A stretch of 64,000 nucleotides of DNA from Verrucomicrobiota bacterium (GTDB lineage Bacteria; Verrucomicrobiota; Verrucomicrobiia; Verrucomicrobiales; Akkermansiaceae). Position numbers and translations under genes: made by a program. Positions within the stretch are counted from its first letter, which is position 1. Every line of letters begins with the position of its first letter. Below the pieces are notes generated by a model. It did no database searches and was not told where the DNA came from. It saw nothing but the letters and a program-made list of their open reading frames with translations. Below, in pieces: positions 1 to 64,000 of this stretch. Location: positions 1 through 64,000 of the forward strand of contig JAFLEH010000015.1 of assembly GCA_017301995.1 (NCBI GenBank). The letters are read 5' to 3'.

Positions 1-2
1 GC

Positions 3-110
3 GAATACAATAAGACGTGCGGCCCGTTTGTCTGGACGAAAGGTCCAGAGAAACTGCGGCGCATCGTCCAGTTGACTCAATCATATCAAAAACAAATGCA
101 CACGAACTAA
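3..110 (+). CDS. IS630-family transposase, C-terminal end (partial at left edge)
   Basis: An open frame enters from the left edge and stops at TAA 108-110, giving the last 35 residues of a protein. The segment N-K-T-C-G-P-F-V-W-T-K followed by a short basic helix resembles the conserved C-terminus of IS630/Tc1-type DDE transposases, where a PFVWT motif is common. The catalytic residues lie outside the window. The frame downstream (from 111) is the body of an unrelated gene, so the IS right end should fall at about 111-125. A TA dinucleotide at 124-125 would suit IS630 target choice, but I could not verify an inverted repeat. Confidence 0.5.
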   Translation, partial: EYNKTCGPFVWTKGPEKLRRIVQLTQSYQKQMHTN

Positions 111-188
111 TGGAACGTTGCACTAGAAACTGGTGATGCAATAAAGTTTGGTGAAGCACCACCATTTGGTCCGCCAACCTCATCCCGC

Positions 189-659
189 TTGATCAAGCTC
201 ATCGGACCTGACAGGGACGCCTTTCTTAAGGGACGCCAATGTGAAAACCAAGGCTTGGGCATCGGAGCTTTCGTTTATTATCGTCGTGTCGTTGAAAACC
301 AGAAGTCCCGTATTCTTCAACAGATTGCGAAGGTTGCCGAGAAGATTGGAGCTCCCCCTGAAAAAGTGGAATTGTTCTCAAAGGCCGCGAAGGAAACACA
401 ATTCTCGCGGGCAATGGATATCGCAAAGCCCGCCTTGCCTGAGAGCCTTCTGATTAGTGGACATAATCCACTCGGACTGTTGCACAGTGCTCTCAGCGAG
501 GGTGTGCACGCCCTCAGCGATCACGAGTGCCTTGAGATTGCGGGTAGTGTGCGGACAATTCTTAATGAGCTTTCCGATCGGATAGCGCAGGCACTAAAGG
601 ATGAGGCCGAGTTGCAGGCGGCGCTAGGAACGCTCCTCAACCGAAGTTCAAAGAGCTAA
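189..659 (+). CDS. Cassette 1 protein of unknown function, probably 5'-truncated by the IS
   Basis: The listed start is TTG at 189, but the same frame is open back to 111 and reads like continuous protein (a G-E-A-P-P-F-G-P-P segment leads into I-K-L-I-G-P-D-R-D). The real N-terminus was therefore probably removed by the IS630-type insertion, and this is likely a 3' remnant rather than an intact 156-residue gene. The protein is soluble and helical, with a conserved-looking G-A-F-V-Y-Y-R-R-V-V-E-N-Q segment. I do not recognise a family. The TAA stop (657-659) lies inside the first core box of attC1, as is usual for integron cassettes. Base composition is more AT-rich than the chromosome to the right. 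Confidence 0.6.
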   Translation: MIKLIGPDRDAFLKGRQCENQGLGIGAFVYYRRVVENQKSRILQQIAKVAEKIGAPPEKVELFSKAAKETQFSRAMDIAKPALPESLLISGHNPLGLLHSALSEGVHALSDHECLEIAGSVRTILNELSDRIAQALKDEAELQAALGTLLNRSSKS

Positions 660-750
660 CAAGTCGTGACGCACCAACCGGTCATAAGCTTTTCAATTTC
701 ATTTCAATTTCCTTTCAATCGACCCGGTGGGCGCACATCAAACGTTCGGT
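654..750 (+). other. attC site 1 (59-base element), end of cassette 1
   Basis: 97 bp. The R'' side is AGCTAAC (654-660), followed by AAGTCG, which is typical of L''. The R' core is GTTCGGT (744-750), with the expected cleavage after G744. The arms ACCAACCGG and CCCGGTGGG can pair into the usual bulged attC hairpin. It is nearly identical over its whole length to attC2. Confidence 0.8.
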
Positions 751-767
751 CAAAAGCATTCCCCACT

Positions 768-1439
768 ATGAACACATCAATTGCCTCTACCTGCCTAGCA
801 TTTCTATGTTCCCTTATCATTCTCCCTGCAGCTACGGCGGGCCAGACAAACGAAGGAAAGCCCAAGGTTGAAGCGGTCCGCAAGGCGGCCGAATCCGGAG
901 ACGCTCATGCCATGACCCAGCTTGGACTTCGGTATCAGCTAGGTGATGGCGTGAAGCAAGACTGGACCGAAGCGGAAAAGTGGTATCTTAAAGCGGCAAA
1001 CCTCGGGGATGGAGAGGCAATGTCTATGCTCGGAACGTGTTATGAATACAAGTTCAGATTACGAATTGCCCAAGAAGCAGAGGCACAGGGATTGACGCGC
1101 CCGAACCTCGGGAATTCGGATAAGGCGAAGGAATTGGTTTTAGCAGTGGATTGGTTCCGCAAGGCCGCATCAAAAGGAAATTCTACGGGTATGTTCAAAC
1201 TGGGTTCTTGCTACGATGATGGCTGGGGAGTCGCGAAAGACGAGACTGAAGCCGTTAAGTGGTATCAAAGCGCGGTTAAGGCGGGCAGTTCAGCAGCGAT
1301 GTGCAATCTAGGGTATCGCTACTGGCAGGGTCGAGGCGTTAAACAAGACAAGGCACAAGCGGAGAAACTCTGGAGGAAATCTGCTTCCATGGGCGACGAA
1401 GGAGGAAAAATGGCACTTAAGGAAGTGGGGCTTAAATGA
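768..1439 (+). CDS. Cassette 2: secreted Sel1-repeat (TPR-like) protein
   Basis: 223 residues from the ATG at 768, chosen because it follows the attC1 core by 17 bp and opens with a signal peptide ending near T-A-G-Q. The mature part contains three to four Sel1-like repeats with the pattern A-M-x-x-L-G-x-x-Y-x-x-G-x-G-V-x-x-D, followed by A-x-K-W-Y. A variable insert sits between the second and third repeats. Sel1 repeats form alpha-alpha superhelices that mediate protein-protein contacts, so an adaptor role in the envelope or outside the cell is plausible. The partner is unknown. It is the only gene of its cassette and probably depends on upstream transcription. Confidence 0.8.
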   Translation: MNTSIASTCLAFLCSLIILPAATAGQTNEGKPKVEAVRKAAESGDAHAMTQLGLRYQLGDGVKQDWTEAEKWYLKAANLGDGEAMSMLGTCYEYKFRLRIAQEAEAQGLTRPNLGNSDKAKELVLAVDWFRKAASKGNSTGMFKLGSCYDDGWGVAKDETEAVKWYQSAVKAGSSAAMCNLGYRYWQGRGVKQDKAQAEKLWRKSASMGDEGGKMALKEVGLK

Positions 1440-1479
1440 GGACTCACCATCGCCGGCAGATCGCGGCACTGAGACCGTC

Positions 1480-1576
1480 ACCGAACAAGTCGTAGCGCAC
1501 CAACCGGCCATAAGCTTTTCAATTTCATTTCGACATCCTTTCAACCGCGCCGGTGCGCGCACATCAAACGTTCGGT
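1480..1576 (+). other. attC site 2, end of cassette 2
   Basis: 97 bp from ACCGAAC (1480-1486) to GTTCGGT (1570-1576). The two boxes are exact reverse complements. The arms GCGCACCAACCGGC and GCCGGTGCGCGC pair with an unpaired AA, like an extrahelical base of attC. The R'' box also matches the TTCGGT that begins this cassette at 745. Confidence 0.85.
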
Positions 1577-1586
1577 GGAAGATATC

Positions 1587-2792
1587 ATGAAACCATTTTC
1601 AAAATTTACCCTCAATATACAGGCCTTCCAGTGCATTCAAGCCGCCATTCCCATCCTTGGCATCGCTGGTATGCTCCTGACAGGTTCGGCGCGAGGTGAT
1701 GGCAATACAGCGGCCAAGAACGATGGCGATTCGCGAGCCGGGGCGGTGACCGAGGACGCTTTGGGTGGACTTCACGGCGATTATACCGCCGTTCGCAAGC
1801 CACTCAAGGAATTCGCGATTCCCGTAAAGGGAGATATCCGGGGCGTGAGCGTTACACCGGATGCGAAGCGCCTCGTGTTCCACGAACTGGTCCGCAATGA
1901 GGACGGAACTAGTGTTTCAAGGGTGTCCGCAATGGAACTTGCCACCGGAAAGGTGACCCGCTTGCAGGAGTGGCCACAAATGGCGATGCAGCGGATGTTG
2001 GCGATTGCCCCGGATGGAAAGAGTGTCGTCTTGGAAGAACTCGAAGATGGCTCGGCAGGTCGTTATGAGTTGGAAACTGGGAAAAGGATTCAGCGCTATG
2101 ACTCCCCGCAGGATAAGCCTGTTGGATCGCTTCATGTCTCTCCCGACGGGAAGCGCATGGCCGGAGGATCACGGGATTTTGGGGCGGTGTATTGGGATTT
2201 AGAGCATGGCGAGGTCCACCATGCAGCTCTTGATTTCGTGTCCACCAAAGTGGGATTTCTTGTCTATCCGCTCAGCGGTCGTAAAACGCTTTTGGTGATT
2301 GCGCTGCCCGAGAGGGAAGGGGCTCCGACTAAACTCGTTCTGAAGGAACCGGATACTGGTCGCACAACGCCACTAACGGAAATTGCGGAGAATTTCGACG
2401 TTCGTTTCGATGCAGTTGGCAAGACGCTCTATGTATTTCGCCAGCGTGATCCTGACAAGGTTGTATGGACCGGTATTGAATTATGGGATGTGGATACCGC
2501 AAAGATCAGGCGGACCATTGAACTCAAGCCGCCGATGTCTTCCATCGGCCTTACACTGACCCAGGACGGACGCTATCTATTTCTCCATCAATACATGGCG
2601 CAGCAAGCTGTGGTGTGGGATTTGATCCACGGCAAGACAATAGCAGTAGCAGGTCCTGTGAATGGCGGTTTCAGGGCATTTACGATTACGCCGGACGGCG
2701 GCAACCTTATCGGAATTACTGGGACCTGGGTTGAGGGAGTTCTACGAAGCGACAAGGTCGGGTTGTTCGATACGAGGTCTCTTGTTCGATAA
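1587..2792 (+). CDS. Cassette 3: secreted beta-propeller protein (WD40/PD40-like)
   Basis: 401 residues. The ATG at 1587 is preferred over an upstream GTG because a GGAAG element precedes it and it starts at the hydrophobic signal sequence (I-L-G-I-A-G-M-L-L-T). Several S-P-D-G-K / T-P-D-G / T-Q-D-G-R turns, each following a beta strand, mark blades of a WD40- or PD40-type propeller. No protease or other catalytic domain follows. Cells would export it to the envelope. The product is unusually long for an integron cassette gene. The stop codon is only 3 bp before attC3. Function is unknown beyond a likely binding role. Confidence 0.7.
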   Translation: MKPFSKFTLNIQAFQCIQAAIPILGIAGMLLTGSARGDGNTAAKNDGDSRAGAVTEDALGGLHGDYTAVRKPLKEFAIPVKGDIRGVSVTPDAKRLVFHELVRNEDGTSVSRVSAMELATGKVTRLQEWPQMAMQRMLAIAPDGKSVVLEELEDGSAGRYELETGKRIQRYDSPQDKPVGSLHVSPDGKRMAGGSRDFGAVYWDLEHGEVHHAALDFVSTKVGFLVYPLSGRKTLLVIALPEREGAPTKLVLKEPDTGRTTPLTEIAENFDVRFDAVGKTLYVFRQRDPDKVVWTGIELWDVDTAKIRRTIELKPPMSSIGLTLTQDGRYLFLHQYMAQQAVVWDLIHGKTIAVAGPVNGGFRAFTITPDGGNLIGITGTWVEGVLRSDKVGLFDTRSLVR

Positions 2793-2795
2793 CGG

Positions 2796-2920
2796 ACCGA
2801 ACAAGTCGAGACACAGCAACCCCTATCAGCCGCCCTGTTCACATGATTTTCTGTAGTTTCAACCCTAACCTTGTGATCGACGCTCGCTCCCGCTGATAGG
2901 GGTGCGTGCTCTTTGACGTT
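2796..2920 (+). other. attC site 3, 5' part, interrupted by a group II intron
   Basis: The R'' box is ACCGAAC (2796-2802). Arms ACCCCTATCAG (2819-2829) and CTGATAGGGGT (2893-2903) form a perfect 11-bp stem. The site stops at GTT (2918-2920) and resumes as CGGC at 4066-4069 after the intron. The restored R' box GTTCGGC is the exact complement of GCCGAAC at the far end of cassette 4 (4572), as cassette biology predicts. Confidence 0.8.
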
Positions 2921-3095
2921 GTGCGCCGAGCCAAGCAAGGCGCTTCTTATATGGTGAAAGACCAAATATGACAAAACCTAGCCAGTAGTCATTACCGAGT
3001 GTTGCAGTTATGTTAGCTAACCCATTGGAATTTCGCGGGAGGCACCGCGTGAACAACATGAACCCGGAGGCTGCCTTGGAGGCCGATGGATGGGG

Positions 3096-3248
3096 AACCG
3101 GAGCGAAGCGGAGATAGCCCGCCTGACCTCCTTCCAATCTGCGGGCAACCGGAGCGAAGCGGAGATAGCCCGCCTGACCTCCTTCCAATCTGCGGGCAAC
3201 CGGAGCGAAGCGGAGATAGCCCGCCTGACCTCCTTCCAATCTGCGGGC
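3096..3248 (+). repeat. Three exact tandem copies of a 51-bp unit
   Basis: Copies at 3096-3146, 3147-3197 and 3198-3248 are identical as read, each beginning AACCGGAGCGAAGCGGAGAT. They lie within the domain I region of the group II intron. There are no spacers, so this is not a CRISPR array. The exact identity suggests recent expansion. Confidence 0.95.
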
Positions 3249-3452
3249 AAACAGCATGATTGAAGCGTACACAGGGAACGCGCATTCGTTTGTGACGAAA
3301 TTTCTTCAATCCCCCGGCGGCGGAGCCGGGGGCTAACTGGCATGGCGTGAGCGGAGCGAGCGCAATCACATAGGCCACAGGGCGGTTCGCACCCGCCCGA
3401 AGACTAATGCAGCCCCGTAAGAGTGACGTGTGGAAGGAGATCCAGTAACGTT

Positions 3453-4046
3453 ATGGAGAACCCAGCAATGAATGGCGCGAAATGGCAAGTGCCACAGATT
3501 CCACCGGGGTCGTCACAGGTCGTGGCATGTGTGAAGAGAAGCGAAAAGATGAACCGATTTTCCACAGTCGGCACCTTGAACTCGGGAGGCCCGGAATGTG
3601 CCCCTTCGGCTGCCGCAAGGTGGCCGGAGGCCATTGGCGATCGACCCAAAGAAGACGCCAGTCGGACATTCGGGGAGTCAGATCCATCCATAGTAGTCAG
3701 AGACGGTAGCGCCGGTCACACGGCTTCGCATCGCTTCGCCGGCGCGAGCACGGCTTCGCATCGCTTCGCCGGTGCGAGCACGGCTTCGCATCGCTTCGCC
3801 GGCGGGAGCACGGCTTCGCATCGCTACGCCGGTGCGAGCACGGCGAAGGGGTGGGCAGGAAGCAACGCAAGCACAGGTATCACCTCGGGACACGAATACT
3901 CCCGCTCGAACGGTGTCAAACTCCCTGCTTGCAATGGGGACCGGTTCTGGCACTCTGTGCCTGAGCCGGTTCCACGTGCGCGCGATCCTGAGGAGCCCGG
4001 TGCGGTAATTCCGCACGCCGGGATCTGCGAGGGGGGCACCGGGTAA
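3453..4046 (+). pseudogene. Possible remnant of the group II intron-encoded protein leader
   Basis: An open frame begins at ATG 3453 in the place where intron-encoded proteins start, just after the domain I-III region. Only an N-terminal leader-like stretch is present. It runs straight into the 30-bp tandem repeats and then into the sequence forming domains IV-VI. None of the reverse-transcriptase motifs (for example YADD) or maturase helices can be found. I read it as the stub left after internal deletion of the ORF. It is unlikely to make a functional protein. Confidence 0.3.
3721..3840 (+). repeat. Four tandem copies of a 30-bp unit
   Basis: Units start at 3721, 3751, 3781 and 3811, each CGGCTTCGCATCGCT followed by TCGCC or ACGCC and ending GAGCA. 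They differ at only a few positions. They sit where the reverse-transcriptase ORF of the intron would be expected and may mark the deletion junction. Confidence 0.95.
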
Positions 4047-4096
4047 CCGGTGTCCCTACCTCAATCGGCAGAGACCCCCACGCAACATCAACTAAC

Positions 4097-4570
4097 ATGA
4101 AGACCAGCACGCTAGCATTTGCTTTATCAATTATCGTCGGTGCAACATTTTCCCTCCAGGCGGAGGAAGCAGGGTCCGCAATACCGTACAATTCAGTCAA
4201 TCGAACGATGACCATGCTAAAGAGTCAGAAGGTTGACGGTGTCGATTGCGTCCCATTCTACTTGAAATCGACAAGAGAGGGTGAACCCTTGGACGCCAAG
4301 AAAGCGAAATTTCATATCCGAACATGGGATGGAGAGATGCATCTGTTGAAGCTAACGCTTCTGTCAGAGATTCCCGCTGACAAGCGTACAGATATTGAGA
4401 AGCAATTGGCCAAACAGGCCTATACACACATCCTGTGGATTCCGAAAGATGTGAAGCAGTATCTCGATGGCGACCTGGTGCACAACCTACCCAAGGGATC
4501 GATCGACATGACCCAAGGAATTAAGATTGCTGGCTCCGTCGGTCCAGGAGCCGAGAAGAAGCAACAATAG
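4097..4570 (+). CDS. Cassette 4: small secreted protein of unknown function
   Basis: 157 residues from the ATG at 4097. A clear signal peptide (hydrophobic L-A-F-A-L-S-I-I-V-G, cleavage near L-Q-A-E) is followed by a mixed alpha/beta domain without recognised motifs and a short Q/K-rich tail. Only one cysteine remains after cleavage. The TAG stop is followed immediately by the GCCGAAC box of attC4. The gene starts 28 bp after the intron-split attC3 core, the normal arrangement for the single gene of a cassette. I cannot assign a role. Confidence 0.75.
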   Translation: MKTSTLAFALSIIVGATFSLQAEEAGSAIPYNSVNRTMTMLKSQKVDGVDCVPFYLKSTREGEPLDAKKAKFHIRTWDGEMHLLKLTLLSEIPADKRTDIEKQLAKQAYTHILWIPKDVKQYLDGDLVHNLPKGSIDMTQGIKIAGSVGPGAEKKQQ

Positions 4571-4571
4571 A

Positions 4572-4668
4572 GCCGAACAAGGCGTCCCACCAAATGACCG
4601 TTAAGCCTCACATGCCCCGATCCAACCACAGCTCAACCGCCGGACACCGGCGGACTTGATCGTTCAGC
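4572..4668 (+). other. attC site 4, end of cassette 4
   Basis: 97 bp from GCCGAAC (4572-4578) to GTTCAGC (4662-4668). AACAAGGCGT follows the first box in the usual attC manner. An internal palindrome CCGCCGG / CCGGCGG lies near the 3' arm. Confidence 0.75.
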
Positions 4669-4673
4669 AGAAA

Positions 4674-5105
4674 ATGGAACGAGAAATCACAGATGGAGAT
4701 CACAAGATAGGACCAAGTCCGACGGTGCGCTTAGTTCGCACAATTGCGATATTTTCTATTTTGGGACTGGTGCTCGTTACCGGGTGGATGCCCGATGCCA
4801 ATTTGATGACAAAAAGCTTGGTATTCGGTGGTGTATTGGCCATCGGCATTGTGGCTTGGACCTATTTAGAGGCACGCAATATTGTGATCCGCCGCAGTCA
4901 GGTGAGTCGTTCTTCTTGGTGGAGAATAGCCGCCCTGAGTCTTCATCCAGTCATGATTCCCATATACCTGATCGTTCTGCCGATCATCGTATTTCTTACT
5001 GTTGCCTGGATCAATCATAACCACGCCGAACAAGCCGTCGCTCCGAACCGCTCATTGCCGTCTTCACAGAATTCAACGTCCTCTGTTCGCGGATCGGAGG
5101 ACTAA
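4674..5105 (+). CDS. Cassette 5: three-helix membrane protein of unknown function
   Basis: 143 residues from the ATG at 4674, 5 bp after the attC4 core. An in-frame TTG at 4656 lies inside attC4 and is rejected. Three hydrophobic segments are visible: I-A-I-F-S-I-L-G-L-V-L-V, then L-V-F-G-G-V-L-A-I-G-I-V-A-W, then I-P-I-Y-L-I-V-L-P-I-I-V-F-L. The last two are linked by a basic loop, so a small inner-membrane protein is likely. The hydrophilic C-terminal tail of about 27 residues is encoded by the attC site itself (from 5025), so its sequence is set by recombination-site constraint. No family recognised. Confidence 0.7.
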   Translation: MEREITDGDHKIGPSPTVRLVRTIAIFSILGLVLVTGWMPDANLMTKSLVFGGVLAIGIVAWTYLEARNIVIRRSQVSRSSWWRIAALSLHPVMIPIYLIVLPIIVFLTVAWINHNHAEQAVAPNRSLPSSQNSTSSVRGSED

Positions 5106-5115
5106 AACGTTGGGC
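5025..5115 (+). other. attC site 5, overlapping the end of the cassette 5 gene
   Basis: 91 bp from GCCGAAC (5025-5031) to GTTGGGC (5109-5115). The second box fits the canonical GTTRRRY exactly. The coding frame of cassette 5 continues through most of the site to TAA 5103-5105. Confidence 0.75.
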
Positions 5116-5140
5116 GAAAATCTGAATCGCCAATAATACA

Positions 5141-5542
5141 ATGAAGACAACCGCCAAGTTCTTGCTTGTTCTGGCCGTTCTTACGGCAATGTGCGCCATC
5201 ATTTGGGAGTTCACTTTGCCGGGGGGCGTCTACGATTGCACAGATGAGGTTGGCTTCGACTATCTGAGTCCAGGCGATTGGGTGCATGGACCTATCGAGT
5301 ATGTTGAAAAGATCGATACCATGCGAGGAATGGAGTTGCCCGACACCCTGAAGCGAGGTTGGACGATTACAGGACTATGGGGCATCTGGTGGTTCATGTT
5401 CGGATCGTCGATCATTATAGCGGGTTTTGCATCGCGTATCAGTTGGGGAGCAGTTGCCGGCACATCACAAGATCGAAACCACACCGACACAGAACCGCCC
5501 AACAAGCCGTGGGATGCAACCGGCGATAACGTCCGTTCTTGA
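5141..5542 (+). CDS. Cassette 6: two-helix membrane protein of unknown function
   Basis: 133 residues from the ATG at 5141. An N-terminal hydrophobic segment (F-L-L-V-L-A-V-L-T-A-M-C-A-I-I-W) may be a signal anchor. A second helix (W-W-F-M-F-G-S-S-I-I-I-A-G-F-A) follows an acidic, probably periplasmic domain of about 65 residues. The C-terminal tail is polar and runs into attC6. No catalytic motif is visible. Like its neighbours it is a single-gene cassette on the + strand. Confidence 0.7.
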   Translation: MKTTAKFLLVLAVLTAMCAIIWEFTLPGGVYDCTDEVGFDYLSPGDWVHGPIEYVEKIDTMRGMELPDTLKRGWTITGLWGIWWFMFGSSIIIAGFASRISWGAVAGTSQDRNHTDTEPPNKPWDATGDNVRS

Positions 5543-5585
5543 ATTCGGGCTCGCCACCGCCGGTGCATCCACATCAACGTTCGAA
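5497..5585 (+). other. attC site 6, overlapping the end of the cassette 6 gene
   Basis: 89 bp from GCCCAAC (5497-5503), a perfect RYYYAAC box, to GTTCGAA (5579-5585). The first box is the exact complement of GTTGGGC, which begins this cassette at 5109, as expected for a cassette that once closed into a circle. Confidence 0.75.
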
Positions 5586-5589
5586 AAAA

Positions 5590-6024
5590 ATGAATTCACT
5601 GACCGCGATCTTTCTTAGTGCGATGCTTTGGCTCACGGGACCGGCATCTGGAGATATTGCCATGCTTCACGGAGATGGGAAAAAAGAGACGTTGATTATC
5701 GTGCAGTATGAGGGCACCGCCCCTCACCTAACCGCATTCTCCTACACCTTTACCTCCGGAAGGGTCGTTGTAGCTGAGGACAACAAGCAGATTGGCGAAG
5801 TCGTGCTCACTGCGGACGAACAAACAGAAGTGGATCGCTATTGTAAGTTTATGAAGAACCGCAATGAGCGTAGCGACATGAGAGAGAGGCATCGGATTAG
5901 ATTTCCGGAGGAATCGAATGCGATGAACTTACCATTAGCAGACTATAAGAAGAGAGCCACAAAGGAGCACAAAAATTCAGTCGAACAAGCCGGTCGAGGC
6001 GACGGCGATAGGCCTTCAAATTGA
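5590..6024 (+). CDS. Cassette 7: small secreted protein of unknown function
   Basis: 144 residues from the ATG at 5590, 5 bp after the attC6 core and preceded by an A-rich run. Upstream in-frame codons lie inside attC6 and are rejected. A signal peptide (I-F-L-S-A-M-L-W-L-T, cleavage near A-S-G) precedes a beta-rich first half and a highly charged second half rich in R, K and E. The last ~15 residues come from the attC7 sequence. No recognisable family. Confidence 0.7.
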   Translation: MNSLTAIFLSAMLWLTGPASGDIAMLHGDGKKETLIIVQYEGTAPHLTAFSYTFTSGRVVVAEDNKQIGEVVLTADEQTEVDRYCKFMKNRNERSDMRERHRIRFPEESNAMNLPLADYKKRATKEHKNSVEQAGRGDGDRPSN

Positions 6025-6066
6025 ACCGGAGTCTTGCGCGCCGCCGCCTCACCTTTAACGTTCGCC
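5980..6066 (+). other. attC site 7, overlapping the end of the cassette 7 gene
   Basis: 87 bp from GTCGAAC (5980-5986) to GTTCGCC (6060-6066). AACAAGCCGG follows the first box. The first box matches the TTCGAA at the start of this cassette (5580) with one mismatch. Confidence 0.7.
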
Positions 6067-6070
6067 AATC

Positions 6071-6787
6071 ATGCAAAGTCTAAACAGTGCTCAGATACCC
6101 AATGACTGCGGCGCGACTCCAATGTCCGATTATGAAACATCTGGATCAGCCAACACACGCGTTCTCTTTCGGAATCTAGAGACCGCCCTTATCGACTGCA
6201 TCGAACGATCAGATTTTGTTGTTGGGTGTGTGGCTTGGCTTACTCACCCGAAGATTATAAAGGCGTTGGCCCAGCCTAGATTTGGGTCCTGCATAGTGGT
6301 GCAGAAAGAAGACTTTCTACGCCCTGACATTGGTAAGGATCGGAAGGCTTGGAAGCGGGGCCTTCGGACCGCCTATGATCAGATGTTCTGTGGTTTAGAC
6401 CGATTCTGCGTTGGAGGACTCGTTAGAGAGTTATCGGTGGGTGGTGACCCGACGCTCGAACCGATCCGTTGTGTGGGCAATCACAACAGCGAGCAGTCTC
6501 CTGCATTTCCAAGGATGCATAACAAATTTCTCATATTCTGCAGCATCGACATATCGGAAGATGAGTGATACACTATTCAGCCCCACCCCATTGTTCCGCA
6601 CAGCGTCTGGACGGGATCCTTCAACCTCACAGAGAACGCTACGCTTTCATTTGAGAATGCTGTTGTTATTGAGTCCACAGATATAGCAACTGCCTACTTT
6701 TCGGAGTGGGCGCAGATTCTGGCTCTATCAGAACCGCTCGACTGGACGAGCGAATGGATCGAACCAGAGTGGAGAATAGGCTCATGA
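6071..6787 (+). pseudogene. Cassette 8: phospholipase D-like (PLD/HKD) protein, interrupted by an in-frame TGA
   Basis: The frame from ATG 6071 reads 165 residues to TGA 6566-6568. The same frame then continues without interruption to TGA 6785-6787, and both parts look like one PLD-like protein. The first part carries M-H-N-K-F-L-I-F, an H-x-K motif. The second carries S-V-W-T-G-S-F-N-L-T-E-N-A and F-E-N-A-V-V-I, the segment that follows the HKD histidine in this family. No frameshift is needed; only one stop codon separates them. Either the gene is dead, the base is an error, or the stop is read through. A full product would be about 238 residues. Neighbouring cassettes give no hint of substrate. 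Confidence 0.7.
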
Positions 6788-6801
6788 CGGGTAACAAGAA
6801 G

Positions 6802-6848
6802 GCCGAACAAGACGGTGGTGGACAAACGGCTACCCGGCCCGAGTCGAA
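6802..6848 (+). other. attC site 8, truncated; right end of the cassette array
   Basis: GCCGAAC (6802-6808) followed by AAGACGG is a clear first attC half. No convincing GTTRRRY core follows within 130 bp, and by about 6850 the sequence turns GC-rich and codes for an AraC-type domain. The 3' half of the site appears to be lost at the array/chromosome junction. The end coordinate is approximate. Confidence 0.55.
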
Positions 6849-7133
6849 ATGACCCTCCTGACTACAACGATTGTCCCGGTTGCGGGGTGGCGCTCCCGGT
6901 ACGCGTTCCGGACCCCTCTCGACACCAGTCCGCTGGAGCATCTCAATGTATTGCGCCTCAACGCGATCCGCCAAGCGATCCGGCGCTCCGATCCGTCGGT
7001 CCGCTCGATCGCTGAGCTCGCCGTGCTCCATGGGGAGAAACATTTGGGCAGATTCGCGGCCGGATACGGCGGGATCTTCGGTGGGCTTCCCGGCGAAACG
7101 TGGCGGGCGCGGACCGCTCCCCGCGGGCGTTGA
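6849..7133 (+). pseudogene. AraC-family regulator, C-terminal HTH remnant
   Basis: About 94 codons. The segment L-R-L-N-A-I-R-Q-A-I-R-R, then I-A-E-L-A-V-L-H-G, then H-L-G-R-F-A-A-G-Y and F-G-G-L-P-G-E-T, reproduces the second helix-turn-helix and C-terminal signature of AraC/XylS regulators. The sensor domain and the first HTH are missing. Homology starts only at about 6885-6900, directly after the truncated attC8. Insertion of the cassette array, or a deletion at its edge, seems to have removed the 5' part. It is not expected to be functional. Confidence 0.65.
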
Positions 7134-7239
7134 GGTTTCGCCGACCGCGCCGGGGCGCCGAGCGGCTGTTAGGTAATTTCCGCGTGGCGGGCGGCGGATC
7201 CTGAAACACCCGCGTCCGGGCTTCCGTATCGTCGTGCCT

Positions 7240-7917
7240 ATGCGCACCTCCCGTTTGATCGCCGCCGTGTTTGCCGTTTCCGCCACCGTTTTGGCCGCCC
7301 AATCGCCGCCCTCGACGACCGGGCCGGGCTGGTCGCCCCTTTTCGCGGCCGACCTGGCCAACGCCGACAAGCCGGAACACGTTTGGTCGGTTAGCGATGG
7401 CGAACTCACCGCCAACGCCGACCAGGCGATCTGGACCAAGACCGATTACGAGAATTTCACCCTCGACCTTGAGTTCAAGAACGACAAAGGCACTAACAGC
7501 GGCGTCATCATCTATTGCACCGACACCTCCAACTGGATCCCGAAATCCGTGGAAATCCAGATCGCCGATCCGTTCGCGGAGAAGTGGGCCAAAGCCGACA
7601 AGACCTGGCATGGGGGAGGCATTTTCGGGCATTTGCCGCCCGCCAAACAAATGACCCGCAAGCCGGGCGAGTGGAACCACATGACCATCCAGGCCAAGGG
7701 GAAATCGGTGAAAGTCTGGCTGAACGGCACTCTAACCGCCGATATGGACATGTCCAAATGGACCTCCGCAAAGAAAAACCCGGACGGCACCGACATCCCC
7801 GAGTGGCTCAGCACCCCCTTCGCCGAACTTCCCACCAAGGGCCGCATCGGCCTTCAGGGCAAACACGGCGACGCCACCGTCTGGTTCCGCAACGTACGGG
7901 TGAGAATCGACGGTTAG
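7240..7917 (+). CDS. Secreted DUF1080 (3-keto-disaccharide hydrolase-like) protein
   Basis: 225 residues. The ATG at 7240 is chosen over GTG 7234 because the signal peptide begins there (L-I-A-A-V-F-A-V-S-A-T-V-L-A-A). The body shows the DUF1080 concanavalin-like fold: G-W-S-P-L-F near the start, D-L-E-F-K-N-D-K-G-T-N-S-G-V at mid-strand, P-G-E-W-N-H-M-T-I, V-W-L-N-G, and the closing G-R-I-G-L-Q-G-K-H-G and F-R-N-V-R. Family members hydrolyse 3-keto-glycosides or bind glycans, and are strongly expanded in Verrucomicrobia and Planctomycetes. It converges with the GH89 gene, with 22 bp between the stops. A role in glycan breakdown outside the cell is inferred. Confidence 0.9.
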   Translation: MRTSRLIAAVFAVSATVLAAQSPPSTTGPGWSPLFAADLANADKPEHVWSVSDGELTANADQAIWTKTDYENFTLDLEFKNDKGTNSGVIIYCTDTSNWIPKSVEIQIADPFAEKWAKADKTWHGGGIFGHLPPAKQMTRKPGEWNHMTIQAKGKSVKVWLNGTLTADMDMSKWTSAKKNPDGTDIPEWLSTPFAELPTKGRIGLQGKHGDATVWFRNVRVRIDG

Positions 7918-7939
7918 ACCCGCCTTGCGGCGCGCCGTC

Positions 7940-10603
7940 TCACCGTTTCCGGATGGAAATGATGCCGTTGGAGTCGTTGCCGCCGTGGGTGCGGACCTGC
8001 GCCCTGAGGGTGTATTTTCCGTTGAACACCCACCCGCCGGTTGCCAACCGATAGGTATTGGCGGTGTGCGCGTTGCCGGTGGAGCCCGCATGTGTGTCGC
8101 GCGCGATCTCGCGGCCGTTCACCAGCAGCGCCACCCATTCGATATCGAGCCGCTGGCCCCCGGATTGATAGGTGAACGCGATCTCGTAGTCACCCTCGGT
8201 CAGGATCTCGCCCGAGGCATCGATTTCGAGGATCTTTCCGGATGGGGCGATCTCTCCGGATTTCCATCTCCCCAGCAAAACCGCGCTGTCGGGGAGCCGG
8301 GTGAGTTCGCGGTCGAGAGCGAGGCCGAGCGCGTCCTCTCCCGCCACCGCCCGTTGGATCGCGGCGCGGTGTTTTTCCAGCATTTTCGCGGCAGTGGCCA
8401 CCGGATCTCCGATCGGAGCCGACGGCAAATCGGCCGGCGGATTGTTGACCTGTGAAATCTCCCAATCCGCGAGCGAAGCGTAGAAATCGTTGGCGCGAAA
8501 GGCCTCGCGGCCATGGGCCTGGGCGGCGGGATCGCGGTAGTCGCCGCGATCGATCGATCCGCGCAACATGGCGTGGAACTTTTGCCAGCGCGGCAGATAG
8601 TAGCGGGAGATCAGCCCGGACCACTCGCGCCATCCGTAGTCGAAGATCACCGAGTTGCGGCCGGACGGATCGGATAGGGGGGCCGGACCCCAGATCGTGA
8701 CGAGCTGCATCGCGTTGCGGGCAAACAGCTCCGCTTCGGCCGGTGTGGTTCCCCGCGCGCGGGCTTCGGACAGCCATTTTCCCAACAGAAATTCGGATCG
8801 CGTGGCAAGCAGCGTGTCGGTATCGGCCAGCAGGCGGTGAAACTCTCCGGTTAGGCGATCGAATCCGGCGCGGTCTTTCCGCAGATAGGCCAACCGGATC
8901 GCCCGGTGGAGATTCTGGGCGTGGTTGGAGAGAACCTGGCGGGTTAGATCGACGACATCGAAGCGGTAGCCGTCGGAGTTTCCGGCGAGCGGTTGTTCGG
9001 AAAGGAGCAGGTCGAGGGCTTCGACGAGTTTCAACTGCGGATAGGAAATCCCGAAGCCGAGGTTGGGTCCGGATTTCTTGGCGACAAGCGCCGGGCGCGC
9101 GGCGATCATCGAGCTTTGTTCCTGATGGGCGGAATCCTCATGGCCATAGGGCCCCTGATCGACGAGGATCCGCCAGGCCTCGCGGAGTTTGGCGGAGTCG
9201 GCGCCATAACGCCGGCGTGCGTAGGCGGCGAGCCAATCGGTTGCATCGGTGGGACCGCTCTGCCAGATTCTATCAAACACGGCGTCGTAGAACACCGGAT
9301 TCTGGCCAATGGCTTCCGGGAACAAGCCCATCCCCCTGCACCGCGGATCGCCCGCGGTGGCCTTGGCGAACGGGTTGGCGGTGATCGCGCCGACGTCGCC
9401 GTGCAGATTGATCCGCCCCCCGAAATTGTGCAGTTGGCCCTTGATGTAGTCGTGCCCCCAGAAGTCCGCGCGTTTCCCGGCTAGATCGAGCACCAGGAGT
9501 TGTCCTTTCGGGACGGCGTCGGTAATCTCCTTGCGGATCGACCACGCCTGCATCACCCAAACGGCTTGCGGGTCGCGCGATTTCATCAGCGCGTGGATCT
9601 CGCGGCCGACGGCGTTGAGATAATCCGCGCCGGGCTTGGGCGGGGCGCTCTCGTGAAACGGATCCGCCGCCCAAAGGTGGTCCCGAGTCCCGAAAAGCCG
9701 CACGCTTTCCTCCATGAAAACGCCGCCGATCCGCTTGAAGTACGGGTCGGTGGGATCGAGTTGGCAGGACCCTTGGAAGCCGCACCAGCCCGGTTGGCTG
9801 GCGATCGAAGCGGACGGCTGTTTCTGTTGGAGAAGGCGCGGCACGTAGCCGGAAAACCCTTGTCTAACCGGATTCATGCCGAGTTCCCGGGCGCGGGCGA
9901 GCCAGCGCTGGCCGAGTCCGACACGTTGCCCGATCCACGCGCGGGACACCGGGCCGCCATGGCCCTCGATATTGGTCATCCACTGCCACGCGCCGAACGC
10001 GGGACCGACGAGAAACCCGCGGGCCTCGGCGTCGCTGAAGCCGCATTTTACCAGAGTGTTGTACCACACGCCCTCCAGTCCGATCACGCCGAGCGGGGCG
10101 TTGATACCGTTCATGGCGAGGAAATCGAGTTCACGTTCCCAGCGCGGCCAATCCCACCAGGAGCAGGTGTAGTTGAGCGTGCAGTAGTTGAACATCACCC
10201 GGTAGGGATGTGGGTTGACCAAACGGATCCTGGCAGGCACGGCAGGCGGCGGCGATGGCAGCGCGAGTTGGTCGCCGCACCAGGACAAGTGGCAGTGCGC
10301 GAGGTTTTTCAGATAGTGGTTCAGCGCGGAGGCGATGGAAACACCGTTGTCGCCACGCAGCATGATCCTGCCGCCGACCGACTCGATTTCGAAAACATTA
10401 TGTCCGTCCGCGGCGGGAATGATTTCCGCGGCGAAGCCGGAGGCCCGCGGGCCAAGGACCCGTTTCAGCAGGCCGTTCGCGGCGGTTAGAGGATCGGACT
10501 GTCGCTCCATCGGCACGACGATGGGGGCTTCGGCGGCGGATGTGGGATTGGCGGACGCGGTCAGAACTACGGCCGCGGCGGAAAAAAGGGATGACAAATT
10601 CAT
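7940..10603 (-). CDS. Alpha-N-acetylglucosaminidase, GH89 (NAGLU)
   Basis: 887 residues with a signal peptide cleaved near T-S-A-A-E. Family features in order: an N-terminal domain (G-D-N-G-V-S-I-A-S-A-L-N-H-Y-L) and the catalytic barrel beginning N-Y-C-T-L-N-Y-T-C-S-W-W-D-W. Then come L-A-M-N-G-I-N, P-V-R-Q-G-F-S-G-Y-V-P, D-P-T-D-P-Y-F and W-V-M-Q-A-W-S. N-F-G-G-R and an all-helical C-terminal domain follow. A further beta-sandwich of about 140 residues ends the protein. GH89 enzymes remove terminal alpha-linked GlcNAc, for example from heparan sulfate or mucin glycans. It is divergently oriented to the helicase gene and probably acts in the periplasm or outside the cell. Confidence 0.93.
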   Translation of the reverse strand: MNLSSLFSAAAVVLTASANPTSAAEAPIVVPMERQSDPLTAANGLLKRVLGPRASGFAAEIIPAADGHNVFEIESVGGRIMLRGDNGVSIASALNHYLKNLAHCHLSWCGDQLALPSPPPAVPARIRLVNPHPYRVMFNYCTLNYTCSWWDWPRWERELDFLAMNGINAPLGVIGLEGVWYNTLVKCGFSDAEARGFLVGPAFGAWQWMTNIEGHGGPVSRAWIGQRVGLGQRWLARARELGMNPVRQGFSGYVPRLLQQKQPSASIASQPGWCGFQGSCQLDPTDPYFKRIGGVFMEESVRLFGTRDHLWAADPFHESAPPKPGADYLNAVGREIHALMKSRDPQAVWVMQAWSIRKEITDAVPKGQLLVLDLAGKRADFWGHDYIKGQLHNFGGRINLHGDVGAITANPFAKATAGDPRCRGMGLFPEAIGQNPVFYDAVFDRIWQSGPTDATDWLAAYARRRYGADSAKLREAWRILVDQGPYGHEDSAHQEQSSMIAARPALVAKKSGPNLGFGISYPQLKLVEALDLLLSEQPLAGNSDGYRFDVVDLTRQVLSNHAQNLHRAIRLAYLRKDRAGFDRLTGEFHRLLADTDTLLATRSEFLLGKWLSEARARGTTPAEAELFARNAMQLVTIWGPAPLSDPSGRNSVIFDYGWREWSGLISRYYLPRWQKFHAMLRGSIDRGDYRDPAAQAHGREAFRANDFYASLADWEISQVNNPPADLPSAPIGDPVATAAKMLEKHRAAIQRAVAGEDALGLALDRELTRLPDSAVLLGRWKSGEIAPSGKILEIDASGEILTEGDYEIAFTYQSGGQRLDIEWVALLVNGREIARDTHAGSTGNAHTANTYRLATGGWVFNGKYTLRAQVRTHGGNDSNGIISIRKR

Positions 10604-10725
10604 GGAACGGAACCGATGGGGTACGGCGCGGCATCCCGCGATGTTTCAGGGGATCTGCCTCGCCGTGCGGAGGTGGACCGCCGATTTTGCGTGGCTATTT
10701 TCCCGGAACCGGCTAGTTTCCCGGC

Positions 10726-12042
10726 ATGCGGTTTGACCAATTCGGTTTCGAGCAAGAGATTCTCCGGGCGATCGGGAAAGTGGGTTATGAAAAGCCCACT
10801 CCGGTGCAGACGGCGGCCATTCCCAAGGCGATGCAGGGCCACGATCTGATCACCATCGCCCAAACCGGAACGGGCAAGACCGCTGCCTTCGCGTGGCCGC
10901 TGCTCCATCGGTTGGCCGGCGGATTCCGCGCCGGCAAGGTGCGGGGCCTGCGGGCGCTGATTCTCGCGCCGACCCGCGAACTGGCGCTCCAGATCGCCGA
11001 AAGCGTGCGATCCTATGGCCGCCATTTGCCGGTGCGTGTGGCGGCGATCCACGGCGGGGTCGATGAATTCGCCCAGATCCGCTCGCTGCGCAAGGGCGCG
11101 CACATCGTGGTCGCCACGCCGGGACGGTTGTTGGATTTGTTGGAGAACGAGCGGATGGATTTGCGCGGGGTGGACTATCTGGTGCTCGACGAGGCCGACC
11201 GGATGCTCGACATGGGGTTTCTGCCGGACATCGAGACGATCGTTTCCCAACTGCCCAAACGGCGGCAGACGCTGATGTTTTCCGCCACGTTTCCGCGGGA
11301 GGTCGAGTCGCTGGCGCGGCGCTTCCTGCGCGAGCCGAAGCTGGTGCAGATCGGTAGGCGTTCGAATCCGGCGGAGACCGTGGACCAGGCGGTGTATGAG
11401 GTGCCGGCGCACTTGAAAGGCCCGCTGCTGCTGGAGTTGCTGCGGATGCCGAGATTCCGGCGGGTGCTGGTCTTCGTGAAAATGAAGGAAGGCGCGGATC
11501 GTCTGACCGGATTCCTCGAGGCGGCCGGCGTGCGGGTGGCCAAACTGCATTCCAGCCGCTCGCAGGATCAGCGGCTCGCCGCGCTGCAGCGTTTCAAGAA
11601 CGGCGAAGTCCAGGTGCTGGTGGCCACCGACATCATGGCGCGCGGGATGGACATCGAGGGCGTGAGCCAGGTGGTGAATTATGATTTTCCGGTGAATCCG
11701 GAGGATTATATACATCGGATCGGCCGTACCGGCCGGGCGGAAGCGCGCGGCGAGGCGGTGAGTTTCGTCCCCCCGGAGGATTTGAATCTGCTGGGGATTC
11801 TCGAATTGTTCATCGGCGAGCGCCTGTCCCGTCGCCGGATACAGGCATTCGACTACCGGGCTCCGAAGCAACCGCGGGACCCGTTGGCGGCCCAGCCGAT
11901 TCGCGACTGGCGCAAGCGCACCCGCGAGGCCGAGGCGAAGCGCGCCGCCCAACCCGCCGCAAAGCCCAAACCCGCCGCGCCACCTCCCGCCCGGAAGGGA
12001 AAACAGGAAAACCGCAATCGCACCGGTCCGGGTGGCCGCTAG
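10726..12042 (+). CDS. DEAD-box ATP-dependent RNA helicase, RhlE-like
   Basis: 438 residues. The Q motif (Y-E-K-P-T-P-V-Q) precedes Walker A A-Q-T-G-T-G-K-T (45-52). Then come P-T-R-E-L-A, T-P-G-R, V-L-D-E-A-D and S-A-T, and in the second RecA-like domain R-G-M-D-I and H-R-I-G-R-T-G-R. The C-terminal tail is rich in R, K, A and P, as in RhlE/CsdA-type helicases that remodel RNA during ribosome assembly or cold adaptation. The gene has its own 122-bp divergent promoter region with the GH89 gene and converges on the giant RCC1 gene. The RhlE-like placement is by overall layout only. Confidence 0.93.
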   Translation: MRFDQFGFEQEILRAIGKVGYEKPTPVQTAAIPKAMQGHDLITIAQTGTGKTAAFAWPLLHRLAGGFRAGKVRGLRALILAPTRELALQIAESVRSYGRHLPVRVAAIHGGVDEFAQIRSLRKGAHIVVATPGRLLDLLENERMDLRGVDYLVLDEADRMLDMGFLPDIETIVSQLPKRRQTLMFSATFPREVESLARRFLREPKLVQIGRRSNPAETVDQAVYEVPAHLKGPLLLELLRMPRFRRVLVFVKMKEGADRLTGFLEAAGVRVAKLHSSRSQDQRLAALQRFKNGEVQVLVATDIMARGMDIEGVSQVVNYDFPVNPEDYIHRIGRTGRAEARGEAVSFVPPEDLNLLGILELFIGERLSRRRIQAFDYRAPKQPRDPLAAQPIRDWRKRTREAEAKRAAQPAAKPKPAAPPPARKGKQENRNRTGPGGR

Positions 12043-12202
12043 CATGAGCCGCGGAAGCGGTGTTCAGGAGGGTCCGGCAATCGATGGTTTGACGGCACGC
12101 TCCGAAGCGCGCCGCGTGGATTGCCTCCGGCTGTGGTTGGCAATCCAACAATCGCCGTTGTCATTTGGCTCTTCCCCAAGCGGCGCCGCAAGACGCCCAA
12201 AC

Positions 12203-15200
12203 TCAGGGTGCCGTGACCTTCAGGCGAATGAACAATTGCCCCTTGTTGCCGACAGGCACGCTGAAGTGATGCAGGGCGGGGGATACCCCCGTATTGCCAG
12301 TGTCGGGAATGGTGGTCCAGCTTCCGGGCAGCAGCGTCTCGCTCCATTCCGCGCCATAGGTGATGCCGCCTACGCCTTCGGGTTGTGCGAAGGAAATCGA
12401 AAGATTGCCGCCGATTCTTTGCGGAGCGGGAATGAGCCCTGAACTGTCTTGTTTGGGATCCAGACCGAGGGCGAATTCCATGATGTTAGATAGTCCGTCG
12501 TGGTCAAAATCATTGAGATCCGCCCCATCTCCGCTGTCCGCTCCATTTCCAAAGTTGGCGAACCTCCAGTTGGGCAAGGCGGGCAAGGGCGCGGCCACCA
12601 GCGCCAGGCTATGAGATGCCTTGGATCCACCCATGAGCAGGGTGATTCTCTCTCCGAATCCAAGGGACCCGGTTTGGATCGCCACCGGCACGGGCCGATA
12701 CGTGATCGTATCGTCGCCAATCTGGCCGTAGGTGTTGCTGCCCCAAGCGACCGCGGTACCGTCCGAGCAAAGCGCCATGCTGTGCGAACCACCCGCAATC
12801 ACTGAGACCACCGATTTTCCCGCGAGAGCCGAGACACCCGCATTGGTGCTGACCGCCACAGGAACGGAACGGTTCGTCGTGGTGTTGTCACCTATCTGGC
12901 CGTAGTTGTTGAGCCCCCATGTCACAATGGTTCCGTCCGAGCAAAGCGCCAAACTGTGTGACTCGCCCGCTGCCACCGACACCACCGTCTTGCCGGATAG
13001 GGCCGAAACACCCGCTTCGGTGTTGACCGCCACGGGCACGGAACGATTCGCCGTGGTGTTGTCGCCAAGCTGGCCGTAGAAGTTATAGCCCCATGCGACC
13101 AAGGTGCCGTCCGAGCAGAGCGCAAGATTATGGGAGTCACCCGCCGCCACCGCCACCACCATCTTGCCGGATAGGGCGGAAACACCCTCAGCCGTGTTGA
13201 CCTCCACGGGCACGGATCGGCTCATTGTGGTGCCGTCACCCAGTTTGCCATAAAGGTTGTCTCCCCACGCGACCACTTTTCCGTCCGTACAGAGTGCGAG
13301 ACTGTGGGACCCTCCGGCCGCCACTGCCACCACTGATTTTCCGGATAGTGCCGAGGTCCCCGCGGTTGTGTTCACCGCCACGGGATTGGAACGATTCGTC
13401 GTGGTGTTGTCGCCGAGCTGACCGCTGGAGTTATTGCCCCACCCCACCGCGAAACCATCCGAGCAGAGTGCCAGGCTGTGGCCTTCCCCGGCAGCCAGTG
13501 ACACCACTGTTTTGCCTGAGAGGGCGGAGGTCCCTTGGGACATACTGACCGCCACCGGAACGGAGCGACTTGTCGTGGTTCCATCGCCCAACTGTCCGTA
13601 GGAATTGAGTCCCCACGAGATCACCGATCCGTCCGCGCAGCGCGCCAGGCCATGATATCCCCCGGTCGCTCCCGCAACGACCGTTTTTTCTGATAGAGCT
13701 GACACCCCTTGGACCGAATTGACCGGTGACGGCTTGGTTTCATACGGCAGGGTGTTGTCGCCAAGCTGGTTGGAATAATTGGATCCCCATGAGGCCAGGG
13801 AGCCGTCCGAGCAGAGCGCAAGACTGTGGGAACCACCCGCCTTCAACGCTGTGACCGTTCGACCGGAAAGCACGGAGTCTCCCGTGACAGTGACCGCCAC
13901 AGGCACGGACCAATCGGTGACTGAGTTGTTGCCAAGCTGACCCTGACCATTGAAGCCCCAGGCAGCCACCGTTCCGTCACTACAGCGCGCCAAGCTGTGG
14001 GTACTACCCGCCTCCACCGCCACCACGGTCTTTCCTGCAAGCGCCGATCCCCCCGTAGTCGTGTTGACAGCGGTCGGCACGGAACGATTTGTTATGGATC
14101 CGTCACCAAGCTGACCAGGATGGTTGTAGCCCCATGCCACCACAATGCCATCCGAGCATAGGGCAAGACTGAAGTTTCCCCCCGCTGCCAACGCCACCAC
14201 TGTTTTGCCGAAAATCGCTGATACGCCTGAGACGGCGTTGACCGCCACCGGCGCGAACCGATCGATTGTGGAGTTGTTGCCAAGCTCCCCAGCGGAGTTG
14301 GATCCCCACGCGGCAACGGTGCCGTCCGAGCATCGTGCCAGGCTGTGGGTTTGTCCCGCCGCCACCGACACTACCGTTTTGCCGGCTAGCGCCGAAGATC
14401 CCGACGATTTGCTAACCGCAAGTGGCAACAATCCATCGGTGTAACCGCCTGTGCCAAGCTGGCCCCGCCCGTTTGCGCCCCATGCGGCAACGGTTCCGTC
14501 CGTACAAAGCGCCAGACTGTGGGCTCCGCCCGCCGCCACCGCCACCACGGTCTTTCCTGCAAGCGCCGATCCCCCCGTAGCCGTGTTGACAGCGGTCGGC
14601 ACGGAACGATTTGTTATGGATCCATCACCAAGCTGACCTCGATAGTTGTAGCCCCATGCCACCACAATGCCATCCGAGCAGAGAGCAAGACTGAAGGTTC
14701 CCCCCGCTGCCACCGCCACCACTGTTTTGCCAGCGAGCGCCGACACACCAATAGCTGTGTTTACCGCTACCGGAACCGACCGGTTCGTCGTGGTGTTGTC
14801 GCCCAACTGGCCATAGGAATTGCTTCCCCATGCGACCACTGTTCCGTCCGAACAGAGCGCCAGACTGTGACTTCCACCCGCCGAGACAGCCACCACCGTT
14901 TTGCCGGCAAGCGCCGAGACTCCCGCGGTTCTATCAACCGCCACAGCCAGGGGTCGATAGCCCACGGAATTCTTGCCAAGCTGGCCATACGAATTATTAC
15001 CCCAGGAAAACACCCGGGTGTTGGGCCAGACGAGAACGAGATCGTTGCCGCCGCCGCCGAAATAGTCGGCGATGAATTCATAGTTTATTCCTCCATAGGG
15101 CAGCATCACTCTCTGACCCTGCGCGAGATTGTCGAAGGTGCCATTGATGAAACCCGGTCCCGTGTTGCGGATCACCGTGAGTTCGGCGCCGGTGACCGGA

Positions 15201-18200
15201 GCATGGGCAAGCGAGAGGTTCACACTGCTGCCGGAAAGGGTTATGCTTTCTGTTGTTAGCGGGACATCGGTCCCGGACGCGAAACGGGCGTTCAGTGTGC
15301 CCGGACAGGTGCCAAGGATTGCAAATTCAAAAGGCCTCTCATGGGGGTCATCGCTTGGGATGCTAACAGTCGCGGTGCGCATCCAGACCGCACTGGGCAC
15401 AAAGGTTATCTGGAAGGTCGTGCTGCCACCCGCGGCTATCGGCGACTCCGGTTGGCTCGTGACCGTGAAATCCGTAGCATGGGCTCCGGACACCACAACC
15501 TTGGGCGCACCGGTCAGATTGAGGGGCACATTCCCCGTGTTCTGAATCGTAAACGTCCGTGTGAGCCCGCCACCACCCATGGTCGTGGTGCCGAAGTCCG
15601 TATGGTTCGCGAGGCTGGGCGTGGTGGCGCCCACTGGGATTGATGCGCCGTTGCCTGTGAGTTTCATTTCGGGTGCGTATGGCGCCGCCACGAGTGCCAG
15701 CGTATGACTGCCATTCGATCCGCCCATGAGCCGGGTGAAGCGCTCGCCGAAGGCAAGCGGCGCGGCATTTACCGCCACTGGCACGGAACGATTCGTCGTG
15801 GTCCCGTCGCCAAGCTGGCCGTTGGAGTTGTAGCCCCAGGTTGCCACGGTGCCATCCGCGCAGAGCGCCAGGCTGTGGGAGAGTCCCACAGCAACCGCCG
15901 CCACCGTCTTTTCGGCGAGCGCCGAGACACCTGCGGCAATGCTAACCGGCACCGGGACCGTACGGTTCGTCGTAGTGCCATCCCCAAGCTGGCCGTTGGA
16001 GTTGAATCCCCAGGCGGCCACGGTGCCGTCCGCGCAGAGCGCCAGACTGTGGCTTCCACCGGCCGCCACACCGATCACCATGCTGTTGGAGAGCGCGGAT
16101 ATACCGGCCGCCGCATTGGTCGCCACCGGCACGGATCGATTGGTCGAAGTGTTGTCGCCGAGTTGGCCGTAGGAATTGTTGCCCCAGGCGGCCACGGTTC
16201 CGTCAGAGCAGAGCGCCATGCTATGGGACCCGCCCGCTGTCACGGCCACCACTGTTTTGCCGGAGAGTACGGAGATGCCTGCAGCTCTGTTAACCGCGAC
16301 CGGTACGGAACGACTCGTCGTGGTGTTGTCGCCAAGTCGGCCGGAGCCGTTGTAGCCCCATGCGACCACGGTGCCGTCCGCACACAGTGCGAGACTGTGC
16401 CTTTCTCCTGCCGCCACCGCCACCGCCATCTTGCCTGCAAGTGCGGAAAAGCCCGCTGCGGTGGTGACCGCCACCGGAACGTAAAAGTCCGCCGTGGTGT
16501 TGTTGCCAAGCTGGCCGGCGGTGTTGGAACCCCATGCGGCCACGGTTCCGTCCGAGCAGAGCGCCAGACTGTGGGAACCGCCCGCCGCCACAGCCACCAC
16601 GGTTTTGCCGGCGAGGGCTGAAACTCCCGGGGTCGTATTGACCGCCACCGGCACGTAACGGTGGGTCGTGGTGTTGTCACCAAGCTGTCCGTAGTAGTTG
16701 TAGCCCCATGCGGCCACGGTTCCGTCCGAACAAAGCGCCAGACTGTGGTAGGTGCCTGTCGCCACCGACACCACGATCTTGCCGGCGAGTGCCGATACGC
16801 CAATGGCTGAGTTGACCGCCACCGGCACCGAGCGGTTTGGCACGCCATTGTCGCCAAGCTGGCCGGCGGAGTTGCCCCCCCAGGCGAAGGTCCGTTGGTT
16901 GGCCCAGACGAGCACGAGATCGTTGCCACTACCGCCGTAGTAGTTTGCCACGAATTCGTAAGTGATCCCGCCATAGGGCAGTTCCACCTTCTGCCCCTGC
17001 GCGAGGTTGTCGAATGTGCCTGTGATGAAGCCCGGACCGGTGTTGTTCACCACAGTAAGGTTCGTTCCGGTCGCCGGAATGAAGTTCAGCGACAGGTTTA
17101 CGGTGCTGCCTGTGGCGATGAGTCCGTTGGTAGTAAGCGGCACCCCGCCGACAGCGGCGAAGCTGGCATCCAGAGCGACAGCCCGGTTCCCCTGAATGGC
17201 GAAGTCATAGGGATTCTCATCCACGTCATTGCTGGCGATACTGACGGTGGCCCTGCGCAGCCACTCCCCGGTGGGATTGAAAGCGATTTGGAAGGTTGTG
17301 CTGCCGCCCGCGGCTACCGACGATTCGGGTTGACTCGTGACGGTGAAATCTACGGTATGGGGGCCGCCGAGCAACACTTTGGGATTGCCAGTCAGTTTGA
17401 GCGTTTGATTGCCCGTGTTGTGAATGGTAAATGTCCGCGTGACCGTGCCGCCACCCACCGCGGTGATGCCGAAGTCCGTGTGGTCCGCACCAATTGGTGT
17501 TACGCTACCATCGGGGATCGCCGTGCCGTTGCCGGAGAGGTTCATTTCAGGGGTGTAAGGCACGGCCACGAACGCGAAGGAATGATTGGCGGTAGATCCG
17601 CACATGATCCGGGTGAATTGTTCTCCCGCGGCAAGCGGAGCGGTGCTGACGGCGACCGGCACGGCACGGTTGGTTGTGGTGGTGTCGCCGATCTGGCCAT
17701 ACGCGTTATAGCCCCAAAGGGCAACGGTCCCGTCCGAACAACGTGCCATACTGTGACCGCTACCTGTACACATTTCCACCAATGTTTTGCCAGCGAGCGC
17801 CGAAACACCCGCAACCTTGTTGACTGCCACAGGCACGGAACGCGATGTCCAGGAGTTGTCGCCAATCTGGCCGTAGTAGTTGCTGCCCCATGCGGCCAGA
17901 GTGCCGTCCGCGCAGAGTGCCAGATTGTGGCTGCCACCCGCCGTCACTGCCACTACCGTCTTGCCAGAGAGGGCTGAAACACCCGGAGTCATGTTGACCG
18001 CCACCGGCGCGATACGATCCACCAAACTGCTGTCGCCAATCTGGCCTGCGGAGTTGGACCCCCAAGCGACCACGGTGCCGTCCGAGCAGAGTGCCAGACT
18101 GTGGGAGCCGCCCGCAGCCACGGCCAGCACCGACTTTCCGGCGAGAGCCGAGAGACCAGAGGTCGTGTTGACCGCCACCGGCACAGAACGATCCACCCCA

Positions 18201-21200
18201 GTGTTGTCGCCAAGCTGGCCGTAGTAGTTGAAGCCCCACGCCGCCACAGTGCCGTCCGAGCAGAGGGCGAGACTGTAAGATGAGCCTGCCGCCACCGCCA
18301 CCACTGTCTTTCCTGCGAGCGCCGAGACCCCGGCGGTCGTGTTGACCGCCACCGGCACGGAACGATTCGCCGTGGTGTTGTCGCCAAGCTGGCCGCGATA
18401 GTTGTTACCCCATGCGGCCACGGTTCCGTCCGAGCAGAGCGCAAGACTGTGGTTGGCACCGATTGCAACCGCCACCACGCTCTTTCCTGCGAGTGCTGAG
18501 ACTCCAGCGGCCGTATTGACCGCCACTGGGGCCAGGCGGTTTGTCGTGGTGTTGTCTCCGAGCTGGCCATCGTAGTTGTAGCCACATGCCGCTACGGTTC
18601 CGTCCGAGCAAAGCGCGAGGCTGTGATAAGAACCCGCCGCCGCAGCGACCACCGTCTTGCCGGAAAGCGCCGAGATGCCAGTCGCAGTGTTTACCAACAC
18701 CGGCACGGCACGATCCACCCCAGTGTTGTCGCCAAGCTTCCCGGAACTGTTGCTACCCCAAGCGAACGTCCGCTGATTGGCCCAGACCAGCACGAGATCA
18801 TTGCCGCTACCGCCGTAGTAGTTGGCCACGAATTCGTAGGTGCCTCCATCGTGGATCAACGCCACCCTCTGTCCCTGCGCAAGGTTGTCGAAGGTGCCGT
18901 TGATGAAGCCCGTTCCGGTGTTGCGAACCACCATCAAGTCGGTGCCCGTGGCCGGGGAATGGGCGAGCGTCAAATTCACACTGCTGCCGGCGGCAACGAA
19001 CCCGCTGCCGGTCAGCGGCACATCGCCACGAGCGGCGATGGTGGCATTCAGCACGCCGGTTGCATTGCCCTGAATGGCGAAGTCATATGGGTTCTCGTCC
19101 GGATCGTCGCTGGCGATGCTAAGGGTGGCGGCACGCAACCACGCGGCACTGGGAGTGAAGGTGACTTGAAAGGTCGTGCTGCCACCTGCCGCCACTGGAG
19201 AGTCCGGCTGACCCGTCACCATGAAATCCGCGGCGTGAGGACCACCCACCGTCACTTTGGGCGTGCCCGTCAGATAGAGGGGAATGTTCCCGTTGTTCTG
19301 AATCGTAAAGGTTCGTGTGATCGTGCTGCCACCCATCGCCGTGCTGCCGAAATCCGTGTGGTTTGCGACGCCGGGCAGGGTGCTGCCGTCGGGGATGCTC
19401 TCGCCATTGCCGGTGAGGCTGATATCAGGCAGGTAAGGCACCGCCGCAAGCCCGAGGGCGTGGACAGCGCTCGCGCCGCTCATGGTCCGGATGAGTCGTT
19501 CGCCGACGGTGAGCGCCTGGGTTGTCACCGCCACTGGTGCGAGACGATCCGTCCAGGTGCCGTTGCCAAGTTGACCGTAGGTGTTGGTGCCCCATGCGGT
19601 CGCCGTGCCATCAGAGCAGAATGCCAGACTGTGGTAGTCAGCCGCCGCAACGGCCACGACCGTTTTTCCGGAAAGAGCCGAGACACCAGCGGTGGTGTTT
19701 ACCGCCACCGGTGCAGGCCGGCTCGTCGTGGTGTTGTCGCCAAGCTGGCCGGAGGAGTTGTATCCCCATGCGGCCACAGTGCCGTCCGTGCAGAGGGCCA
19801 AACTGTGGGAATAGCCGGCCGCCACATTCACCACCGTCTTGCCGGCGAGAGCCGACTGACCAACAGCGGTGTTGACCGCCACCGGCACGAGCCGATCGGT
19901 GGCGGTCCCGTCACCAAGCTGGCTGTATCCGTTGTTTCCCCATGCGGCCACCGTGCCGTCCGTGCAGACGGCCAGACTGAAGTCATAACCCGCCGCTACC
20001 GCCACCACCTTCTTTCCGGCGAGTGCCGACACACCCGCGGTGGTGTTGACCGCTACCGGAACGGAACTGTCAAACGTGGTGTTGTCGCCAAGCTGGCCGT
20101 GGTCGTTGTAGCCCCATGCAGCCACGGTACCGTCCGAGCAAAGTGCCAGAGAGTGTTCAAGACCCGCCGCGATGGACACCACTGTTTTGCCGAAGATCGC
20201 CGAGACGCCCGCAGTGGTGTCGACCGCGAAGGGCGCTTTTACGCCGCGTCCCCAACTGATAACGGTGCCGTCCGAGCACAGCGCGAGGCTGTGCCTATGC
20301 CCCCCCGCCACCGCCACCACCGTTTTGCCGGATAGCGCGGAAACCCCTGCGGTAGTGTCGACTGCGACCGGTACGGAACGATCCGTCGTGGTGTTGTCGC
20401 CAAGCTGGCCATAGTAGTTGTAGCCCCATGCGGCCACGGCTCCGTCCGAGCATAACGCCAGACTGTGGGAAGAACCAGTCGCAATAGACAGCACCGTTTT
20501 GCCGGCGAGCGCCGAGACTCCCGCGGTCGAGTTGACCGCCAGGGGCAAGGAATGGGCCTTGGTGGTGGTGTCGCCAAGTTGGCCAAAGGCGTTGTTACCC
20601 CATGCGAAGACCCGGTTGTTGGCCCAGACCAGCACGAGGTCATTTCCACTACCGCCGTAGTAGTTGGCCACGAATTCGTAAGTGATCCCGCCGTATGGCA
20701 TTCCCACCTTCTGCCCCTGGGAGAGGTTGTCAAAGGTGCCTTCGATTGCTAGAGGACCTGTATTTCGAACAACCGTTAGTACCGCGCCAGTGTCTGGAGC
20801 ATGGGCGAGCGATAGATTTACGGTCCTGCCCGCGGCTGTGAATCCGTTGCTGGTCAACGGCACTTCGTCGCAGGTCGCGAAGGTGGCGTCCAGCGCGCCT
20901 GTTGGGGTTCCGCAAATGACGAATTCGAAGGGATTCTCATCCGGATCATCGCTGGCGATGCTGAGGCTGGCGGTTCGCAGCCAGGCCGCGCTGGGCGAAA
21001 AGGCGACTTGGAAGGTCGTGCTGCCACCTACGGCCACCGACGACTCGGGCTGGCTCGTAACGGTGAAATCCGCCGCGTGGATGCCGCTGACCACCACCTT
21101 TGGCGTCCCGGTTAGAGAGAGGGGCACATTGCCCGTGTTTAGAATTGTGAAAGTCCGCGTTATCGTGCCACCTCCCATCGGCGTGCTGCCGAAATCCGTG

Positions 21201-24200
21201 TGGTTTGCGGCGCTGGGCGTGGTGCTGCCGTCAGAGATGGACGCGCCATTGCCGGAGAGGGTGATATCGGGAGCATAAGGTACGGCCACCAGGGCGAGAG
21301 TGTGACTGGCGCCCGAGCCGCTGATGACCCGGGTGCATCGTTCCCCGAAAGCAAGCGAAGAAGCATTGGCGAATACAGGCACGGAACTGTCGATCGTGGT
21401 GTTGTCACCCAGCCGGCCGAGATAGTTGGAACCCCAAGCGGTCAGGGCACCGTCCGAACAAAGCGCCAAACTGTGGGAGGCGCCCGCCGAGACCGCCATC
21501 GCTGTTTTGCCGGAAAGCGCCGAGACACCCGCGCCCGTGTTGACCGCCACCGGGGCGAAACGCTCAAAGGTGGAGGCATTGCCAAGTTGACCGCTGGAGT
21601 TGTAGCCCCAAGCTGCCACGGAGCCATCCGAGCAAAGCGCCAAACTATGGGAGTGCCCCGCCGCCACTGCCACAACCGTCTTGCCAGAAAGTGCCGAGAC
21701 ACCCGCAGCCGTGTTGACTGCCGCCGGCACGAAAGCGGAATTGGTCGTGTTGGTGCCAAGCGGGCCGTGCCAGTTATCCCCCCATGCCGCCAAGGTCCCG
21801 TCCGAGCAAAGCGCCAGGCTTTGTCTGTACCCGCCCGCCAAGGCCACCACCGTTTTGCCGGCGAGCGCGGAGACACCTGCGGTTGTGCTAACCTGCACCG
21901 GCACCGAGCGGTTTGCCGCGGTGTTGTCTCCGAGCTGGCCGCCGGCGTTGTATCCCCATGCGGCCACGGTGCCATCCGAACAGATCGCCAGATTGTGGGC
22001 AAGACCCACCGCGATTGCCTCCACCGTTTTCCCTGCGAGCGCCGAGATCCCCGCCACCGCGTTGACATCCACCGGCACGGAGCGGTTGATTGTGGTGGTG
22101 TCGCCAAGCTGGCCGGAAGAGTTGGAGCCCCAGGCGGCAATCGTGCCGTCCGAGCAGAGCGCCAAACTGTGGGATTGGCCGGCAGCCACGGCCACCACCG
22201 TTTTGCCAGCTAGTGCCGAGACACCAGCACCGGTGTTCACCGCAACCGGCGCCAAACGGTTCGTGGTGGTGCCGTCGCCAAGCTGGCCGTAGTTGTTGCT
22301 GCCCCATGCGGCCACGCTGCCGTCCGAGCAGAGCGCCAGACTGTGGGAGCCGCCCACCGCCACCGCCACCACCATTTTTCCGGAAAGCATCGAGACCTCC
22401 GCAGCCGCGTTGACCGCCACCGGCACCCGCCGATTCGTGGTGGTGTTGTCGCCAAGCTGGCCCGAGGAGTTGGAACCCCAGGCAATCACCCGGTTGTTCG
22501 CCCACGCGAGCACCAGGTCATTGCCGCTGCCGCCATGGTAATCGGCGACAAATTCGTAACTCACTCCTCCATACGACAACGCCACTTGCTGGCCTTGCGC
22601 GAGGTTGTCGAAAGTGCCGTTGATGAAGCCAGGCCCCATATTCTTGACCACCGTGAGAGCGGTTCCGGTGAGTGGGGCGAAATTCAGTGAGAGATTCACC
22701 AAGCTACCCGTAGCGGTGAAACCGCCGGTAGTCAGCGGCACGTCGCCGCCAGCACCGAACGTGGCATCCAACACACCGATTCCGCCCCCTCGAATGGAGA
22801 ATTCGTAAGGATTCTCATCCGGATCATCGCTGGCAATGCGGAGGGTGGCGAAACGCGACCAGGCCGCACCGGGGGTGAAGGCGACCTGGAAAGTGGTGCT
22901 GCCGCCTGCGGCCACTGGCGACCCCGGTTGACTCGTCACCGTAAAATCCGCCGCATGGAGACCGGTCACTACGACCTTGGGTGTGCCGGTCAGGTTGAGG
23001 GGCAGGTTTCCCATGTTCTGAATGGTAAAAGTCCGCGTAACCGTTTCACCGCCCACCGTCCTACTGCCAAAGTCCGTGTGATTCCCTATGATCGGTGCCG
23101 CGCTGCCGGAAGAGATCGCTGCGCCATTCCCGGTGAGGCCAAATTCCGGGGCGTAAGGAACCGCCACCAGTGCAAGGGAGTGGCTTGCGTTTGAGCCGCA
23201 CGTGAGTCGGGAGAATCGCTCTCCGGAGCGAAGCGGTGTGGTGTTGATCGCGACGGGCACCGGACTATCCGAGAAATTGTTGTTGCCGAGTCGCCCGGAT
23301 GAGTTGCTTCCCCATGCAACTGCGGTACCGTCCGAGCAAATTGCCAGGCTGTGCCAATAGCCCGCCGCCACCGCCACCACTGTTTTGCCAGAGAGCGCCG
23401 AGGTCCCCGCGGCCGTGTTGACCGACACTGGCACGGAACTACTCGCTGTAGTGCCGTCGCCAAGCTGGCACCATGAGTTGTAGCCCCATGCCGTGACCGT
23501 TCCGTCCGAGCACAGAGCCAAACTATGGGCGGAGCCTGCTGCCACTGCCACCACGGTTTTGCCGTAGAGTGCCGATACACCTGCTGTCCTGTTGACTACC
23601 GCCGGCTCGGAACGAGCTGGGTTGGCGGTGTTGTCGCCAAGTTGGCCGAACAAGTTGGAGCCCCATGCGGTCAAGGTGCCATCCGTGCAGAGTGCCAGGC
23701 AATGGGATTCACCCGCCGCAATCGCCACCACTGTCTTGCCGGCGAGCGCCGAGACGCCCGATGTCTTGCTGACCGCCACCGGCACGGACTGAATTGCCCC
23801 AGTGTTGTAGCCAAGCTGGCCACTGAGATTGTTGCCCCATGCGGCCACGGTGCCGTCCGAGCAGAGTGCCAGGCTGTGGGATTCACCCGCCGCCACTGCC
23901 ACCACTGTCTTGCCGGAAAGCGCCGAGGCACCTGCGACTGTGTTGACCGCCACAGGAACGGGAGCGTCCGTGGTGGTGTTGGTGCCAAGCTGGCCGTAGT
24001 CGTTGCGGCCCCAGGCTGCCACAGTGCCGTCCGAGCACAGGGCCAGATTGTGGGAGCCTCCCGCCGCCACAGCCACCACCGTTTTGCCGGAAAGCGCCGA
24101 GACACCTGCGGTTGTGGTGACCGCCACCGGAACGGATCGATTCGTCGTCGATCCGTCGCCAAGCTGCCCGTTGGTGTTGCTTCCCCATGTGGCCACGGTG

Positions 24201-24757
24201 CCGTCAGAGCCAAGGGCAAGACTGTGGGACGAACCCGTCGCCATGGCCATCACTGTCTTGCCATAGAGAGCTGAGACACCTTCTGCCGCGTTGATCTCCC
24301 CCGGCATGAAATCAGGCTCCGTGGTATTGTCGCCAAGCTGGCCATATGTATTGACCCCCCAGGCAAAGGCCCGGTTATTGGCCCAGACGAGCACGAGATC
24401 GTTGCCACTACCGCCGTAGTAGTTTGCCACGAATTCGTAGGTGATCCCGCCATAGGGCAGCTCCACCTTCTGCCCCTGCGCGAGGTTGCCAAAGGTATCG
24501 CTGATGAAACCCAGGCCGGTATTGTTCACCACCGTTAGGTTTGTTCCGGTGGGTGGGGCGAAATTCAGTGAGAGATTTACCGTGTTGCCCGCCGCCGCAT
24601 AGCTTGCGGCGGTGACCGGCACGGATGTGGCCGATGTGAAGACCGCTTCGATCTCGGCGGCCGAAACAAGCCGGGTGACGGCGAGAAAGACGGTCGCGAG
24701 AATCGAAGGGATTTTCAAAATGCCGGATCCGCGGGTTCGCTGAAAAGCCGATAGCAT
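12203..24757 (-). CDS. Giant secreted protein with 49 RCC1 repeats and choice-of-anchor-D domains
   Basis: 4,184 residues if translation starts at ATG 24757, which places a signal peptide (I-L-A-T-V-F-L-A-V-T-R-L-V-S-A) at the N-terminus. An in-frame start at 24940 would add 61 residues in front of it. The protein is built of six modules. Each opens with a beta-rich segment ending G-G-S-G-N-D-L-V-L-V-W. RCC1 repeats of about 57 residues follow (x-A-W-G-x-N, G-Q-L-G-D-N, H-S-L-A-L-C-S-D-G-T-V). The first five modules close with a domain of the ASPM-SPD-2-Hydin/choice-of-anchor-D type (D-F-G, T-R-T-F-T-I-x-N-x-G-N). Repeat numbers are 7, 7, 7, 7, 7 and 14. The C-terminus has D-x-D-x-D-G-L-S-N, a thrombospondin-3/EF-like calcium motif, and a beta domain common in Verrucomicrobia exoproteins. 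Likely an exported adhesin or surface scaffold; substrate unknown. Confidence 0.9.
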   Translation of the reverse strand: MLSAFQRTRGSGILKIPSILATVFLAVTRLVSAAEIEAVFTSATSVPVTAASYAAAGNTVNLSLNFAPPTGTNLTVVNNTGLGFISDTFGNLAQGQKVELPYGGITYEFVANYYGGSGNDLVLVWANNRAFAWGVNTYGQLGDNTTEPDFMPGEINAAEGVSALYGKTVMAMATGSSHSLALGSDGTVATWGSNTNGQLGDGSTTNRSVPVAVTTTAGVSALSGKTVVAVAAGGSHNLALCSDGTVAAWGRNDYGQLGTNTTTDAPVPVAVNTVAGASALSGKTVVAVAAGESHSLALCSDGTVAAWGNNLSGQLGYNTGAIQSVPVAVSKTSGVSALAGKTVVAIAAGESHCLALCTDGTLTAWGSNLFGQLGDNTANPARSEPAVVNRTAGVSALYGKTVVAVAAGSAHSLALCSDGTVTAWGYNSWCQLGDGTTASSSVPVSVNTAAGTSALSGKTVVAVAAGYWHSLAICSDGTAVAWGSNSSGRLGNNNFSDSPVPVAINTTPLRSGERFSRLTCGSNASHSLALVAVPYAPEFGLTGNGAAISSGSAAPIIGNHTDFGSRTVGGETVTRTFTIQNMGNLPLNLTGTPKVVVTGLHAADFTVTSQPGSPVAAGGSTTFQVAFTPGAAWSRFATLRIASDDPDENPYEFSIRGGGIGVLDATFGAGGDVPLTTGGFTATGSLVNLSLNFAPLTGTALTVVKNMGPGFINGTFDNLAQGQQVALSYGGVSYEFVADYHGGSGNDLVLAWANNRVIAWGSNSSGQLGDNTTTNRRVPVAVNAAAEVSMLSGKMVVAVAVGGSHSLALCSDGSVAAWGSNNYGQLGDGTTTNRLAPVAVNTGAGVSALAGKTVVAVAAGQSHSLALCSDGTIAAWGSNSSGQLGDTTTINRSVPVDVNAVAGISALAGKTVEAIAVGLAHNLAICSDGTVAAWGYNAGGQLGDNTAANRSVPVQVSTTAGVSALAGKTVVALAGGYRQSLALCSDGTLAAWGDNWHGPLGTNTTNSAFVPAAVNTAAGVSALSGKTVVAVAAGHSHSLALCSDGSVAAWGYNSSGQLGNASTFERFAPVAVNTGAGVSALSGKTAMAVSAGASHSLALCSDGALTAWGSNYLGRLGDNTTIDSSVPVFANASSLAFGERCTRVISGSGASHTLALVAVPYAPDITLSGNGASISDGSTTPSAANHTDFGSTPMGGGTITRTFTILNTGNVPLSLTGTPKVVVSGIHAADFTVTSQPESSVAVGGSTTFQVAFSPSAAWLRTASLSIASDDPDENPFEFVICGTPTGALDATFATCDEVPLTSNGFTAAGRTVNLSLAHAPDTGAVLTVVRNTGPLAIEGTFDNLSQGQKVGMPYGGITYEFVANYYGGSGNDLVLVWANNRVFAWGNNAFGQLGDTTTKAHSLPLAVNSTAGVSALAGKTVLSIATGSSHSLALCSDGAVAAWGYNYYGQLGDNTTTDRSVPVAVDTTAGVSALSGKTVVAVAGGHRHSLALCSDGTVISWGRGVKAPFAVDTTAGVSAIFGKTVVSIAAGLEHSLALCSDGTVAAWGYNDHGQLGDNTTFDSSVPVAVNTTAGVSALAGKKVVAVAAGYDFSLAVCTDGTVAAWGNNGYSQLGDGTATDRLVPVAVNTAVGQSALAGKTVVNVAAGYSHSLALCTDGTVAAWGYNSSGQLGDNTTTSRPAPVAVNTTAGVSALSGKTVVAVAAADYHSLAFCSDGTATAWGTNTYGQLGNGTWTDRLAPVAVTTQALTVGERLIRTMSGASAVHALGLAAVPYLPDISLTGNGESIPDGSTLPGVANHTDFGSTAMGGSTITRTFTIQNNGNIPLYLTGTPKVTVGGPHAADFMVTGQPDSPVAAGGSTTFQVTFTPSAAWLRAATLSIASDDPDENPYDFAIQGNATGVLNATIAARGDVPLTGSGFVAAGSSVNLTLAHSPATGTDLMVVRNTGTGFINGTFDNLAQGQRVALIHDGGTYEFVANYYGGSGNDLVLVWANQRTFAWGSNSSGKLGDNTGVDRAVPVLVNTATGISALSGKTVVAAAAGSYHSLALCSDGTVAACGYNYDGQLGDNTTTNRLAPVAVNTAAGVSALAGKSVVAVAIGANHSLALCSDGTVAAWGNNYRGQLGDNTTANRSVPVAVNTTAGVSALAGKTVVAVAAGSSYSLALCSDGTVAAWGFNYYGQLGDNTGVDRSVPVAVNTTSGLSALAGKSVLAVAAGGSHSLALCSDGTVVAWGSNSAGQIGDSSLVDRIAPVAVNMTPGVSALSGKTVVAVTAGGSHNLALCADGTLAAWGSNYYGQIGDNSWTSRSVPVAVNKVAGVSALAGKTLVEMCTGSGHSMARCSDGTVALWGYNAYGQIGDTTTTNRAVPVAVSTAPLAAGEQFTRIMCGSTANHSFAFVAVPYTPEMNLSGNGTAIPDGSVTPIGADHTDFGITAVGGGTVTRTFTIHNTGNQTLKLTGNPKVLLGGPHTVDFTVTSQPESSVAAGGSTTFQIAFNPTGEWLRRATVSIASNDVDENPYDFAIQGNRAVALDASFAAVGGVPLTTNGLIATGSTVNLSLNFIPATGTNLTVVNNTGPGFITGTFDNLAQGQKVELPYGGITYEFVANYYGGSGNDLVLVWANQRTFAWGGNSAGQLGDNGVPNRSVPVAVNSAIGVSALAGKIVVSVATGTYHSLALCSDGTVAAWGYNYYGQLGDNTTTHRYVPVAVNTTPGVSALAGKTVVAVAAGGSHSLALCSDGTVAAWGSNTAGQLGNNTTADFYVPVAVTTAAGFSALAGKMAVAVAAGERHSLALCADGTVVAWGYNGSGRLGDNTTTSRSVPVAVNRAAGISVLSGKTVVAVTAGGSHSMALCSDGTVAAWGNNSYGQLGDNTSTNRSVPVATNAAAGISALSNSMVIGVAAGGSHSLALCADGTVAAWGFNSNGQLGDGTTTNRTVPVPVSIAAGVSALAEKTVAAVAVGLSHSLALCADGTVATWGYNSNGQLGDGTTTNRSVPVAVNAAPLAFGERFTRLMGGSNGSHTLALVAAPYAPEMKLTGNGASIPVGATTPSLANHTDFGTTTMGGGGLTRTFTIQNTGNVPLNLTGAPKVVVSGAHATDFTVTSQPESPIAAGGSTTFQITFVPSAVWMRTATVSIPSDDPHERPFEFAILGTCPGTLNARFASGTDVPLTTESITLSGSSVNLSLAHAPVTGAELTVIRNTGPGFINGTFDNLAQGQRVMLPYGGINYEFIADYFGGGGNDLVLVWPNTRVFSWGNNSYGQLGKNSVGYRPLAVAVDRTAGVSALAGKTVVAVSAGGSHSLALCSDGTVVAWGSNSYGQLGDNTTTNRSVPVAVNTAIGVSALAGKTVVAVAAGGTFSLALCSDGIVVAWGYNYRGQLGDGSITNRSVPTAVNTATGGSALAGKTVVAVAAGGAHSLALCTDGTVAAWGANGRGQLGTGGYTDGLLPLAVSKSSGSSALAGKTVVSVAAGQTHSLARCSDGTVAAWGSNSAGELGNNSTIDRFAPVAVNAVSGVSAIFGKTVVALAAGGNFSLALCSDGIVVAWGYNHPGQLGDGSITNRSVPTAVNTTTGGSALAGKTVVAVEAGSTHSLARCSDGTVAAWGFNGQGQLGNNSVTDWSVPVAVTVTGDSVLSGRTVTALKAGGSHSLALCSDGSLASWGSNYSNQLGDNTLPYETKPSPVNSVQGVSALSEKTVVAGATGGYHGLARCADGSVISWGLNSYGQLGDGTTTSRSVPVAVSMSQGTSALSGKTVVSLAAGEGHSLALCSDGFAVGWGNNSSGQLGDNTTTNRSNPVAVNTTAGTSALSGKSVVAVAAGGSHSLALCTDGKVVAWGDNLYGKLGDGTTMSRSVPVEVNTAEGVSALSGKMVVAVAAGDSHNLALCSDGTLVAWGYNFYGQLGDNTTANRSVPVAVNTEAGVSALSGKTVVSVAAGESHSLALCSDGTIVTWGLNNYGQIGDNTTTNRSVPVAVSTNAGVSALAGKSVVSVIAGGSHSMALCSDGTAVAWGSNTYGQIGDDTITYRPVPVAIQTGSLGFGERITLLMGGSKASHSLALVAAPLPALPNWRFANFGNGADSGDGADLNDFDHDGLSNIMEFALGLDPKQDSSGLIPAPQRIGGNLSISFAQPEGVGGITYGAEWSETLLPGSWTTIPDTGNTGVSPALHHFSVPVGNKGQLFIRLKVTAP
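12690..24380 (-). repeat. Array of ~174-bp repeats encoding RCC1 units
   Basis: 49 degenerate coding repeats with a period of about 174 bp, in six blocks separated by ~0.8-kb linker segments that are themselves repeated. The high similarity between units makes slipped-strand or homologous recombination, and mis-assembly, likely here. Boundaries are approximate. Confidence 0.85.
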
Positions 24758-25256
24758 GCCGATCGGTGGTTTGGATGATAGGCTGATCCGGCCGCGGTTG
24801 CCAGCATCGATCAGGGACGGTCGGGTGATTGATGGAAATCCGCTGGAAAGGCCGGGAAACCGATACGGGAAGGGGTCTTGCTCACCGGCACGGTGGGTGG
24901 GGAGGATTCTCCGGTCAGGCGCGATGTCGATGGCTTTCATGGGCGACGATCTTCACACGCGAGCCTACGTTTCTACCAACCAAAGCCAAGAAGAAAGTGG
25001 GGCGGAATCGGCGTCTTCCCGTATCCACGCTTCGCTATCGGCCCATGTCGGGACTCGATCAGGTGTCGCTGTCAATTGGCCCCCGAATGAGATCGTTCGT
25101 GTCCCCGAGATCGATCCGACAGGCCGCCGTCGCCGCCTGATAGTACCTCGGAATCGCAGGCCTTCCGGTGCGGACGACGGAAAAATGTTACCATGCGAGG
25201 ACTGACCCCATGTTTGGGGCTTGCGGGGGGCGGAGGTGCGGGTAAGTTGGCGGCGC
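24758..25256. other. Divergent intergenic region, no gene seen
   Basis: About 500 bp between the giant RCC1 gene (-) and a lipoprotein gene (+). Open frames here have no domain-like content. A small perfect inverted repeat, CCCCATG-TT-TGGGG, lies at about 25207-25219. The promoters of both flanking genes must lie here, but I cannot point to convincing -35/-10 boxes. Confidence 0.4.
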
Positions 25257-25847
25257 ATGAAGGGTTTTCAGGCTTTGCCAGCGCTATTCGCCGCCGCTCT
25301 TTGCGCGGGTTGCGGTGAGAAGAACGAGGTTTCGGTTTCCGAGACCCGGCCGGTCGCGTCCAACGACTTTGCCCCGCGGTTGGACGCGACGCCCGACGAG
25401 CGGTTTTCCAACGCGCGGCGCTGCCCGTTCAAGGCGGATACGCCGGAAGACTGGAAGGTGCTTCCGGCCACCGAATTCCGTCTCATGAACTACGGTTTCG
25501 GTCCCAGCGGCCAGGGCGAGGTTTGGGTTTCCACATCCAACGGGTCGGTGCTCGACAACGCCAACCGCTGGATGAAACAGTTCGGCAAGCCCCCGATCGA
25601 CGAAGCCGCCCTGAAAGCGCTACCCACCGTGCCGATCCTCGGCACCACCGGTGTTCTGCTCAAGACCGAAGGTGACTACACGCCCGGCATGGGCCAACCG
25701 CCCAAACCCGGCTACGGTCTGGCCGGTGTGATCGCCGAATACGAGGGCGAGATTCTAACTGTAAAAATGGTGGCGCCCGCCGCGGAAGTCCGCTTCGGCG
25801 TGCCCGCGCTTGAGAAACTCGCCGCCAGCCTGCGCAAGGCCGAATAA
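25257..25847 (+). CDS. Lipoprotein of unknown function preceding ccs genes
   Basis: 196 residues from the ATG at 25257. A lipobox A-L-C-A-G-C predicts lipidation and anchoring in the periplasmic leaflet. The mature protein begins with a low-complexity linker, then a compact domain with P-F-K-A-D-T-P-E-D-W-K and a Y-E-G-E-I-L-T-V-K-M segment near the C-terminus. Such domains, annotated only as hypothetical, often precede cytochrome c biogenesis genes in this phylum. It lies 23 bp upstream of the resB-like gene, so an operon with the assembly proteins is likely. Confidence 0.8.
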   Translation: MKGFQALPALFAAALCAGCGEKNEVSVSETRPVASNDFAPRLDATPDERFSNARRCPFKADTPEDWKVLPATEFRLMNYGFGPSGQGEVWVSTSNGSVLDNANRWMKQFGKPPIDEAALKALPTVPILGTTGVLLKTEGDYTPGMGQPPKPGYGLAGVIAEYEGEILTVKMVAPAAEVRFGVPALEKLAASLRKAE

Positions 25848-25870
25848 TCCGTCCGCCGTTTTCCTCCGCC

Positions 25871-27139
25871 ATGCCAAAGCCGCTTGCCACGCCTCCCGAT
25901 CTCCCTCCGCCCGTTAGGCCGTCGCTGTCCGCACGGCCGCCGCGGCCGCCCAGGCCGCCGCTTGCCAAACGGTTGCTCGGTTTTCTATCCGGATTCGGTC
26001 TCGCCACCGCGCTGCTGCTCATCCTCGGTCTGCTCACGTGGTTCGCCACGCTCGAACAGATCGAAGGCGGCCTGCATGCCACGCTAACCAAATACTTCGA
26101 CTGGCGGGCGTGGGTGGTCATTCCGAAAATCAACGGGGAAACGATCCCCATCCCGCTTCCCGGCGGGTATTGGACCTGCGTCCTGCTGTTCGTGAATCTC
26201 GCGCTGGGCGGCGTGTTGCGGATGCGCAAGGGAGCCCGGCAGATCGGTGTGCTCATCGCCCACGCCGGAATCCTCTTTCTGCTGGTGGCCGGCGCGGTTT
26301 CCCATCACCGCTCGGAACGCGGGCACATGATGATCCCGGAAGGCGGCGCCAGCAACGTCGCGGAGGATTACTACGAACACACCGTGGAAATCGCGGAAAT
26401 CCGGGACGGAAAACCCGCCGCCATCCATGTGGTCCGCGGCCGCTATCTATCTGACCTGACCAAGGGACGTGTGCGTGTCGTCCGCTTGCCGGACCTGCCG
26501 TTCGACATGGAGTTCGGCGGCTATCTATCCAATGCGGACGTCAAGGCGGTGGCATTTGAGAAGCCTCCGGGCGACTCATTGGTCCTCAACGGCTACTATC
26601 TATCCGCCAAGCCCGGCGAACTCAACGCCGAGGCCGACACTCCGGGCTGCGTCGCGCGGGTCATCCGCCGCAACGGGGCCAAGGACGAACCGTTTTTGTT
26701 AGCAGCCGCCGCATTCCATCCGTTCACCATCCGCGAGGCGGACCGGGTGTTCACCGTGGCCCTGCGGAAACGCCAGTGGGTGATGCCGTTTGCCGTGCGC
26801 CTGGACAAATTCACCGCCGAATTCCATCCGGGAACCATGAAACCGGCCGCATTCGAGAGCGCGATCACCCGCATCGAGGGCGGTATCGAGGTTCCCGTCG
26901 TGATCCGCATGAACGAGCCGCTGCGCTATGCCGGCCGCACGTTCTATCAGGCGTCCTATCAGCAACTCGGCCAACCGCCGCACGGCCGCATGGCATCGGT
27001 CTTCGAGGTGGTCAGCAATCCGGCCGACCAGTGGCCGCTCTACAGCCTGTGCGTGGTCACCGCCGGCCTGCTGCTGCATTTCATCCAGCGGCTGGCCGAC
27101 GCGATCCGCAGCCTCTCACGTCCCCGCACCGATGTCTGA
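25871..27139 (+). CDS. resB: ResB-like cytochrome c biogenesis protein
   Basis: 422 residues. After a P/R-rich cytoplasmic start come hydrophobic helices at about 40-60 (L-A-T-A-L-L-L-I-L-G-L-L-T-W-F-A-T-L-E), 95-112 and 125-140. A large periplasmic domain follows (about 145-390), with the ResB-like F-Y-Q-A-S-Y-Q pattern and an N-E-P-L-R-Y-A-G-R-T segment. A last helix ends the protein. ResB (Ccs1) works with CcsA in system II to carry haem across the membrane and attach it to apocytochrome c. The stop codon overlaps the start of the ccsA gene by 8 bp, which implies translational coupling. Confidence 0.88.
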   Translation: MPKPLATPPDLPPPVRPSLSARPPRPPRPPLAKRLLGFLSGFGLATALLLILGLLTWFATLEQIEGGLHATLTKYFDWRAWVVIPKINGETIPIPLPGGYWTCVLLFVNLALGGVLRMRKGARQIGVLIAHAGILFLLVAGAVSHHRSERGHMMIPEGGASNVAEDYYEHTVEIAEIRDGKPAAIHVVRGRYLSDLTKGRVRVVRLPDLPFDMEFGGYLSNADVKAVAFEKPPGDSLVLNGYYLSAKPGELNAEADTPGCVARVIRRNGAKDEPFLLAAAAFHPFTIREADRVFTVALRKRQWVMPFAVRLDKFTAEFHPGTMKPAAFESAITRIEGGIEVPVVIRMNEPLRYAGRTFYQASYQQLGQPPHGRMASVFEVVSNPADQWPLYSLCVVTAGLLLHFIQRLADAIRSLSRPRTDV

Positions 27140-29120
27140 CAAACCCTCTCCCGCCGGGCGGTTCATCGCCGCCGCCGCCATCGTCATCGGCCTATCCGGC
27201 CTGGTCGTTTCGATGCTGCTCAACAGCATCCCGAAAGGCGGTCCCCGTCAGATCGATGGCTATCAGCCGTGGTCGCCGGAAATCCTCGCCGTCGCCGAAT
27301 CCCTGCCCATCCAGGACGGCGGCCGGATCAAGCCCCTTTCCGCGCACGCCGGATTCACGATGCTCGCGCTGCATGGCGCGCGCACCATGCGCATCGCGGA
27401 CACCCGGGGCAACCGTTACCGGCTCAATCCCACCGCCTGGATGTTGGACACGCTCTTCCGGCCGGACCTGGCGCTCCAACAACCGGTTTTCCGCCTGGAC
27501 AACTCGGCGGTCATCGAGGCGATGGGCCTGCCGCCCGGCCACAAGCGCGACCGCTACAGTTATCGCGACATCGAAGCCGGTCTGCCGAAACTCTGGGAAC
27601 TCGCCGGAAACTACGAACCCATCCCGCAAAAGGAACGCAACCCGCTCCAACAGCAAATCCTCGACCTCGCCTACAACGTCCGCGACTACATCGCGATCCT
27701 CAATCATCTTTCGTTCGCTCGCGACGGGATCGCGATCGACGCCGACAACGGCGGTCCTCCGCTTTCCATCGCCGACGCGCTGGAGATGGCCCCGAAGATC
27801 CGCGAGGATCTAACCAAGGCACGCCGGGAGGGACGGAACCCGGAGGGACCGGCCGCCTATCTGTATGAGGAAACCTACAATGCCGCCAATCTGGCGAGCC
27901 GTGGTCTGGCGATGTTTCCGCCCTCCGGTCCATCTGACAAAACCTGGCGCAACTCCGGCGACCTGATTTCCGGCGTCCTCAACGGCGAGATCGAACCCGC
28001 GGCCCCGGCGATCGCCGATCTGCGCATGCTCACCAGCGCGGCCGCCGCGCTCAAGTCCGGCCAGCCCGCCTTTCTAACTGAGCTGACCCGGCTGCGGGAC
28101 ACGCTCCAATCCCGCGCCGCAAGCCGCGGCGAAGGCCGCGCCGTGGCTCTCGAAGCCTCCTATCACCGGATGGATTGGTTTCTCAAGGCGTTCGTCGTGT
28201 TCGCGCTCGGCGGACTGGCGGCCATCGCCATGTGGCTCGGCGGGAAACGCAAGGCGGGGACCCTGGCGATGTGGGCCACTCTCGGTCTAACCCTAATCGG
28301 TTTTCTCATCTGCGCCACCGCCATCGCCCAGCGCTGCCTGATCATGCGCCGCTCGCCGATCGGCAATCTCTATGACACGATCATCTTCATCGGCACCGCC
28401 GTGGTGGTGATCTCTCTTGTGGTGGAGATCTTCTTCCGCCGCCGGCTCGCGCTTGGACTGGCTCCCGTGCTCGGCACCATTCTCGTCTATCTGTCACGCC
28501 GATTCGAGACCGGCGACGCCACCGACCACCTCGATCCGCTGGTCGCCGTGTTGTCGTCGAATTTCTGGCTAACCGTCCACGTGATCACCATCACCCTCGG
28601 CTACGCTGCCGGGCTGCTGGCCGCGTTTCTATCCGTCATCTACATTCTGATGCGCGGCTTGCGGATCGATCAGGGAGATGCGGGACTGCGCCGCGGCGTC
28701 ACGGTGGCGGCGTATGCGGTGCTGTGCCTCGCGTTGTTTCTCTCGCTGGTGGGCACCGTGCTTGGCGGCATCTGGGCCAACGACTCGTGGGGCCGCTTCT
28801 GGGACTGGGATCCCAAGGAAAACGGCGCGCTGCTGATCGTCCTGTGGTGCCTGGCGGTGCTCCACGCGCGCCTCGGCGGCTACCTGCGCGAGTGGGGATT
28901 CCATCTGGCGACGACCTTCACCGCCTGTGTGATCGCGTTTTCCTGGTGGCACGTCAATTTCCTCGGTGTGGGCCTCCATAACTACGGCTTCACCTCGGGC
29001 AAGAACGTCGTCTGGATGTTTTACGCGGCCGTCACCGTCATCATCCTATTCGGAATCGCCGCCAGCCTGTTCGAAAAACGAACGTCGGCCACCCTCCCGC
29101 CGCCGCTCGGCCGCAAATGA
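27132..29120 (+). CDS. ccsA: Cytochrome c biogenesis protein CcsA (system II haem handling)
   Basis: 662 residues from the ATG at 27132, whose start overlaps the resB stop. The N-terminal half has one membrane anchor and a long periplasmic region with R-I-K-P-L-S-A-H-A, typical of the larger verrucomicrobial/bacteroidal version. The C-terminal half contains about eight helices and the tryptophan-rich haem-binding signature W-A-N-D-S-W-G-R-F-W-D-W-D-P-K-E. Conserved histidines occur at H-V-I-T-I-T and W-H-V-N-F-L. It works with ResB to ligate haem to c-type cytochromes on the periplasmic side. It converges with the SLOG-TM gene, 22 bp apart. Confidence 0.9.
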   Translation: MSDKPSPAGRFIAAAAIVIGLSGLVVSMLLNSIPKGGPRQIDGYQPWSPEILAVAESLPIQDGGRIKPLSAHAGFTMLALHGARTMRIADTRGNRYRLNPTAWMLDTLFRPDLALQQPVFRLDNSAVIEAMGLPPGHKRDRYSYRDIEAGLPKLWELAGNYEPIPQKERNPLQQQILDLAYNVRDYIAILNHLSFARDGIAIDADNGGPPLSIADALEMAPKIREDLTKARREGRNPEGPAAYLYEETYNAANLASRGLAMFPPSGPSDKTWRNSGDLISGVLNGEIEPAAPAIADLRMLTSAAAALKSGQPAFLTELTRLRDTLQSRAASRGEGRAVALEASYHRMDWFLKAFVVFALGGLAAIAMWLGGKRKAGTLAMWATLGLTLIGFLICATAIAQRCLIMRRSPIGNLYDTIIFIGTAVVVISLVVEIFFRRRLALGLAPVLGTILVYLSRRFETGDATDHLDPLVAVLSSNFWLTVHVITITLGYAAGLLAAFLSVIYILMRGLRIDQGDAGLRRGVTVAAYAVLCLALFLSLVGTVLGGIWANDSWGRFWDWDPKENGALLIVLWCLAVLHARLGGYLREWGFHLATTFTACVIAFSWWHVNFLGVGLHNYGFTSGKNVVWMFYAAVTVIILFGIAASLFEKRTSATLPPPLGRK

Positions 29121-29142
29121 TGGCCTGGCGGATCCGGTTCCG

Positions 29143-30543
29143 TCATTTTTCCCGCGACCCGCGCCATTCCCACAACTCGTTGAGCAGCAGGCGTTCGGCT
29201 TGGCGCATGCCGCGGACGACCTCGCTCGCGCAGCGGGCGGAGGCGATCACCGGGCGGACGCGCTCCAGTTCCCTAACCATCTGATGATAGAGTGTGGCCC
29301 GGCGCTTGAACTCGAACACCGAGATCATCGCCAGCAACCACGCGGCGACCCCCGGCAACACATCGGCGGCAAAGGAAACGGAATCCCATGGCCGCAGTCC
29401 CATGAAGGTGAGAATCACCACCGCCGCGCCGAGAATAACCGCACCCAGCGAGGCGGCGGCAAATATCCGGCCGAAGATCCGCATCCGTTTGCCGGCCAGA
29501 TCGCCCTTGGACTTGAGATAGCGGATCTGGCCGTCCAATCTTTCGGTTAGATACCGGTCGCGCGCGGGTTGCCAGCCTTTTCGTTCCGGCACCAGCCGCA
29601 TCGAGGCGGAGCGGAGGAATTCGCGTTCCCGGCCGAACAATTCGAGCGCTGGCGGATAGAGTGGGCTGCACGGCTCGTGGGTGGCCAGCAACGAGCGCAG
29701 CAACTCGGCGCGCACCCGATCATTCACCCATTGCTGTTGCCAGCGCAGTTTTTTCCCGACCTTGGGCAGCACCGACGCGACAGTCACCAGCACCAGCTTC
29801 AGAAGCGCCCCGGCTTGGGCGGTTAGAACGGAAAACGCCACCATCACCGCCTGGGTCACGCCGGCCAGATGATTGAGTGATAGAGACGCCGCCGCGAATC
29901 CCCGCGACCGCGGCGCGCCGCGACCCGCGCGTTCGTCGAGAAGCTCGAACAACTCCGCCACGCCCGCGGCTTCCGGCAGATCCTCGAATGAAGGATGCCT
30001 CGCACCGGCCTGCGGAACGCGGTCCAGCCAATCCGCTTCCAGCGTGTTCGCGTTGATCACTCGCGATGGAATTCCGTGTTCCTTCGCCTCGGCGATGCTC
30101 TCCGCAGTCCCACCGAGTCCGCGGGCCGGTTGGCCGTCCCACAGGAAAACCATCCGGTCGGCCACCTCCAGCACCTCGCGCGCCACCACATGATAGGCCT
30201 CCGGCGCCGGCTCTCCGCCCTGCGCGGTTTCCAACCACCACGCGGCATCCATCGTCCGGCACGCGCGCGTCCATTCGGCAGGATCTTCGAAATCCTCGCG
30301 GAAACGTTCCTTGCCGAAAGGCAGGATCACGACGGTCTTCAGCCCCAATTCCGCGCAGGCTTCCAGAAACAGCAAGTCCGCGCCGGCCGCGGCGCTGGCA
30401 ATCCCCGCGAGTTCGCCGTCGCAGCTTTCCCGGAACCGCTCCAATTCACGCTTGATAGATCGTAACGCCGCCGCGGGATCCATCACCCGCCGATGGCCGG
30501 CGAAACCCACGAAATGGATCATTCTGGTCGCTTCACGGTTCAT
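29143..30543 (-). CDS. SLOG-domain protein with C-terminal transmembrane helices (putative immune effector)
   Basis: 466 residues. The start codon is shared with the TIR gene stop (ATGA overlap at 30540-30543). Residues ~8-170 look like a SLOG (LOG/DprA-type Rossmann) nucleotide-binding domain. It has G-H-R-R at 16-19, A-S-A-A-A-G-A-D near 49-56, V-V-I-L-P-F, L-W-D-G at 134-137 and G-G-T at 144-146. A hydrophobic segment follows near 230-260. Two strong transmembrane helices lie at ~360-379 and ~394-411, with a basic amphipathic helix after them (L-Y-H-Q-M-V-R-E-L-E-R-V-R). This resembles SLATT-type pore-forming effectors that pair with SLOG or nucleotide-generating sensors. Inferred role: binds a nucleotide made by the TIR protein and disrupts the membrane. 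Confidence 0.65.
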   Translation of the reverse strand: MNREATRMIHFVGFAGHRRVMDPAAALRSIKRELERFRESCDGELAGIASAAAGADLLFLEACAELGLKTVVILPFGKERFREDFEDPAEWTRACRTMDAAWWLETAQGGEPAPEAYHVVAREVLEVADRMVFLWDGQPARGLGGTAESIAEAKEHGIPSRVINANTLEADWLDRVPQAGARHPSFEDLPEAAGVAELFELLDERAGRGAPRSRGFAAASLSLNHLAGVTQAVMVAFSVLTAQAGALLKLVLVTVASVLPKVGKKLRWQQQWVNDRVRAELLRSLLATHEPCSPLYPPALELFGREREFLRSASMRLVPERKGWQPARDRYLTERLDGQIRYLKSKGDLAGKRMRIFGRIFAAASLGAVILGAAVVILTFMGLRPWDSVSFAADVLPGVAAWLLAMISVFEFKRRATLYHQMVRELERVRPVIASARCASEVVRGMRQAERLLLNELWEWRGSREK

Positions 30544-33500
30544 TCGGGGATTTTTTCTAACATTGTTCGCGCTTCGTTGCTCTCTGGATTTCCGGCCAGC
30601 ACCTCGAGGAGCAGCGCACGGGCCTTGGCCGGATCCTTTGGCTCGCTTTCCAGCCAACTCCGGGCCTCCGCCATGCGCGCGTCCAGGACATCGACCATCG
30701 CGGCGTCCGCCGATGCCGCGATTCCATCGCAGGCCTGGCGGAGCATGTCCGCGCGCCCGGATTGTTCGGCGATCTGTCGCTTGACTTTCAGCAACTGGAT
30801 GTGTCCGGGACGGATTTTGAGCGCCTCTTCCATCAGCTCGAGCGTCCGGGCCATTTTCACCTCCTCGCCGGATTTCCAAAGCTGGTTCATGGTGCGGAGC
30901 ATCGCGTCGAACTCTCGCTCGGCTTCGGGATCCATCGCCGCTGCAGTCGCGGCTTCGGATACCGGAGCGCCGGGAAACGCCGCGCGCGCCGGGTTTCCTT
31001 CCAACAACCACGTCGCGGCCGACACCCACAACCGATCGGTTCCGGCGCCACGCACCTGCCCGGCCGACGCCATCCACGCGTCGGGATCGAGGATCGGACG
31101 GTCACCCGCACCGCCCAGACTGCCCCCTCCGATCCCCTCCACGATTCCCGGCAACCAATCCGGAAAATCCCCAACCACCGGCAGCGGAACCACCAGAAGC
31201 CCCTTCGCCGATGATAACACGACCAGCCCGCGCGATGGCAGATCGAGCGGAGCCACGTCGCAGTTTCCCCCGGCCGGCAACCGGGCCACCTCCACTCCGC
31301 TCGCCGCATCCCACAGCCGGGTGACATCGGTCATATCGCTGGAGGCCAACCAGCGTCCGCCGGAAACCCACGCGCAGCGCATGGTGTTGGGACCGGTTGG
31401 AAACCCGGGGCCAAACGGCTCACCGGTGGTCGCCGAATAACACTCCACGCGGTCCGAGTTGGTTAGAACCGCCACCACCGCCGAGTCCGGCGACCACGCG
31501 AGATCCGCGACCGGTGCACCCAGCGGCAATTCCTTTCCCGTTTCCGCACCGTCCTGTGCGAACCACTTGAGCTTCTGTCCGGTGGTGGCCACCGCGATCC
31601 GGTTGCCGTCCGCGGACCATCCCACGGCCGAGGCACCGCCCTCCACGGCAATCCGCCCCGCCACGGCCAGTTTCTCCAGATCCAGCAACAATACCCCTTT
31701 TTCATCCGGTACCGCGGCCAACCGCCCGGATGGCTGGAACTTGATCTCATCCAACGTCTGGAAGTTGTCTTCGATCGGCGCCACCACTTCCACTTTGCCG
31801 GATTCGCAGCCCAACCCGCGCCGCCAGTCCAACCGGTGGATCCTTCCATCCCAGCCCAACGCGATGAGACGCGAGCCGGATGGGTCGAAGCGGATGCCGT
31901 GCAGGTTGGTGGGGAACCTCAGCGGACGCCCGGTCTGTTGGAACGTTTCCAAATCATATATTCTAACCATCGAATCGCTGGTGCACGCCGCCGCCAGCAG
32001 CCTGCCGTCGGGGGAAAGCGCGGCAAGATTCGGATACCCCGGATGAAACGGCAGCATCACCACCGCGGGGATTCCATCGCGGATGCGGCGCACCTGGGCC
32101 ATGCCGTTCTCGGCCATCAGCAGCACATGGTCGCGATCCAGATAGACCGCGCTACTCACCGTGAACGCGGGCGAAATCGCCTCGGTGGGGATATCGCCGG
32201 TTTCCGCTTCGTAGATATAGGCGGTGGGCGACCTCCGCAGTCCGACGAAATGCCGCCCGTCCGGAGCGAAGGCGCAGTAAACCGGAGTGGGCGATAGGGA
32301 AACGGCCTTGCCCACCGCCACCCCGGTTTCCGGATTGACCACCGACATCCCGGTTAGAATATCGAACACGCGCAGATTTCCATCCGGGGTGAACCGGATT
32401 CCCGAAGCGCACAGTTTGCCTTGGAACTCCCGGATCTTTCCGCCTTTAATGGCCTCGCAAACGTAGAAATACGGCGAATTTCCGGCCACGGCCACCTTGG
32501 AAGCGTCGTCACTCCATGCCAAATGCCTGGATTCCATGTTGACGGTGGGATGTCGCGCGAGCACCTCACCCCCAGCATCGGTTAGAACAAGCTCTCCACC
32601 CTTCCGGCCGGCCTTCCGCCCCATGCCGACGGCGAGCACCTTCCCGGCCGGATCCCACGCGAGCGTGAGGACGGCGGCATCATCCACTTTCACCGGCCCG
32701 CGCCGGTCGTCCAGTTTTTCCAGCCCGATGAAATACAGCGATCCCTTGGCCGTTCCCGCCACCCAGCCGTTGCCGCTTGGGTCATGGGCCACCGCGATGA
32801 CCGCTCCGTCGAACGCCCGCTCGCGGACCAGCCTGTTGTCCGGCCTCGACCAAAGGTAAACCCGATCGCCGGATGCCGTTAGGATATGTTTTCCGTCGGG
32901 CGACCCGCAGCCGGAGGTCACGGCCAGGGGGTGCCGCAGGGCCGGCCCCACCGGCGGATGGATCTTGTGGTGGGCGAGCATCGAGTAGGCCGCCATCCGT
33001 GCCAGCGCGTTGTCCGGATCGGACCGCAGCGAGCGCGCCAGATAGGCGGCCTGCCGCGCGGCATCGTCCTGCCGCCGCGCGGCCACCGCCAGATTGAGGT
33101 CGGACATGCTCAGCGTGCGCAGCGCCACGCGCTTCTGCCGGACCGCATAAACCGCCGCCACCACCGCCGCGATGAACAGCACCCCGAAGACCGCCGCCGT
33201 GGCTTGGAGCCGCCGCACCCGCCGCCGCTGGTATTCCCGCTCGCGCCGCCGGAGATCATCGAACCCCACACCTAACAACCCGGCCATCAGCTTGATCACC
33301 GCGTTTTCCCGGCCGTCCTTGCCCTCCCGCGCGTCGGCGGCGATCGGTTCGGTCGGTTCGTTGGACAGATTGCCATCGGCGCCCAACCGGAAGCGGACGG
33401 CTTTTGGAAAACACTCGTCACCGGCGTCGAATCCGGGTTTGCCATCGGACGCCCATGGTTCGCCATCCACGATCAGGCAGAGCACGCGGCTTTCGCCGTG

Positions 33501-33827
33501 GATCCGCTTGTATTCGAGGATTTCCTTTTCCACCCATGGCGAGCGCGCGCTGCGCGGCGAGCAGATCACCACCAGAAACCGGGCGTGGCGCAGGGCGCGG
33601 GCGATCACCGCCCCGAGGTCGGTGGCCGTCGGCAGTTCCTCGCGGTCGCGGAACACCGGCACGAACCGCCTCGGCACCGGAGCATCGGCGGGGGTGGGCT
33701 TCCCCACCAGATCGCGCGGCATCGGATAGTTCTCCAGCGAACGGTGCAGCCAGTCCGCCCAAGCCTTGTCGGCATGGCTGTAACTGATAAACGCCCAGTA
33801 CTTTCTGACATTCGCCTCGCTATCCAT
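30540..33827 (-). CDS. TIR domain - transmembrane helix - WD40 protein (putative NADase sensor)
   Basis: 1,095 residues from ATG 33827; a TTG further upstream is rejected. Residues ~9-115 form a TIR domain: A-F-I-S-Y-S-H-A-D, then V-F-R-D-R-E-E-L-P, then V-V-I-C-S-P-R-S-A-R-S-P-W-V-E-K-E-I. The glutamate in W-V-E-K-E-I (E102) aligns with the catalytic glutamate of the SARM1 NADase, so activity is plausible. A basic stretch (R-R-R-V-R-R) precedes one transmembrane helix at ~208-229, predicting TIR in the cytoplasm and the rest outside. Residues ~290-950 contain many WD40-type blades (S-P-D-G-K, T-P-D-G-N, A-P-D-G-R-H). The end is helical and TPR-like. It overlaps the SLOG-TM gene by ATGA. Confidence 0.8.
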   Translation of the reverse strand: MDSEANVRKYWAFISYSHADKAWADWLHRSLENYPMPRDLVGKPTPADAPVPRRFVPVFRDREELPTATDLGAVIARALRHARFLVVICSPRSARSPWVEKEILEYKRIHGESRVLCLIVDGEPWASDGKPGFDAGDECFPKAVRFRLGADGNLSNEPTEPIAADAREGKDGRENAVIKLMAGLLGVGFDDLRRREREYQRRRVRRLQATAAVFGVLFIAAVVAAVYAVRQKRVALRTLSMSDLNLAVAARRQDDAARQAAYLARSLRSDPDNALARMAAYSMLAHHKIHPPVGPALRHPLAVTSGCGSPDGKHILTASGDRVYLWSRPDNRLVRERAFDGAVIAVAHDPSGNGWVAGTAKGSLYFIGLEKLDDRRGPVKVDDAAVLTLAWDPAGKVLAVGMGRKAGRKGGELVLTDAGGEVLARHPTVNMESRHLAWSDDASKVAVAGNSPYFYVCEAIKGGKIREFQGKLCASGIRFTPDGNLRVFDILTGMSVVNPETGVAVGKAVSLSPTPVYCAFAPDGRHFVGLRRSPTAYIYEAETGDIPTEAISPAFTVSSAVYLDRDHVLLMAENGMAQVRRIRDGIPAVVMLPFHPGYPNLAALSPDGRLLAAACTSDSMVRIYDLETFQQTGRPLRFPTNLHGIRFDPSGSRLIALGWDGRIHRLDWRRGLGCESGKVEVVAPIEDNFQTLDEIKFQPSGRLAAVPDEKGVLLLDLEKLAVAGRIAVEGGASAVGWSADGNRIAVATTGQKLKWFAQDGAETGKELPLGAPVADLAWSPDSAVVAVLTNSDRVECYSATTGEPFGPGFPTGPNTMRCAWVSGGRWLASSDMTDVTRLWDAASGVEVARLPAGGNCDVAPLDLPSRGLVVLSSAKGLLVVPLPVVGDFPDWLPGIVEGIGGGSLGGAGDRPILDPDAWMASAGQVRGAGTDRLWVSAATWLLEGNPARAAFPGAPVSEAATAAAMDPEAEREFDAMLRTMNQLWKSGEEVKMARTLELMEEALKIRPGHIQLLKVKRQIAEQSGRADMLRQACDGIAASADAAMVDVLDARMAEARSWLESEPKDPAKARALLLEVLAGNPESNEARTMLEKIPE

Positions 33828-33914
33828 CGGGGAGCGTGAATCAACACCCAAGGCGCGCCGCCGTCAAACCGTTTCCACTAACAACGCCGCGGCGGGTACG
33901 GCCGGCCAAACCAC

Positions 33915-34658
33915 CTAACATCCCCCCTCGCTCCTCCGGCGGCGTTCCCGCAGTTCGTCCAGCGAGACCGGCTGGCGCAGCCACAGGCGTGCGTAGAACC
34001 AACCGGCCAGACCGCCGCCCAAATGGCACGCGTGGCCGACGCGGAACCCGCCATCCCAGCCGTGTGCGGCCATCCACCCGCCCGCGTCCGCCAGGCCGGG
34101 GATGCCCAGTTCCGGATTGGTGAGCGCCAGTGCCGCGACGGCCAGCAGGATGCCCTTGCCGAGGTTTCCGGCGGAGACCGGCAGCGGAAACATCCGCGAA
34201 TCCGGCGAAAGCGTGGTTACCGCCAGCAGCAGCGCCACGCAACCGCCTGACGCGCCGACCAGCGGGCTCGCGGCACCCTCTCCGGGCACCAGCGCGAGAT
34301 GGGCCACCGCGCCGCCCGCCACCCCGCAGGCCAGCGCCTTGAGCAGCGCTCCGGTGCCTAACATCCGCTCGATCCGCGATCCTAACATCAATAGCAGCGC
34401 GGCATTGCACGCCACATGCCACCATGTGCCGTGGAGCAGCGCGTGGGTGCCGATTTGCCAGAGTTTTCCGGCGAAAACATCCGCGCGGCGCAGACCGAGC
34501 GCCAGATACCAATCCTCCAGCCGATCCACTCCGCCCGCCAGCGCCACCGCCAGATGGATCGCCAGCAACACCGCAGCCGCCACCTGTGAGGCCCGCGCGT
34601 CGCGGAGGTCCATCAGCCGTTCCCGGAGGACCGAAACGCCGACGGACCCACGTTTCAT
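33915..34658 (-). CDS. Rhomboid-family intramembrane serine protease
   Basis: 247 residues from ATG 34658. The ORF extends upstream but that part overlaps nuoC and is rejected. Six or so helices are predicted. The serine motif is V-G-A-S-G-G, the catalytic histidine lies in G-H-A-C-H-L-G-G-G-L-A-G-W, and the conserved H-x-x-x-N of the oxyanion region appears as H-V-A-C-N-A-A. Rhomboids cleave membrane-protein substrates within the bilayer; the substrate here is unknown. The gene follows nuoB-nuoC on the same strand and may share their transcript. Confidence 0.88.
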   Translation of the reverse strand: MKRGSVGVSVLRERLMDLRDARASQVAAAVLLAIHLAVALAGGVDRLEDWYLALGLRRADVFAGKLWQIGTHALLHGTWWHVACNAALLLMLGSRIERMLGTGALLKALACGVAGGAVAHLALVPGEGAASPLVGASGGCVALLLAVTTLSPDSRMFPLPVSAGNLGKGILLAVAALALTNPELGIPGLADAGGWMAAHGWDGGFRVGHACHLGGGLAGWFYARLWLRQPVSLDELRERRRRSEGGC

Positions 34659-34711
34659 GACCGGAGCGGGATGAGGGATATGCCTGGGTGGAAAAAGTCC
34701 CGGATCGGCGG

Positions 34712-35281
34712 TTATTCCGACGCCTTGGACCGCGGTTCGCGCAGCACCGTGTTCGGTGCGCCCGAGCAGGCGACGAACGGGCCGCCAGCCATCGGAGCCG
34801 CCGCGGAAAACGCCACGTCCGGCATTTCGCTGGGCCGGCCCGCCAGCGGGAAATCCTTGCGCAGCGGACAGTAGGGATAGCCTTCCCACATCAGGATCCG
34901 CTTGAGATTCGGGTGCCCGGAAAACGGAATCCCCATCATGTCCCAAACCTCCCGCTCATGCCAATCGGCCGATCCCCAAATATCCGATGCCGTGGGCACC
35001 GCCTGGTTTTCCGCCACCCGCGTTTTCACCCGCAGGTGCTTCCTATCGTCCACGGTGGCCAGCTCGTAGGCCACATCGAACCGCGGTTCGCGGCCGAGAT
35101 GGTCCACTCCGGAAATATCCAGCAGCATTTCGTAGCAGCACGCGCTCCGGCATTCCGCCAGCACGTCGTGAACCGCCTCGGGCGTGGCCACCACGGTCAC
35201 CTCGCCGCGGAACTCGATGGTTTCCACCACTCCCGCTCCAAACCGTTCGCGGAGCTTCGCTGCATCGTCTTTCGCTGACAT
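34712..35281 (-). CDS. nuoC: NADH-quinone oxidoreductase subunit C
   Basis: 189 residues. Contains the NuoC signature region: L-L-D-I-S-G-V-D-H, F-D-V-A-Y-E-L, then A-D-W-H-E-R-E-V-W-D-M-M-G-I-P-F-S-G-H-P-N-L-K-R-I-L and Y-P-L-R-K-D-F-P-like Y-C-P-L-R-K-D-F-P-L. It is a peripheral-arm subunit of complex I contacting NuoB and NuoD. The extra C-terminal tail of about 40 residues is less conserved. It lies 23 bp after nuoB. nuoD does not follow; a rhomboid gene does. Confidence 0.93.
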   Translation of the reverse strand: MSAKDDAAKLRERFGAGVVETIEFRGEVTVVATPEAVHDVLAECRSACCYEMLLDISGVDHLGREPRFDVAYELATVDDRKHLRVKTRVAENQAVPTASDIWGSADWHEREVWDMMGIPFSGHPNLKRILMWEGYPYCPLRKDFPLAGRPSEMPDVAFSAAAPMAGGPFVACSGAPNTVLREPRSKASE

Positions 35282-35304
35282 CGTCGTTTCGCCGGGGTTG
35301 GTTG

Positions 35305-35838
35305 TTAGGCCATTTGTTCGAAGAACACCTTCTTCTGGTCGAGGAGCGCCTTTTCCTTGTCCACCTTCTCCTGCAGCCGCATCAGCCCGGCGATCAGCGC
35401 CTCAGGACGCGGCGGGCAACCGGAAATGTAAACGTCCACCGGAATCAGTTGGTCGATCCCCTGGAGCACCGAGTAGCTGCGGAACATCCCGCCGCTCGAC
35501 GCGCAGGCGCCCATCGCCACGCACCATTTCGGCTCCGGCATCTGGTCCCAGATCCGTTTCACCGCCAGCGCCATCTTGTAGGTCACCGTGCCGGAAACCA
35601 GCAGCACGTCCGCCTGGCGGGGGGAAAACCGCATTACCTCCATCCCGAAGCGGGAAATGTCGAACCGCGCCGAGGCCGTGGCCATCAGCTCGATCGCGCA
35701 GCAGGCCAGGCCCATCGGCATCGGCCACAGCGAGTTCTTGCGCACCCAATTCATCGCGGCATCGACCCGCGTGAGGATGACGTTACCCTCGATCTTCGAG
35801 TCATAGGCGGTGTCCAGTGTGGCGGGGGCGTTTTCCAT
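35305..35838 (-). CDS. nuoB: NADH-quinone oxidoreductase subunit B
   Basis: 177 residues from ATG 35838. All four ligands of the terminal [4Fe-4S] cluster N2 are present: C46 and C47 (L-A-C-C-A-I-E), C112 (G-A-C-A-S-S-G-G) and C141 (S-G-C-P-P-R-P-E). F-S-P-R-Q-A-D and M-P-E-P-K-W are also typical of NuoB. The protein passes electrons from the NADH arm to quinone. nuoA, normally just upstream, is absent: the upstream neighbour is a divergent GH97 gene. The remaining nuo genes must be elsewhere. Confidence 0.95.
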
Positions 35839-35992
35839 GGTGTGCTGCGCCCGCACCCTGAACCCGTTTCCCCCCGACCTCAAGCGGTTTGTGCAAGATT
35901 TTTCCTGTCGATTTTTCCTGTCGGCCCCCTGCAACGGGCAGTGCTTGTAGGGGAATCGGCGGGATTCCATGCATGGGGCGGAGGCTTTTTTG

Positions 35993-36064
35993 ACCACGGA
36001 TTTCACGGATGGGCACGGATGGGCGCTCCGCGCTTCTTTTCCTCCCATCCCCGTCATCCGTGGT
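35993..36064. repeat. Imperfect inverted repeat of the ACCACGGAT type
   Basis: Arms ACCACGGAT...ATGGG and CCCATCC...ATCCGTGGT face each other across about 70 bp in the nuoB/GH97 divergent spacer. Similar accacggat/atccgtggt palindromes are, from memory, common between genes in this phylum. It may act as a terminator or a repeat element; there is no evidence of mobility here. Confidence 0.7.
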
Positions 36065-36155
36065 TTGAATTGTTTGGAGTGGAGGTTTTTCCGGCCCGCG
36101 GGTGAAACATCCGGCCCGGAACCGACCGTACGCTCCCCATCCGTTTCTCCACACC

Positions 36156-38147
36156 ATGAGACCTACCCGATCCGCGTTTTCCTGCCGTCTGGCGCTGTCC
36201 GCCGCCCCTGTTTTGCTCACCGCCGCCTTCGCGGGCGCCGCCGAGGAGTCGGTGAAATCCCCCGGCGGGAAGCTGGAGTTGAAGCTCCTCACCCGTGACG
36301 GAGCCCTGCACTACGCGGTTTCCATGGCCGGCAAGCCGGTGATCGCGCCCACCCCGGTGGCGATTTCGATAGACGGCTTGGAGGCACCCGCCGCGGACGG
36401 TTTTGCCAAGGTCACGCGCGGCGAGGTGAACGAAACGATCCCGATGGTGATCCCCACCTTCGCCTCCGAGATCAAGGTGCGGGCCAACACGATGGCCGTG
36501 TCGCTGGGCAACGGCCTGGCCCTGGAGGCGCGGGCCCACGACGATCTGGTGGCCTTCCGGTGGGTCTGCGACAAGTCCGGACCGATGGTGGTGCGCGGCG
36601 AGCGCTTCGGATACCGGTTCGCCGAGGACTACCGCATGTTCTATCCGGTCCCCAACGGCACCCAATTCATCTCCCATCAGGAAAACACCTTTTTCCAAAA
36701 GAAAATCTCCGAAACCAAGGGACTGGAAACCGGGCCGGCGCCGTTTCTGGTGGACCTCGGCGGCGGAAACTGGCTGCTGTCCACCGATGTCAACGTGAGC
36801 GGCTATCCGGGGCTCTACATCCAGGGCACCGGCACGCCCGAGCTGGAGGCGCGTTTCCCCGGAGTCCCGGCGGAGATCGCCTACAAGAACAAGGGCGAAC
36901 AATCGATCCCGCAGCGGGCCGACTGCATCGCCCGCACCTCCGGACCCCGGGCGTTTCCGTGGAGGGCCATCATGATCACCACCGCGGAGGGCCTGCTGCA
37001 GCCCGGATCGCTCTACAGCCTGGCCGACGCACCGAAAATCGCGGACACCTCGTGGATCAAGCCGGGCAAGGTGGCGTGGGATTGGTGGAACGATTGGAAT
37101 ATCACCGACGTCGATTTCAAACCGGGCGTCAACACGGCCACCTACAAGCACTATATCGATCACGCCGCGGCCAACGGCCTGCCCTACGTGATCCTCGACG
37201 AAGGCTGGAGCCGCAAGGACGAAAAAGGTGAGGGCCTCGTGGAGGTGGTGCCGGAAATCGACATGCCGGCGCTGTCCGCATACGCCAAACAAAAAGGCGT
37301 GGGCCTGATCCTGTGGACCACCGCGTATTCGCTGGAAAAGGAATTCGACGCCGCGTTCCGCAAGTTCGACGAATGGGGCGTCAAGGGCATCAAGGTGGAC
37401 TTCATGGTCCGCGACGACCAGCCGATGATGGACTTCTGCGAACGCGTGGCCGAAACCGCCGCCAAACACAGAATGCTTGTCGATTTCCACGGCGGCTCCA
37501 AACCCACCGGCCTCCAGCGGACCTGGCCGAACGTGATCGAACACGAGTCGGTGTTAGGCCTCGAACAAAACAAGTGGTCGGACAAGGCCAATCCGGAATA
37601 CACCACCCTGCTGCCGTTCATCCGCATGGTCGTGGGACCCATGGACTACACGCCCGGCGCCATGCTCAACCGCCAGCGCGACGCCTACAAACCCAGCAAC
37701 CACGAACCGGCCAGCCTCGGCACCCGCTGCCAGCAACTCGCCCTCTACGTGGTCAATATGGCCCCGCTGCAAATGCTCGCGGACACCCCCACCCACTACC
37801 GAAAAAACCCCACCGCGATGGAGTTTCTCCGCGAAGTGCCCACCACCTGGGACGAAACCCGCGTCATCGCCGCCGAAGTGGGCGAAGTGGTCGCCGTGGC
37901 CCGCCGCAAGGGCGACGCGTGGTGGATCGGCGCACTAACCAACTGGACCCCGCGCGACCTAACGGTGGAGGCGGACTTCCTCGGAGCCGGCGGGTTCACC
38001 ATGAAAAGCTGGGAAGACGGCCCCAACGCCGCCAAGGAAGGCACCGACCACGTGGTGAAGGAAACCCAACTCACCAAGGACTCGAAATTCACCATCCGCA
38101 TGGCCCAGGGCGGCGGCTTCGTCGCGGTGGTGAGGAAGGGGAGGTGA
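36156..38147 (+). CDS. Glycoside hydrolase family 97
   Basis: 663 residues from ATG 36156 with a signal peptide ending F-A-G-A-A. An N-terminal beta-sandwich ([11 protein letters not shown]) leads into the catalytic barrel. Signatures are [34 protein letters not shown], and [13 protein letters not shown]. The aspartate in G-I-K-V-D-F is the position used as nucleophile by retaining GH97 alpha-galactosidases, so retaining action is possible; substrate is not certain (alpha-glucoside or alpha-galactoside). A C-terminal beta-sandwich completes the protein. Its last 108 bp are duplicated at 42791-42898. Confidence 0.93.
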
Positions 38148-38230
38148 TTCAGTGGCCCGATGACCTCTCGACGCCTGGTGTCACCGGGTCATGATTCTCC
38201 AACGGCCGCCGCACGGTTGCGCCGCCATCG

Positions 38231-38908
38231 TCAGGGTGCCCCGAGCGTGGATTCCTTCAGGGTCTGTTTCCAGGTGTTCGCCCGATCCGCGTCTCCGCGT
38301 TCGATGGTTGAAATCAGCACCCGCACACCGGCGGCCCAGACCTCGTCCCTTTGGATGGAATTGAGATATTCTCCCAATTCCAGGGCGTCCCGTTGCGCCA
38401 TTTGGGTCGCGATTCCGGTCATCGCGTGAGGTTGTTCTTCGCCGGGCAACCTTGACATCCACTCCCTCGCGTCACTCAAGTTTTCCGACGCGAGCCGGAA
38501 TGCGAGCGCCTTGCCGCTGACGCGGACGATGCGGGTTTTGCCGCCCTTGCCGGTCACGCGGAGGAAGCCGCCGGTGAAATCCATCATTTCCAGGCGGGCC
38601 TGGCAAAGTTCGGATAGGCGGAGTCCGGATCCGTAAAAAAGCTCGAGGATCGCCAGATCGCGGCGGCCCAGCGGCTTGGTTGGGTCGATGGATTCCAACA
38701 ATCGGTCAATCTCGGCCGCGTGGAGGGTTTCCGGCAGATCCTTTTCCGGGCGCGGTGCGAGCAAAGGTTCGGCGGGATCTTCGGTCCCCAGGTCGCGCAG
38801 GGAGCCACCCCGCCGCTTCAGCCAGCCGGCCAGCGCGTCGAGCGTCTCGCGGACCGAAAGCTGGTAGGCTTCGGACAGACCCCGCTCGGTCGCCAGGTAG
38901 CGGATCAT
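38231..38908 (-). pseudogene. Chimeric XerC/D-type tyrosine recombinase remnant
   Basis: 225 codons in one frame. Residues 1-~134 are a XerD-like core-binding domain and the beginning of the catalytic domain: R-D-L-A-I-L-E-L-F-Y-G-S-G-L-R-L-S-E-L with the first catalytic arginine, and G-K-G-G-K-T-R-I-V with the lysine. The second half should carry H-x-x-R, H/W and the nucleophilic tyrosine. Instead, from about 38500 it becomes an unrelated helical stretch (A-R-E-W-M-S-R-L-P, T-G-I-A-T-Q-M-A-Q-R-D). That stretch resembles the repeated helical domain of secreted verrucomicrobial proteins. Strand exchange is impossible without the tyrosine. The frame is preserved across the join, so a fusion protein could still be made. 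Confidence 0.75.
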
Positions 38909-38994
38909 CGCGTCGGCCTCGGCTTCCTTGCGGGAAGTTTGGCCTGCATTGGGGGGATTTGCAATGGGGAAGAAGAGGGACGTCGAGTGGAGAA

Positions 38995-40041
38995 TTACAG
39001 CTTCCGCGCTTGATCGAGGTAGGTCCGGAGAAACGGTTCGCAGGAGCAGGCGTCACCATAGCAGACTTCGGCCGCGGCCTTGCAGTTTCCCTGACAGATG
39101 GTTTCCATGCGGCATCCGTGACAGAATTCCGGACGCGCGGCCTTGAATTGGCGCATTGTTTGGCCCGCGATGATCTTTCGCAACGGAGACCGGTTGATAT
39201 TGCCGAGAATCGTCCGGCTGTGATTGCACGGTCTGACATTCCCGGATGGGTCAAGCGTGTAGTAGGCGTTAGGTCCCCCTGCGGCGCAGTAGCCGAAGCC
39301 CAGATTGCGAAAGCGGGTCGTGTCCACAAGGCAGGGTGGAATTGGAACGGAGCAACTGATCCCGATCCCGAATTCCGCCGCGAAGTCATCCGCGGTTTGC
39401 AGCAGGGAGGCGAGCTGCTCCGGGCTGGCTTGAAGCTCGGTGAGATGGGAAAATCCCCGGCCGCCGGGATTGAAGCGGTTGAGCATGATGCCATCGGCTC
39501 CCAATGCGAGGGCGAGTTCGGCGGTTTGACGGAAGCCGGCGATGTTGTTGGAAGTGGCCACAAACACCGCGATCACCGTGTGCCCGTAGGCTTTCAACGT
39601 CGCGATCGCATGGGTGGCGTGGTCGAAGAAGTCCGCCGAACCGCCAATGGCGTCCTGAATCTCCCTGCGGTGGCTGAGAAGCGGCAGTTCCCATAGCGAG
39701 ATCTTTCCCCGGTATTGGCCGGCGATCGAGTCGGTGACGAGGGAGCCGTTGGTGATGAGATTGATGGAAATATCCCGCGAGCGGATGAAGTCCACGATTT
39801 CCGGGAGGTCGCGGCGGGTCAGCGGTTCGCCGCCGGTTAGGGTAATGAGCCGCGGACTCATCTGGCGGATCATGTTGCCGAGCGTGCCGAGGATTTCAGC
39901 GGTGCCGGGGTTCGCGGTGGGGTAGCAGGCGTCCGCTTTCCAAACATTGTAGCAGTGCGGACAGTCGATGTTGCATCGCGTGGTGACTTCAAAGATGAAG
40001 CTATCGGGCAGCTTGGGACGGAAAATGGAAGGAATTCTCAC
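38995..40041 (-). CDS. Radical SAM/SPASM domain protein
   Basis: 348 residues. The radical SAM cluster motif C-x3-C-x2-C is at C23, C27 and C30 (T-T-R-C-N-I-D-C-P-H-C), followed by L-T-G-G-E-P-L-T-R-R, the SAM-binding GGEP. A C-terminal SPASM-type cluster region has C-N-H-S, then F-C-H-G-C, C-Q-G-N-C, and further cysteines (V-C-Y-G-D-A-C-S-C). Such enzymes modify peptides (as in RiPP or quinohaemoprotein maturation) or act in cofactor synthesis. The only close partner is the membrane protein gene 16 bp upstream on the same strand. No short precursor peptide gene was found. Confidence 0.88.
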   Translation of the reverse strand: MRIPSIFRPKLPDSFIFEVTTRCNIDCPHCYNVWKADACYPTANPGTAEILGTLGNMIRQMSPRLITLTGGEPLTRRDLPEIVDFIRSRDISINLITNGSLVTDSIAGQYRGKISLWELPLLSHRREIQDAIGGSADFFDHATHAIATLKAYGHTVIAVFVATSNNIAGFRQTAELALALGADGIMLNRFNPGGRGFSHLTELQASPEQLASLLQTADDFAAEFGIGISCSVPIPPCLVDTTRFRNLGFGYCAAGGPNAYYTLDPSGNVRPCNHSRTILGNINRSPLRKIIAGQTMRQFKAARPEFCHGCRMETICQGNCKAAAEVCYGDACSCEPFLRTYLDQARKL

Positions 40042-40057
40042 GGTGAAAACATCCGCT

Positions 40058-41140
40058 TTATTTCGTTTCCGGAGTCCGTCGCCCGACAGGCGGGAAAATC
40101 GATTCGGTTTCGAAGCCGCGCAGGGCTTTTTGATAGGTTTCGTCTTGGATCACACCATCGTGGTGGAACTTTTCCAGCAGCCGCTTCTGGGCATCAACCG
40201 ATTTTGGATTCCGGCGGGGAATTAGGCTGGCGATATAACAGGTTGGCTGGGAGACGGCGCTGAAGCCTATTGCGAGCATCCCTCCAACCACTGGAATGGA
40301 GCGCAGCCAGGGCTGTCCATGGACACCGCGAGTGCGGAGAAAAACCATGATCCAGCATGCCAGGGACAGGATGCCGAATCCGCCGATGCCTCCGCATCTG
40401 ACAATGAAACCGTTGCGGTAGGTATGATAGTAATCCCGGGCATTGAGGGAATAGACGAAGATCCCCGGTGCGGGATTCCGGCTGAACTTGCGGCGCAAAT
40501 CGGAATCGGCCGGCGAGGTGGAGAAAGCGCCTTTTTCCAAGCCGTTGCGGTTTTCATAGACGTACGGCGTCAGTGAGGGATCAAGCACGCAGCCCGGTGC
40601 GAGGAAGAAAAGTTGGTTGTTGGATGTGATGGCGATTTCCGTCCGCCGGTCGTCTTCATTCGCGTAGTCTTCGGGAAGCACCTCCAAGCTGAGTTCCTCC
40701 GCATTGGCGGGCAGACGGCCCTCAGCGGTATGAAACCGGGCTATGTTATGTTCGGCGCCTATCCAAAACATTCGATGGAGGTTCCGTTCCAGAATAAGGG
40801 ACGGGTCGTCCGGCGAAGGATCGCTCCGATTGCGGGACTCCCGGCTTTCGAGCGTCGCGTTGAACCTGCTCCCGAAGGTGTCCATCGCATGGAGCCCCTG
40901 GTTGTTGTCCGGAAATTTTCCATGAACCTCGCGGAATTTCAGGAGCGCTTCATTCAGGCCGTCGAGGTGCTCATCGTGGAGTTTCCAACACTGATGCGCG
41001 CGCCCCACTACCCGGCCATCCGTGAACGGCACCGCCAGGATGGCGAACAAGGTGGCAAGTAGGATCCAGCCGGTGAATCCTCCCCTGGCCTCGGTTGGCT
41101 CGATTTGCGGAGGGCCGGATTCTTTCGGTTCGGTGGACAT
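40058..41140 (-). CDS. Membrane protein of unknown function with GspG-like segments
   Basis: 360 residues from ATG 41140. A polar N-terminus is followed by one helix (W-I-L-L-A-T-L-F-A-I-L-A-V-P-F) and a periplasmic region. The region holds two stretches, F-R-E-V-H-G-K-F-P-D-N-N-Q-G-L and F-H-T-A-E-G-R-L-P-A-N, similar to the short helix-plus-loop after the pilin helix of type II secretion pseudopilins. Two helices follow near 255-300 and a cytoplasmic tail ends the protein. There is no prepilin leader, so it is not a real pseudopilin. It probably forms an operon with the radical SAM gene. Confidence 0.7.
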   Translation of the reverse strand: MSTEPKESGPPQIEPTEARGGFTGWILLATLFAILAVPFTDGRVVGRAHQCWKLHDEHLDGLNEALLKFREVHGKFPDNNQGLHAMDTFGSRFNATLESRESRNRSDPSPDDPSLILERNLHRMFWIGAEHNIARFHTAEGRLPANAEELSLEVLPEDYANEDDRRTEIAITSNNQLFFLAPGCVLDPSLTPYVYENRNGLEKGAFSTSPADSDLRRKFSRNPAPGIFVYSLNARDYYHTYRNGFIVRCGGIGGFGILSLACWIMVFLRTRGVHGQPWLRSIPVVGGMLAIGFSAVSQPTCYIASLIPRRNPKSVDAQKRLLEKFHHDGVIQDETYQKALRGFETESIFPPVGRRTPETK

Positions 41141-41281
41141 GAACTGTGGGGCGAGGATACCGCCCGGAGTGGCGGATGCCAAGCAAATTGGCGGATTTCG
41201 GTTGAGCCGGGGTGGGTGGGCTGTCAGGATGGGTGCGGCCGGAGGGGTGATCGGTTGGATCGCCTCCGTGGCCCGCATCGC

Positions 41282-42457
41282 ATGCAGCCGGACACTACAA
41301 CGGATTTTCTGATCATCGGGGCCGGCTTTGCCGGTCTTGTGGTGGCGGAGCGTCTGGCGGCGGCGGGATGGCGCTGCGTGGTGGCGGACCGGCGGCCGCA
41401 CATTGGCGGGAACGCGTATGACGAGGTGGACCGCGCCGGGGTGCTGGTACACCGCTACGGGCCGCATTATTTCCGGACGAATTCGCCGCGGATCGTGGAG
41501 TATCTCTCGCGGTTCACCGGCTGGCGGGAGGTGGCCTACACGATCAAGAGTTTCGCCCGCGGTCGGTTCTGGAGCTTTCCGGTGAACCTCAATACCTTCG
41601 AGGAATTGATAGGAAAACCCGCGACAACGGCGGATTTCGAGAACTGGCTGGCCCAAGCTCGCGAGCCCCATGAACCCCCGCGCAATTCGGAGGAGGTGAT
41701 CGTTTCCCAGGTGGGACGGGAACTCTATCGGCTGTTCTTTGAAGGCTACACGCTGAAGCAGTGGCAGCGCCATCCGCGCGAACTGGACGCCTCGGTCTGC
41801 GGGCGCATTCCGGTCCGCACCAACCGCGACGACCGTTATCTGACCGAAAGTTTCCAGGCGTTGCCCGACCCGGGTTACACCGCGATGTTCGGGAGGCTGT
41901 TGGGGTCATCGCCGGGGATCGACGTGCGGCTGGGGATGGATTATGCCGAAGCCCGGGCGCGGTTCCGCTATCGCCATTTGGTGTTCACCGGCGCGGTGGA
42001 CGAGTATTTCGGCTATCGGCTGGGGGCCTTGCCCTACCGGTCGCTGCGGTTCGAGGCCGAATCGTTCACGGGCGGGGGATTGGCCGCGCGGGAGCCGGTT
42101 TCCGGCAAGCCGGGGTTCTGGCAGCCGGCGCTGCAGGTGAACTATCCGGAGGCGGAGGTGCCGTTCACCCGGATCGTGGAAATCAAGCACGCCACCGGGC
42201 AGCAGGTGGACGCCACCACCATCGTCCGCGAGTTTCCCGCCGATTGGCAGCCGGGCGGCGAGCCGTTCTATCCGATCCCGGCACCCGACGCGCGGGCCGC
42301 CTATCAGGCATACGCGAAACTGGCGGAGGCGGAGCAGCGCGTCAGTTTCATTGGTCGCCTGGCGACCTACCGGTATTACAACATGGACCAAGTGGTGGGA
42401 ATGGCCCTGGCCGAGGCGGAGCGGTTGGTGGAAACCTACGGGAAAGGGGGAGGATGA
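41282..42457 (+). CDS. glf: UDP-galactopyranose mutase
   Basis: 391 residues from ATG 41282, since the region further upstream overlaps the divergent gene. The FAD-binding motif is L-I-I-G-A-G-F-A-G-L-V-V-A-E. The substrate-site residues typical of Glf are seen in H-R-Y-G-P-H-Y-F-R-T-N, W-S-F-P-V-N-L, Y-T-L-K-Q-W and the C-terminal R-L-A-T-Y-R-Y-Y-N-M-D-Q-V-V. The enzyme interconverts UDP-galactopyranose and UDP-galactofuranose using reduced FAD in the cytoplasm, feeding galactofuranose into surface glycans. It lies apart from the main sugar locus (45 kb onward) but fits the same purpose. Confidence 0.95.
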   Translation: MQPDTTTDFLIIGAGFAGLVVAERLAAAGWRCVVADRRPHIGGNAYDEVDRAGVLVHRYGPHYFRTNSPRIVEYLSRFTGWREVAYTIKSFARGRFWSFPVNLNTFEELIGKPATTADFENWLAQAREPHEPPRNSEEVIVSQVGRELYRLFFEGYTLKQWQRHPRELDASVCGRIPVRTNRDDRYLTESFQALPDPGYTAMFGRLLGSSPGIDVRLGMDYAEARARFRYRHLVFTGAVDEYFGYRLGALPYRSLRFEAESFTGGGLAAREPVSGKPGFWQPALQVNYPEAEVPFTRIVEIKHATGQQVDATTIVREFPADWQPGGEPFYPIPAPDARAAYQAYAKLAEAEQRVSFIGRLATYRYYNMDQVVGMALAEAERLVETYGKGGG

Positions 42458-42497
42458 TGCTGAAACGGACGTCAATGATGTCAATTTGGCGGATTTG

Positions 42498-42809
42498 ATG
42501 CATGCGCCGATGCTCGAATCGCTGAAAATTTGCGGTGGGACTGTAAGCGACGCCTGCTTGGCACACCTCGCCCGGATTCCCCGGCTGAAAGATTTGACCC
42601 TTGAGAGAACCCGCGTCACCGCCGCGGGGCTGCGGAGGATCGGTGACTTGAATCGCACCGTGACCCTACATCTCGGGTTTTCTCGGATGACCGACCCGGG
42701 GCTGGAGCCGCTTGCGGGGGTGCTGAATCTCCGTAGCCTGAGCCTGTCCGGGACAACGGTAACCAATCGGGGCATGGCGGCGCTGAAGGAGGCACCGACC
42801 ACATGGTGA
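42498..42809 (+). pseudogene. Leucine-rich-repeat protein fragment
   Basis: About 103 codons of LRR units of 24 residues (L-x-x-L-x-L-x-x-T-x-V-T-x-x-G-L / G-M-A-A-L), the kind common in Verrucomicrobia and Planctomycetes. No signal peptide or complete domain is present, and the frame closes within the duplicated tail of a GH97 gene. Hence it looks like a piece of a larger LRR gene joined to other debris. The start is arbitrary (ATG 42498); the frame is open somewhat further upstream. Confidence 0.55.
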
Positions 42810-42898
42810 AGGAAACCCAACTCACCGAGGACTCGAAATTCACCATCCGCATGGCCCAGGGCGGCGGCTTCATCGCTGTGGTGAGGAAGGGGAGGTGA
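42791..42898 (+). pseudogene. Duplicated 3' end of a GH97 gene
   Basis: These 108 bp match the last 108 bp of the GH97 gene (38040-38147), including the stop codon, with four differences by eye. The reading frame differs from that of the LRR fragment it is joined to, so it is not translated with it. Presumably the remains of a second GH97 paralogue or a copy left by recombination. Confidence 0.9.
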
Positions 42899-42905
42899 CT
42901 TTCCA

Positions 42906-43871
42906 TCATGGTTTTGAAACGGTGGGTCTTGCCAGTTGGAGAGGCTCGGTTCTGAGAAGGTCCTTGTAGGTGGTGATCTCCGGTTGGTTGATTCCGTAGG
43001 ACGTTACTCTGTCCATCATGGCCAAAAGATGCCTTTTGGCGGGTTCGGGAAGGTCGAAGGCTCCCTTTCTGAACCAAGTGGTGGACAACAACTCCGCGTC
43101 CACACGCGTCATCTCCTTCCCATATTTGGCCAACCCCTGCTTTTGGGGGTTGTAATGGGTTAGCCGAAGATACCCATAGTCATTATTTCTCCAACGCGGA
43201 TTGATCAAGTAGTCGCCATTCAATGCATACGCGTAACAACCCGGGGAGTTGCCCAAGAACTTCCGAGTGTCGCCTATTTCCGATGCGGGGGATGCGTAAA
43301 TACTAAAAGAGATCTGGATCTCACGCACGCCATCGCCGTCTCCCAATACAAATATACTTCGCTCGCATCTGCGGGCAAAAACCTTGTCCCCTACAGCGAC
43401 CTGGTCCCATGTAGGTGCCTTTCTGATAGTGACCTCGGGCTTCTCCCGGTGGTGGCGGACGATCAAAACTGACGCCGGTTCATCGCAATCCTCATTCATT
43501 GCAAGCATTCCTGTCCCTTTCCGGTTTAGGTGAACTCCACTCAGCCAAAATCCGGGTTTGCTCTCCTTATCTATCATGGAATCGAGTTCCATCCGAATGT
43601 CACCAAACAGGGTCTCGAACGCGTTGTCCGCAGTGTCTTCATGGAAGAACCAACGCAGATTTTCGTGACCTTTTGTGAGTGACAGCACCATCGGGTCGAG
43701 CCCGTTGTCCCTGCGCTCAACCTCGGCGCTGGACCCGGGTGCCATTTCGCGCTTGCATCCAAGAACAAGGAGAAGAAGGCAGCATGTTATCACCGAACAC
43801 GCAAGTCTCCCAAGCGGCCAAATGGCTGTCCAGACCGCATGGCTTGCTTTGCGAGGGCTGTCGGGTTTCAT
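42906..43871 (-). CDS. Lipoprotein of unknown function
   Basis: 321 residues. A charged start and a hydrophobic stretch end in a lipobox (L-V-L-G-C-K), predicting a lipoprotein. The mature part has aromatic segments (L-R-W-F-F-H-E-D, P-G-F-W-L-S-G-V-H-L) and no family I recognise. Its start overlaps the stop of the nucleoside hydrolase gene by ATGA (43868-43871), so the two are translationally coupled, but there is no functional clue beyond that. Base composition is a little more AT-rich than the neighbours. Confidence 0.75.
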   Translation of the reverse strand: MKPDSPRKASHAVWTAIWPLGRLACSVITCCLLLLVLGCKREMAPGSSAEVERRDNGLDPMVLSLTKGHENLRWFFHEDTADNAFETLFGDIRMELDSMIDKESKPGFWLSGVHLNRKGTGMLAMNEDCDEPASVLIVRHHREKPEVTIRKAPTWDQVAVGDKVFARRCERSIFVLGDGDGVREIQISFSIYASPASEIGDTRKFLGNSPGCYAYALNGDYLINPRWRNNDYGYLRLTHYNPQKQGLAKYGKEMTRVDAELLSTTWFRKGAFDLPEPAKRHLLAMMDRVTSYGINQPEITTYKDLLRTEPLQLARPTVSKP

Positions 43872-44914
43872 CGTTTGTTGGAGTTCGCTCTCTGATCAAA
43901 CCGGACGACCTTCGCGTAAAAGTCCTCGAACATCAGGCGGGTGTCGAGTTGGGTGTAAACCCTCATCGGTCTGCCTTGCGGGTTGGTTTCGTAGGTGCCT
44001 TCGTCGGTGATGTTGGGAGTCGGAACGGTGATGTGGCGGCTGGACGACGTGTCGGGTTCCCACGGCGTGCGCAATGCGGTTAGGAGGACCAGCGGGCTGT
44101 CTCCCAACACGTGGGTTTCGGGTTCAGGTTTGAACGCCCGCGCGGTGAAATCCCGCAATTTCCGGTTGAGAAATCGCGCCAGGTTTCCCCCGTTTCCCAT
44201 CCGGTTGTCGAGCTCGGCGCAAGACACCAGCGCTTGCCGATAGGCGTCGCGCGGCACCTGCCAGATCGGAATTCCGGACCGGTTGAAAACGAACTGCGCC
44301 GCCCGCGGGTCGATGCCGAGGTTGTACTCGACCGCTTGCGCTCCGGGCGGAGGGAATGCGATGCCTTGGTGCTCGGGGCCCCCGATCCACACGAGGCGGA
44401 TGCTTTTCGCGATTTTCGGCTCCATCCGGCAGGCGCTAGCCAGATCGGTGAGTCCGCCTCCGCAGGCGATGAGGAGCGGTGTGGCAGCGCCTTCTCGCAT
44501 GGCCTCCCGGACGATGAAATCGGCGGCTGCGGACGGCACTGGTGCGAAGTCCTTTTCCATCCGGACCGCGGCTCCCTGGAACACGGGGATCTTTCCGGCA
44601 AGACGCATCGCGGTCAGCAGTTCGGTGGCGGCCGCACAGGCGTTCTCGGGCGTGCCCGGATTCCCGTAAAGACCGTCGGGGTAGTGATGCGATCCCACAA
44701 TGCCCCGGACCTCGACCGAATGCGACAAGAGATGGTGGGCAAGTTGGAACAGCCCGTCCGGATCGCCGCCGAAGTCGTTGTCGATGATGATCCGCGCCCT
44801 CGTCTGGGGCGGAGCGGGGCTTTCCGGGGCATCTTGGCCGCACAGGGCATCCGGCCGCGAGACCAGCCCTAGCAGAACCCACAGCGGCACCCAACGAAAT
44901 CGCGTCATCGGCAT
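43868..44914 (-). CDS. Secreted inosine/uridine-preferring nucleoside hydrolase-like protein
   Basis: 348 residues from ATG 44914 (a GTG at 44929 and an ATG at 44908 are alternatives). A signal peptide (W-V-P-L-W-V-L-L-G-L-V) is followed by I-I-I-D-N-D-F-G-G-D-P-D-G. This is the aspartate cluster that binds calcium in nucleoside hydrolases (usual form DTDxGxDDA). G-G-G-L-T-D-L-A and E-Y-N-L-G-I-D-P also fit the fold. The usual second D of the cluster is present. Secreted relatives may act on other N-ribosides or glycosides, so the substrate is uncertain. It is the first gene of a two-gene operon with a lipoprotein. Confidence 0.85.
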   Translation of the reverse strand: MPMTRFRWVPLWVLLGLVSRPDALCGQDAPESPAPPQTRARIIIDNDFGGDPDGLFQLAHHLLSHSVEVRGIVGSHHYPDGLYGNPGTPENACAAATELLTAMRLAGKIPVFQGAAVRMEKDFAPVPSAAADFIVREAMREGAATPLLIACGGGLTDLASACRMEPKIAKSIRLVWIGGPEHQGIAFPPPGAQAVEYNLGIDPRAAQFVFNRSGIPIWQVPRDAYRQALVSCAELDNRMGNGGNLARFLNRKLRDFTARAFKPEPETHVLGDSPLVLLTALRTPWEPDTSSSRHITVPTPNITDEGTYETNPQGRPMRVYTQLDTRLMFEDFYAKVVRFDQRANSNKR

Positions 44915-45212
44915 GGCGACCGCTACCACGGGGCCTCGCTGGCGTCCAGCGGATTCCGGGGTACGGGCCTATCCGCTCCGAAGCGGTGTCTCACGGTTCT
45001 CCCGCCCGGCCGACGATGATCTTCCGGAATGGAGATCCGTTGGTGCCGCCGGGAAGGGAAGCGTCGGCCCCCCCGGCCTCCGGGCCGGTGATTCGTCTCC
45101 GGAAAACTGCTTTTGCCCCGGGGTTGCCGATGGTGCTTGCCCATGCTCCGCCGATCCCGCATAATCCGTGGCCGCGCGGTTGCCGCGCGCGAAACCAACC
45201 ATCCATTCCGCC

Positions 45213-46334
45213 ATGTCCGTCCCGTTGCTCGATGTCAATGCCCAGAATCTTCCGCTGGAGGAGGAACTCACCGCCGTTTTCACCCGGGTGCTGCGCAGTG
45301 GCCGGTTCATCCTGGGGGAGGAAGTGGAGGCGTTCGAGGCCGAGTGCGCGGCGTTTGTGGGGGCGGGCCACGCGGTTTCCATGTCGTCGGGGACGGATGC
45401 CTTGTTGGCCGCGTTCATGGCGCTGGGGATCGGGGCTGGGGACGAGGTGTTGTGTCCGGCGTTCACGTTTTTCGCGACGGCCGGCTGCATCGCTCGGACC
45501 GGAGCGGTGCCGGTGTTCTGCGATGTGCTGCCGGACACCTTCAATCTGGATCTGGAATCCGCGGCGGCCCGGCTCACTTCCCGCACCAAGGCGATCGTGC
45601 CGGTGCATTTGTTTGGCCAGTCGGTGGACATGGAGCCGCTGCTGGCATTCGCGAAACAGCACGGGCTGGCGGTGGTGGAGGATGTGGCGCAGTCGATCGG
45701 CGCGACCTATCAAGGCGCCGGTTGCGGGACGATGGGAGCGTTCGGATGTTTCAGCTTTTTTCCCTCGAAAAACCTCGGCGGATTCGGCGACGGCGGGTTG
45801 GTGACCGTGATGGATGGGGACTTGGCCGAGCAACTCCGCCGGATCCGCAACCACGGGATGCACCCGAAATACTATCACGCCACGGTGGGGGCGAACTTCC
45901 GGATGGACGCGCTGCAATGCGCGTTGCTGCGGGTGAAACTGCGGCGGCTGGCGGGCTATGCGGCGGGCCGTGCGGCGAATGCGGCGTTCTATCGGGAAAA
46001 CCTGACAGCGCTGCCGGGTGCGGAGCGGATCGTGGTGCCGCGGGAAAATGAGGGTTTCGGGCATGTGTGGAACCAATTCACGCTGCGGGTGCCGGGCGGG
46101 CGCGATTCCCTGAAGGATCATCTAACCAAGGCGGGGGTCGGCTGCGAGATCTACTATCCGGTGCCGCTGCACCGGCAGGAGTGTTTCGCCGGGCTGCCCG
46201 CGCATGCGATCCAGGCCTGTCCGGTGGCCGAGCAGCTCAGCCGCGAGGTGTTGAGCATCCCGGTTTACCCGGAGTTGTCCGCCGCCCAGCGCGATGAGGT
46301 GGTCGAGGTGATCGGCCGCTGGACGGAGGCGTGA
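45213..46334 (+). CDS. DegT/DnrJ/EryC1/StrS family sugar aminotransferase
   Basis: 373 residues from ATG 45213. PLP-binding features are S-S-G-T-D-A-L near residue 60, E-D-V-A-Q-S-I-G near 156, and K186 in F-F-P-S-K-N-L-G-G-F-G-D-G-G, the expected Schiff-base lysine. The C-terminal Y-Y-P-V-P-L-H and V-L-S-I-P-V-Y-P-E-L are also standard. These enzymes transfer an amino group from glutamate to a keto-sugar nucleotide. It opens the polysaccharide locus. With the UDP-HexNAc dehydrogenase at 57.6 kb, a WlbC-like amination of a 3-keto uronic acid is possible but not shown. Confidence 0.93.
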   Translation: MSVPLLDVNAQNLPLEEELTAVFTRVLRSGRFILGEEVEAFEAECAAFVGAGHAVSMSSGTDALLAAFMALGIGAGDEVLCPAFTFFATAGCIARTGAVPVFCDVLPDTFNLDLESAAARLTSRTKAIVPVHLFGQSVDMEPLLAFAKQHGLAVVEDVAQSIGATYQGAGCGTMGAFGCFSFFPSKNLGGFGDGGLVTVMDGDLAEQLRRIRNHGMHPKYYHATVGANFRMDALQCALLRVKLRRLAGYAAGRAANAAFYRENLTALPGAERIVVPRENEGFGHVWNQFTLRVPGGRDSLKDHLTKAGVGCEIYYPVPLHRQECFAGLPAHAIQACPVAEQLSREVLSIPVYPELSAAQRDEVVEVIGRWTEA

Positions 46335-46378
46335 TTTCCTTGCTTGCGGCGGGGTGGGGGAGGTGGTAGTTTCCGGTT

Positions 46379-46600
46379 GTGAAGTTGACCCGCTACCATC
46401 CGCCGATCCGGCGGCTGCAGGAGGATTTCGCCGCGCGCATCGCCCGGCGTCGCTACACCAATCGCGGAAAGTCGCCCAAACCGCCGAAGCTCGCCCTTTC
46501 CGACAACAGCGAGCCGTGGATCGCGAACCCGGATTCGCTGGCGGAGGATTGGGAGATCGCCTGCAAAGTGAACGACCGCGTTGAAAAATGGAAACACTGA
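46379..46600 (+). CDS. Small ORF paired with a nucleotidyltransferase (module A)
   Basis: 73 residues from GTG 46379. The protein is basic and tryptophan-containing (I-R-R-L-Q-E-D-F-A-A-R-I-A-R-R-R-Y) with no recognisable domain. It overlaps the downstream nucleotidyltransferase gene by 13 bp, the arrangement seen in antitoxin-toxin or partner gene pairs. The two other NTase genes in this window have similar small overlapping partners. A partner or antitoxin role is inferred only from this pattern. Confidence 0.6.
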   Translation: MKLTRYHPPIRRLQEDFAARIARRRYTNRGKSPKPPKLALSDNSEPWIANPDSLAEDWEIACKVNDRVEKWKH

Positions 46601-47280
46601 CCGCAAAGTTTGTCCGGATTTTGACCGAGCGGCACAGGGTTGTTGTATTGGGAGGACTGGCGGTTATCGCCCACGGACTCAGCCGCTCGACCTATGACGG
46701 TGACATCTGGTTGGATCCGATGGAAGATTGCGGGCAATGGGCGAAGGCGATTCAGGACGCATGCGGTGCTTTCACCGGCCTATCCTTGCATCGGCTGCCG
46801 GGGTGGAAGAAAGTGAGCGGCTCCGGGTTGGTAGAGGCCGTTGAAGACACGGGAATGGTTCGCGTTCAGGGCCTGGATTGTCCGTTGGACATCTTCCGCT
46901 CTCCGAACGAATTCGAAGCCGGGGATTTTGATATGGTTTGCAATCGCGCGCGAATGCGTGCCGACGGCACCCTGCTGCCCCATCCGGTGGATCTGATCCA
47001 GACGAAGATCGACACCGGCCGGGACAAGGACCGGATGGACATTTTCCACCTTGAGTCGCTGATCCGGGCGGAATACCGGGAGCGCTTGCCCGTGGCGGAT
47101 GCCGGGGAGGCGCGGGAAATGTTGGAGCGGTATTCCGATTGGGAGGTCCTCTCGGTGGCGATGAACCATCCGGCTCCCGAAATCCGGGAACTGGCCATGG
47201 AGCACTTGCGGGAGTTCGCTGCGGAAGGCGATCCGTTTTCCCAGGCGATCCTCGCCGGGCGGCCCATTCCAGGCACATAG
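46588..47280 (+). CDS. Nucleotidyltransferase-fold protein (module A)
   Basis: 230 residues. The N-terminal part shows the minimal nucleotidyltransferase pattern V-V-L-G-G-L-A-V-I-A-H-G-L-S-R-S-T-Y-D-G-D-I-W with G-G, the R-S-T, and D-x-D metal ligands, as in AbiEii/DUF6036-type proteins. A D-L-I-Q-T-K-I and a helical C-terminus follow. Such proteins transfer nucleotides to tRNA or protein, and many are toxins of type IV or VII systems. It stands between degT and fcl on the same strand but does not look like a sugar gene. Confidence 0.75.
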   Translation: METLTAKFVRILTERHRVVVLGGLAVIAHGLSRSTYDGDIWLDPMEDCGQWAKAIQDACGAFTGLSLHRLPGWKKVSGSGLVEAVEDTGMVRVQGLDCPLDIFRSPNEFEAGDFDMVCNRARMRADGTLLPHPVDLIQTKIDTGRDKDRMDIFHLESLIRAEYRERLPVADAGEAREMLERYSDWEVLSVAMNHPAPEIRELAMEHLREFAAEGDPFSQAILAGRPIPGT

Positions 47281-47381
47281 GGGTGTTCGTTTGAAACCGG
47301 GCGGAGGGTGTTTCAAACCGGCTGATTTTCCGGGCATGATGGCTTGACGGAGGGGAAACCGCCGCCAAAGCTGCCAGCCGC

Positions 47382-48320
47382 ATGCGCAAGGTTTTCATTA
47401 CAGGACACCGGGGAATGGTGGGCTCCGCTCTCGTGAGAGAAGCGGGCCGCTGTGGCGTGGGGAATGTTCTGACGGCCTCGCGCTCCGAACTGGATCTGCG
47501 GAATCAGTCCGAGGTTTTCGGATTTCTGGCCGATCAGCGGCCCGACGTGGTGATGATCGCGGCGGCGAAAGTGGGGGGCATCCACGCCAACTCGACCTAT
47601 CCGGCGGACTTCATCTACGAGAACCTGGCGATCGCCGCCAATCTGGTTGAAGGCAGTCGCTTGGCCGGCGTGCAGCGGGTGCTGTTTCTCGGGTCCTCCT
47701 GCATCTATCCCAAGCACGCGCCGCAGCCGATGCCCGAGGAATGCCTGCTCACCAGCCCGCTGGAGCCCACCAACGAGGCTTATGCCATCGCCAAGATCGC
47801 GGGACTGAAACTTTGCCAGCACTACCGCGCGCAGCACGGATTGCTCTATCACAGCCTGATGCCCACCAATCTTTACGGGCCAGGCGACAACTACCACGCG
47901 GAAAATTCCCACGTGATCCCGGCCCTGATCCGCCGTTTCCATGAGGCGAAAGCGCGGGGCGATTCCTCGGTCACCATCTGGGGAACCGGCACGCCGCGCC
48001 GCGAATTCCTGCATGTGGACGATCTTGCGGCCGCCTGTTTCCATGCGCTTGAGCTGGCTGATCCGCCGGATTGGCTCAATGTGGGCACCGGCACGGATCT
48101 GACGATTCTTGAACTCGCCCGTCTGGTTGCCGCCACGGTGGGTTTCACAGGAGACATCCTAACCGATCCGACCAAGCCGGACGGCACACCCCGCAAGCTG
48201 CTGGATGTTTCCAAGCTGACCGCCACCGGCTGGCGGCCCCGCGTTCCGCTGGCGGAGGGCCTTGCCGCCGCCTATCAGGATTTTCTCGCCCTATCCGCCG
48301 CCGGCAACGCGCGGCTGTGA
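47382..48320 (+). CDS. fcl: GDP-L-fucose synthase
   Basis: 312 residues. An extended SDR enzyme: T-G-H-R-G-M-V-G at the NADP site, A-A-A-K-V-G-G-I, the catalytic S-S-C-I-Y-P and Y-A-I-A-K-I-A-G (Tyr and Lys), and [11 protein letters not shown]. It carries out the 3,5-epimerisation and 4-reduction of GDP-4-keto-6-deoxy-mannose to GDP-L-fucose. The substrate comes from Gmd, encoded 32 bp downstream. Confidence 0.95.
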
Positions 48321-48352
48321 CACCCCATACGCCAAGACCCCACCCCACGATC

Positions 48353-49471
48353 ATGAAACGCGCGCTCATCACCGGCATCACCGGCCAGGACGGCTCCTAC
48401 CTCGCCGAATTCCTGCTGGAAAAAGGCTACGAGGTCCACGGCATCAAACGCCGGGCCTCGCTCTTCAACACCCAGCGGGTGGACCACATTTACGAGGATC
48501 CGCACGTCGAGAATTCCCGGTTCCGCCTGCATTACGGCGACCTGACCGACAGCTCCAACCTCACCCGCATCCTCAGCGAGGTGCGGCCGGACGAAGTGTA
48601 CAATCTCGGCGCGCAGTCGCATGTGGCGGTGTCGTTCGAGGCGCCGGAATACACGGCCGACGTGGATGCGATCGGGACCCTGCGTCTGTTGGAGGCGATC
48701 CGGTTTCTCGGGCTGGAGAAAACGACGCGTTTCTATCAGGCGTCAACCTCCGAGTTGTATGGCTTGGTTCAGGAAATTCCCCAGCGGGAGACCACCCCGT
48801 TCCATCCGCGGTCGCCCTATGCGGTGGCGAAGCTCTACGCCTACTGGATCACGGTCAACTACCGCGAGGCCTACGGCATGTACGCGTGCAACGGCATCCT
48901 TTTCAATCATGAATCGCCGCGGCGGGGCGAAACCTTCGTCACCCGCAAGATCACCCGGGGCATCGCGAATATCGCCCAGGGACTGGAGTCCTGCCTGTTT
49001 CTCGGCAACATGGATTCGCTGCGCGACTGGGGCCACGCCCGCGACTACGTGCGGATGCAATGGCTGATGCTCCAGCAGGAGAGCGCCGAGGATTTCGTGA
49101 TCGCCACCGGCAAACAGATTTCAGTCAGGGAATTTGTCGCCATGAGCGCGAGGGAGGCCGGCATTGAGATGGAATTTTCCGGCTCTGGTGTGGAGGAAAT
49201 CGGCGTGGTGAAAACCGTGACCGATCCCGCGAAAGCCCCTTCCGCGAAGCCCGGCGACGTGATTGTCCGCGTGGATCCCCGCTATTTCCGCCCGGCCGAA
49301 GTGGAGACGCTGTTGGGCGATCCCGCCAAGGCCCGCGAGAAACTCGGTTGGGTCCCCGAAATCACCGTCGAGGAAATGTGCGCGGAAATGGTGGCGGCGG
49401 ATCTCGATACCGCCCGCCAGCACGCGCTCTTGAAAGCCCACGGCCATCATGTGCCGGTCGCCAAAGAATAA
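48353..49471 (+). CDS. gmd: GDP-mannose 4,6-dehydratase
   Basis: 372 residues from ATG 48353. N-terminal [14 protein letters not shown] is the hallmark of Gmd, with [31 protein letters not shown] and the C-terminal D-W-G-H-A-R-D-Y-V. It converts GDP-D-mannose to GDP-4-keto-6-deoxy-D-mannose, the first step to GDP-L-fucose. The two fucose genes are in the order fcl-gmd, and the next gene starts 3 bp after its stop. Confidence 0.96.
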
Positions 49472-49474
49472 GTT

Positions 49475-50557
49475 ATGAAAAAGGTATTTGTCTCAGGATG
49501 TTATGATATTCTCCATGCCGGCCACCTCCAGTTTTTCGAGGAGGCGCGGGCGCTTGGCGATTATCTGATCGTCTCTTTCGCTTCGGCGGATGTGCTGTGG
49601 CACCACAAACGGCGCAAGCCGTCGATCCCCGACGAGCACAAGTTCGCGCTGCTTCAGGGGTTGCGGATGATCGACGAGGTCATCATCACCCACGGACACA
49701 AGGAGGGACTGGATTTCGAAGACGAATTCCTCCGCATCCGGCCGGATTTTCTGATCGTCACCGAGGACGACAAGTATGGGCCGCTCAAACGCGGACTTTG
49801 CGAGCAGGTCGGCGCGCAATACACGGTGCTGCCGAAAACTCCGCCGAAATTCGAGCCGGTGTCAACCAGCTCGATCGTCCGCTGGGTGCAGGCGCCCACC
49901 GAGGCTCCGTTGCGGGTGGATTTCGCCGGTGGCTGGCTGGACGTGCCGCGTTTTTCCCGGCCGGGCGAGTATGTGGTGAACTGCGCGATCTCGCCGCTGG
50001 TTTCGTTGCGCGAGTGGCCTTACGAAAAGCAGGCCGGTTTGGGCGGCAGCGGCGCATGGGCGCTGCTCAATGGCCGCGATGGCGTGGACTCCGAGATCGA
50101 CCTCGGAGTGGGCTGGCAGGATCCTGCCGTGATCCGTGAGACCGGGCTGTGTGTGTGGCGATCCGGTCCCAAGCCCGTGCTGGATTTCAAACGCAACGGC
50201 GATTTTCTAACCGGATGTCTGGCGGTGCTCTGGACCGGGCAATCCCACGATACGCCCGGAGTGGCCAACCTGCCGCGCGACTACGACGGAATCGCTCGCT
50301 CGGGACGGATCGCCCGCAAAGGTGCCCTCCATGCCGATCTGGAACTTCTTGCGGAAGGGGTTTCGATCTATCACCAGACCCAGCTCGATGAGGGAATGGA
50401 GCCGTTGCCGGATATCGCCGGTTCGCTGGCGAGGAAATATTGCGGCGGTGGATACGGGGGCTATGGACTCTATCTGTTTGGCAACGTCGCCGACCGCGAT
50501 GCCGCGATCGCCTCCGAAACGATGATGCGGGCGGTGGAGCCATTCTGCCGGGTTTGA
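49475..50557 (+). CDS. Fusion of a cytidylyltransferase-like domain and a GHMP kinase-like domain
   Basis: 360 residues. Residues 1-~135 form a nucleotidyltransferase with V-F-V-S-G-C-Y-D-I-L-H-A-G-H (H14-x-x-H17), like RfaE domain 2 or glycerol-phosphate cytidylyltransferase. Residues ~143-355 look like a GHMP kinase: A-P-L-R-V-D-F-A-G-G-W-L-D at its start and G-L-G-G-S-G-A (188-194) as the phosphate loop, as in HddA and fucokinases. The kinase half (about 215 residues) is short for a full GHMP kinase (usually 300 or more), so it may be reduced. A kinase plus nucleotide-transfer function would activate a free sugar. With fcl and gmd adjacent, fucose or heptose salvage is possible. Substrate unknown. 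Confidence 0.75.
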   Translation: MKKVFVSGCYDILHAGHLQFFEEARALGDYLIVSFASADVLWHHKRRKPSIPDEHKFALLQGLRMIDEVIITHGHKEGLDFEDEFLRIRPDFLIVTEDDKYGPLKRGLCEQVGAQYTVLPKTPPKFEPVSTSSIVRWVQAPTEAPLRVDFAGGWLDVPRFSRPGEYVVNCAISPLVSLREWPYEKQAGLGGSGAWALLNGRDGVDSEIDLGVGWQDPAVIRETGLCVWRSGPKPVLDFKRNGDFLTGCLAVLWTGQSHDTPGVANLPRDYDGIARSGRIARKGALHADLELLAEGVSIYHQTQLDEGMEPLPDIAGSLARKYCGGGYGGYGLYLFGNVADRDAAIASETMMRAVEPFCRV

Positions 50558-50575
50558 TGGATCGTTTTGCCAGAT

Positions 50576-51343
50576 ATGAAATCCGTTTCCGTCATTGGGA
50601 TGCCGGTCGCCGCCACCGATTACGCGGGTGCGGTGGGGTGGATTTTGGAAAAGGCCGGAGGAGCGGACCGTGCCTACGCGGTGGAGGCCGCCAATACCCA
50701 TGTGGCCGCGCTGGCGAGATCGGATAGGGAGTTTGGATCTGCGATGGACCGGTTCGATCTGATCACTCCGGACGGCATGCCGCTGGTGTGGACGGTCAAC
50801 AAGGCGCTGCCGGTGGGCGATCGCTTGCGTGACAGGGTGTATGGTCCCACGCTGATGTTGGAAACGTTCAGGGCGACGGATGGGAGGCCGGAGTTCCGGC
50901 ATTTTCTGTTTGGTGGCAGGGAGACCACGCTTGAAAGGCTCGAGGAGGTGTTTGCGGAGCGCTTTCCGGGTGCGGTGATCGCGGGGAGTTACTCGCCGCC
51001 GTTCGGGGATTGGCCGGAAGGTGAGTTCGGGCGGGTTTGTGAAATGATCCGGGCGTGTGGCGCGAATTTGGTGTGGGTTGGTCTGGGGTGCCCGAAACAG
51101 GAACGCTGGATCGCGGAAAACAAGGATAACCTGCCTCCCGGGGTCTATTTCGGGATTGGAGCCGCGTTCGCGTTTCATGCGGGTGAAGTGCGGCAGGCGC
51201 CGGCTTCAGTGCAAAAGCTCGGTATGGAGTGGCTCTACCGCCTATGTATGGAACCCCGCCGCCTGTTCAGAAGGTACTTGACCTACAATTCGCTGTTTCT
51301 CTATTACTCGGTCCGGGACCGTTTGATGGGAAAGAGCGGCTGA
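50576..51343 (+). CDS. WecG/TagA/CpsF family glycosyltransferase
   Basis: 255 residues from ATG 50576 (a TTG three codons upstream is less likely). Characteristic segments are V-E-A-A-N-T-H-V-A-A-L near the start, L-I-T-P-D-G-M-P-L-V-W, R-V-Y-G-P-T-L-M, and V-W-V-G-L-G-C-P-K-Q-E-R-W. G-I-G-A-A-F-A-F-H-A-G and the C-terminal L-Y-R-L-C-M-E-P-R-R-L-F-R-R-Y follow. The family transfers N-acetylmannosamine or related uronic sugars from UDP donors to undecaprenyl-linked acceptors at the inner membrane face. A donor could come from the dehydrogenase at 57.6 kb. Confidence 0.92.
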   Translation: MKSVSVIGMPVAATDYAGAVGWILEKAGGADRAYAVEAANTHVAALARSDREFGSAMDRFDLITPDGMPLVWTVNKALPVGDRLRDRVYGPTLMLETFRATDGRPEFRHFLFGGRETTLERLEEVFAERFPGAVIAGSYSPPFGDWPEGEFGRVCEMIRACGANLVWVGLGCPKQERWIAENKDNLPPGVYFGIGAAFAFHAGEVRQAPASVQKLGMEWLYRLCMEPRRLFRRYLTYNSLFLYYSVRDRLMGKSG

Positions 51344-51361
51344 TGAATTGTTGCTTATTAT

Positions 51362-52750
51362 ATGAAAATCAACACCATCTGTTGTTTGGGCGCCGGCTAT
51401 GTCGGTGGTCCCACCATGGCGCTGATTGCCGCCAAATGTCCGCACCTCAAGGTGATCGTGGCGGATTTGAACGAACGCCGGATCGCCGCCTGGAATTCGG
51501 ACACGCTGCCGGTTTATGAACCTGATCTGGACAAGGTCGTGGCGGAGGCGCGCGGCCGCAACCTTCATTTCACGACCGATATCCGCGGAGCCATCGTCGA
51601 GGCGGAGATGGTATTCGTCTCGGTTGGAACCCCTACCAAATCCTACGGCATCGGAGCCGGGCGGGCGGCTGACCTTTGTTATATCGAGTCTGCCGCGAGA
51701 ACCATCGCCGAGGTTTCCCAAGGGCACAAGATCATCGTGGAGAAGAGCACGATTCCGGTGAAGACCGCCAGCGCGATCAAGACGATTCTCGAGGCGAATT
51801 CCTCGCCCAGCGCGACCTTCGAGGTGCTATCGAATCCGGAGTTCCTCGCCGAAGGGACGGCGATCGAGGATCTGGAGGATCCCGACCGGATTTTGATAGG
51901 TGGCGAGAACACCCCCGGCGGGCATCTGGCGGTTGAGGCGCTTGCTTCGATCTACGCGAACTGGGTGCCGCGTGAGCGGATCATCACCACCAATCTTTGG
52001 TCGTCCGAACTGTCGAAGATTGTCGCGAACGCGTTCCTGTCACAGCGGATTTCGTCCATCAATTCGATTTCCGCGCTCTGCGAGGCCACGGGCGCCGATG
52101 TGAAAGAGGTCGCCCGGGCGATCGGGATGGACCAGCGGATAGGCCCGCGGTTCCTGCGTGCCTCGGTGGGCTTCGGCGGATCCTGTTTCCAGAAGGATCT
52201 CCTGAATCTGGTCTATCTTTGCGAGTCGTTCCATCTTCCCGAAGTGGCCGAGTACTGGAGTCAGGTGGTGAAGATCAATGACTGGCAGAAGTCGCGGTTT
52301 GTGGGACGGATCGTGCGGACCTTGTTCAACACGGTGACCAACAAGCGGATCGCGGTTTTGGGTTTCGCATTCAAAAAGGACACCAACGACACGCGCGAAA
52401 CCGCCGCGATCAATGTTTGCCGGGATTTGCTGCGGGAACGCGCGAGGATCGCGGTGTATGACCCACAGGTGACCGCCGATGGGATCCGCCAGGAACTGCT
52501 GGCGGCGGGCGTCGAGCCTGCTTTGCTGGACTCCCATTTGGAAATTTGTCCTGACGCCTATGCCGCAAGCGAAGGTGCCCACGCGCTGGCGGTATTGACC
52601 GAGTGGGACGAGTTCGCCGCTCTGGATTTTCCGCGGATCCACACGCTGATGGTCAAACCCGCTTTCGTGTTCGACGGGCGCGCGATTCTGCCGCATGACG
52701 AACTTCAGGTGCTCGGGTTCGAGTGTTTCACGATCGGAAAAGGGCTTTGA
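51362..52750 (+). CDS. ugd: UDP-glucose 6-dehydrogenase
   Basis: 462 residues. The NAD site is [23 protein letters not shown] and [10 protein letters not shown] (catalytic Cys275) are diagnostic. The form with [15 protein letters not shown] and length near 460 residues resembles the longer, eukaryotic-like UGDH rather than the ~430-residue bacterial type. It oxidises UDP-glucose twice to UDP-glucuronate, a building block for acidic polysaccharides. It starts 18 bp after the WecG-type gene. Confidence 0.95.
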
Positions 52751-52828
52751 TCCGGCCTTGTGCTTCGATCCGGCGGTGTTATTGTGGTCCGGGTGCCTAG
52801 GCACACCGGATTTCCAACCACCAACGCC

Positions 52829-53419
52829 ATGAACATTCATCCTGAATTCCACCGCTTTCTCGGACGTCATGAAAAGGAATCGCTGCTGCGCCAGCGCGGG
52901 CTGGTCGTGTGGCTCTGCGGCCTATCCGGGTCCGGAAAGTCCACCATTGCCAGCGCGGTCGAGCGGGTGCTGCACAAGCAGGGACGGTTCGTCGTGGTTT
53001 TGGACGGGGACAATGTCCGGACCGGGCTGAACTCGAATCTGGGTTTCACCGATGAGGACCGGTTGGAGAATATCCGGCGGATCGCCGAGGTGGCGAAGCT
53101 GCTGGTATCGCAGGGGGTGATCGTGCTCGTATCCGCCATCACTCCCCGTGGCGAATTGCGGGATCTCGCCCGCGGTCTGCTGGGGCAGGATTTGTTTGAG
53201 GTCTATGTGGAAGCATCATTCGCCACGTGTGAGAAGCGCGATGTGAAGGGGCTTTATGCAAAGGCCGCCGCCGGACAGATCGAGCATTTCACCGGAAAGG
53301 ATGGGTCGTTTGAGCCGCCTCAGAATCCGGCGCTCACCCTCAACACCGAAAACTCGTCGGTTCAGGACGCCGCATTCGAGCTTCTCGAGGCGATCCGAGA
53401 CCGGATCACCGTCGCTTAG
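52829..53419 (+). CDS. cysC: Adenylylsulfate (APS) kinase
   Basis: 196 residues from ATG 52829. Walker A is G-L-S-G-S-G-K-S-T (31-39). Then come L-D-G-D-N-V-R-T-G-L-N, L-G-F-T-D-E-D-R-L-E-N-I-R-R and V-S-A-I-T-P, all typical of CysC. It phosphorylates APS to PAPS, the donor for sulfotransferases. Here it is separate from CysN, unlike the fused CysNC form. Its position inside the sugar locus suggests PAPS is used to sulfate the polysaccharide, though no sulfotransferase gene lies in the window. Confidence 0.95.
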   Translation: MNIHPEFHRFLGRHEKESLLRQRGLVVWLCGLSGSGKSTIASAVERVLHKQGRFVVVLDGDNVRTGLNSNLGFTDEDRLENIRRIAEVAKLLVSQGVIVLVSAITPRGELRDLARGLLGQDLFEVYVEASFATCEKRDVKGLYAKAAAGQIEHFTGKDGSFEPPQNPALTLNTENSSVQDAAFELLEAIRDRITVA

Positions 53420-53451
53420 AATACTAAAATAGGCAACTTACTATTTTTTTA

Positions 53452-53480
53452 TTGACTTAGGGGTGGTTGCAGGGTATTTC
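53452..53480 (+). promoter_or_regulatory. Putative sigma-70-type promoter for cysDN
   Basis: TTGACT (53452-53457) and TATTTC (53475-53480) are separated by 17 bp within an AT-rich patch (TACTATTTTTTTATTGAC) that stands out from the GC-rich surroundings. It lies ~60 bp before the cysD start, in the 119-bp gap after cysC. Pattern match only; the -10 box is weak. Confidence 0.35.
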
Positions 53481-53538
53481 CTGCGGCGCGCCACAGGGGT
53501 GGGTTTCCTATCCCGGCGGGAGCACGACGATATTTCCC

Positions 53539-54444
53539 ATGCCTGACTACCATTTCAGCCACCTCGACCAGCTAGAAGCCGAAGCGATATACGTGCTCCG
53601 GGAGACGGCCGCGCAATTTGAGAATCCCGCCCTGCTGTTTTCCGGGGGGAAAGACTCCATCGTGATGGCCTGGCTCGCCCGCAAGGCGTTTTGGCCCGCC
53701 CGGATGCCGTTTCCGCTGGTCCACATCGACACCGGCCACAACTTCACCGAGACGATGGACTATCGCGACCGGTTTGTCGAAACGGTGGGCGCTCGTCTGG
53801 TGGTCGGGTCGGTTCAGGAAAGCATCGATGCCGGACGCGTCGTCGAGGAAAAGGGACCTAACGCCTCTCGCAACAAGCTGCAGACCGTGACCCTGTTGGA
53901 CACCATTGAGCGCCATCAATACGACGCTTGCCTGGGCGGCGGCCGGCGCGATGAAGAGAAGGCTCGGGCCAAGGAGCGGTTCTTTTCCCACCGCGACGAC
54001 TTCGGCCAGTGGGATCCGAAGAACCAGCGTCCCGAGCTGTGGAATATCTTCAACGGGCGAAAGCACCCCGGGGAGCATTTCCGCGTTTTCCCGCTCTCGA
54101 ATTTCACCGAGATGGACATTTGGATGTACCTCAAACGCGAGAACATCCCCCTCCCGTCTCTCTATTTCGCCCATGAGCGGGAAGTTTTCGAGCGCAACGG
54201 ATCCCTGTTGGCGGTCACCGAATTTCTTAAGCCGCAGGATCACGAAACTACCACCTCCCGCCTGGTCCGCTTCCGCACGATCGGCGACGCCACCTGCACC
54301 GGCGCGGTGGAGTCGTCCGCCGCCGATATCGACGCGATCATCGCCGAAGTCGCCGCCGCCCGCCAGACCGAACGCGGCACCCGAGCCGACGACAAACGCT
54401 CGGAAACCGCGATGGAAGACCGGAAAAAGGAGGGGTATTTCTAA
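53539..54444 (+). CDS. cysD: Sulfate adenylyltransferase subunit 2
   Basis: 301 residues from ATG 53539. The PP-loop ATP site is F-S-G-G-K-D-S (34-40). D-T-G-H-N-F-T-E, L-G-G-G-R-R-D-E-E-K-A-R-A-K-E-R and the C-terminal E-D-R-K-K-E-G-Y-F are standard for CysD. Together with CysN it makes APS from sulfate and ATP, driven by GTP hydrolysis. It lies 4 bp ahead of cysN, so the pair is co-translated. Confidence 0.96.
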   Translation: MPDYHFSHLDQLEAEAIYVLRETAAQFENPALLFSGGKDSIVMAWLARKAFWPARMPFPLVHIDTGHNFTETMDYRDRFVETVGARLVVGSVQESIDAGRVVEEKGPNASRNKLQTVTLLDTIERHQYDACLGGGRRDEEKARAKERFFSHRDDFGQWDPKNQRPELWNIFNGRKHPGEHFRVFPLSNFTEMDIWMYLKRENIPLPSLYFAHEREVFERNGSLLAVTEFLKPQDHETTTSRLVRFRTIGDATCTGAVESSAADIDAIIAEVAAARQTERGTRADDKRSETAMEDRKKEGYF

Positions 54445-54448
54445 AATT

Positions 54449-55693
54449 ATGGACCTCTTGCGTTTCACCACAGCCGGTTCCGTCGATGACGGAAAATCCA
54501 CCCTCATCGGAAGATTGTTATATGATTCGAAGTCGATTTTCGAGGACCAGCTCGAAGCGGTGGAGGAGTCGTCGCGCAGGCGCGGCGACGGGAACGTCAA
54601 CCTCGCGCTTCTGACCGACGGACTCAAGGCCGAGCGCGAGCAGGGGATCACCATCGACGTGGCCTACCGCTATTTCGCGACGCCGAGGCGCAAGTTCATC
54701 ATCGCCGACACGCCGGGTCACATCCAATACACCCGCAACATGGTGACCGGCGCCTCGACCGCCAACCTCGCGATTATTCTGATAGACGCGCGCAAGGGCG
54801 TGATCGAGCAGACCAAGCGCCATTCGTTTGTCGCCAACCTCCTGCGAATCCAGCATCTGGTGGTGGCGGTGAACAAGATGGATTTGGTGGATTATTCGGA
54901 GGCGGTCTATGACGGGATTTGCGAGGCGTTCCGCGAGTTCGCCTCACGGCTCGACAATATCGTGGAGATCACCTTCATCCCGATTTCCGCGCTCAACGGC
55001 GACAACGTGGTGGATAAGTCCTCCAACATGCCGTGGTATGAAGGCCCCACGCTGCTCTATCATCTGGAGCACGTCTATGTGGGCGGCGAGGAAAACCATG
55101 TGGAGGCGAGGTTTCCGGTCCAGTGGGTGATCCGCCCGATGACCGACGAGTGGCACGATTTCCGCGGCTATGCCGGCCGCGTGGCCGGCGGCGTGTTCAA
55201 ACCCGGGGACGCGGTGACCGTGCTGCCATCCGGTTTTTCCACCCGGGTCCGGGAGATCCACGGCCCCGCCGGCGCGCTGGCGGAGGCATTCGCGCCGGCA
55301 TCGGTGTGCCTGACCCTCGAGGACGAAATCGACATTTCCCGCGGCGATATGCTGGTGAAATCCAACAATCCGCCGCAGGTAGGCCAGAACATCGAGGCCA
55401 TGGTCTGCTGGTTTTCACCCCGACCGATGCCGCCCCGCGCCCGATTTGTTCTGCGCCACACGACGCTCGAGACCAAGGCGGTGGTCCAGGCGGTGCGCTA
55501 TCACGTGGACATCAACACGCTGCACAAGATCGAGGGCGTGGATGGTTTCGCAATGAATGACATCGGCCGCGTCAGCCTGCGGACCGCGGCCCCTCTGTTC
55601 TATGATTCCTACCGCCGCAACCGGCAGACCGGGTCGTTTGTCCTGATCGACCCGGACACCAATGAGACGGTGGCCGCCGGGATGATCGTTTGA
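54449..55693 (+). CDS. cysN: Sulfate adenylyltransferase subunit 1 (GTPase)
   Basis: 414 residues from ATG 54449. An EF-Tu-like GTPase with G-S-V-D-D-G-K-S-T (10-18), G-I-T-I-D-V-A, A-D-T-P-G-H and N-K-M-D. Beta-barrel domains II and III follow, ending N-R-Q-T-G-S-F-V-L-I-D-P. There is no fused APS kinase domain; that activity comes from cysC 1 kb upstream. It completes the pathway from sulfate to PAPS in the cytoplasm. Confidence 0.96.
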   Translation: MDLLRFTTAGSVDDGKSTLIGRLLYDSKSIFEDQLEAVEESSRRRGDGNVNLALLTDGLKAEREQGITIDVAYRYFATPRRKFIIADTPGHIQYTRNMVTGASTANLAIILIDARKGVIEQTKRHSFVANLLRIQHLVVAVNKMDLVDYSEAVYDGICEAFREFASRLDNIVEITFIPISALNGDNVVDKSSNMPWYEGPTLLYHLEHVYVGGEENHVEARFPVQWVIRPMTDEWHDFRGYAGRVAGGVFKPGDAVTVLPSGFSTRVREIHGPAGALAEAFAPASVCLTLEDEIDISRGDMLVKSNNPPQVGQNIEAMVCWFSPRPMPPRARFVLRHTTLETKAVVQAVRYHVDINTLHKIEGVDGFAMNDIGRVSLRTAAPLFYDSYRRNRQTGSFVLIDPDTNETVAAGMIV

Positions 55694-55798
55694 GCGCGAT
55701 GGCAGTCTCGGGTTTTCCTTGAACAATCCCCCGCAAGAGCCAAACTCCGGCCCGCAGTCCGTTTTTGATTGCCCCGCATCAATTGTTGACCCTGTTTG

Positions 55799-55850
55799 GA
55801 AGGTTTTCCGCCGGTTTTGGCGGATGCGACCAAGGGCGGCAGCTTATCGC
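55799..55850 (+). repeat. 52-bp hairpin repeat, copy 1
   Basis: A conserved block with CCGCCGGTTTTGGCGG (stem-loop) followed by GACCAAGGGCGGCAGCTT. It recurs at 57237-57288 and 59036-59088, each time in a spacer of the sugar locus. The surrounding 55694-56039 gap holds no gene. Confidence 0.85.
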
Positions 55851-55952
55851 GTGAAGGCGACCGGTGTTCCGGTTGCGGCTGCGCCGCCCGGTGTTCCAGT
55901 GTTTCAGTAAGAAATTGAGAAAGGCCCGGTGCGATGCGACCGATTTTTTCTC

Positions 55953-56032
55953 TCCCACCGAAACACCGCCCCACCGAAACACCGCCCCACCGAAACACCG
56001 CCCCACCGAAACACCGCCCCGCCGAAACACCG
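55953..56032 (+). repeat. Five tandem copies of a 16-bp unit upstream of a methyltransferase
   Basis: CCCCACCGAAACACCG is repeated; the first copy is slightly short and the last has GCC for ACC. Full units start at 55969, 55985, 56001 and 56017. The array ends 8 bp before the ATG at 56040, inside the presumed 5' leader, so copy number could affect translation. No spacers are present, so it is not a CRISPR array. Confidence 0.9.
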
Positions 56033-56039
56033 AGATCCC

Positions 56040-56795
56040 ATGCCATCCATCCACTCACTCGCCAAGTCCCTGGCCTATCGCTGCGGCTTCAGTTTGCGCC
56101 GACTGCGGCAGGCAAAAAAACTTGTCGGCAAAGATGGGGATACAGGAGAAAGAGTCCGGGATCTGCTGCACCGAAGGGATCCCTACTCGAATTTCGATCC
56201 GGGTTCCTGGCCCGACGACGTCGCCGGCTGGGGTTCCGATTCCCCGGCGTTTGGAGAGCTGATCGACTTGATTAGGCCAGCCCGGGTGATCGAGGTGGGT
56301 ACCTGGAAGGGTGGCTCGGCTCTCACCATGGCGCGGGAACTGTCGGCACGGAATTCGGATGCGGAGATCGTCTGCGTCGATACCTGGCTGGGAGCCTTGG
56401 AAATGTGGATGGATTTGGGCGACGACACCCGATACGGCGCGCTCGATCTCCGGCACGGATTTCCGAGCCTGTATTATCGGTTTCTCGCCAATGTGGCGCG
56501 CGCTGGCGAGCAAGACCGGATCACTCCGTTTCCGGTGCCATCCGTAACCGCCGCCCAGTGGTGCGCGCTGCGCGGTATCCGGGCGGATTTGGTCTACATC
56601 GACGCCAGCCACGAGGAGGACGATGTCTATCAGGATCTGGTGGTTTGGTGGGACCAGGTGCGCGCCGGCGGTGTACTGTTTGGCGACGATTGGACTTGGG
56701 ACGGCGTGAGGCTCGCGGTCCAGCGGTTTGCCGGCGAGGAGAGGCTCACCGTACGCCACAGTCACGACAAGTGGTTCCTGAAAAAGGAAAAATGA
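56040..56795 (+). CDS. Class I SAM-dependent methyltransferase
   Basis: 251 residues from ATG 56040; the frame is open further upstream but only through repeats. The SAM-binding motif is R-V-I-E-V-G-T-W-K-G-G-S-A-L-T-M-A, with the acidic post-motif E-I-V-C-V-D-T-W and L-V-Y-I-D-A-S-H-E-E-D-D. This is the CmcI/Methyltransf_24-like type often found in glycan and O-antigen loci, where it O-methylates sugars. Isolated by repeat-filled spacers on both sides. Confidence 0.85.
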   Translation: MPSIHSLAKSLAYRCGFSLRRLRQAKKLVGKDGDTGERVRDLLHRRDPYSNFDPGSWPDDVAGWGSDSPAFGELIDLIRPARVIEVGTWKGGSALTMARELSARNSDAEIVCVDTWLGALEMWMDLGDDTRYGALDLRHGFPSLYYRFLANVARAGEQDRITPFPVPSVTAAQWCALRGIRADLVYIDASHEEDDVYQDLVVWWDQVRAGGVLFGDDWTWDGVRLAVQRFAGEERLTVRHSHDKWFLKKEK

Positions 56796-56819
56796 ATGGG
56801 TGATGATCCCGGAACCTCG

Positions 56820-57101
56820 GTAGGGCGGCCTCGCCGAGGCCGCCGTGCGGATGAGAAGGCGAACGAACCACCCGAAGCCACACCGCAACGATTTCCCTTC
56901 GTCCCAACGTTCCCACCCCATCCTCCCGGCCCCCTTGTCAAGGGGGCCCTACCTCGCCTCGCGCTTGGTAGGGCGGCCTCGCCGAGGCCGCCGAGCGGAT
57001 GAGAAGGCGAACGAACCACCCGAAGTCACACCGCAACGATTTCCCTTCGTCCCAACGTTCCCACCCCATCCTCCCGGCCCCCTTGTCAAGGGGGGCCCTA
57101 C
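56820..57101. repeat. 134-bp GTAGGGC element, copies 1 and 2 (tandem)
   Basis: Copies at 56820-56952 and 56968-57101, 15 bp apart. Each starts GTAGGGCGGCCTCGCCGAGG with a strong stem (GGCCTC-GCC-GAGGCC). Each ends with a second stem (CCCCCTT-GTC-AAGGGGG) and GCCCTAC, the inverted complement of its start. The middle carries a conserved non-palindromic stretch. It has no coding capacity by itself. Confidence 0.95.
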
Positions 57102-57143
57102 CTCGCTACGACTCCCTGTCGCGCCCCCGAATGGTCCAAGTTT

Positions 57144-57165
57144 GTTCATTTTTTCTTGAACTTTG
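57144..57165 (+). repeat. 22-bp AT-rich repeat, copy 1
   Basis: GTTCATTTTTTCTTGAACTT plus TG; an exact second copy is at 58942-58963. It contains an inverted GTTCA/TGAAC around a T-run and lies in sequence that otherwise is GC-rich. It could serve as a terminator-like structure on either strand. Confidence 0.85.
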
Positions 57166-57236
57166 CGGCGCTGGCCGCATAATCCCATCCGCAGCGCCAA
57201 ATGGACTGCCCCAACCTCATTTCTGTCGCTTGTTCC

Positions 57237-57288
57237 GAAGGTTTTTCGCCGGTTTTGGCGGAATCGACCAAGGGCGGCAGCTTGCCGC
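57237..57288 (+). repeat. 52-bp hairpin repeat, copy 2
   Basis: Same family as 55799-55850 (CGCCGGTTTTGGCG stem-loop, then GACCAAGGGCGGCAGCTTG). It is followed by a degenerate CGGTGTTTC-like region that mirrors the GAAACACCG repeats further right. Confidence 0.85.
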
Positions 57289-57418
57289 ACGGCTCGGTTG
57301 CCGGAGGCTCGGTGCTGCAGTGTTTCGGTTTTTCGGTAAGAGAGAAGGGAAAGGACCGGTGGCTTCGTGGTTGCCTTTCTCGGCTCCAGCAAAAGAATTG
57401 TGAAAGACCAAACGCGTA

Positions 57419-57590
57419 GCAGCCGACCCTTTCGCCCCACCGAAACACCGGGCCGCAGGCAACTGAAACACCGAAACACCGAGCCTAAAGCAGCCGACCC
57501 TTTCGCCCCACCGAAACACCGGGCCGCAGGCAACTGAAACACCGGGCCGCAGGCAACCGAAACACCGGGCCGCAGGCAACTGAAACACCG
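57419..57590 (+). repeat. GAAACACCG tandem repeat block upstream of the UDP-HexNAc dehydrogenase
   Basis: Two 55-bp copies (57419-57473 and 57490-57544) and, within the second and after it, three tandem copies of a 23-bp unit (57522-57590) that begins GGCCGCAGGCAAC and ends GAAACACCG. The block stops 16 bp before the ATG at 57607. The rest of the 56796-57606 gap holds only repeat elements. Confidence 0.9.
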
Positions 57591-57606
57591 CAACATCGCT
57601 CCCATT

Positions 57607-58908
57607 ATGAACCTAACACCCACATCCACCATTGGCATCGTCGGTCTCGGCTATGTCGGATTGCCACTGGCCCTCGGCTACGCGGCCAAAGGCTATCAAG
57701 CGCTCGGTTTCGACATCGACCAATCGAAAATCGACCACCTTCGCGCCGGACGAAGCTACATCAAACACATCCCTGGCGATCAGGTCGCCGCAGCGTCCGC
57801 GTCGAAAAAACTGGACGCCACCACGGATTTCTCCCGCATCGGCGAGTGCGCGGCGGTCATTCTTTGCGTGCCCACGCCACTCGACGAGCATTTCGAACCG
57901 GATCTAACCTTCGTCACCGATACGCTGGATGCGGTTGTTCCGCACATGGTGGCGGGGCAAACGATCAGTCTTGAAAGCACCACCTACCCTGGCACTACGG
58001 AGGAAGAGGTGGTCACGAGGGTCGAGGCCGCCGGCTTCAAAGTCGGTGAGTCCGTTTACGTGGTCTATTCCCCGGAACGCGAGGATCCCGGCAACCCGAA
58101 ATTCTCCGCCACCAACATCCCGAAAGTCGTCGGCGGCCACACCGCCGCTTGTCTTGAGGCCGGTGTGGCGCTCTATGGCGCGGCTTTCGACCAAGTGGTG
58201 CCGGTTTCCTCCACCCAGGTGGCGGAAATGTCAAAATTGTTGGAGAACATCTATCGATCGATCAATATCGGGCTCGTCAACGAGCTGAAAATCGTGGCCG
58301 ATCGGATGGGCATCGATATCTGGGAGGTGATCCGCGCCGCATCCACCAAGCCGTTCGGGTTTACCCCTTTTTATCCGGGGCCAGGGCTCGGGGGGCACTG
58401 CATTCCGATCGACCCGTTCTATCTCACTTGGAAAGCCCGCGAATACGGAGTTCATACCCGGTTCATCGAGTTGGCCGGCCAGATCAACCGGGCCATGCCG
58501 CAGTATGTCGTGGAGCGCACCATGATAGCGCTCAACTCCCGCGGCAAAGCAGTGAAAGGCAGCCGGATCCTGCTCATGGGACTCGCCTACAAGGCGAACG
58601 TCGATGACATGCGGGAATCCCCCACCTTCGCCCTGCTCGACCTTTTTGATGAATTGGGCGCGGAGGTTACCTATCACGACCCCCATGTGCCGGTCGTAGG
58701 CCCCACCCGCGAACACCAGAAATGGGCCGGAAAACAGTCGGCCGCTTGCACTGCGGAAGTCCTTTCGGCACAGGATGCCGTCGTGATCGCCACGCACCAC
58801 GCGGCCTTCGATCTTCCCCTGCTCGCCTCTCACGCCGACTTGATCATAGACACCCGCAACGCCATGTCCGGTGTCACAACCCGCCCCGGCCAAGTGGTCA
58901 AGGCGTGA
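57607..58908 (+). CDS. UDP-N-acetylglucosamine/mannosamine 6-dehydrogenase (WbpA/WecC-like)
   Basis: 433 residues. The NAD motif is [29 protein letters not shown], and [14 protein letters not shown] (catalytic Cys265) mark a nucleotide sugar dehydrogenase. S-P-E-R-E-D-P-G and [16 protein letters not shown] are the form found in WbpA-type UDP-GlcNAc dehydrogenases. It yields a UDP-N-acetyl-hexosaminuronate, consistent with the DegT aminotransferase of the same locus. Confidence 0.93.
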
Positions 58909-58941
58909 TCCAAACCGCCAAAACTCAACCCATCCGAAATA

Positions 58942-58963
58942 GTTCATTTTTTCTTGAACTTTG
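58942..58963 (+). repeat. 22-bp AT-rich repeat, copy 2
   Basis: Exact copy of 57144-57165, 34 bp after the dehydrogenase stop codon. The position would suit a terminator, but no GC-rich stem flanks the T-run. Confidence 0.85.
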
Positions 58964-59035
58964 GACTCCTTGTGCCAGAATCCAACCACGCAGCACCGAA
59001 TGGCCTGCATTTTCCGAAAATTAGACATAAGATTT

Positions 59036-59088
59036 GAAGGTTTTTCGCCGAATAACGGCGGATTCGACCAAGGGCGGCAGCTTGCCGG
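59036..59088 (+). repeat. 52-bp hairpin repeat, copy 3
   Basis: Diverged copy of 55799-55850: the stem-loop is CGCCGAATAACGGCG and GACCAAGGGCGGCAGCTTG is conserved. A 134-bp element begins 16 bp later. Confidence 0.8.
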
Positions 59089-59104
59089 ATGACTCGGACG
59101 CCGG

Positions 59105-59387
59105 GTAGGGCGGCCTCGCCGAGGCCGCCGCGCGGATGAGAACGCGAACGAACCACCCGAAGTCCATCCGTTACGACTTCCCTTCGTCCCCACCGTTCCC
59201 ACCCCATCCTCCCGGCCCCCTTGTCAAGGGTGCCCTACCGCGCTTCGCGATAGGTAGGGCGGCCTCGCCGAGGCCGCCGCGCGGATGAGAAGGCGAACGA
59301 ACCACCCGAAGTCCATCCGTTACGACTTCCCTTCGTCCCCACCGTTCCCACCCCATCCTCCCGGCCCCCTTGTCAAGGGTGCCCTAC
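59105..59387. repeat. 134-bp GTAGGGC element, copies 3 and 4 (tandem)
   Basis: Copies at 59105-59238 and 59254-59387, separated by 15 bp (CGCGCTTCGCGATAG). They have the same termini and stems as copies 1 and 2. Confidence 0.95.
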
Positions 59388-59433
59388 CGCGCTTCGCGCT
59401 TGGAAAACCATTTCTCCGTCTCCTGAGTAACTT

Positions 59434-59514
59434 GACACGAATTCCACCAATTTTCACGGATTCAGAGAAACACCGAGAAAGCAAAAATTCGTGAAAATCC
59501 GTGAAATTCGTGTC
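59434..59514. repeat. Imperfect inverted repeat (ACACGAAT / ATTCGTGT)
   Basis: GACACGAATT...TTTTCACGGATT faces AATCCGTGAAATTCGTGTC across a short A/G-rich loop. It is AT-rich against a GC-rich background. The gap 58909-59606 contains no gene, only this and other repeats. Confidence 0.85.
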
Positions 59515-59606
59515 AAACCGGAGCTGGGAAGTTACTGCCACCTCCCTAACCGTCCCGGGTTCCCCGCTTGATTCTTGTCTCTTGATTTTCCACAACACCG
59601 CCACCC

Positions 59607-60170
59607 GTGAATCTAGCCGAGAACCTGGTGCGTATCGTTACGGCCCTTGATGCCAAGGGCATCCGGTACGCGCTGATCGGTGGAATGGCCATGGCCATGC
59701 GCGGTGTCCAGCGCGCCACTTTGGACCTGGATTTCATCCTTCTCTCCGACGATCTCGATGAAAGTGACGCGATCCTCCACTCCATGGGCTATGATTGTGC
59801 TTTTCGCTCGGCAAATGTAACCCACTACCAAGGAAGAAACATCGCACTGGGTCGTGTCGATTTCCTCCACGCCTTTAGGCCCGCCACGCTCGGCATGCTG
59901 GAGCGGGCCCAGCGACTGCCGCTCACCTCGGAATGCTCGATTCCGGTCGTTCATCTCGAAGACCTCATTGGGCTCAAAATCCAAGCCGCCTGCAACGATC
60001 CATCGCGCCGCATCGGAGACTGGAACGACATCCATCTGCTGGTGAGCCACGCCGGCCTGACCGGCCAGAGTCTCGATTGGGAACTCCTCGGCGATTATCT
60101 TGCGATTTTCGATCAATCCCATCAACTGCCCACTCTCCAACAACTCCATGGCGCGCCTCAGCAAGCTTGA
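59607..60170 (+). CDS. Nucleotidyltransferase-fold protein (module B)
   Basis: 187 residues from GTG 59607. The pattern Y-A-L-I-G-G-M-A-M-A-M-R-G-V-Q-R-A-T-L-D-L-D-F gives the G-G motif, the R-x-T and the D-x-D metal site of minimal nucleotidyltransferases. Then come V-D-F-L-H-A-F-R and E-D-L-I-G-L-K-I-Q-A, as in AbiEii/MNT-like proteins. The small gene downstream overlaps its 3' end by 23 bp, the reverse order to modules A and C. No HEPN partner was found. Confidence 0.75.
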   Translation: MNLAENLVRIVTALDAKGIRYALIGGMAMAMRGVQRATLDLDFILLSDDLDESDAILHSMGYDCAFRSANVTHYQGRNIALGRVDFLHAFRPATLGMLERAQRLPLTSECSIPVVHLEDLIGLKIQAACNDPSRRIGDWNDIHLLVSHAGLTGQSLDWELLGDYLAIFDQSHQLPTLQQLHGAPQQA

Positions 60171-60330
60171 AAAACAATCCCTGAGCGAGTTTGCCCATCA
60201 ACCGCCCCTGCGTCAGCCGTCCCTTCCGGTCCTCCCGGTCATCGACTACCTCCGCGCCCTCTCCAATCTCCCCGACAGCCTTGGCCCCCGGAAGCCCGTT
60301 CGGTTCGTTGGCAACTCGTGGAAGCTCTGA
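60148..60330 (+). CDS. Small ORF paired with nucleotidyltransferase module B
   Basis: 60 residues from ATG 60148, inside the end of the NTase gene. It begins M-A-R-L-S-K-L-E-K-Q-S and has a proline-rich middle (P-P-L-R-Q-P-S-L-P-V-L-P). No recognised domain. Real coding is supported by the overlap arrangement shared with the other NTase pairs, not by homology. Confidence 0.5.
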   Translation: MARLSKLEKQSLSEFAHQPPLRQPSLPVLPVIDYLRALSNLPDSLGPRKPVRFVGNSWKL

Positions 60331-60383
60331 AGCGGCTGGCTACCATTGATCTATCGATGCGCTTGTCCGCCACCCTGCCCTCG

Positions 60384-60666
60384 GTAGGGCGGCCTCGCCG
60401 AGGCCGCCGGGCGGATGAAAACGCGGACGCCCCCGCCGAAAGCACGCCGTTGCGACCTCCCTTCGTCCCCACCGTTCCCACCCCATCCTCCCGGCCCCCT
60501 TGTCAAGGGGGCCCTACCGCGCTTCGCGCCGGGTAGGGCGGCCTCGCCGAGGCCGCCGCGCGGATGAGAAGGCGAACGAACCACCCGAAGTCACGCCGCA
60601 ACGATTTCGCTTCGTCCCTTCCGTTCCCACCCCATCCTCCCGGCCCCCTTGTCAAGGGTGCCCTAC
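60384..60666. repeat. 134-bp GTAGGGC element, copies 5 and 6 (tandem)
   Basis: Copies at 60384-60517 and 60533-60666, 15 bp apart, with the same termini GTAGGGC and GCCCTAC. They fill most of the gap between NTase modules B and C; nothing else is seen there. Confidence 0.95.
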
Positions 60667-60740
60667 CGCGCTTCGCGCCTGGTAAAACCAATTCTCCGTC
60701 TTGATTCCTGTCTCATGCCTCCGGCCCCGCCGGCGTTCCG

Positions 60741-60935
60741 ATGTCCCTTCCGTCTCCACAACAAGTCGCCATTTGGAAACGCATGAGTCTTGCGGAAAAG
60801 TATCGCCTTCTCGCGTCGGCCATCCGCGAGGCTAGAGACCTCAAGCGCGCCGGACTCAGGCTCCGCTACCCGGACGACTCCCCGGATCAGATTGAAACCA
60901 AACTCGCCCACGTCTGGCTCCATGCCCGACCCTGA
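60741..60935 (+). CDS. Small ORF paired with nucleotidyltransferase module C
   Basis: 64 residues from ATG 60741. A helical protein (M-S-L-A-E-K-Y-R-L-L-A-S-A-I-R-E-A-R) with a C-terminal Y-P-D-D-S-P-D-Q-I-E-T-K-L. It overlaps the NTase gene start (60922) by 14 bp. Likely the partner or antitoxin of the NTase by arrangement only. Confidence 0.65.
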   Translation: MSLPSPQQVAIWKRMSLAEKYRLLASAIREARDLKRAGLRLRYPDDSPDQIETKLAHVWLHARP

Positions 60936-61485
60936 TCTCATCGGCACATTTGTGATGCCTTTCGAGCGGGCTGGAATTACCTACATGGTTTCCGGTTCCG
61001 TAGCCACCGCCATCCTCGGCGAACCCCGCAACACCCTCGACGTCGATCTGGCGGTGTTTCCCGCTCCGGCCCAAATCCCCCTGTTTGCGGATATCTTTCC
61101 TGTCTCCGACTTCTATGTTCCTCCGCCGGAAGTGATCACCATCGAGTGCCGTCGCCCTGCCCGAGGACATTTCAACATCATTCACCATGGCTCGGGCTTC
61201 AAGGCCGACATCTATCCTTCAAAGAACCATCCCCACTTGCAATGGGCTTTGGACCACCTCAAGCGGGTCGCCACGCCGGTCGGTGAGATCTCCATCGCGC
61301 CGCCGGAATATGTGATACTTCACAAACTGGATTTCTTCCGCGAGGGCGGACAGGACAAGCATCTCCGGGACATCGCAGGGGTCATCAATCAGCAGGACCT
61401 CGATCTCGCCTTCCTCGAACAAGCTGTCCATCAGCTCAGGCTCACCGCCGAATGGCAAGCTGCCAAGGACCTCGCAGCGTCGTAA
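60922..61485 (+). CDS. Nucleotidyltransferase-fold protein (module C)
   Basis: 187 residues from ATG 60922. The site is Y-M-V-S-G-S-V-A-T-A-I-L-G-E-P-R-N-T-L-D-V-D: G-S, R-x-T and D-x-D. A-D-I-Y-P, I-A-P-P-E-Y-V-I-L-H-K-L and the C-terminal D-K-H-L-R-D-I follow, typical of DUF6036-like NTases. It is divergent from modules A and B at sequence level despite the same layout. Confidence 0.78.
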   Translation: MPDPDLIGTFVMPFERAGITYMVSGSVATAILGEPRNTLDVDLAVFPAPAQIPLFADIFPVSDFYVPPPEVITIECRRPARGHFNIIHHGSGFKADIYPSKNHPHLQWALDHLKRVATPVGEISIAPPEYVILHKLDFFREGGQDKHLRDIAGVINQQDLDLAFLEQAVHQLRLTAEWQAAKDLAAS

Positions 61486-61519
61486 TTTCCAACTGTCTCG
61501 CCCCATCTCCCGGCCCAAG

Positions 61520-61951
61520 GTAGGGCGGCCTCGCCGAGGCCGCCGCGCGGATGAGAACGCGAACGCCCCCGCCGAAGCCACGCCGATACGATTTCCCTTC
61601 GTCCCTTCCGTTCCCACCTCATCCTCCCGGCCCCCTTGTCAAGGGTGCCCTACCGCGCTTCGCGCCCGGTAGGGCGGCCTCGCCGAGGCCGCCGTGCGGA
61701 TGAGAAGGCGAACGAACCATCCGAAGTCCGTCCGTTACGATTTCCCTTCGTCCCTTCCGTTTCCACCCCATCCTCCCGGCCCCCTTGTCAAGGGTGCCCT
61801 ACCGTGCTTTGCGCCGGGTAGGGCGGCCTCGCCGAGGCCGCCGGGCGGATGAAAATGCGAACGCCCCCGCCGAAGCCACGCCGTTGCGATCTCCCTTCGT
61901 CCCTTCCGTTTCCACCCCATCCTCCCGGCCCCCTTGTCAAGGGTGCCCTAC
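61520..61951. repeat. 134-bp GTAGGGC element, copies 7-9 (tandem)
   Basis: Copies at 61520-61653, 61669-61802 and 61818-61951, each 134 bp with 15-bp spacers related to CGCGCTTCGCGCCCG. They occupy nearly all of the 61486-62032 gap. Copies 7-9 differ from one another at few positions. Confidence 0.95.
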
Positions 61952-62032
61952 CTCGCTTTGCGATTGGTAAAACCATTTCTCCGTCTTGATTCCAGTCTCC
62001 TGATCCTTGTCCTCGGCACCGTCGGCGTTCCC

Positions 62033-63325
62033 ATGCGCTCCCTCCTCAACGCATTGATCTTCCTGACCCTCGCGCTCACCGCTACCGCGCGGGCGCAGGC
62101 CGTGGACTCGCTCGTAAACCGCTTCGACGAACGTCGCGAACAGGCTGACCTGGATCGCGACGAGCAACTCAAGAAACTCAGCGACTCCTACGTGATCGCG
62201 CTGAAACGTCTGCTCGACCGCACCAAATCGGGAGGCAACCTCGACGCCGTCCGTCCGGTCAATGACGAAATCACCGCCATCGAAGACAAGGCCGCCACTC
62301 TCCCGCCGCTCCCGGACACCGCCCCGGCCGATCTCAAAAAACTCCGCGCCACCTACGACGACAGCCGCCACAAAATTCTCAAGACCCACGCCACTGCTCT
62401 AACCGACCTCGCCGGCAAGCTCGATGCCGCCCTAAAGAAACTCGAAGCGGAGCTTACCAAAACCGGCAAAATCGACGCTGCCGTCGCCGCCCGCGAGGAA
62501 CTCGCCAAGGACCAGGCTCTAACCGACGCCCGCGACCTCCTCAAACTCGGCGGCTCCACCGCCAAGGGCAAACCCGCCCTCCAACTCCGCCGCTACGGCG
62601 ATAACCTCGAAGTCCTCGTCTATTACGACCGCGCCGGCAAAATCTCCATGGACTCCCCCGTCGAAAACACCCGCGAACGCACCGGCGAAGGCAAGGAACT
62701 GGGCGATACCAAAGCAAAGGTGCTCGGCGAGTTTGTCGGCGCCAAAGGATACACGGTCGATCCTTATGTGGCGTTTGATCACATATTCGACGGAAAGGAT
62801 ATCGCGGGAATGATCTTCTTGGGCCTGGATCACGAGACGGGCTTTGACAGCGAGAAGGAAAAAGGCCTAAAAATCTCGTTCACCAAAGGTGAAGCCAAAT
62901 ACCGTTGCGGCATCCTCAAAGGTCTTCTGCCTCCGAAGGCATCAGACGGCACGGTCCAGATCACCGCGCGCTACTTTATTCCTAAAACCAACCGCACAGT
63001 CGATGGGCTGGTGGTAGGTCCTTCAAGTGGCAAGCCTTTGGGGGAGGTGTTCGCTGCCAAAGGCAAATGGACTCGTGCAACCACCTCCGGAATTGCAGCG
63101 GACGAATTGACTTCACTTTTCATCACGCTCAAGCGGGGGGATAATGCTTCAGTCAAGGATACGGCCGGGGAATATGTGGTCCTCGGTGCCCTGAAAGTCG
63201 AATACACCGGCTTCTCAGCGTTCGTGCAAAGGCGTTTCTCTGACGATGGCGGTGCCGGAGATGGGCGAACTGAAGCCGCCGAACAGCCGGCGTCTATCGT
63301 CAATGGTGAGATACTGAAACAGTAG
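62033..63325 (+). CDS. Secreted protein with coiled-coil N-terminus, unknown function
   Basis: 430 residues from ATG 62033; the longer frame runs through a repeat element and is rejected. A signal peptide (A-L-I-F-L-T-L-A-L-T-A-T-A-R-A) is followed by ~150 residues of charged heptad-like sequence (E-R-R-E-Q-A-D-L-D-R-D-E-Q-L). A beta-rich C-terminal domain follows, with D-P-Y-V-A-F-D-H-I-F-D-G-K-D. The coiled-coil plus carbohydrate-like beta domain is common among hypothetical proteins in this phylum. Codon usage changes within the gene: the last third is less GC-rich. Confidence 0.75.
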   Translation: MRSLLNALIFLTLALTATARAQAVDSLVNRFDERREQADLDRDEQLKKLSDSYVIALKRLLDRTKSGGNLDAVRPVNDEITAIEDKAATLPPLPDTAPADLKKLRATYDDSRHKILKTHATALTDLAGKLDAALKKLEAELTKTGKIDAAVAAREELAKDQALTDARDLLKLGGSTAKGKPALQLRRYGDNLEVLVYYDRAGKISMDSPVENTRERTGEGKELGDTKAKVLGEFVGAKGYTVDPYVAFDHIFDGKDIAGMIFLGLDHETGFDSEKEKGLKISFTKGEAKYRCGILKGLLPPKASDGTVQITARYFIPKTNRTVDGLVVGPSSGKPLGEVFAAKGKWTRATTSGIAADELTSLFITLKRGDNASVKDTAGEYVVLGALKVEYTGFSAFVQRRFSDDGGAGDGRTEAAEQPASIVNGEILKQ

Positions 63326-63375
63326 GGCGCGGCGTGCTCTCGGAAAAACCGAAGATTTGCATCAAAAAACCAATT

Positions 63376-64000
63376 ATGAAAGTGCTTATCATTGGCCAAA
63401 ACTTTTATGATGGTTCGGGTGGAGGTGTTACATTACGCAATCTATTTTCAAATTTCAACAAAAACGAAATAGCGCTCGCAACAACATATGACTTGTACAG
63501 TGATGATGATTCAAGGCATGCCGACACTATTTATTTGCTCGGAGACAAGGAATATCATGTGAGATTTCCATTCAGCCTGGCGCAAAAGAAGTTCCAATCA
63601 AAAGTAGCTGATAACTCCAAAATCAAAAACGTAGAAACACCAAATTACAACAAAAAACTTCAGCATCTATTTTCTGGATTTCTTGATTTCATGAGATTTC
63701 TCGGCTTGTATAACTACATGCGCGACATGTCAATTTCCCAGTCATTTTTGGATTGGTATGATCAAGTGAAGCCAGATGTCGTGTATACGCAATTGGGCTC
63801 AGTCTATATGTTGAATTTCATCAATCAGTTAATTGCCTATAGAAAGCCCAGTTTGGCAATACACATTATGGATGATTGGGCTCGATCACTGGCCGGTCGG
63901 GCATTCTACAAAAAATTGATTTTCAGAAGCATTGACAATAAGTTTAAAAATATCATATCTCACTCAAGCAAGAGAATTTGCATTTCGGATGCTATGGCTC
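63376..64000 (+). CDS. Glycosyltransferase-like protein, partial at right edge, AT-rich
   Basis: The first 208 residues of a protein beginning M-K-V-L-I-I-G-Q-N-F-Y-D-G-S-G-G-G-V-T-L. The G-S-G-G-G-V-T-L loop, and D-V-V-Y-T-Q-L-G-S then H-I-M-D-D-W at the expected spacing, suit the N-terminal domain of a GT-B (GT4-type) glycosyltransferase. The gene is strikingly AT-rich compared with everything left of it, pointing to recent acquisition. The catalytic C-terminal domain lies outside the window. Confidence 0.7.
   Translation, partial: MKVLIIGQNFYDGSGGGVTLRNLFSNFNKNEIALATTYDLYSDDDSRHADTIYLLGDKEYHVRFPFSLAQKKFQSKVADNSKIKNVETPNYNKKLQHLFSGFLDFMRFLGLYNYMRDMSISQSFLDWYDQVKPDVVYTQLGSVYMLNFINQLIAYRKPSLAIHIMDDWARSLAGRAFYKKLIFRSIDNKFKNIISHSSKRICISDAMA

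What the first reader, a model, noticed from the sequence alone, without database searches (positions are those of the whole stretch)
2918..4069. Group II intron splitting an attC core exactly between GTT and CGGC
Intron ends GTGCG and AAT, and domain V/VI near 3993-4060, are seen directly. Removing 2921-4065 restores GTTCGGC, which is the exact complement of GCCGAAC closing the same cassette, so both intron ends are set by independent evidence. Known attC-targeting introns are group IIC. The domain V here (GAGCCCGG with a GTAAT loop region) looks more like another class, which would be a different targeting solution.
Basis: partly seen in the sequence, partly recalled or inferred. Interest (0 to 1): 0.75.

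Follow-up and report, generated by a model that had tools for sequence, protein, structure and literature searches.

The report
Non-IIC intron family in integron attC
A self-splicing (group II) intron of a class not usually found at integrons sits exactly inside an integron recombination site of an Akkermansiaceae bacterium; it belongs to a multi-copy family, some members stripped of their own enzyme, that targets these sites on the opposite strand from the known integron introns.

Summary
Window 2921-4065 (+) is a group II intron inserted between GTT (2918-2920) and CGGC (4066-4069) of an attC R' box. Four further copies in the same genome have both ends and two have one end. Paralogous empty attC sites in the same genome read straight through GTT|CGGC. 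The intron is not IIC. Its RNA matches Rfam RF02005, as does a class E intron (S.me.I4), whereas IIC-attC introns from class 1 integrons match RF02001/RF01998. Intact relatives encode a ~430-aa maturase-RT in a clade that includes class E and excludes class C. EBS1 (3447-3452) pairs with the attC core; EBS1-IBS1 covary over 25 introns (137/150 pairs; shuffles 99.7 +/- 5.3). This pairing favours the top-strand R' site (AACGTT) over the bottom-strand site (CTTGTT) that resembles the IIC-attC target, so the intron runs with the cassettes. The window copy lacks an ORF, and no complete RT was found in its genome. Its RT deletion looks shared by copies in several other genomes. Precedents exist: class E fragments in a CALIN and one IIC intron in an attC top strand (PMC7923331). 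I call it a new variant of a known kind. Splicing and mobility were not tested.

The parts
2796..2920 (+). attC site of the upstream cassette, from R'' (ACCGAAC 2796-2802) through stem 2819-2830/2892-2903 to the first 3 nt of R' (GTT 2918-2920)
   Evidence: Perfect 12-bp stem; member of a repeated attC family in this genome and in 32 of the other relatives searched; empty paralogues; top-strand fold z = -2.41
2921..4065 (+). ORF-less group II intron (RF02005 type), GTGCG...CAAT
   Evidence: Rfam hits; same-ended copies elsewhere in the genome; related sequence in 26 of 59 genomes searched
3092..3250 (+). Three 51-nt tandem repeats inside domain I, part of an insertion of about 240 nt not present in the IEP-bearing relatives
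   Evidence: family D2; relatives join query 177 to 444 over about 26 nt
3407..3513 (+). 3' part of the conserved D1-D4 core
   Evidence: RF02005 positions 111-219/225, 52.2 bits
3447..3452 (+). EBS1 (AACGTT), pairs with IBS1 GACGTT (2915-2920)
   Evidence: Covariation with IBS1 over 25 introns, 137/150 pairs against 99.7 +/- 5.3 in shuffles, 0 of 10000
3719..3850 (+). Four 30-nt tandem repeats in domain IV, just before the relic of the IEP N-terminal region
   Evidence: family D1
3839..3968 (+). Remnant of domain IV and the IEP N-terminal region carrying the RT deletion junction also seen in other ORF-less copies
   Evidence: 15 of 88 3' ends tested run through the junction unbroken, in loci of G000, G018, G028, G029, G051 and G016
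3993..4025 (+). Domain V with AGC triad
   Evidence: RF00029 alignment; near-identical DV in the family
4026..4065 (+). Domain VI; candidate branch-point A at 4058, 8th from the 3' end; 3' splice site after 4065
   Evidence: RF00029 1-77/77; family alignment; branch point inferred by analogy
4066..4069 (+). Remainder of the R' box (CGGC); +1 C is the likely IBS3
   Evidence: Empty paralogue on C25 reads GTT|CGGC; +1 is C in 38 of 42 3' exons of the family
5027..5111 (+). Empty attC homologous (88%) to the intron-filled attC on contig C64; followed by GGGC
5498..5581 (+). Empty attC homologous (76%) to the intron-filled attC on contig C21; followed by CGAA

Best explanation
The feature is an ORF-less member of a group II intron lineage (RF02005, class-E-like, IIB-type; not IIC) whose target is the top strand of integron attC sites. 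Shown by sequence: exact insertion after GTT of R' without duplication or loss; EBS1 (AACGUU) pairing with the six bases that end in the attC core; preference for C at +1; same orientation as the cassettes; relatives with a maturase-RT ORF. Inferred: the RNA is transcribed with the cassette array and splices out. With an IEP made in trans, or formerly in cis, it reverse-splices into attC top-strand DNA exposed as single strand, presumably at replication since class E IEPs lack an endonuclease. Six EBS1-IBS1 pairs plus the attC hairpin would stand in for an IBS2 pairing. Strand choice would follow from EBS1: in this genome's attC sites the top-strand R' core mostly reads (A/G)ACGTT, the mirrored bottom-strand core reads CTTGTT. 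The window copy kept the segments found in intact relatives, lost its RT, and is probably orphaned today, because no complete RT was found in its genome.
For: Intron and ends. Empty paralogous sites. Intact relatives with IEP in cis and the same ends. Class: RF02005 shared with the class E intron on pRmeGR4b (L212) and with Klebsiella and Acidithiobacillus introns, while IIC and IIC-attC references give RF02001/RF01998 and RmInt1 (class D) gives RF01999. IEP tree: 29-row clade 99/100, class C including IIC-attC 100/100 apart; class E reference inside the wider RF02005 clade, SH-aLRT 98. EBS1-IBS1 covariation including AACGTT/AACGTT, ACTGTT/AACAGT and ACGATC/GATCGT. Top versus bottom: 5-6 against 4-5 pairs. 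Opposite orientation of IIC-attC introns in class 1 integrons. No RVT_1 match, only an IEP fragment (aa 330-430) on C56.
Against: No expression, splicing or mobility data. Domain I of the window copy carries a repeat-filled insertion that could impair folding. Some family members sit behind hairpins that are not attC (IBS1 ACTGTT: L055, L083, L089, L097), and only 19 of 40 junctions have an AACAA R'' motif upstream against 22 of 150 controls, so attC is a main but not the only target of the clade. An RT could be hidden in assembly gaps, as contigs often end in cassette arrays.
Confidence: 0.82

Rival explanations
1. It is an ordinary IIC-attC intron, as known from class 1 integrons.
For: Inserted in attC; no IBS2-like conservation at -12 to -7; hairpin upstream; relatives' IEPs are short, as in class C.
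Against: Wrong RNA family, wrong IEP clade, AGC triad rather than CGC, opposite strand and the other box of attC (R' top instead of R'' bottom), IBS1 AACGTT instead of the TTGTT core.
Confidence: 0.03
2. The window copy is a dead relic: a former class-E-like intron that lost its RT, gained repeats and neither splices nor moves.
For: No complete RT in the genome; repeat arrays inside D1 and D4; three 429-nt copies lack EBS1, D2 and D3 altogether; many copies in related genomes are fragments or contig-end pieces.
Against: The segments shared with IEP-bearing relatives are present in the window copy and in C21, D5-D6 is nearly invariant in the family, EBS1-IBS1 still pairs 6/6, and C21 is 97% identical at both ends at a different attC.
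Confidence: 0.45
3. The copies in this genome spread mainly as passengers of cassettes, moved by the integron integrase, rather than by retrohoming. The crossover G^TT lies 2 nt before the intron, so the intron is the 5' end of the downstream cassette and GTT-GTGC serves as its R' box.
For: GTTGTGC is the R' box of natural empty attC sites on C65 and C19 of this genome and in relatives. L085, L088 and L090 have EBS1 AACAGT but sit behind (A/G)CGTT with only 4/6 pairs. Copies with the same internal deletion occur at different attC sites.
Against: The copies in G000 have different downstream cassettes, so no intron-plus-cassette block has been seen moved. EBS1-IBS1 pairing is near perfect in most copies, which fits retrohoming.
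Confidence: 0.25

Closest known systems
Group IIC-attC introns (S.ma.I2 and others; references here L159, blaIMP-4 integron, and L160, arr-2 integron)
   Same: Group II introns that insert into integron attC sites next to the attC hairpin, with short exon pairing and En-minus IEPs.
   Different: IIC RNA (RF02001/RF01998) and class C IEP; bottom strand at R'' (TTGT/T, PMC7923331), opposite to the cassettes. Here RF02005, class-E-like IEP, top strand at R', same orientation.
Class E introns H.ha.F1/F2 in the Halorhodospira halochloris CALIN and CL1 intron UHB.I2 (PMC7923331)
   Same: IIB-type introns in cassette arrays; UHB.I2 lies just after an attC in cassette orientation, and H.ha.F1/F2 have attC or attC-like structures upstream.
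   Different: Those are two 5'-truncated fragments and one intron with divergent ends (UUGCG...GU) and no conserved exon. Here there are many copies with both ends, empty sites, EBS1-IBS1 covariation and an ORF-less group.
IIC intron in an attC top strand of an Enterobacter cloacae integron (cited in PMC7923331, ref. 31)
   Same: Top-strand attC insertion in cassette orientation.
   Different: Single case, group IIC.
ORF-less bacterial group II introns (reviewed in PMC4424553; C.te.I1 has no related IEP in its genome)
   Same: No IEP; here too no complete IEP was found in the host genome.
   Different: Here the ORF-less form is multi-copy, its RT deletion junction appears in several genomes, and it is integron-associated.

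Membership tests
Group II intron | Conserved D1-D4 core and D5/D6, GUGYG...AY ends | tested here: met
   RF02005 52.2 bits above gathering; RF00029 full-length 36.1 bits (just below gathering 40; 39.9 for C21); ends GTGCG...CAAT
Group II intron | Self-splicing or maturase-aided splicing | not testable with these tools
   Needs RNA
Group IIC-attC | IIC RNA and class C IEP lineage | tested here: not met
   RF02005 instead of RF02001/RF01998; IEP relatives outside class C, which is 100/100; DV triad AGC
Group IIC-attC | Insertion in the attC bottom strand at R'', opposite to the cassettes | tested here: not met
   Top strand at R', same orientation
Bacterial class E / RF02005 lineage | RNA family shared with a published class E intron | tested here: met
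   L212 on pRmeGR4b, which carries the disrupted class E intron S.me.I4 (PMC5894124), matches RF02005 at 145 bits. Identification of L212 as S.me.I4 rests on its plasmid and its distance from RmInt1.
Bacterial class E / RF02005 lineage | IEP inside class E | tested here: inconclusive
   IEPs of relatives form a clade (SH-aLRT 100) beside the group with the class E reference, both within a node of 98; only one class E reference and no class F/g reference by name. The window copy has no IEP.
attC site (integron) | R'' and R' boxes with a hairpin between, repeated in a cassette array, integrase in the genome | tested here: met
   Boxes and stem, repeated family, integron-integrase fragment at the end of contig C13, below the family cut-off and cut by the contig end
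ORF-less group II intron | No IEP in D4 | tested here: met
   No RT in the window copy; no RVT_1 match in the genome; only an IEP fragment on C56

The most novel reading that the evidence does not exclude
A hybrid mobile system: class-E-like introns enter attC top strands by reverse splicing, and because their first bases GTGC rebuild a working R' box (GTTGTGC) the intron becomes the spliceable leader of the downstream cassette and is then shuffled by the integron integrase. An RT-less version spreads through a bacterial order as a non-autonomous, SINE-like element.
Probability: 0.25. Interest if true: 0.8.

Novelty: new variant of a known kind. Interest (0 to 1): 0.52.

Why it matters
The 2015 review of group II introns holds that homing is used by all lineages but class C and places attC targeting within class C (PMC4424553). 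This family gives a replicated second case in another class, with a simple, testable rule for strand choice (EBS1 AACGTT against the CTTGTT core). It also provides an ORF-less intron group apparently shared across genomes, a form described as rare in bacteria, and suggests how an intron could ride on gene cassettes without harming them.

Tried and rejected
A home-made attC finder based on R''/R' and stem scores found 37 sites on the first 12 kb but 16-38 in shuffles, so it was dropped in favour of homology to known attC copies. The stem-score comparison of junctions and controls was weak (p = 0.04), because controls came from the same arrays. Covariance models and structure prediction were not needed. 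Class assignment by PDB matches alone is indecisive. Whole-genome download was not available. The search for the downstream cassette without intron in relatives found only attC-level matches and one diverged gene copy.

Full report
What is there. The window is the first 64 kb of contig C7 of a 7.04-Mb, 65-contig genome. Its nearest named relatives are Akkermansiaceae and Verrucomicrobiaceae. At 2796-2920 lies an attC site (R'' ACCGAAC; perfect 12-bp stem 2819-2830/2892-2903) whose R' box is interrupted after GTT by 1145 bp that begin GTGCG and end CAAT. Rfam places D1-D4 (RF02005) at 3407-3513 and D5-D6 (RF00029) at 3991-4065. The second score is 36.1 bits, below the curated 40; copy C21 scores 39.9.

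Ends. A search of the whole genome returns C21 (near full length), C64 and two on C2 (429 nt, lacking intron bases 189-917), C65 (5' end only) and C56 (3' end with an IEP fragment). Every end that is present matches intron base 1 or base 1145. The 5' exons all end ACGTT or GACGTC; the 3' exons all begin CG. Paralogous attC sites without intron exist for four of the five intron-bearing attC types in the same genome: GTT|CGGC and GTT|CGGA on C25 for the window type; GTT|AGCC, CGGC, CTGC and ATCC for the C2 type; window 5027-5111 (GTT|GGGC) for C64; window 5498-5581 (GTT|CGAA) for C21; none was found for C65. Insertion is exact, without duplication or loss.

Family. Related sequence occurs in 26 of 59 genomes searched, up to other families of the order. 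Intact copies are about 2.0-2.2 kb and carry a maturase-RT of about 430 aa without a recognised endonuclease domain. More distant relatives lie in Planctomycetota, Desulfonema, Thiocystis and Methylococcaceae.

Class. The reference set was built from records with external identity. L159 and L160 are introns inside class 1 integrons, running against the cassettes. L162 (Streptococcus agalactiae) and the GsI-IIC RT were used as further class C references. L156 is taken as RmInt1, because its copies on the GR4 plasmids fit those listed in PMC5894124. L212 is the other group II RT on pRmeGR4b, which carries the disrupted class E intron S.me.I4 (PMC5894124). RNA families: class C including IIC-attC gives RF02001/RF01998, RmInt1 gives RF01999, and the class E reference, Klebsiella, Acidithiobacillus, Sorangium and the Verrucomicrobial introns give RF02005. 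The IEP tree separates class C (100/100) from the clade with the relatives of this intron (99/100), and the class E reference falls in the wider RF02005 clade. The intron is therefore not IIC; 'class-E-like' is the best name, with formal class membership left open.

Targeting. In 30 distinct 5' exons of the Verrucomicrobial group information is concentrated at -4 to -1 (C/T G T T) and is low at -12 to -7; +1 is C in 38 of 42 3' exons, against roughly half of the empty attC sites listed (my count). The loop at 3447-3452 (AACGTT) pairs with the 5' exon. Over 25 introns EBS1 and IBS1 covary, including AACAGT with ACTGTT and GATCGT with ACGATC: 137 of 150 pairs, shuffles 99.7 +/- 5.3, none of 10000 as high. 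The 25 pairs were read off by eye; L092, whose EBS1 could not be read, was left out. In 18 attC sites of this genome the top-strand R' core offers 5-6 pairs to AACGTT, and the mirrored bottom-strand core, CTTGTT in 17 of 18, offers 4-5. The known IIC-attC target is TTGT/T in the bottom strand (PMC7923331). Thus one short pairing can explain why this family takes the opposite strand. A role for the hairpin is likely but not proven: the attC top strand folds, and relatives with another EBS1 sit behind hairpins that are not attC, but junction stems exceed controls only weakly.

ORF-less copies. The window copy and C21 keep the segments shared with IEP-bearing relatives but have lost the RT. Fifteen of 88 3' ends tested, in loci of six genomes, run through the same deletion junction. 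The shared junction is clear for W, C21, C64 and the G018, G028 and G029 copies, and weaker (73-77% identity) for the C2 and G051 copies. G000, G018 and G028 yielded no complete IEP. This suggests spread after loss of the RT, either in trans or with cassettes. The 429-nt copies are unexplained, since they lack EBS1, D2 and D3 yet sit at different attC sites.

A further possibility. The intron's first bases turn R' into GTTGTGC, which is also the R' box of natural empty attC sites on C65 and C19. Because the integrase crossover is G^TT, the intron is formally the first part of the downstream cassette. Three introns whose EBS1 fits ACTGTT sit behind (A/G)CGTT, as expected if cassettes carried them there, though relaxed pairing would also do. 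No moved intron-cassette block was found, so this stays a hypothesis.

Known and new. PMC7923331 already reported CL1 and class E introns in integron arrays and cites a IIC intron in an attC top strand; PMC4424553 states that homing is the specificity of all lineages but class C and that ORF-less introns are rare in bacteria. New here, as far as the held literature shows, are the replicated family, the empty sites, the pairing rule with strand choice, and the ORF-less group. Splicing, mobility and any effect on cassette expression are untested.

Noticed in passing
L055, L083, L089, L097, L037 (5' junctions): Relatives with EBS1 AACAGT sit after ..CTGTT behind hairpins without an attC R'' box: a second target type in the same clade, possibly terminators.
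   Followed up: partly
window 3092-3250; G000 C13:3350, C5:116893, C24:10987, C1:324819, C15:75063: The repeat inside domain I shares a core of about 31 nt with sequences dispersed elsewhere in the genome (91-97% identity): a REP-like element that has entered the intron.
   Followed up: no
G000 C64:125154-125582, C2:60244-60672, C2:65001-65429: 429-nt mini-introns with the same internal deletion of EBS1, D2 and D3, at two attC types and before three different cassettes; how they spread is unexplained.
   Followed up: partly
G000 C13 end (L166), C25:82745-83599: C-terminal part of an integron integrase cut by the contig end, and an IntI-like ORF of 348 aa beside attC sites.
   Followed up: partly
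L098, L099 (Desulfonema, Planctomycetota): Relatives outside Verrucomicrobiota insert one base further, after GTTA, with EBS1 shifted to TAACGT or TAACGG to match; L099 has an attC-like R'' upstream.
   Followed up: partly
window 3993-4025 and family: Domain V in RF02005-type introns reads GAGC...GAUC, so the G of the AGC triad faces A instead of the usual U (G-A in place of the G-U wobble).
   Followed up: no
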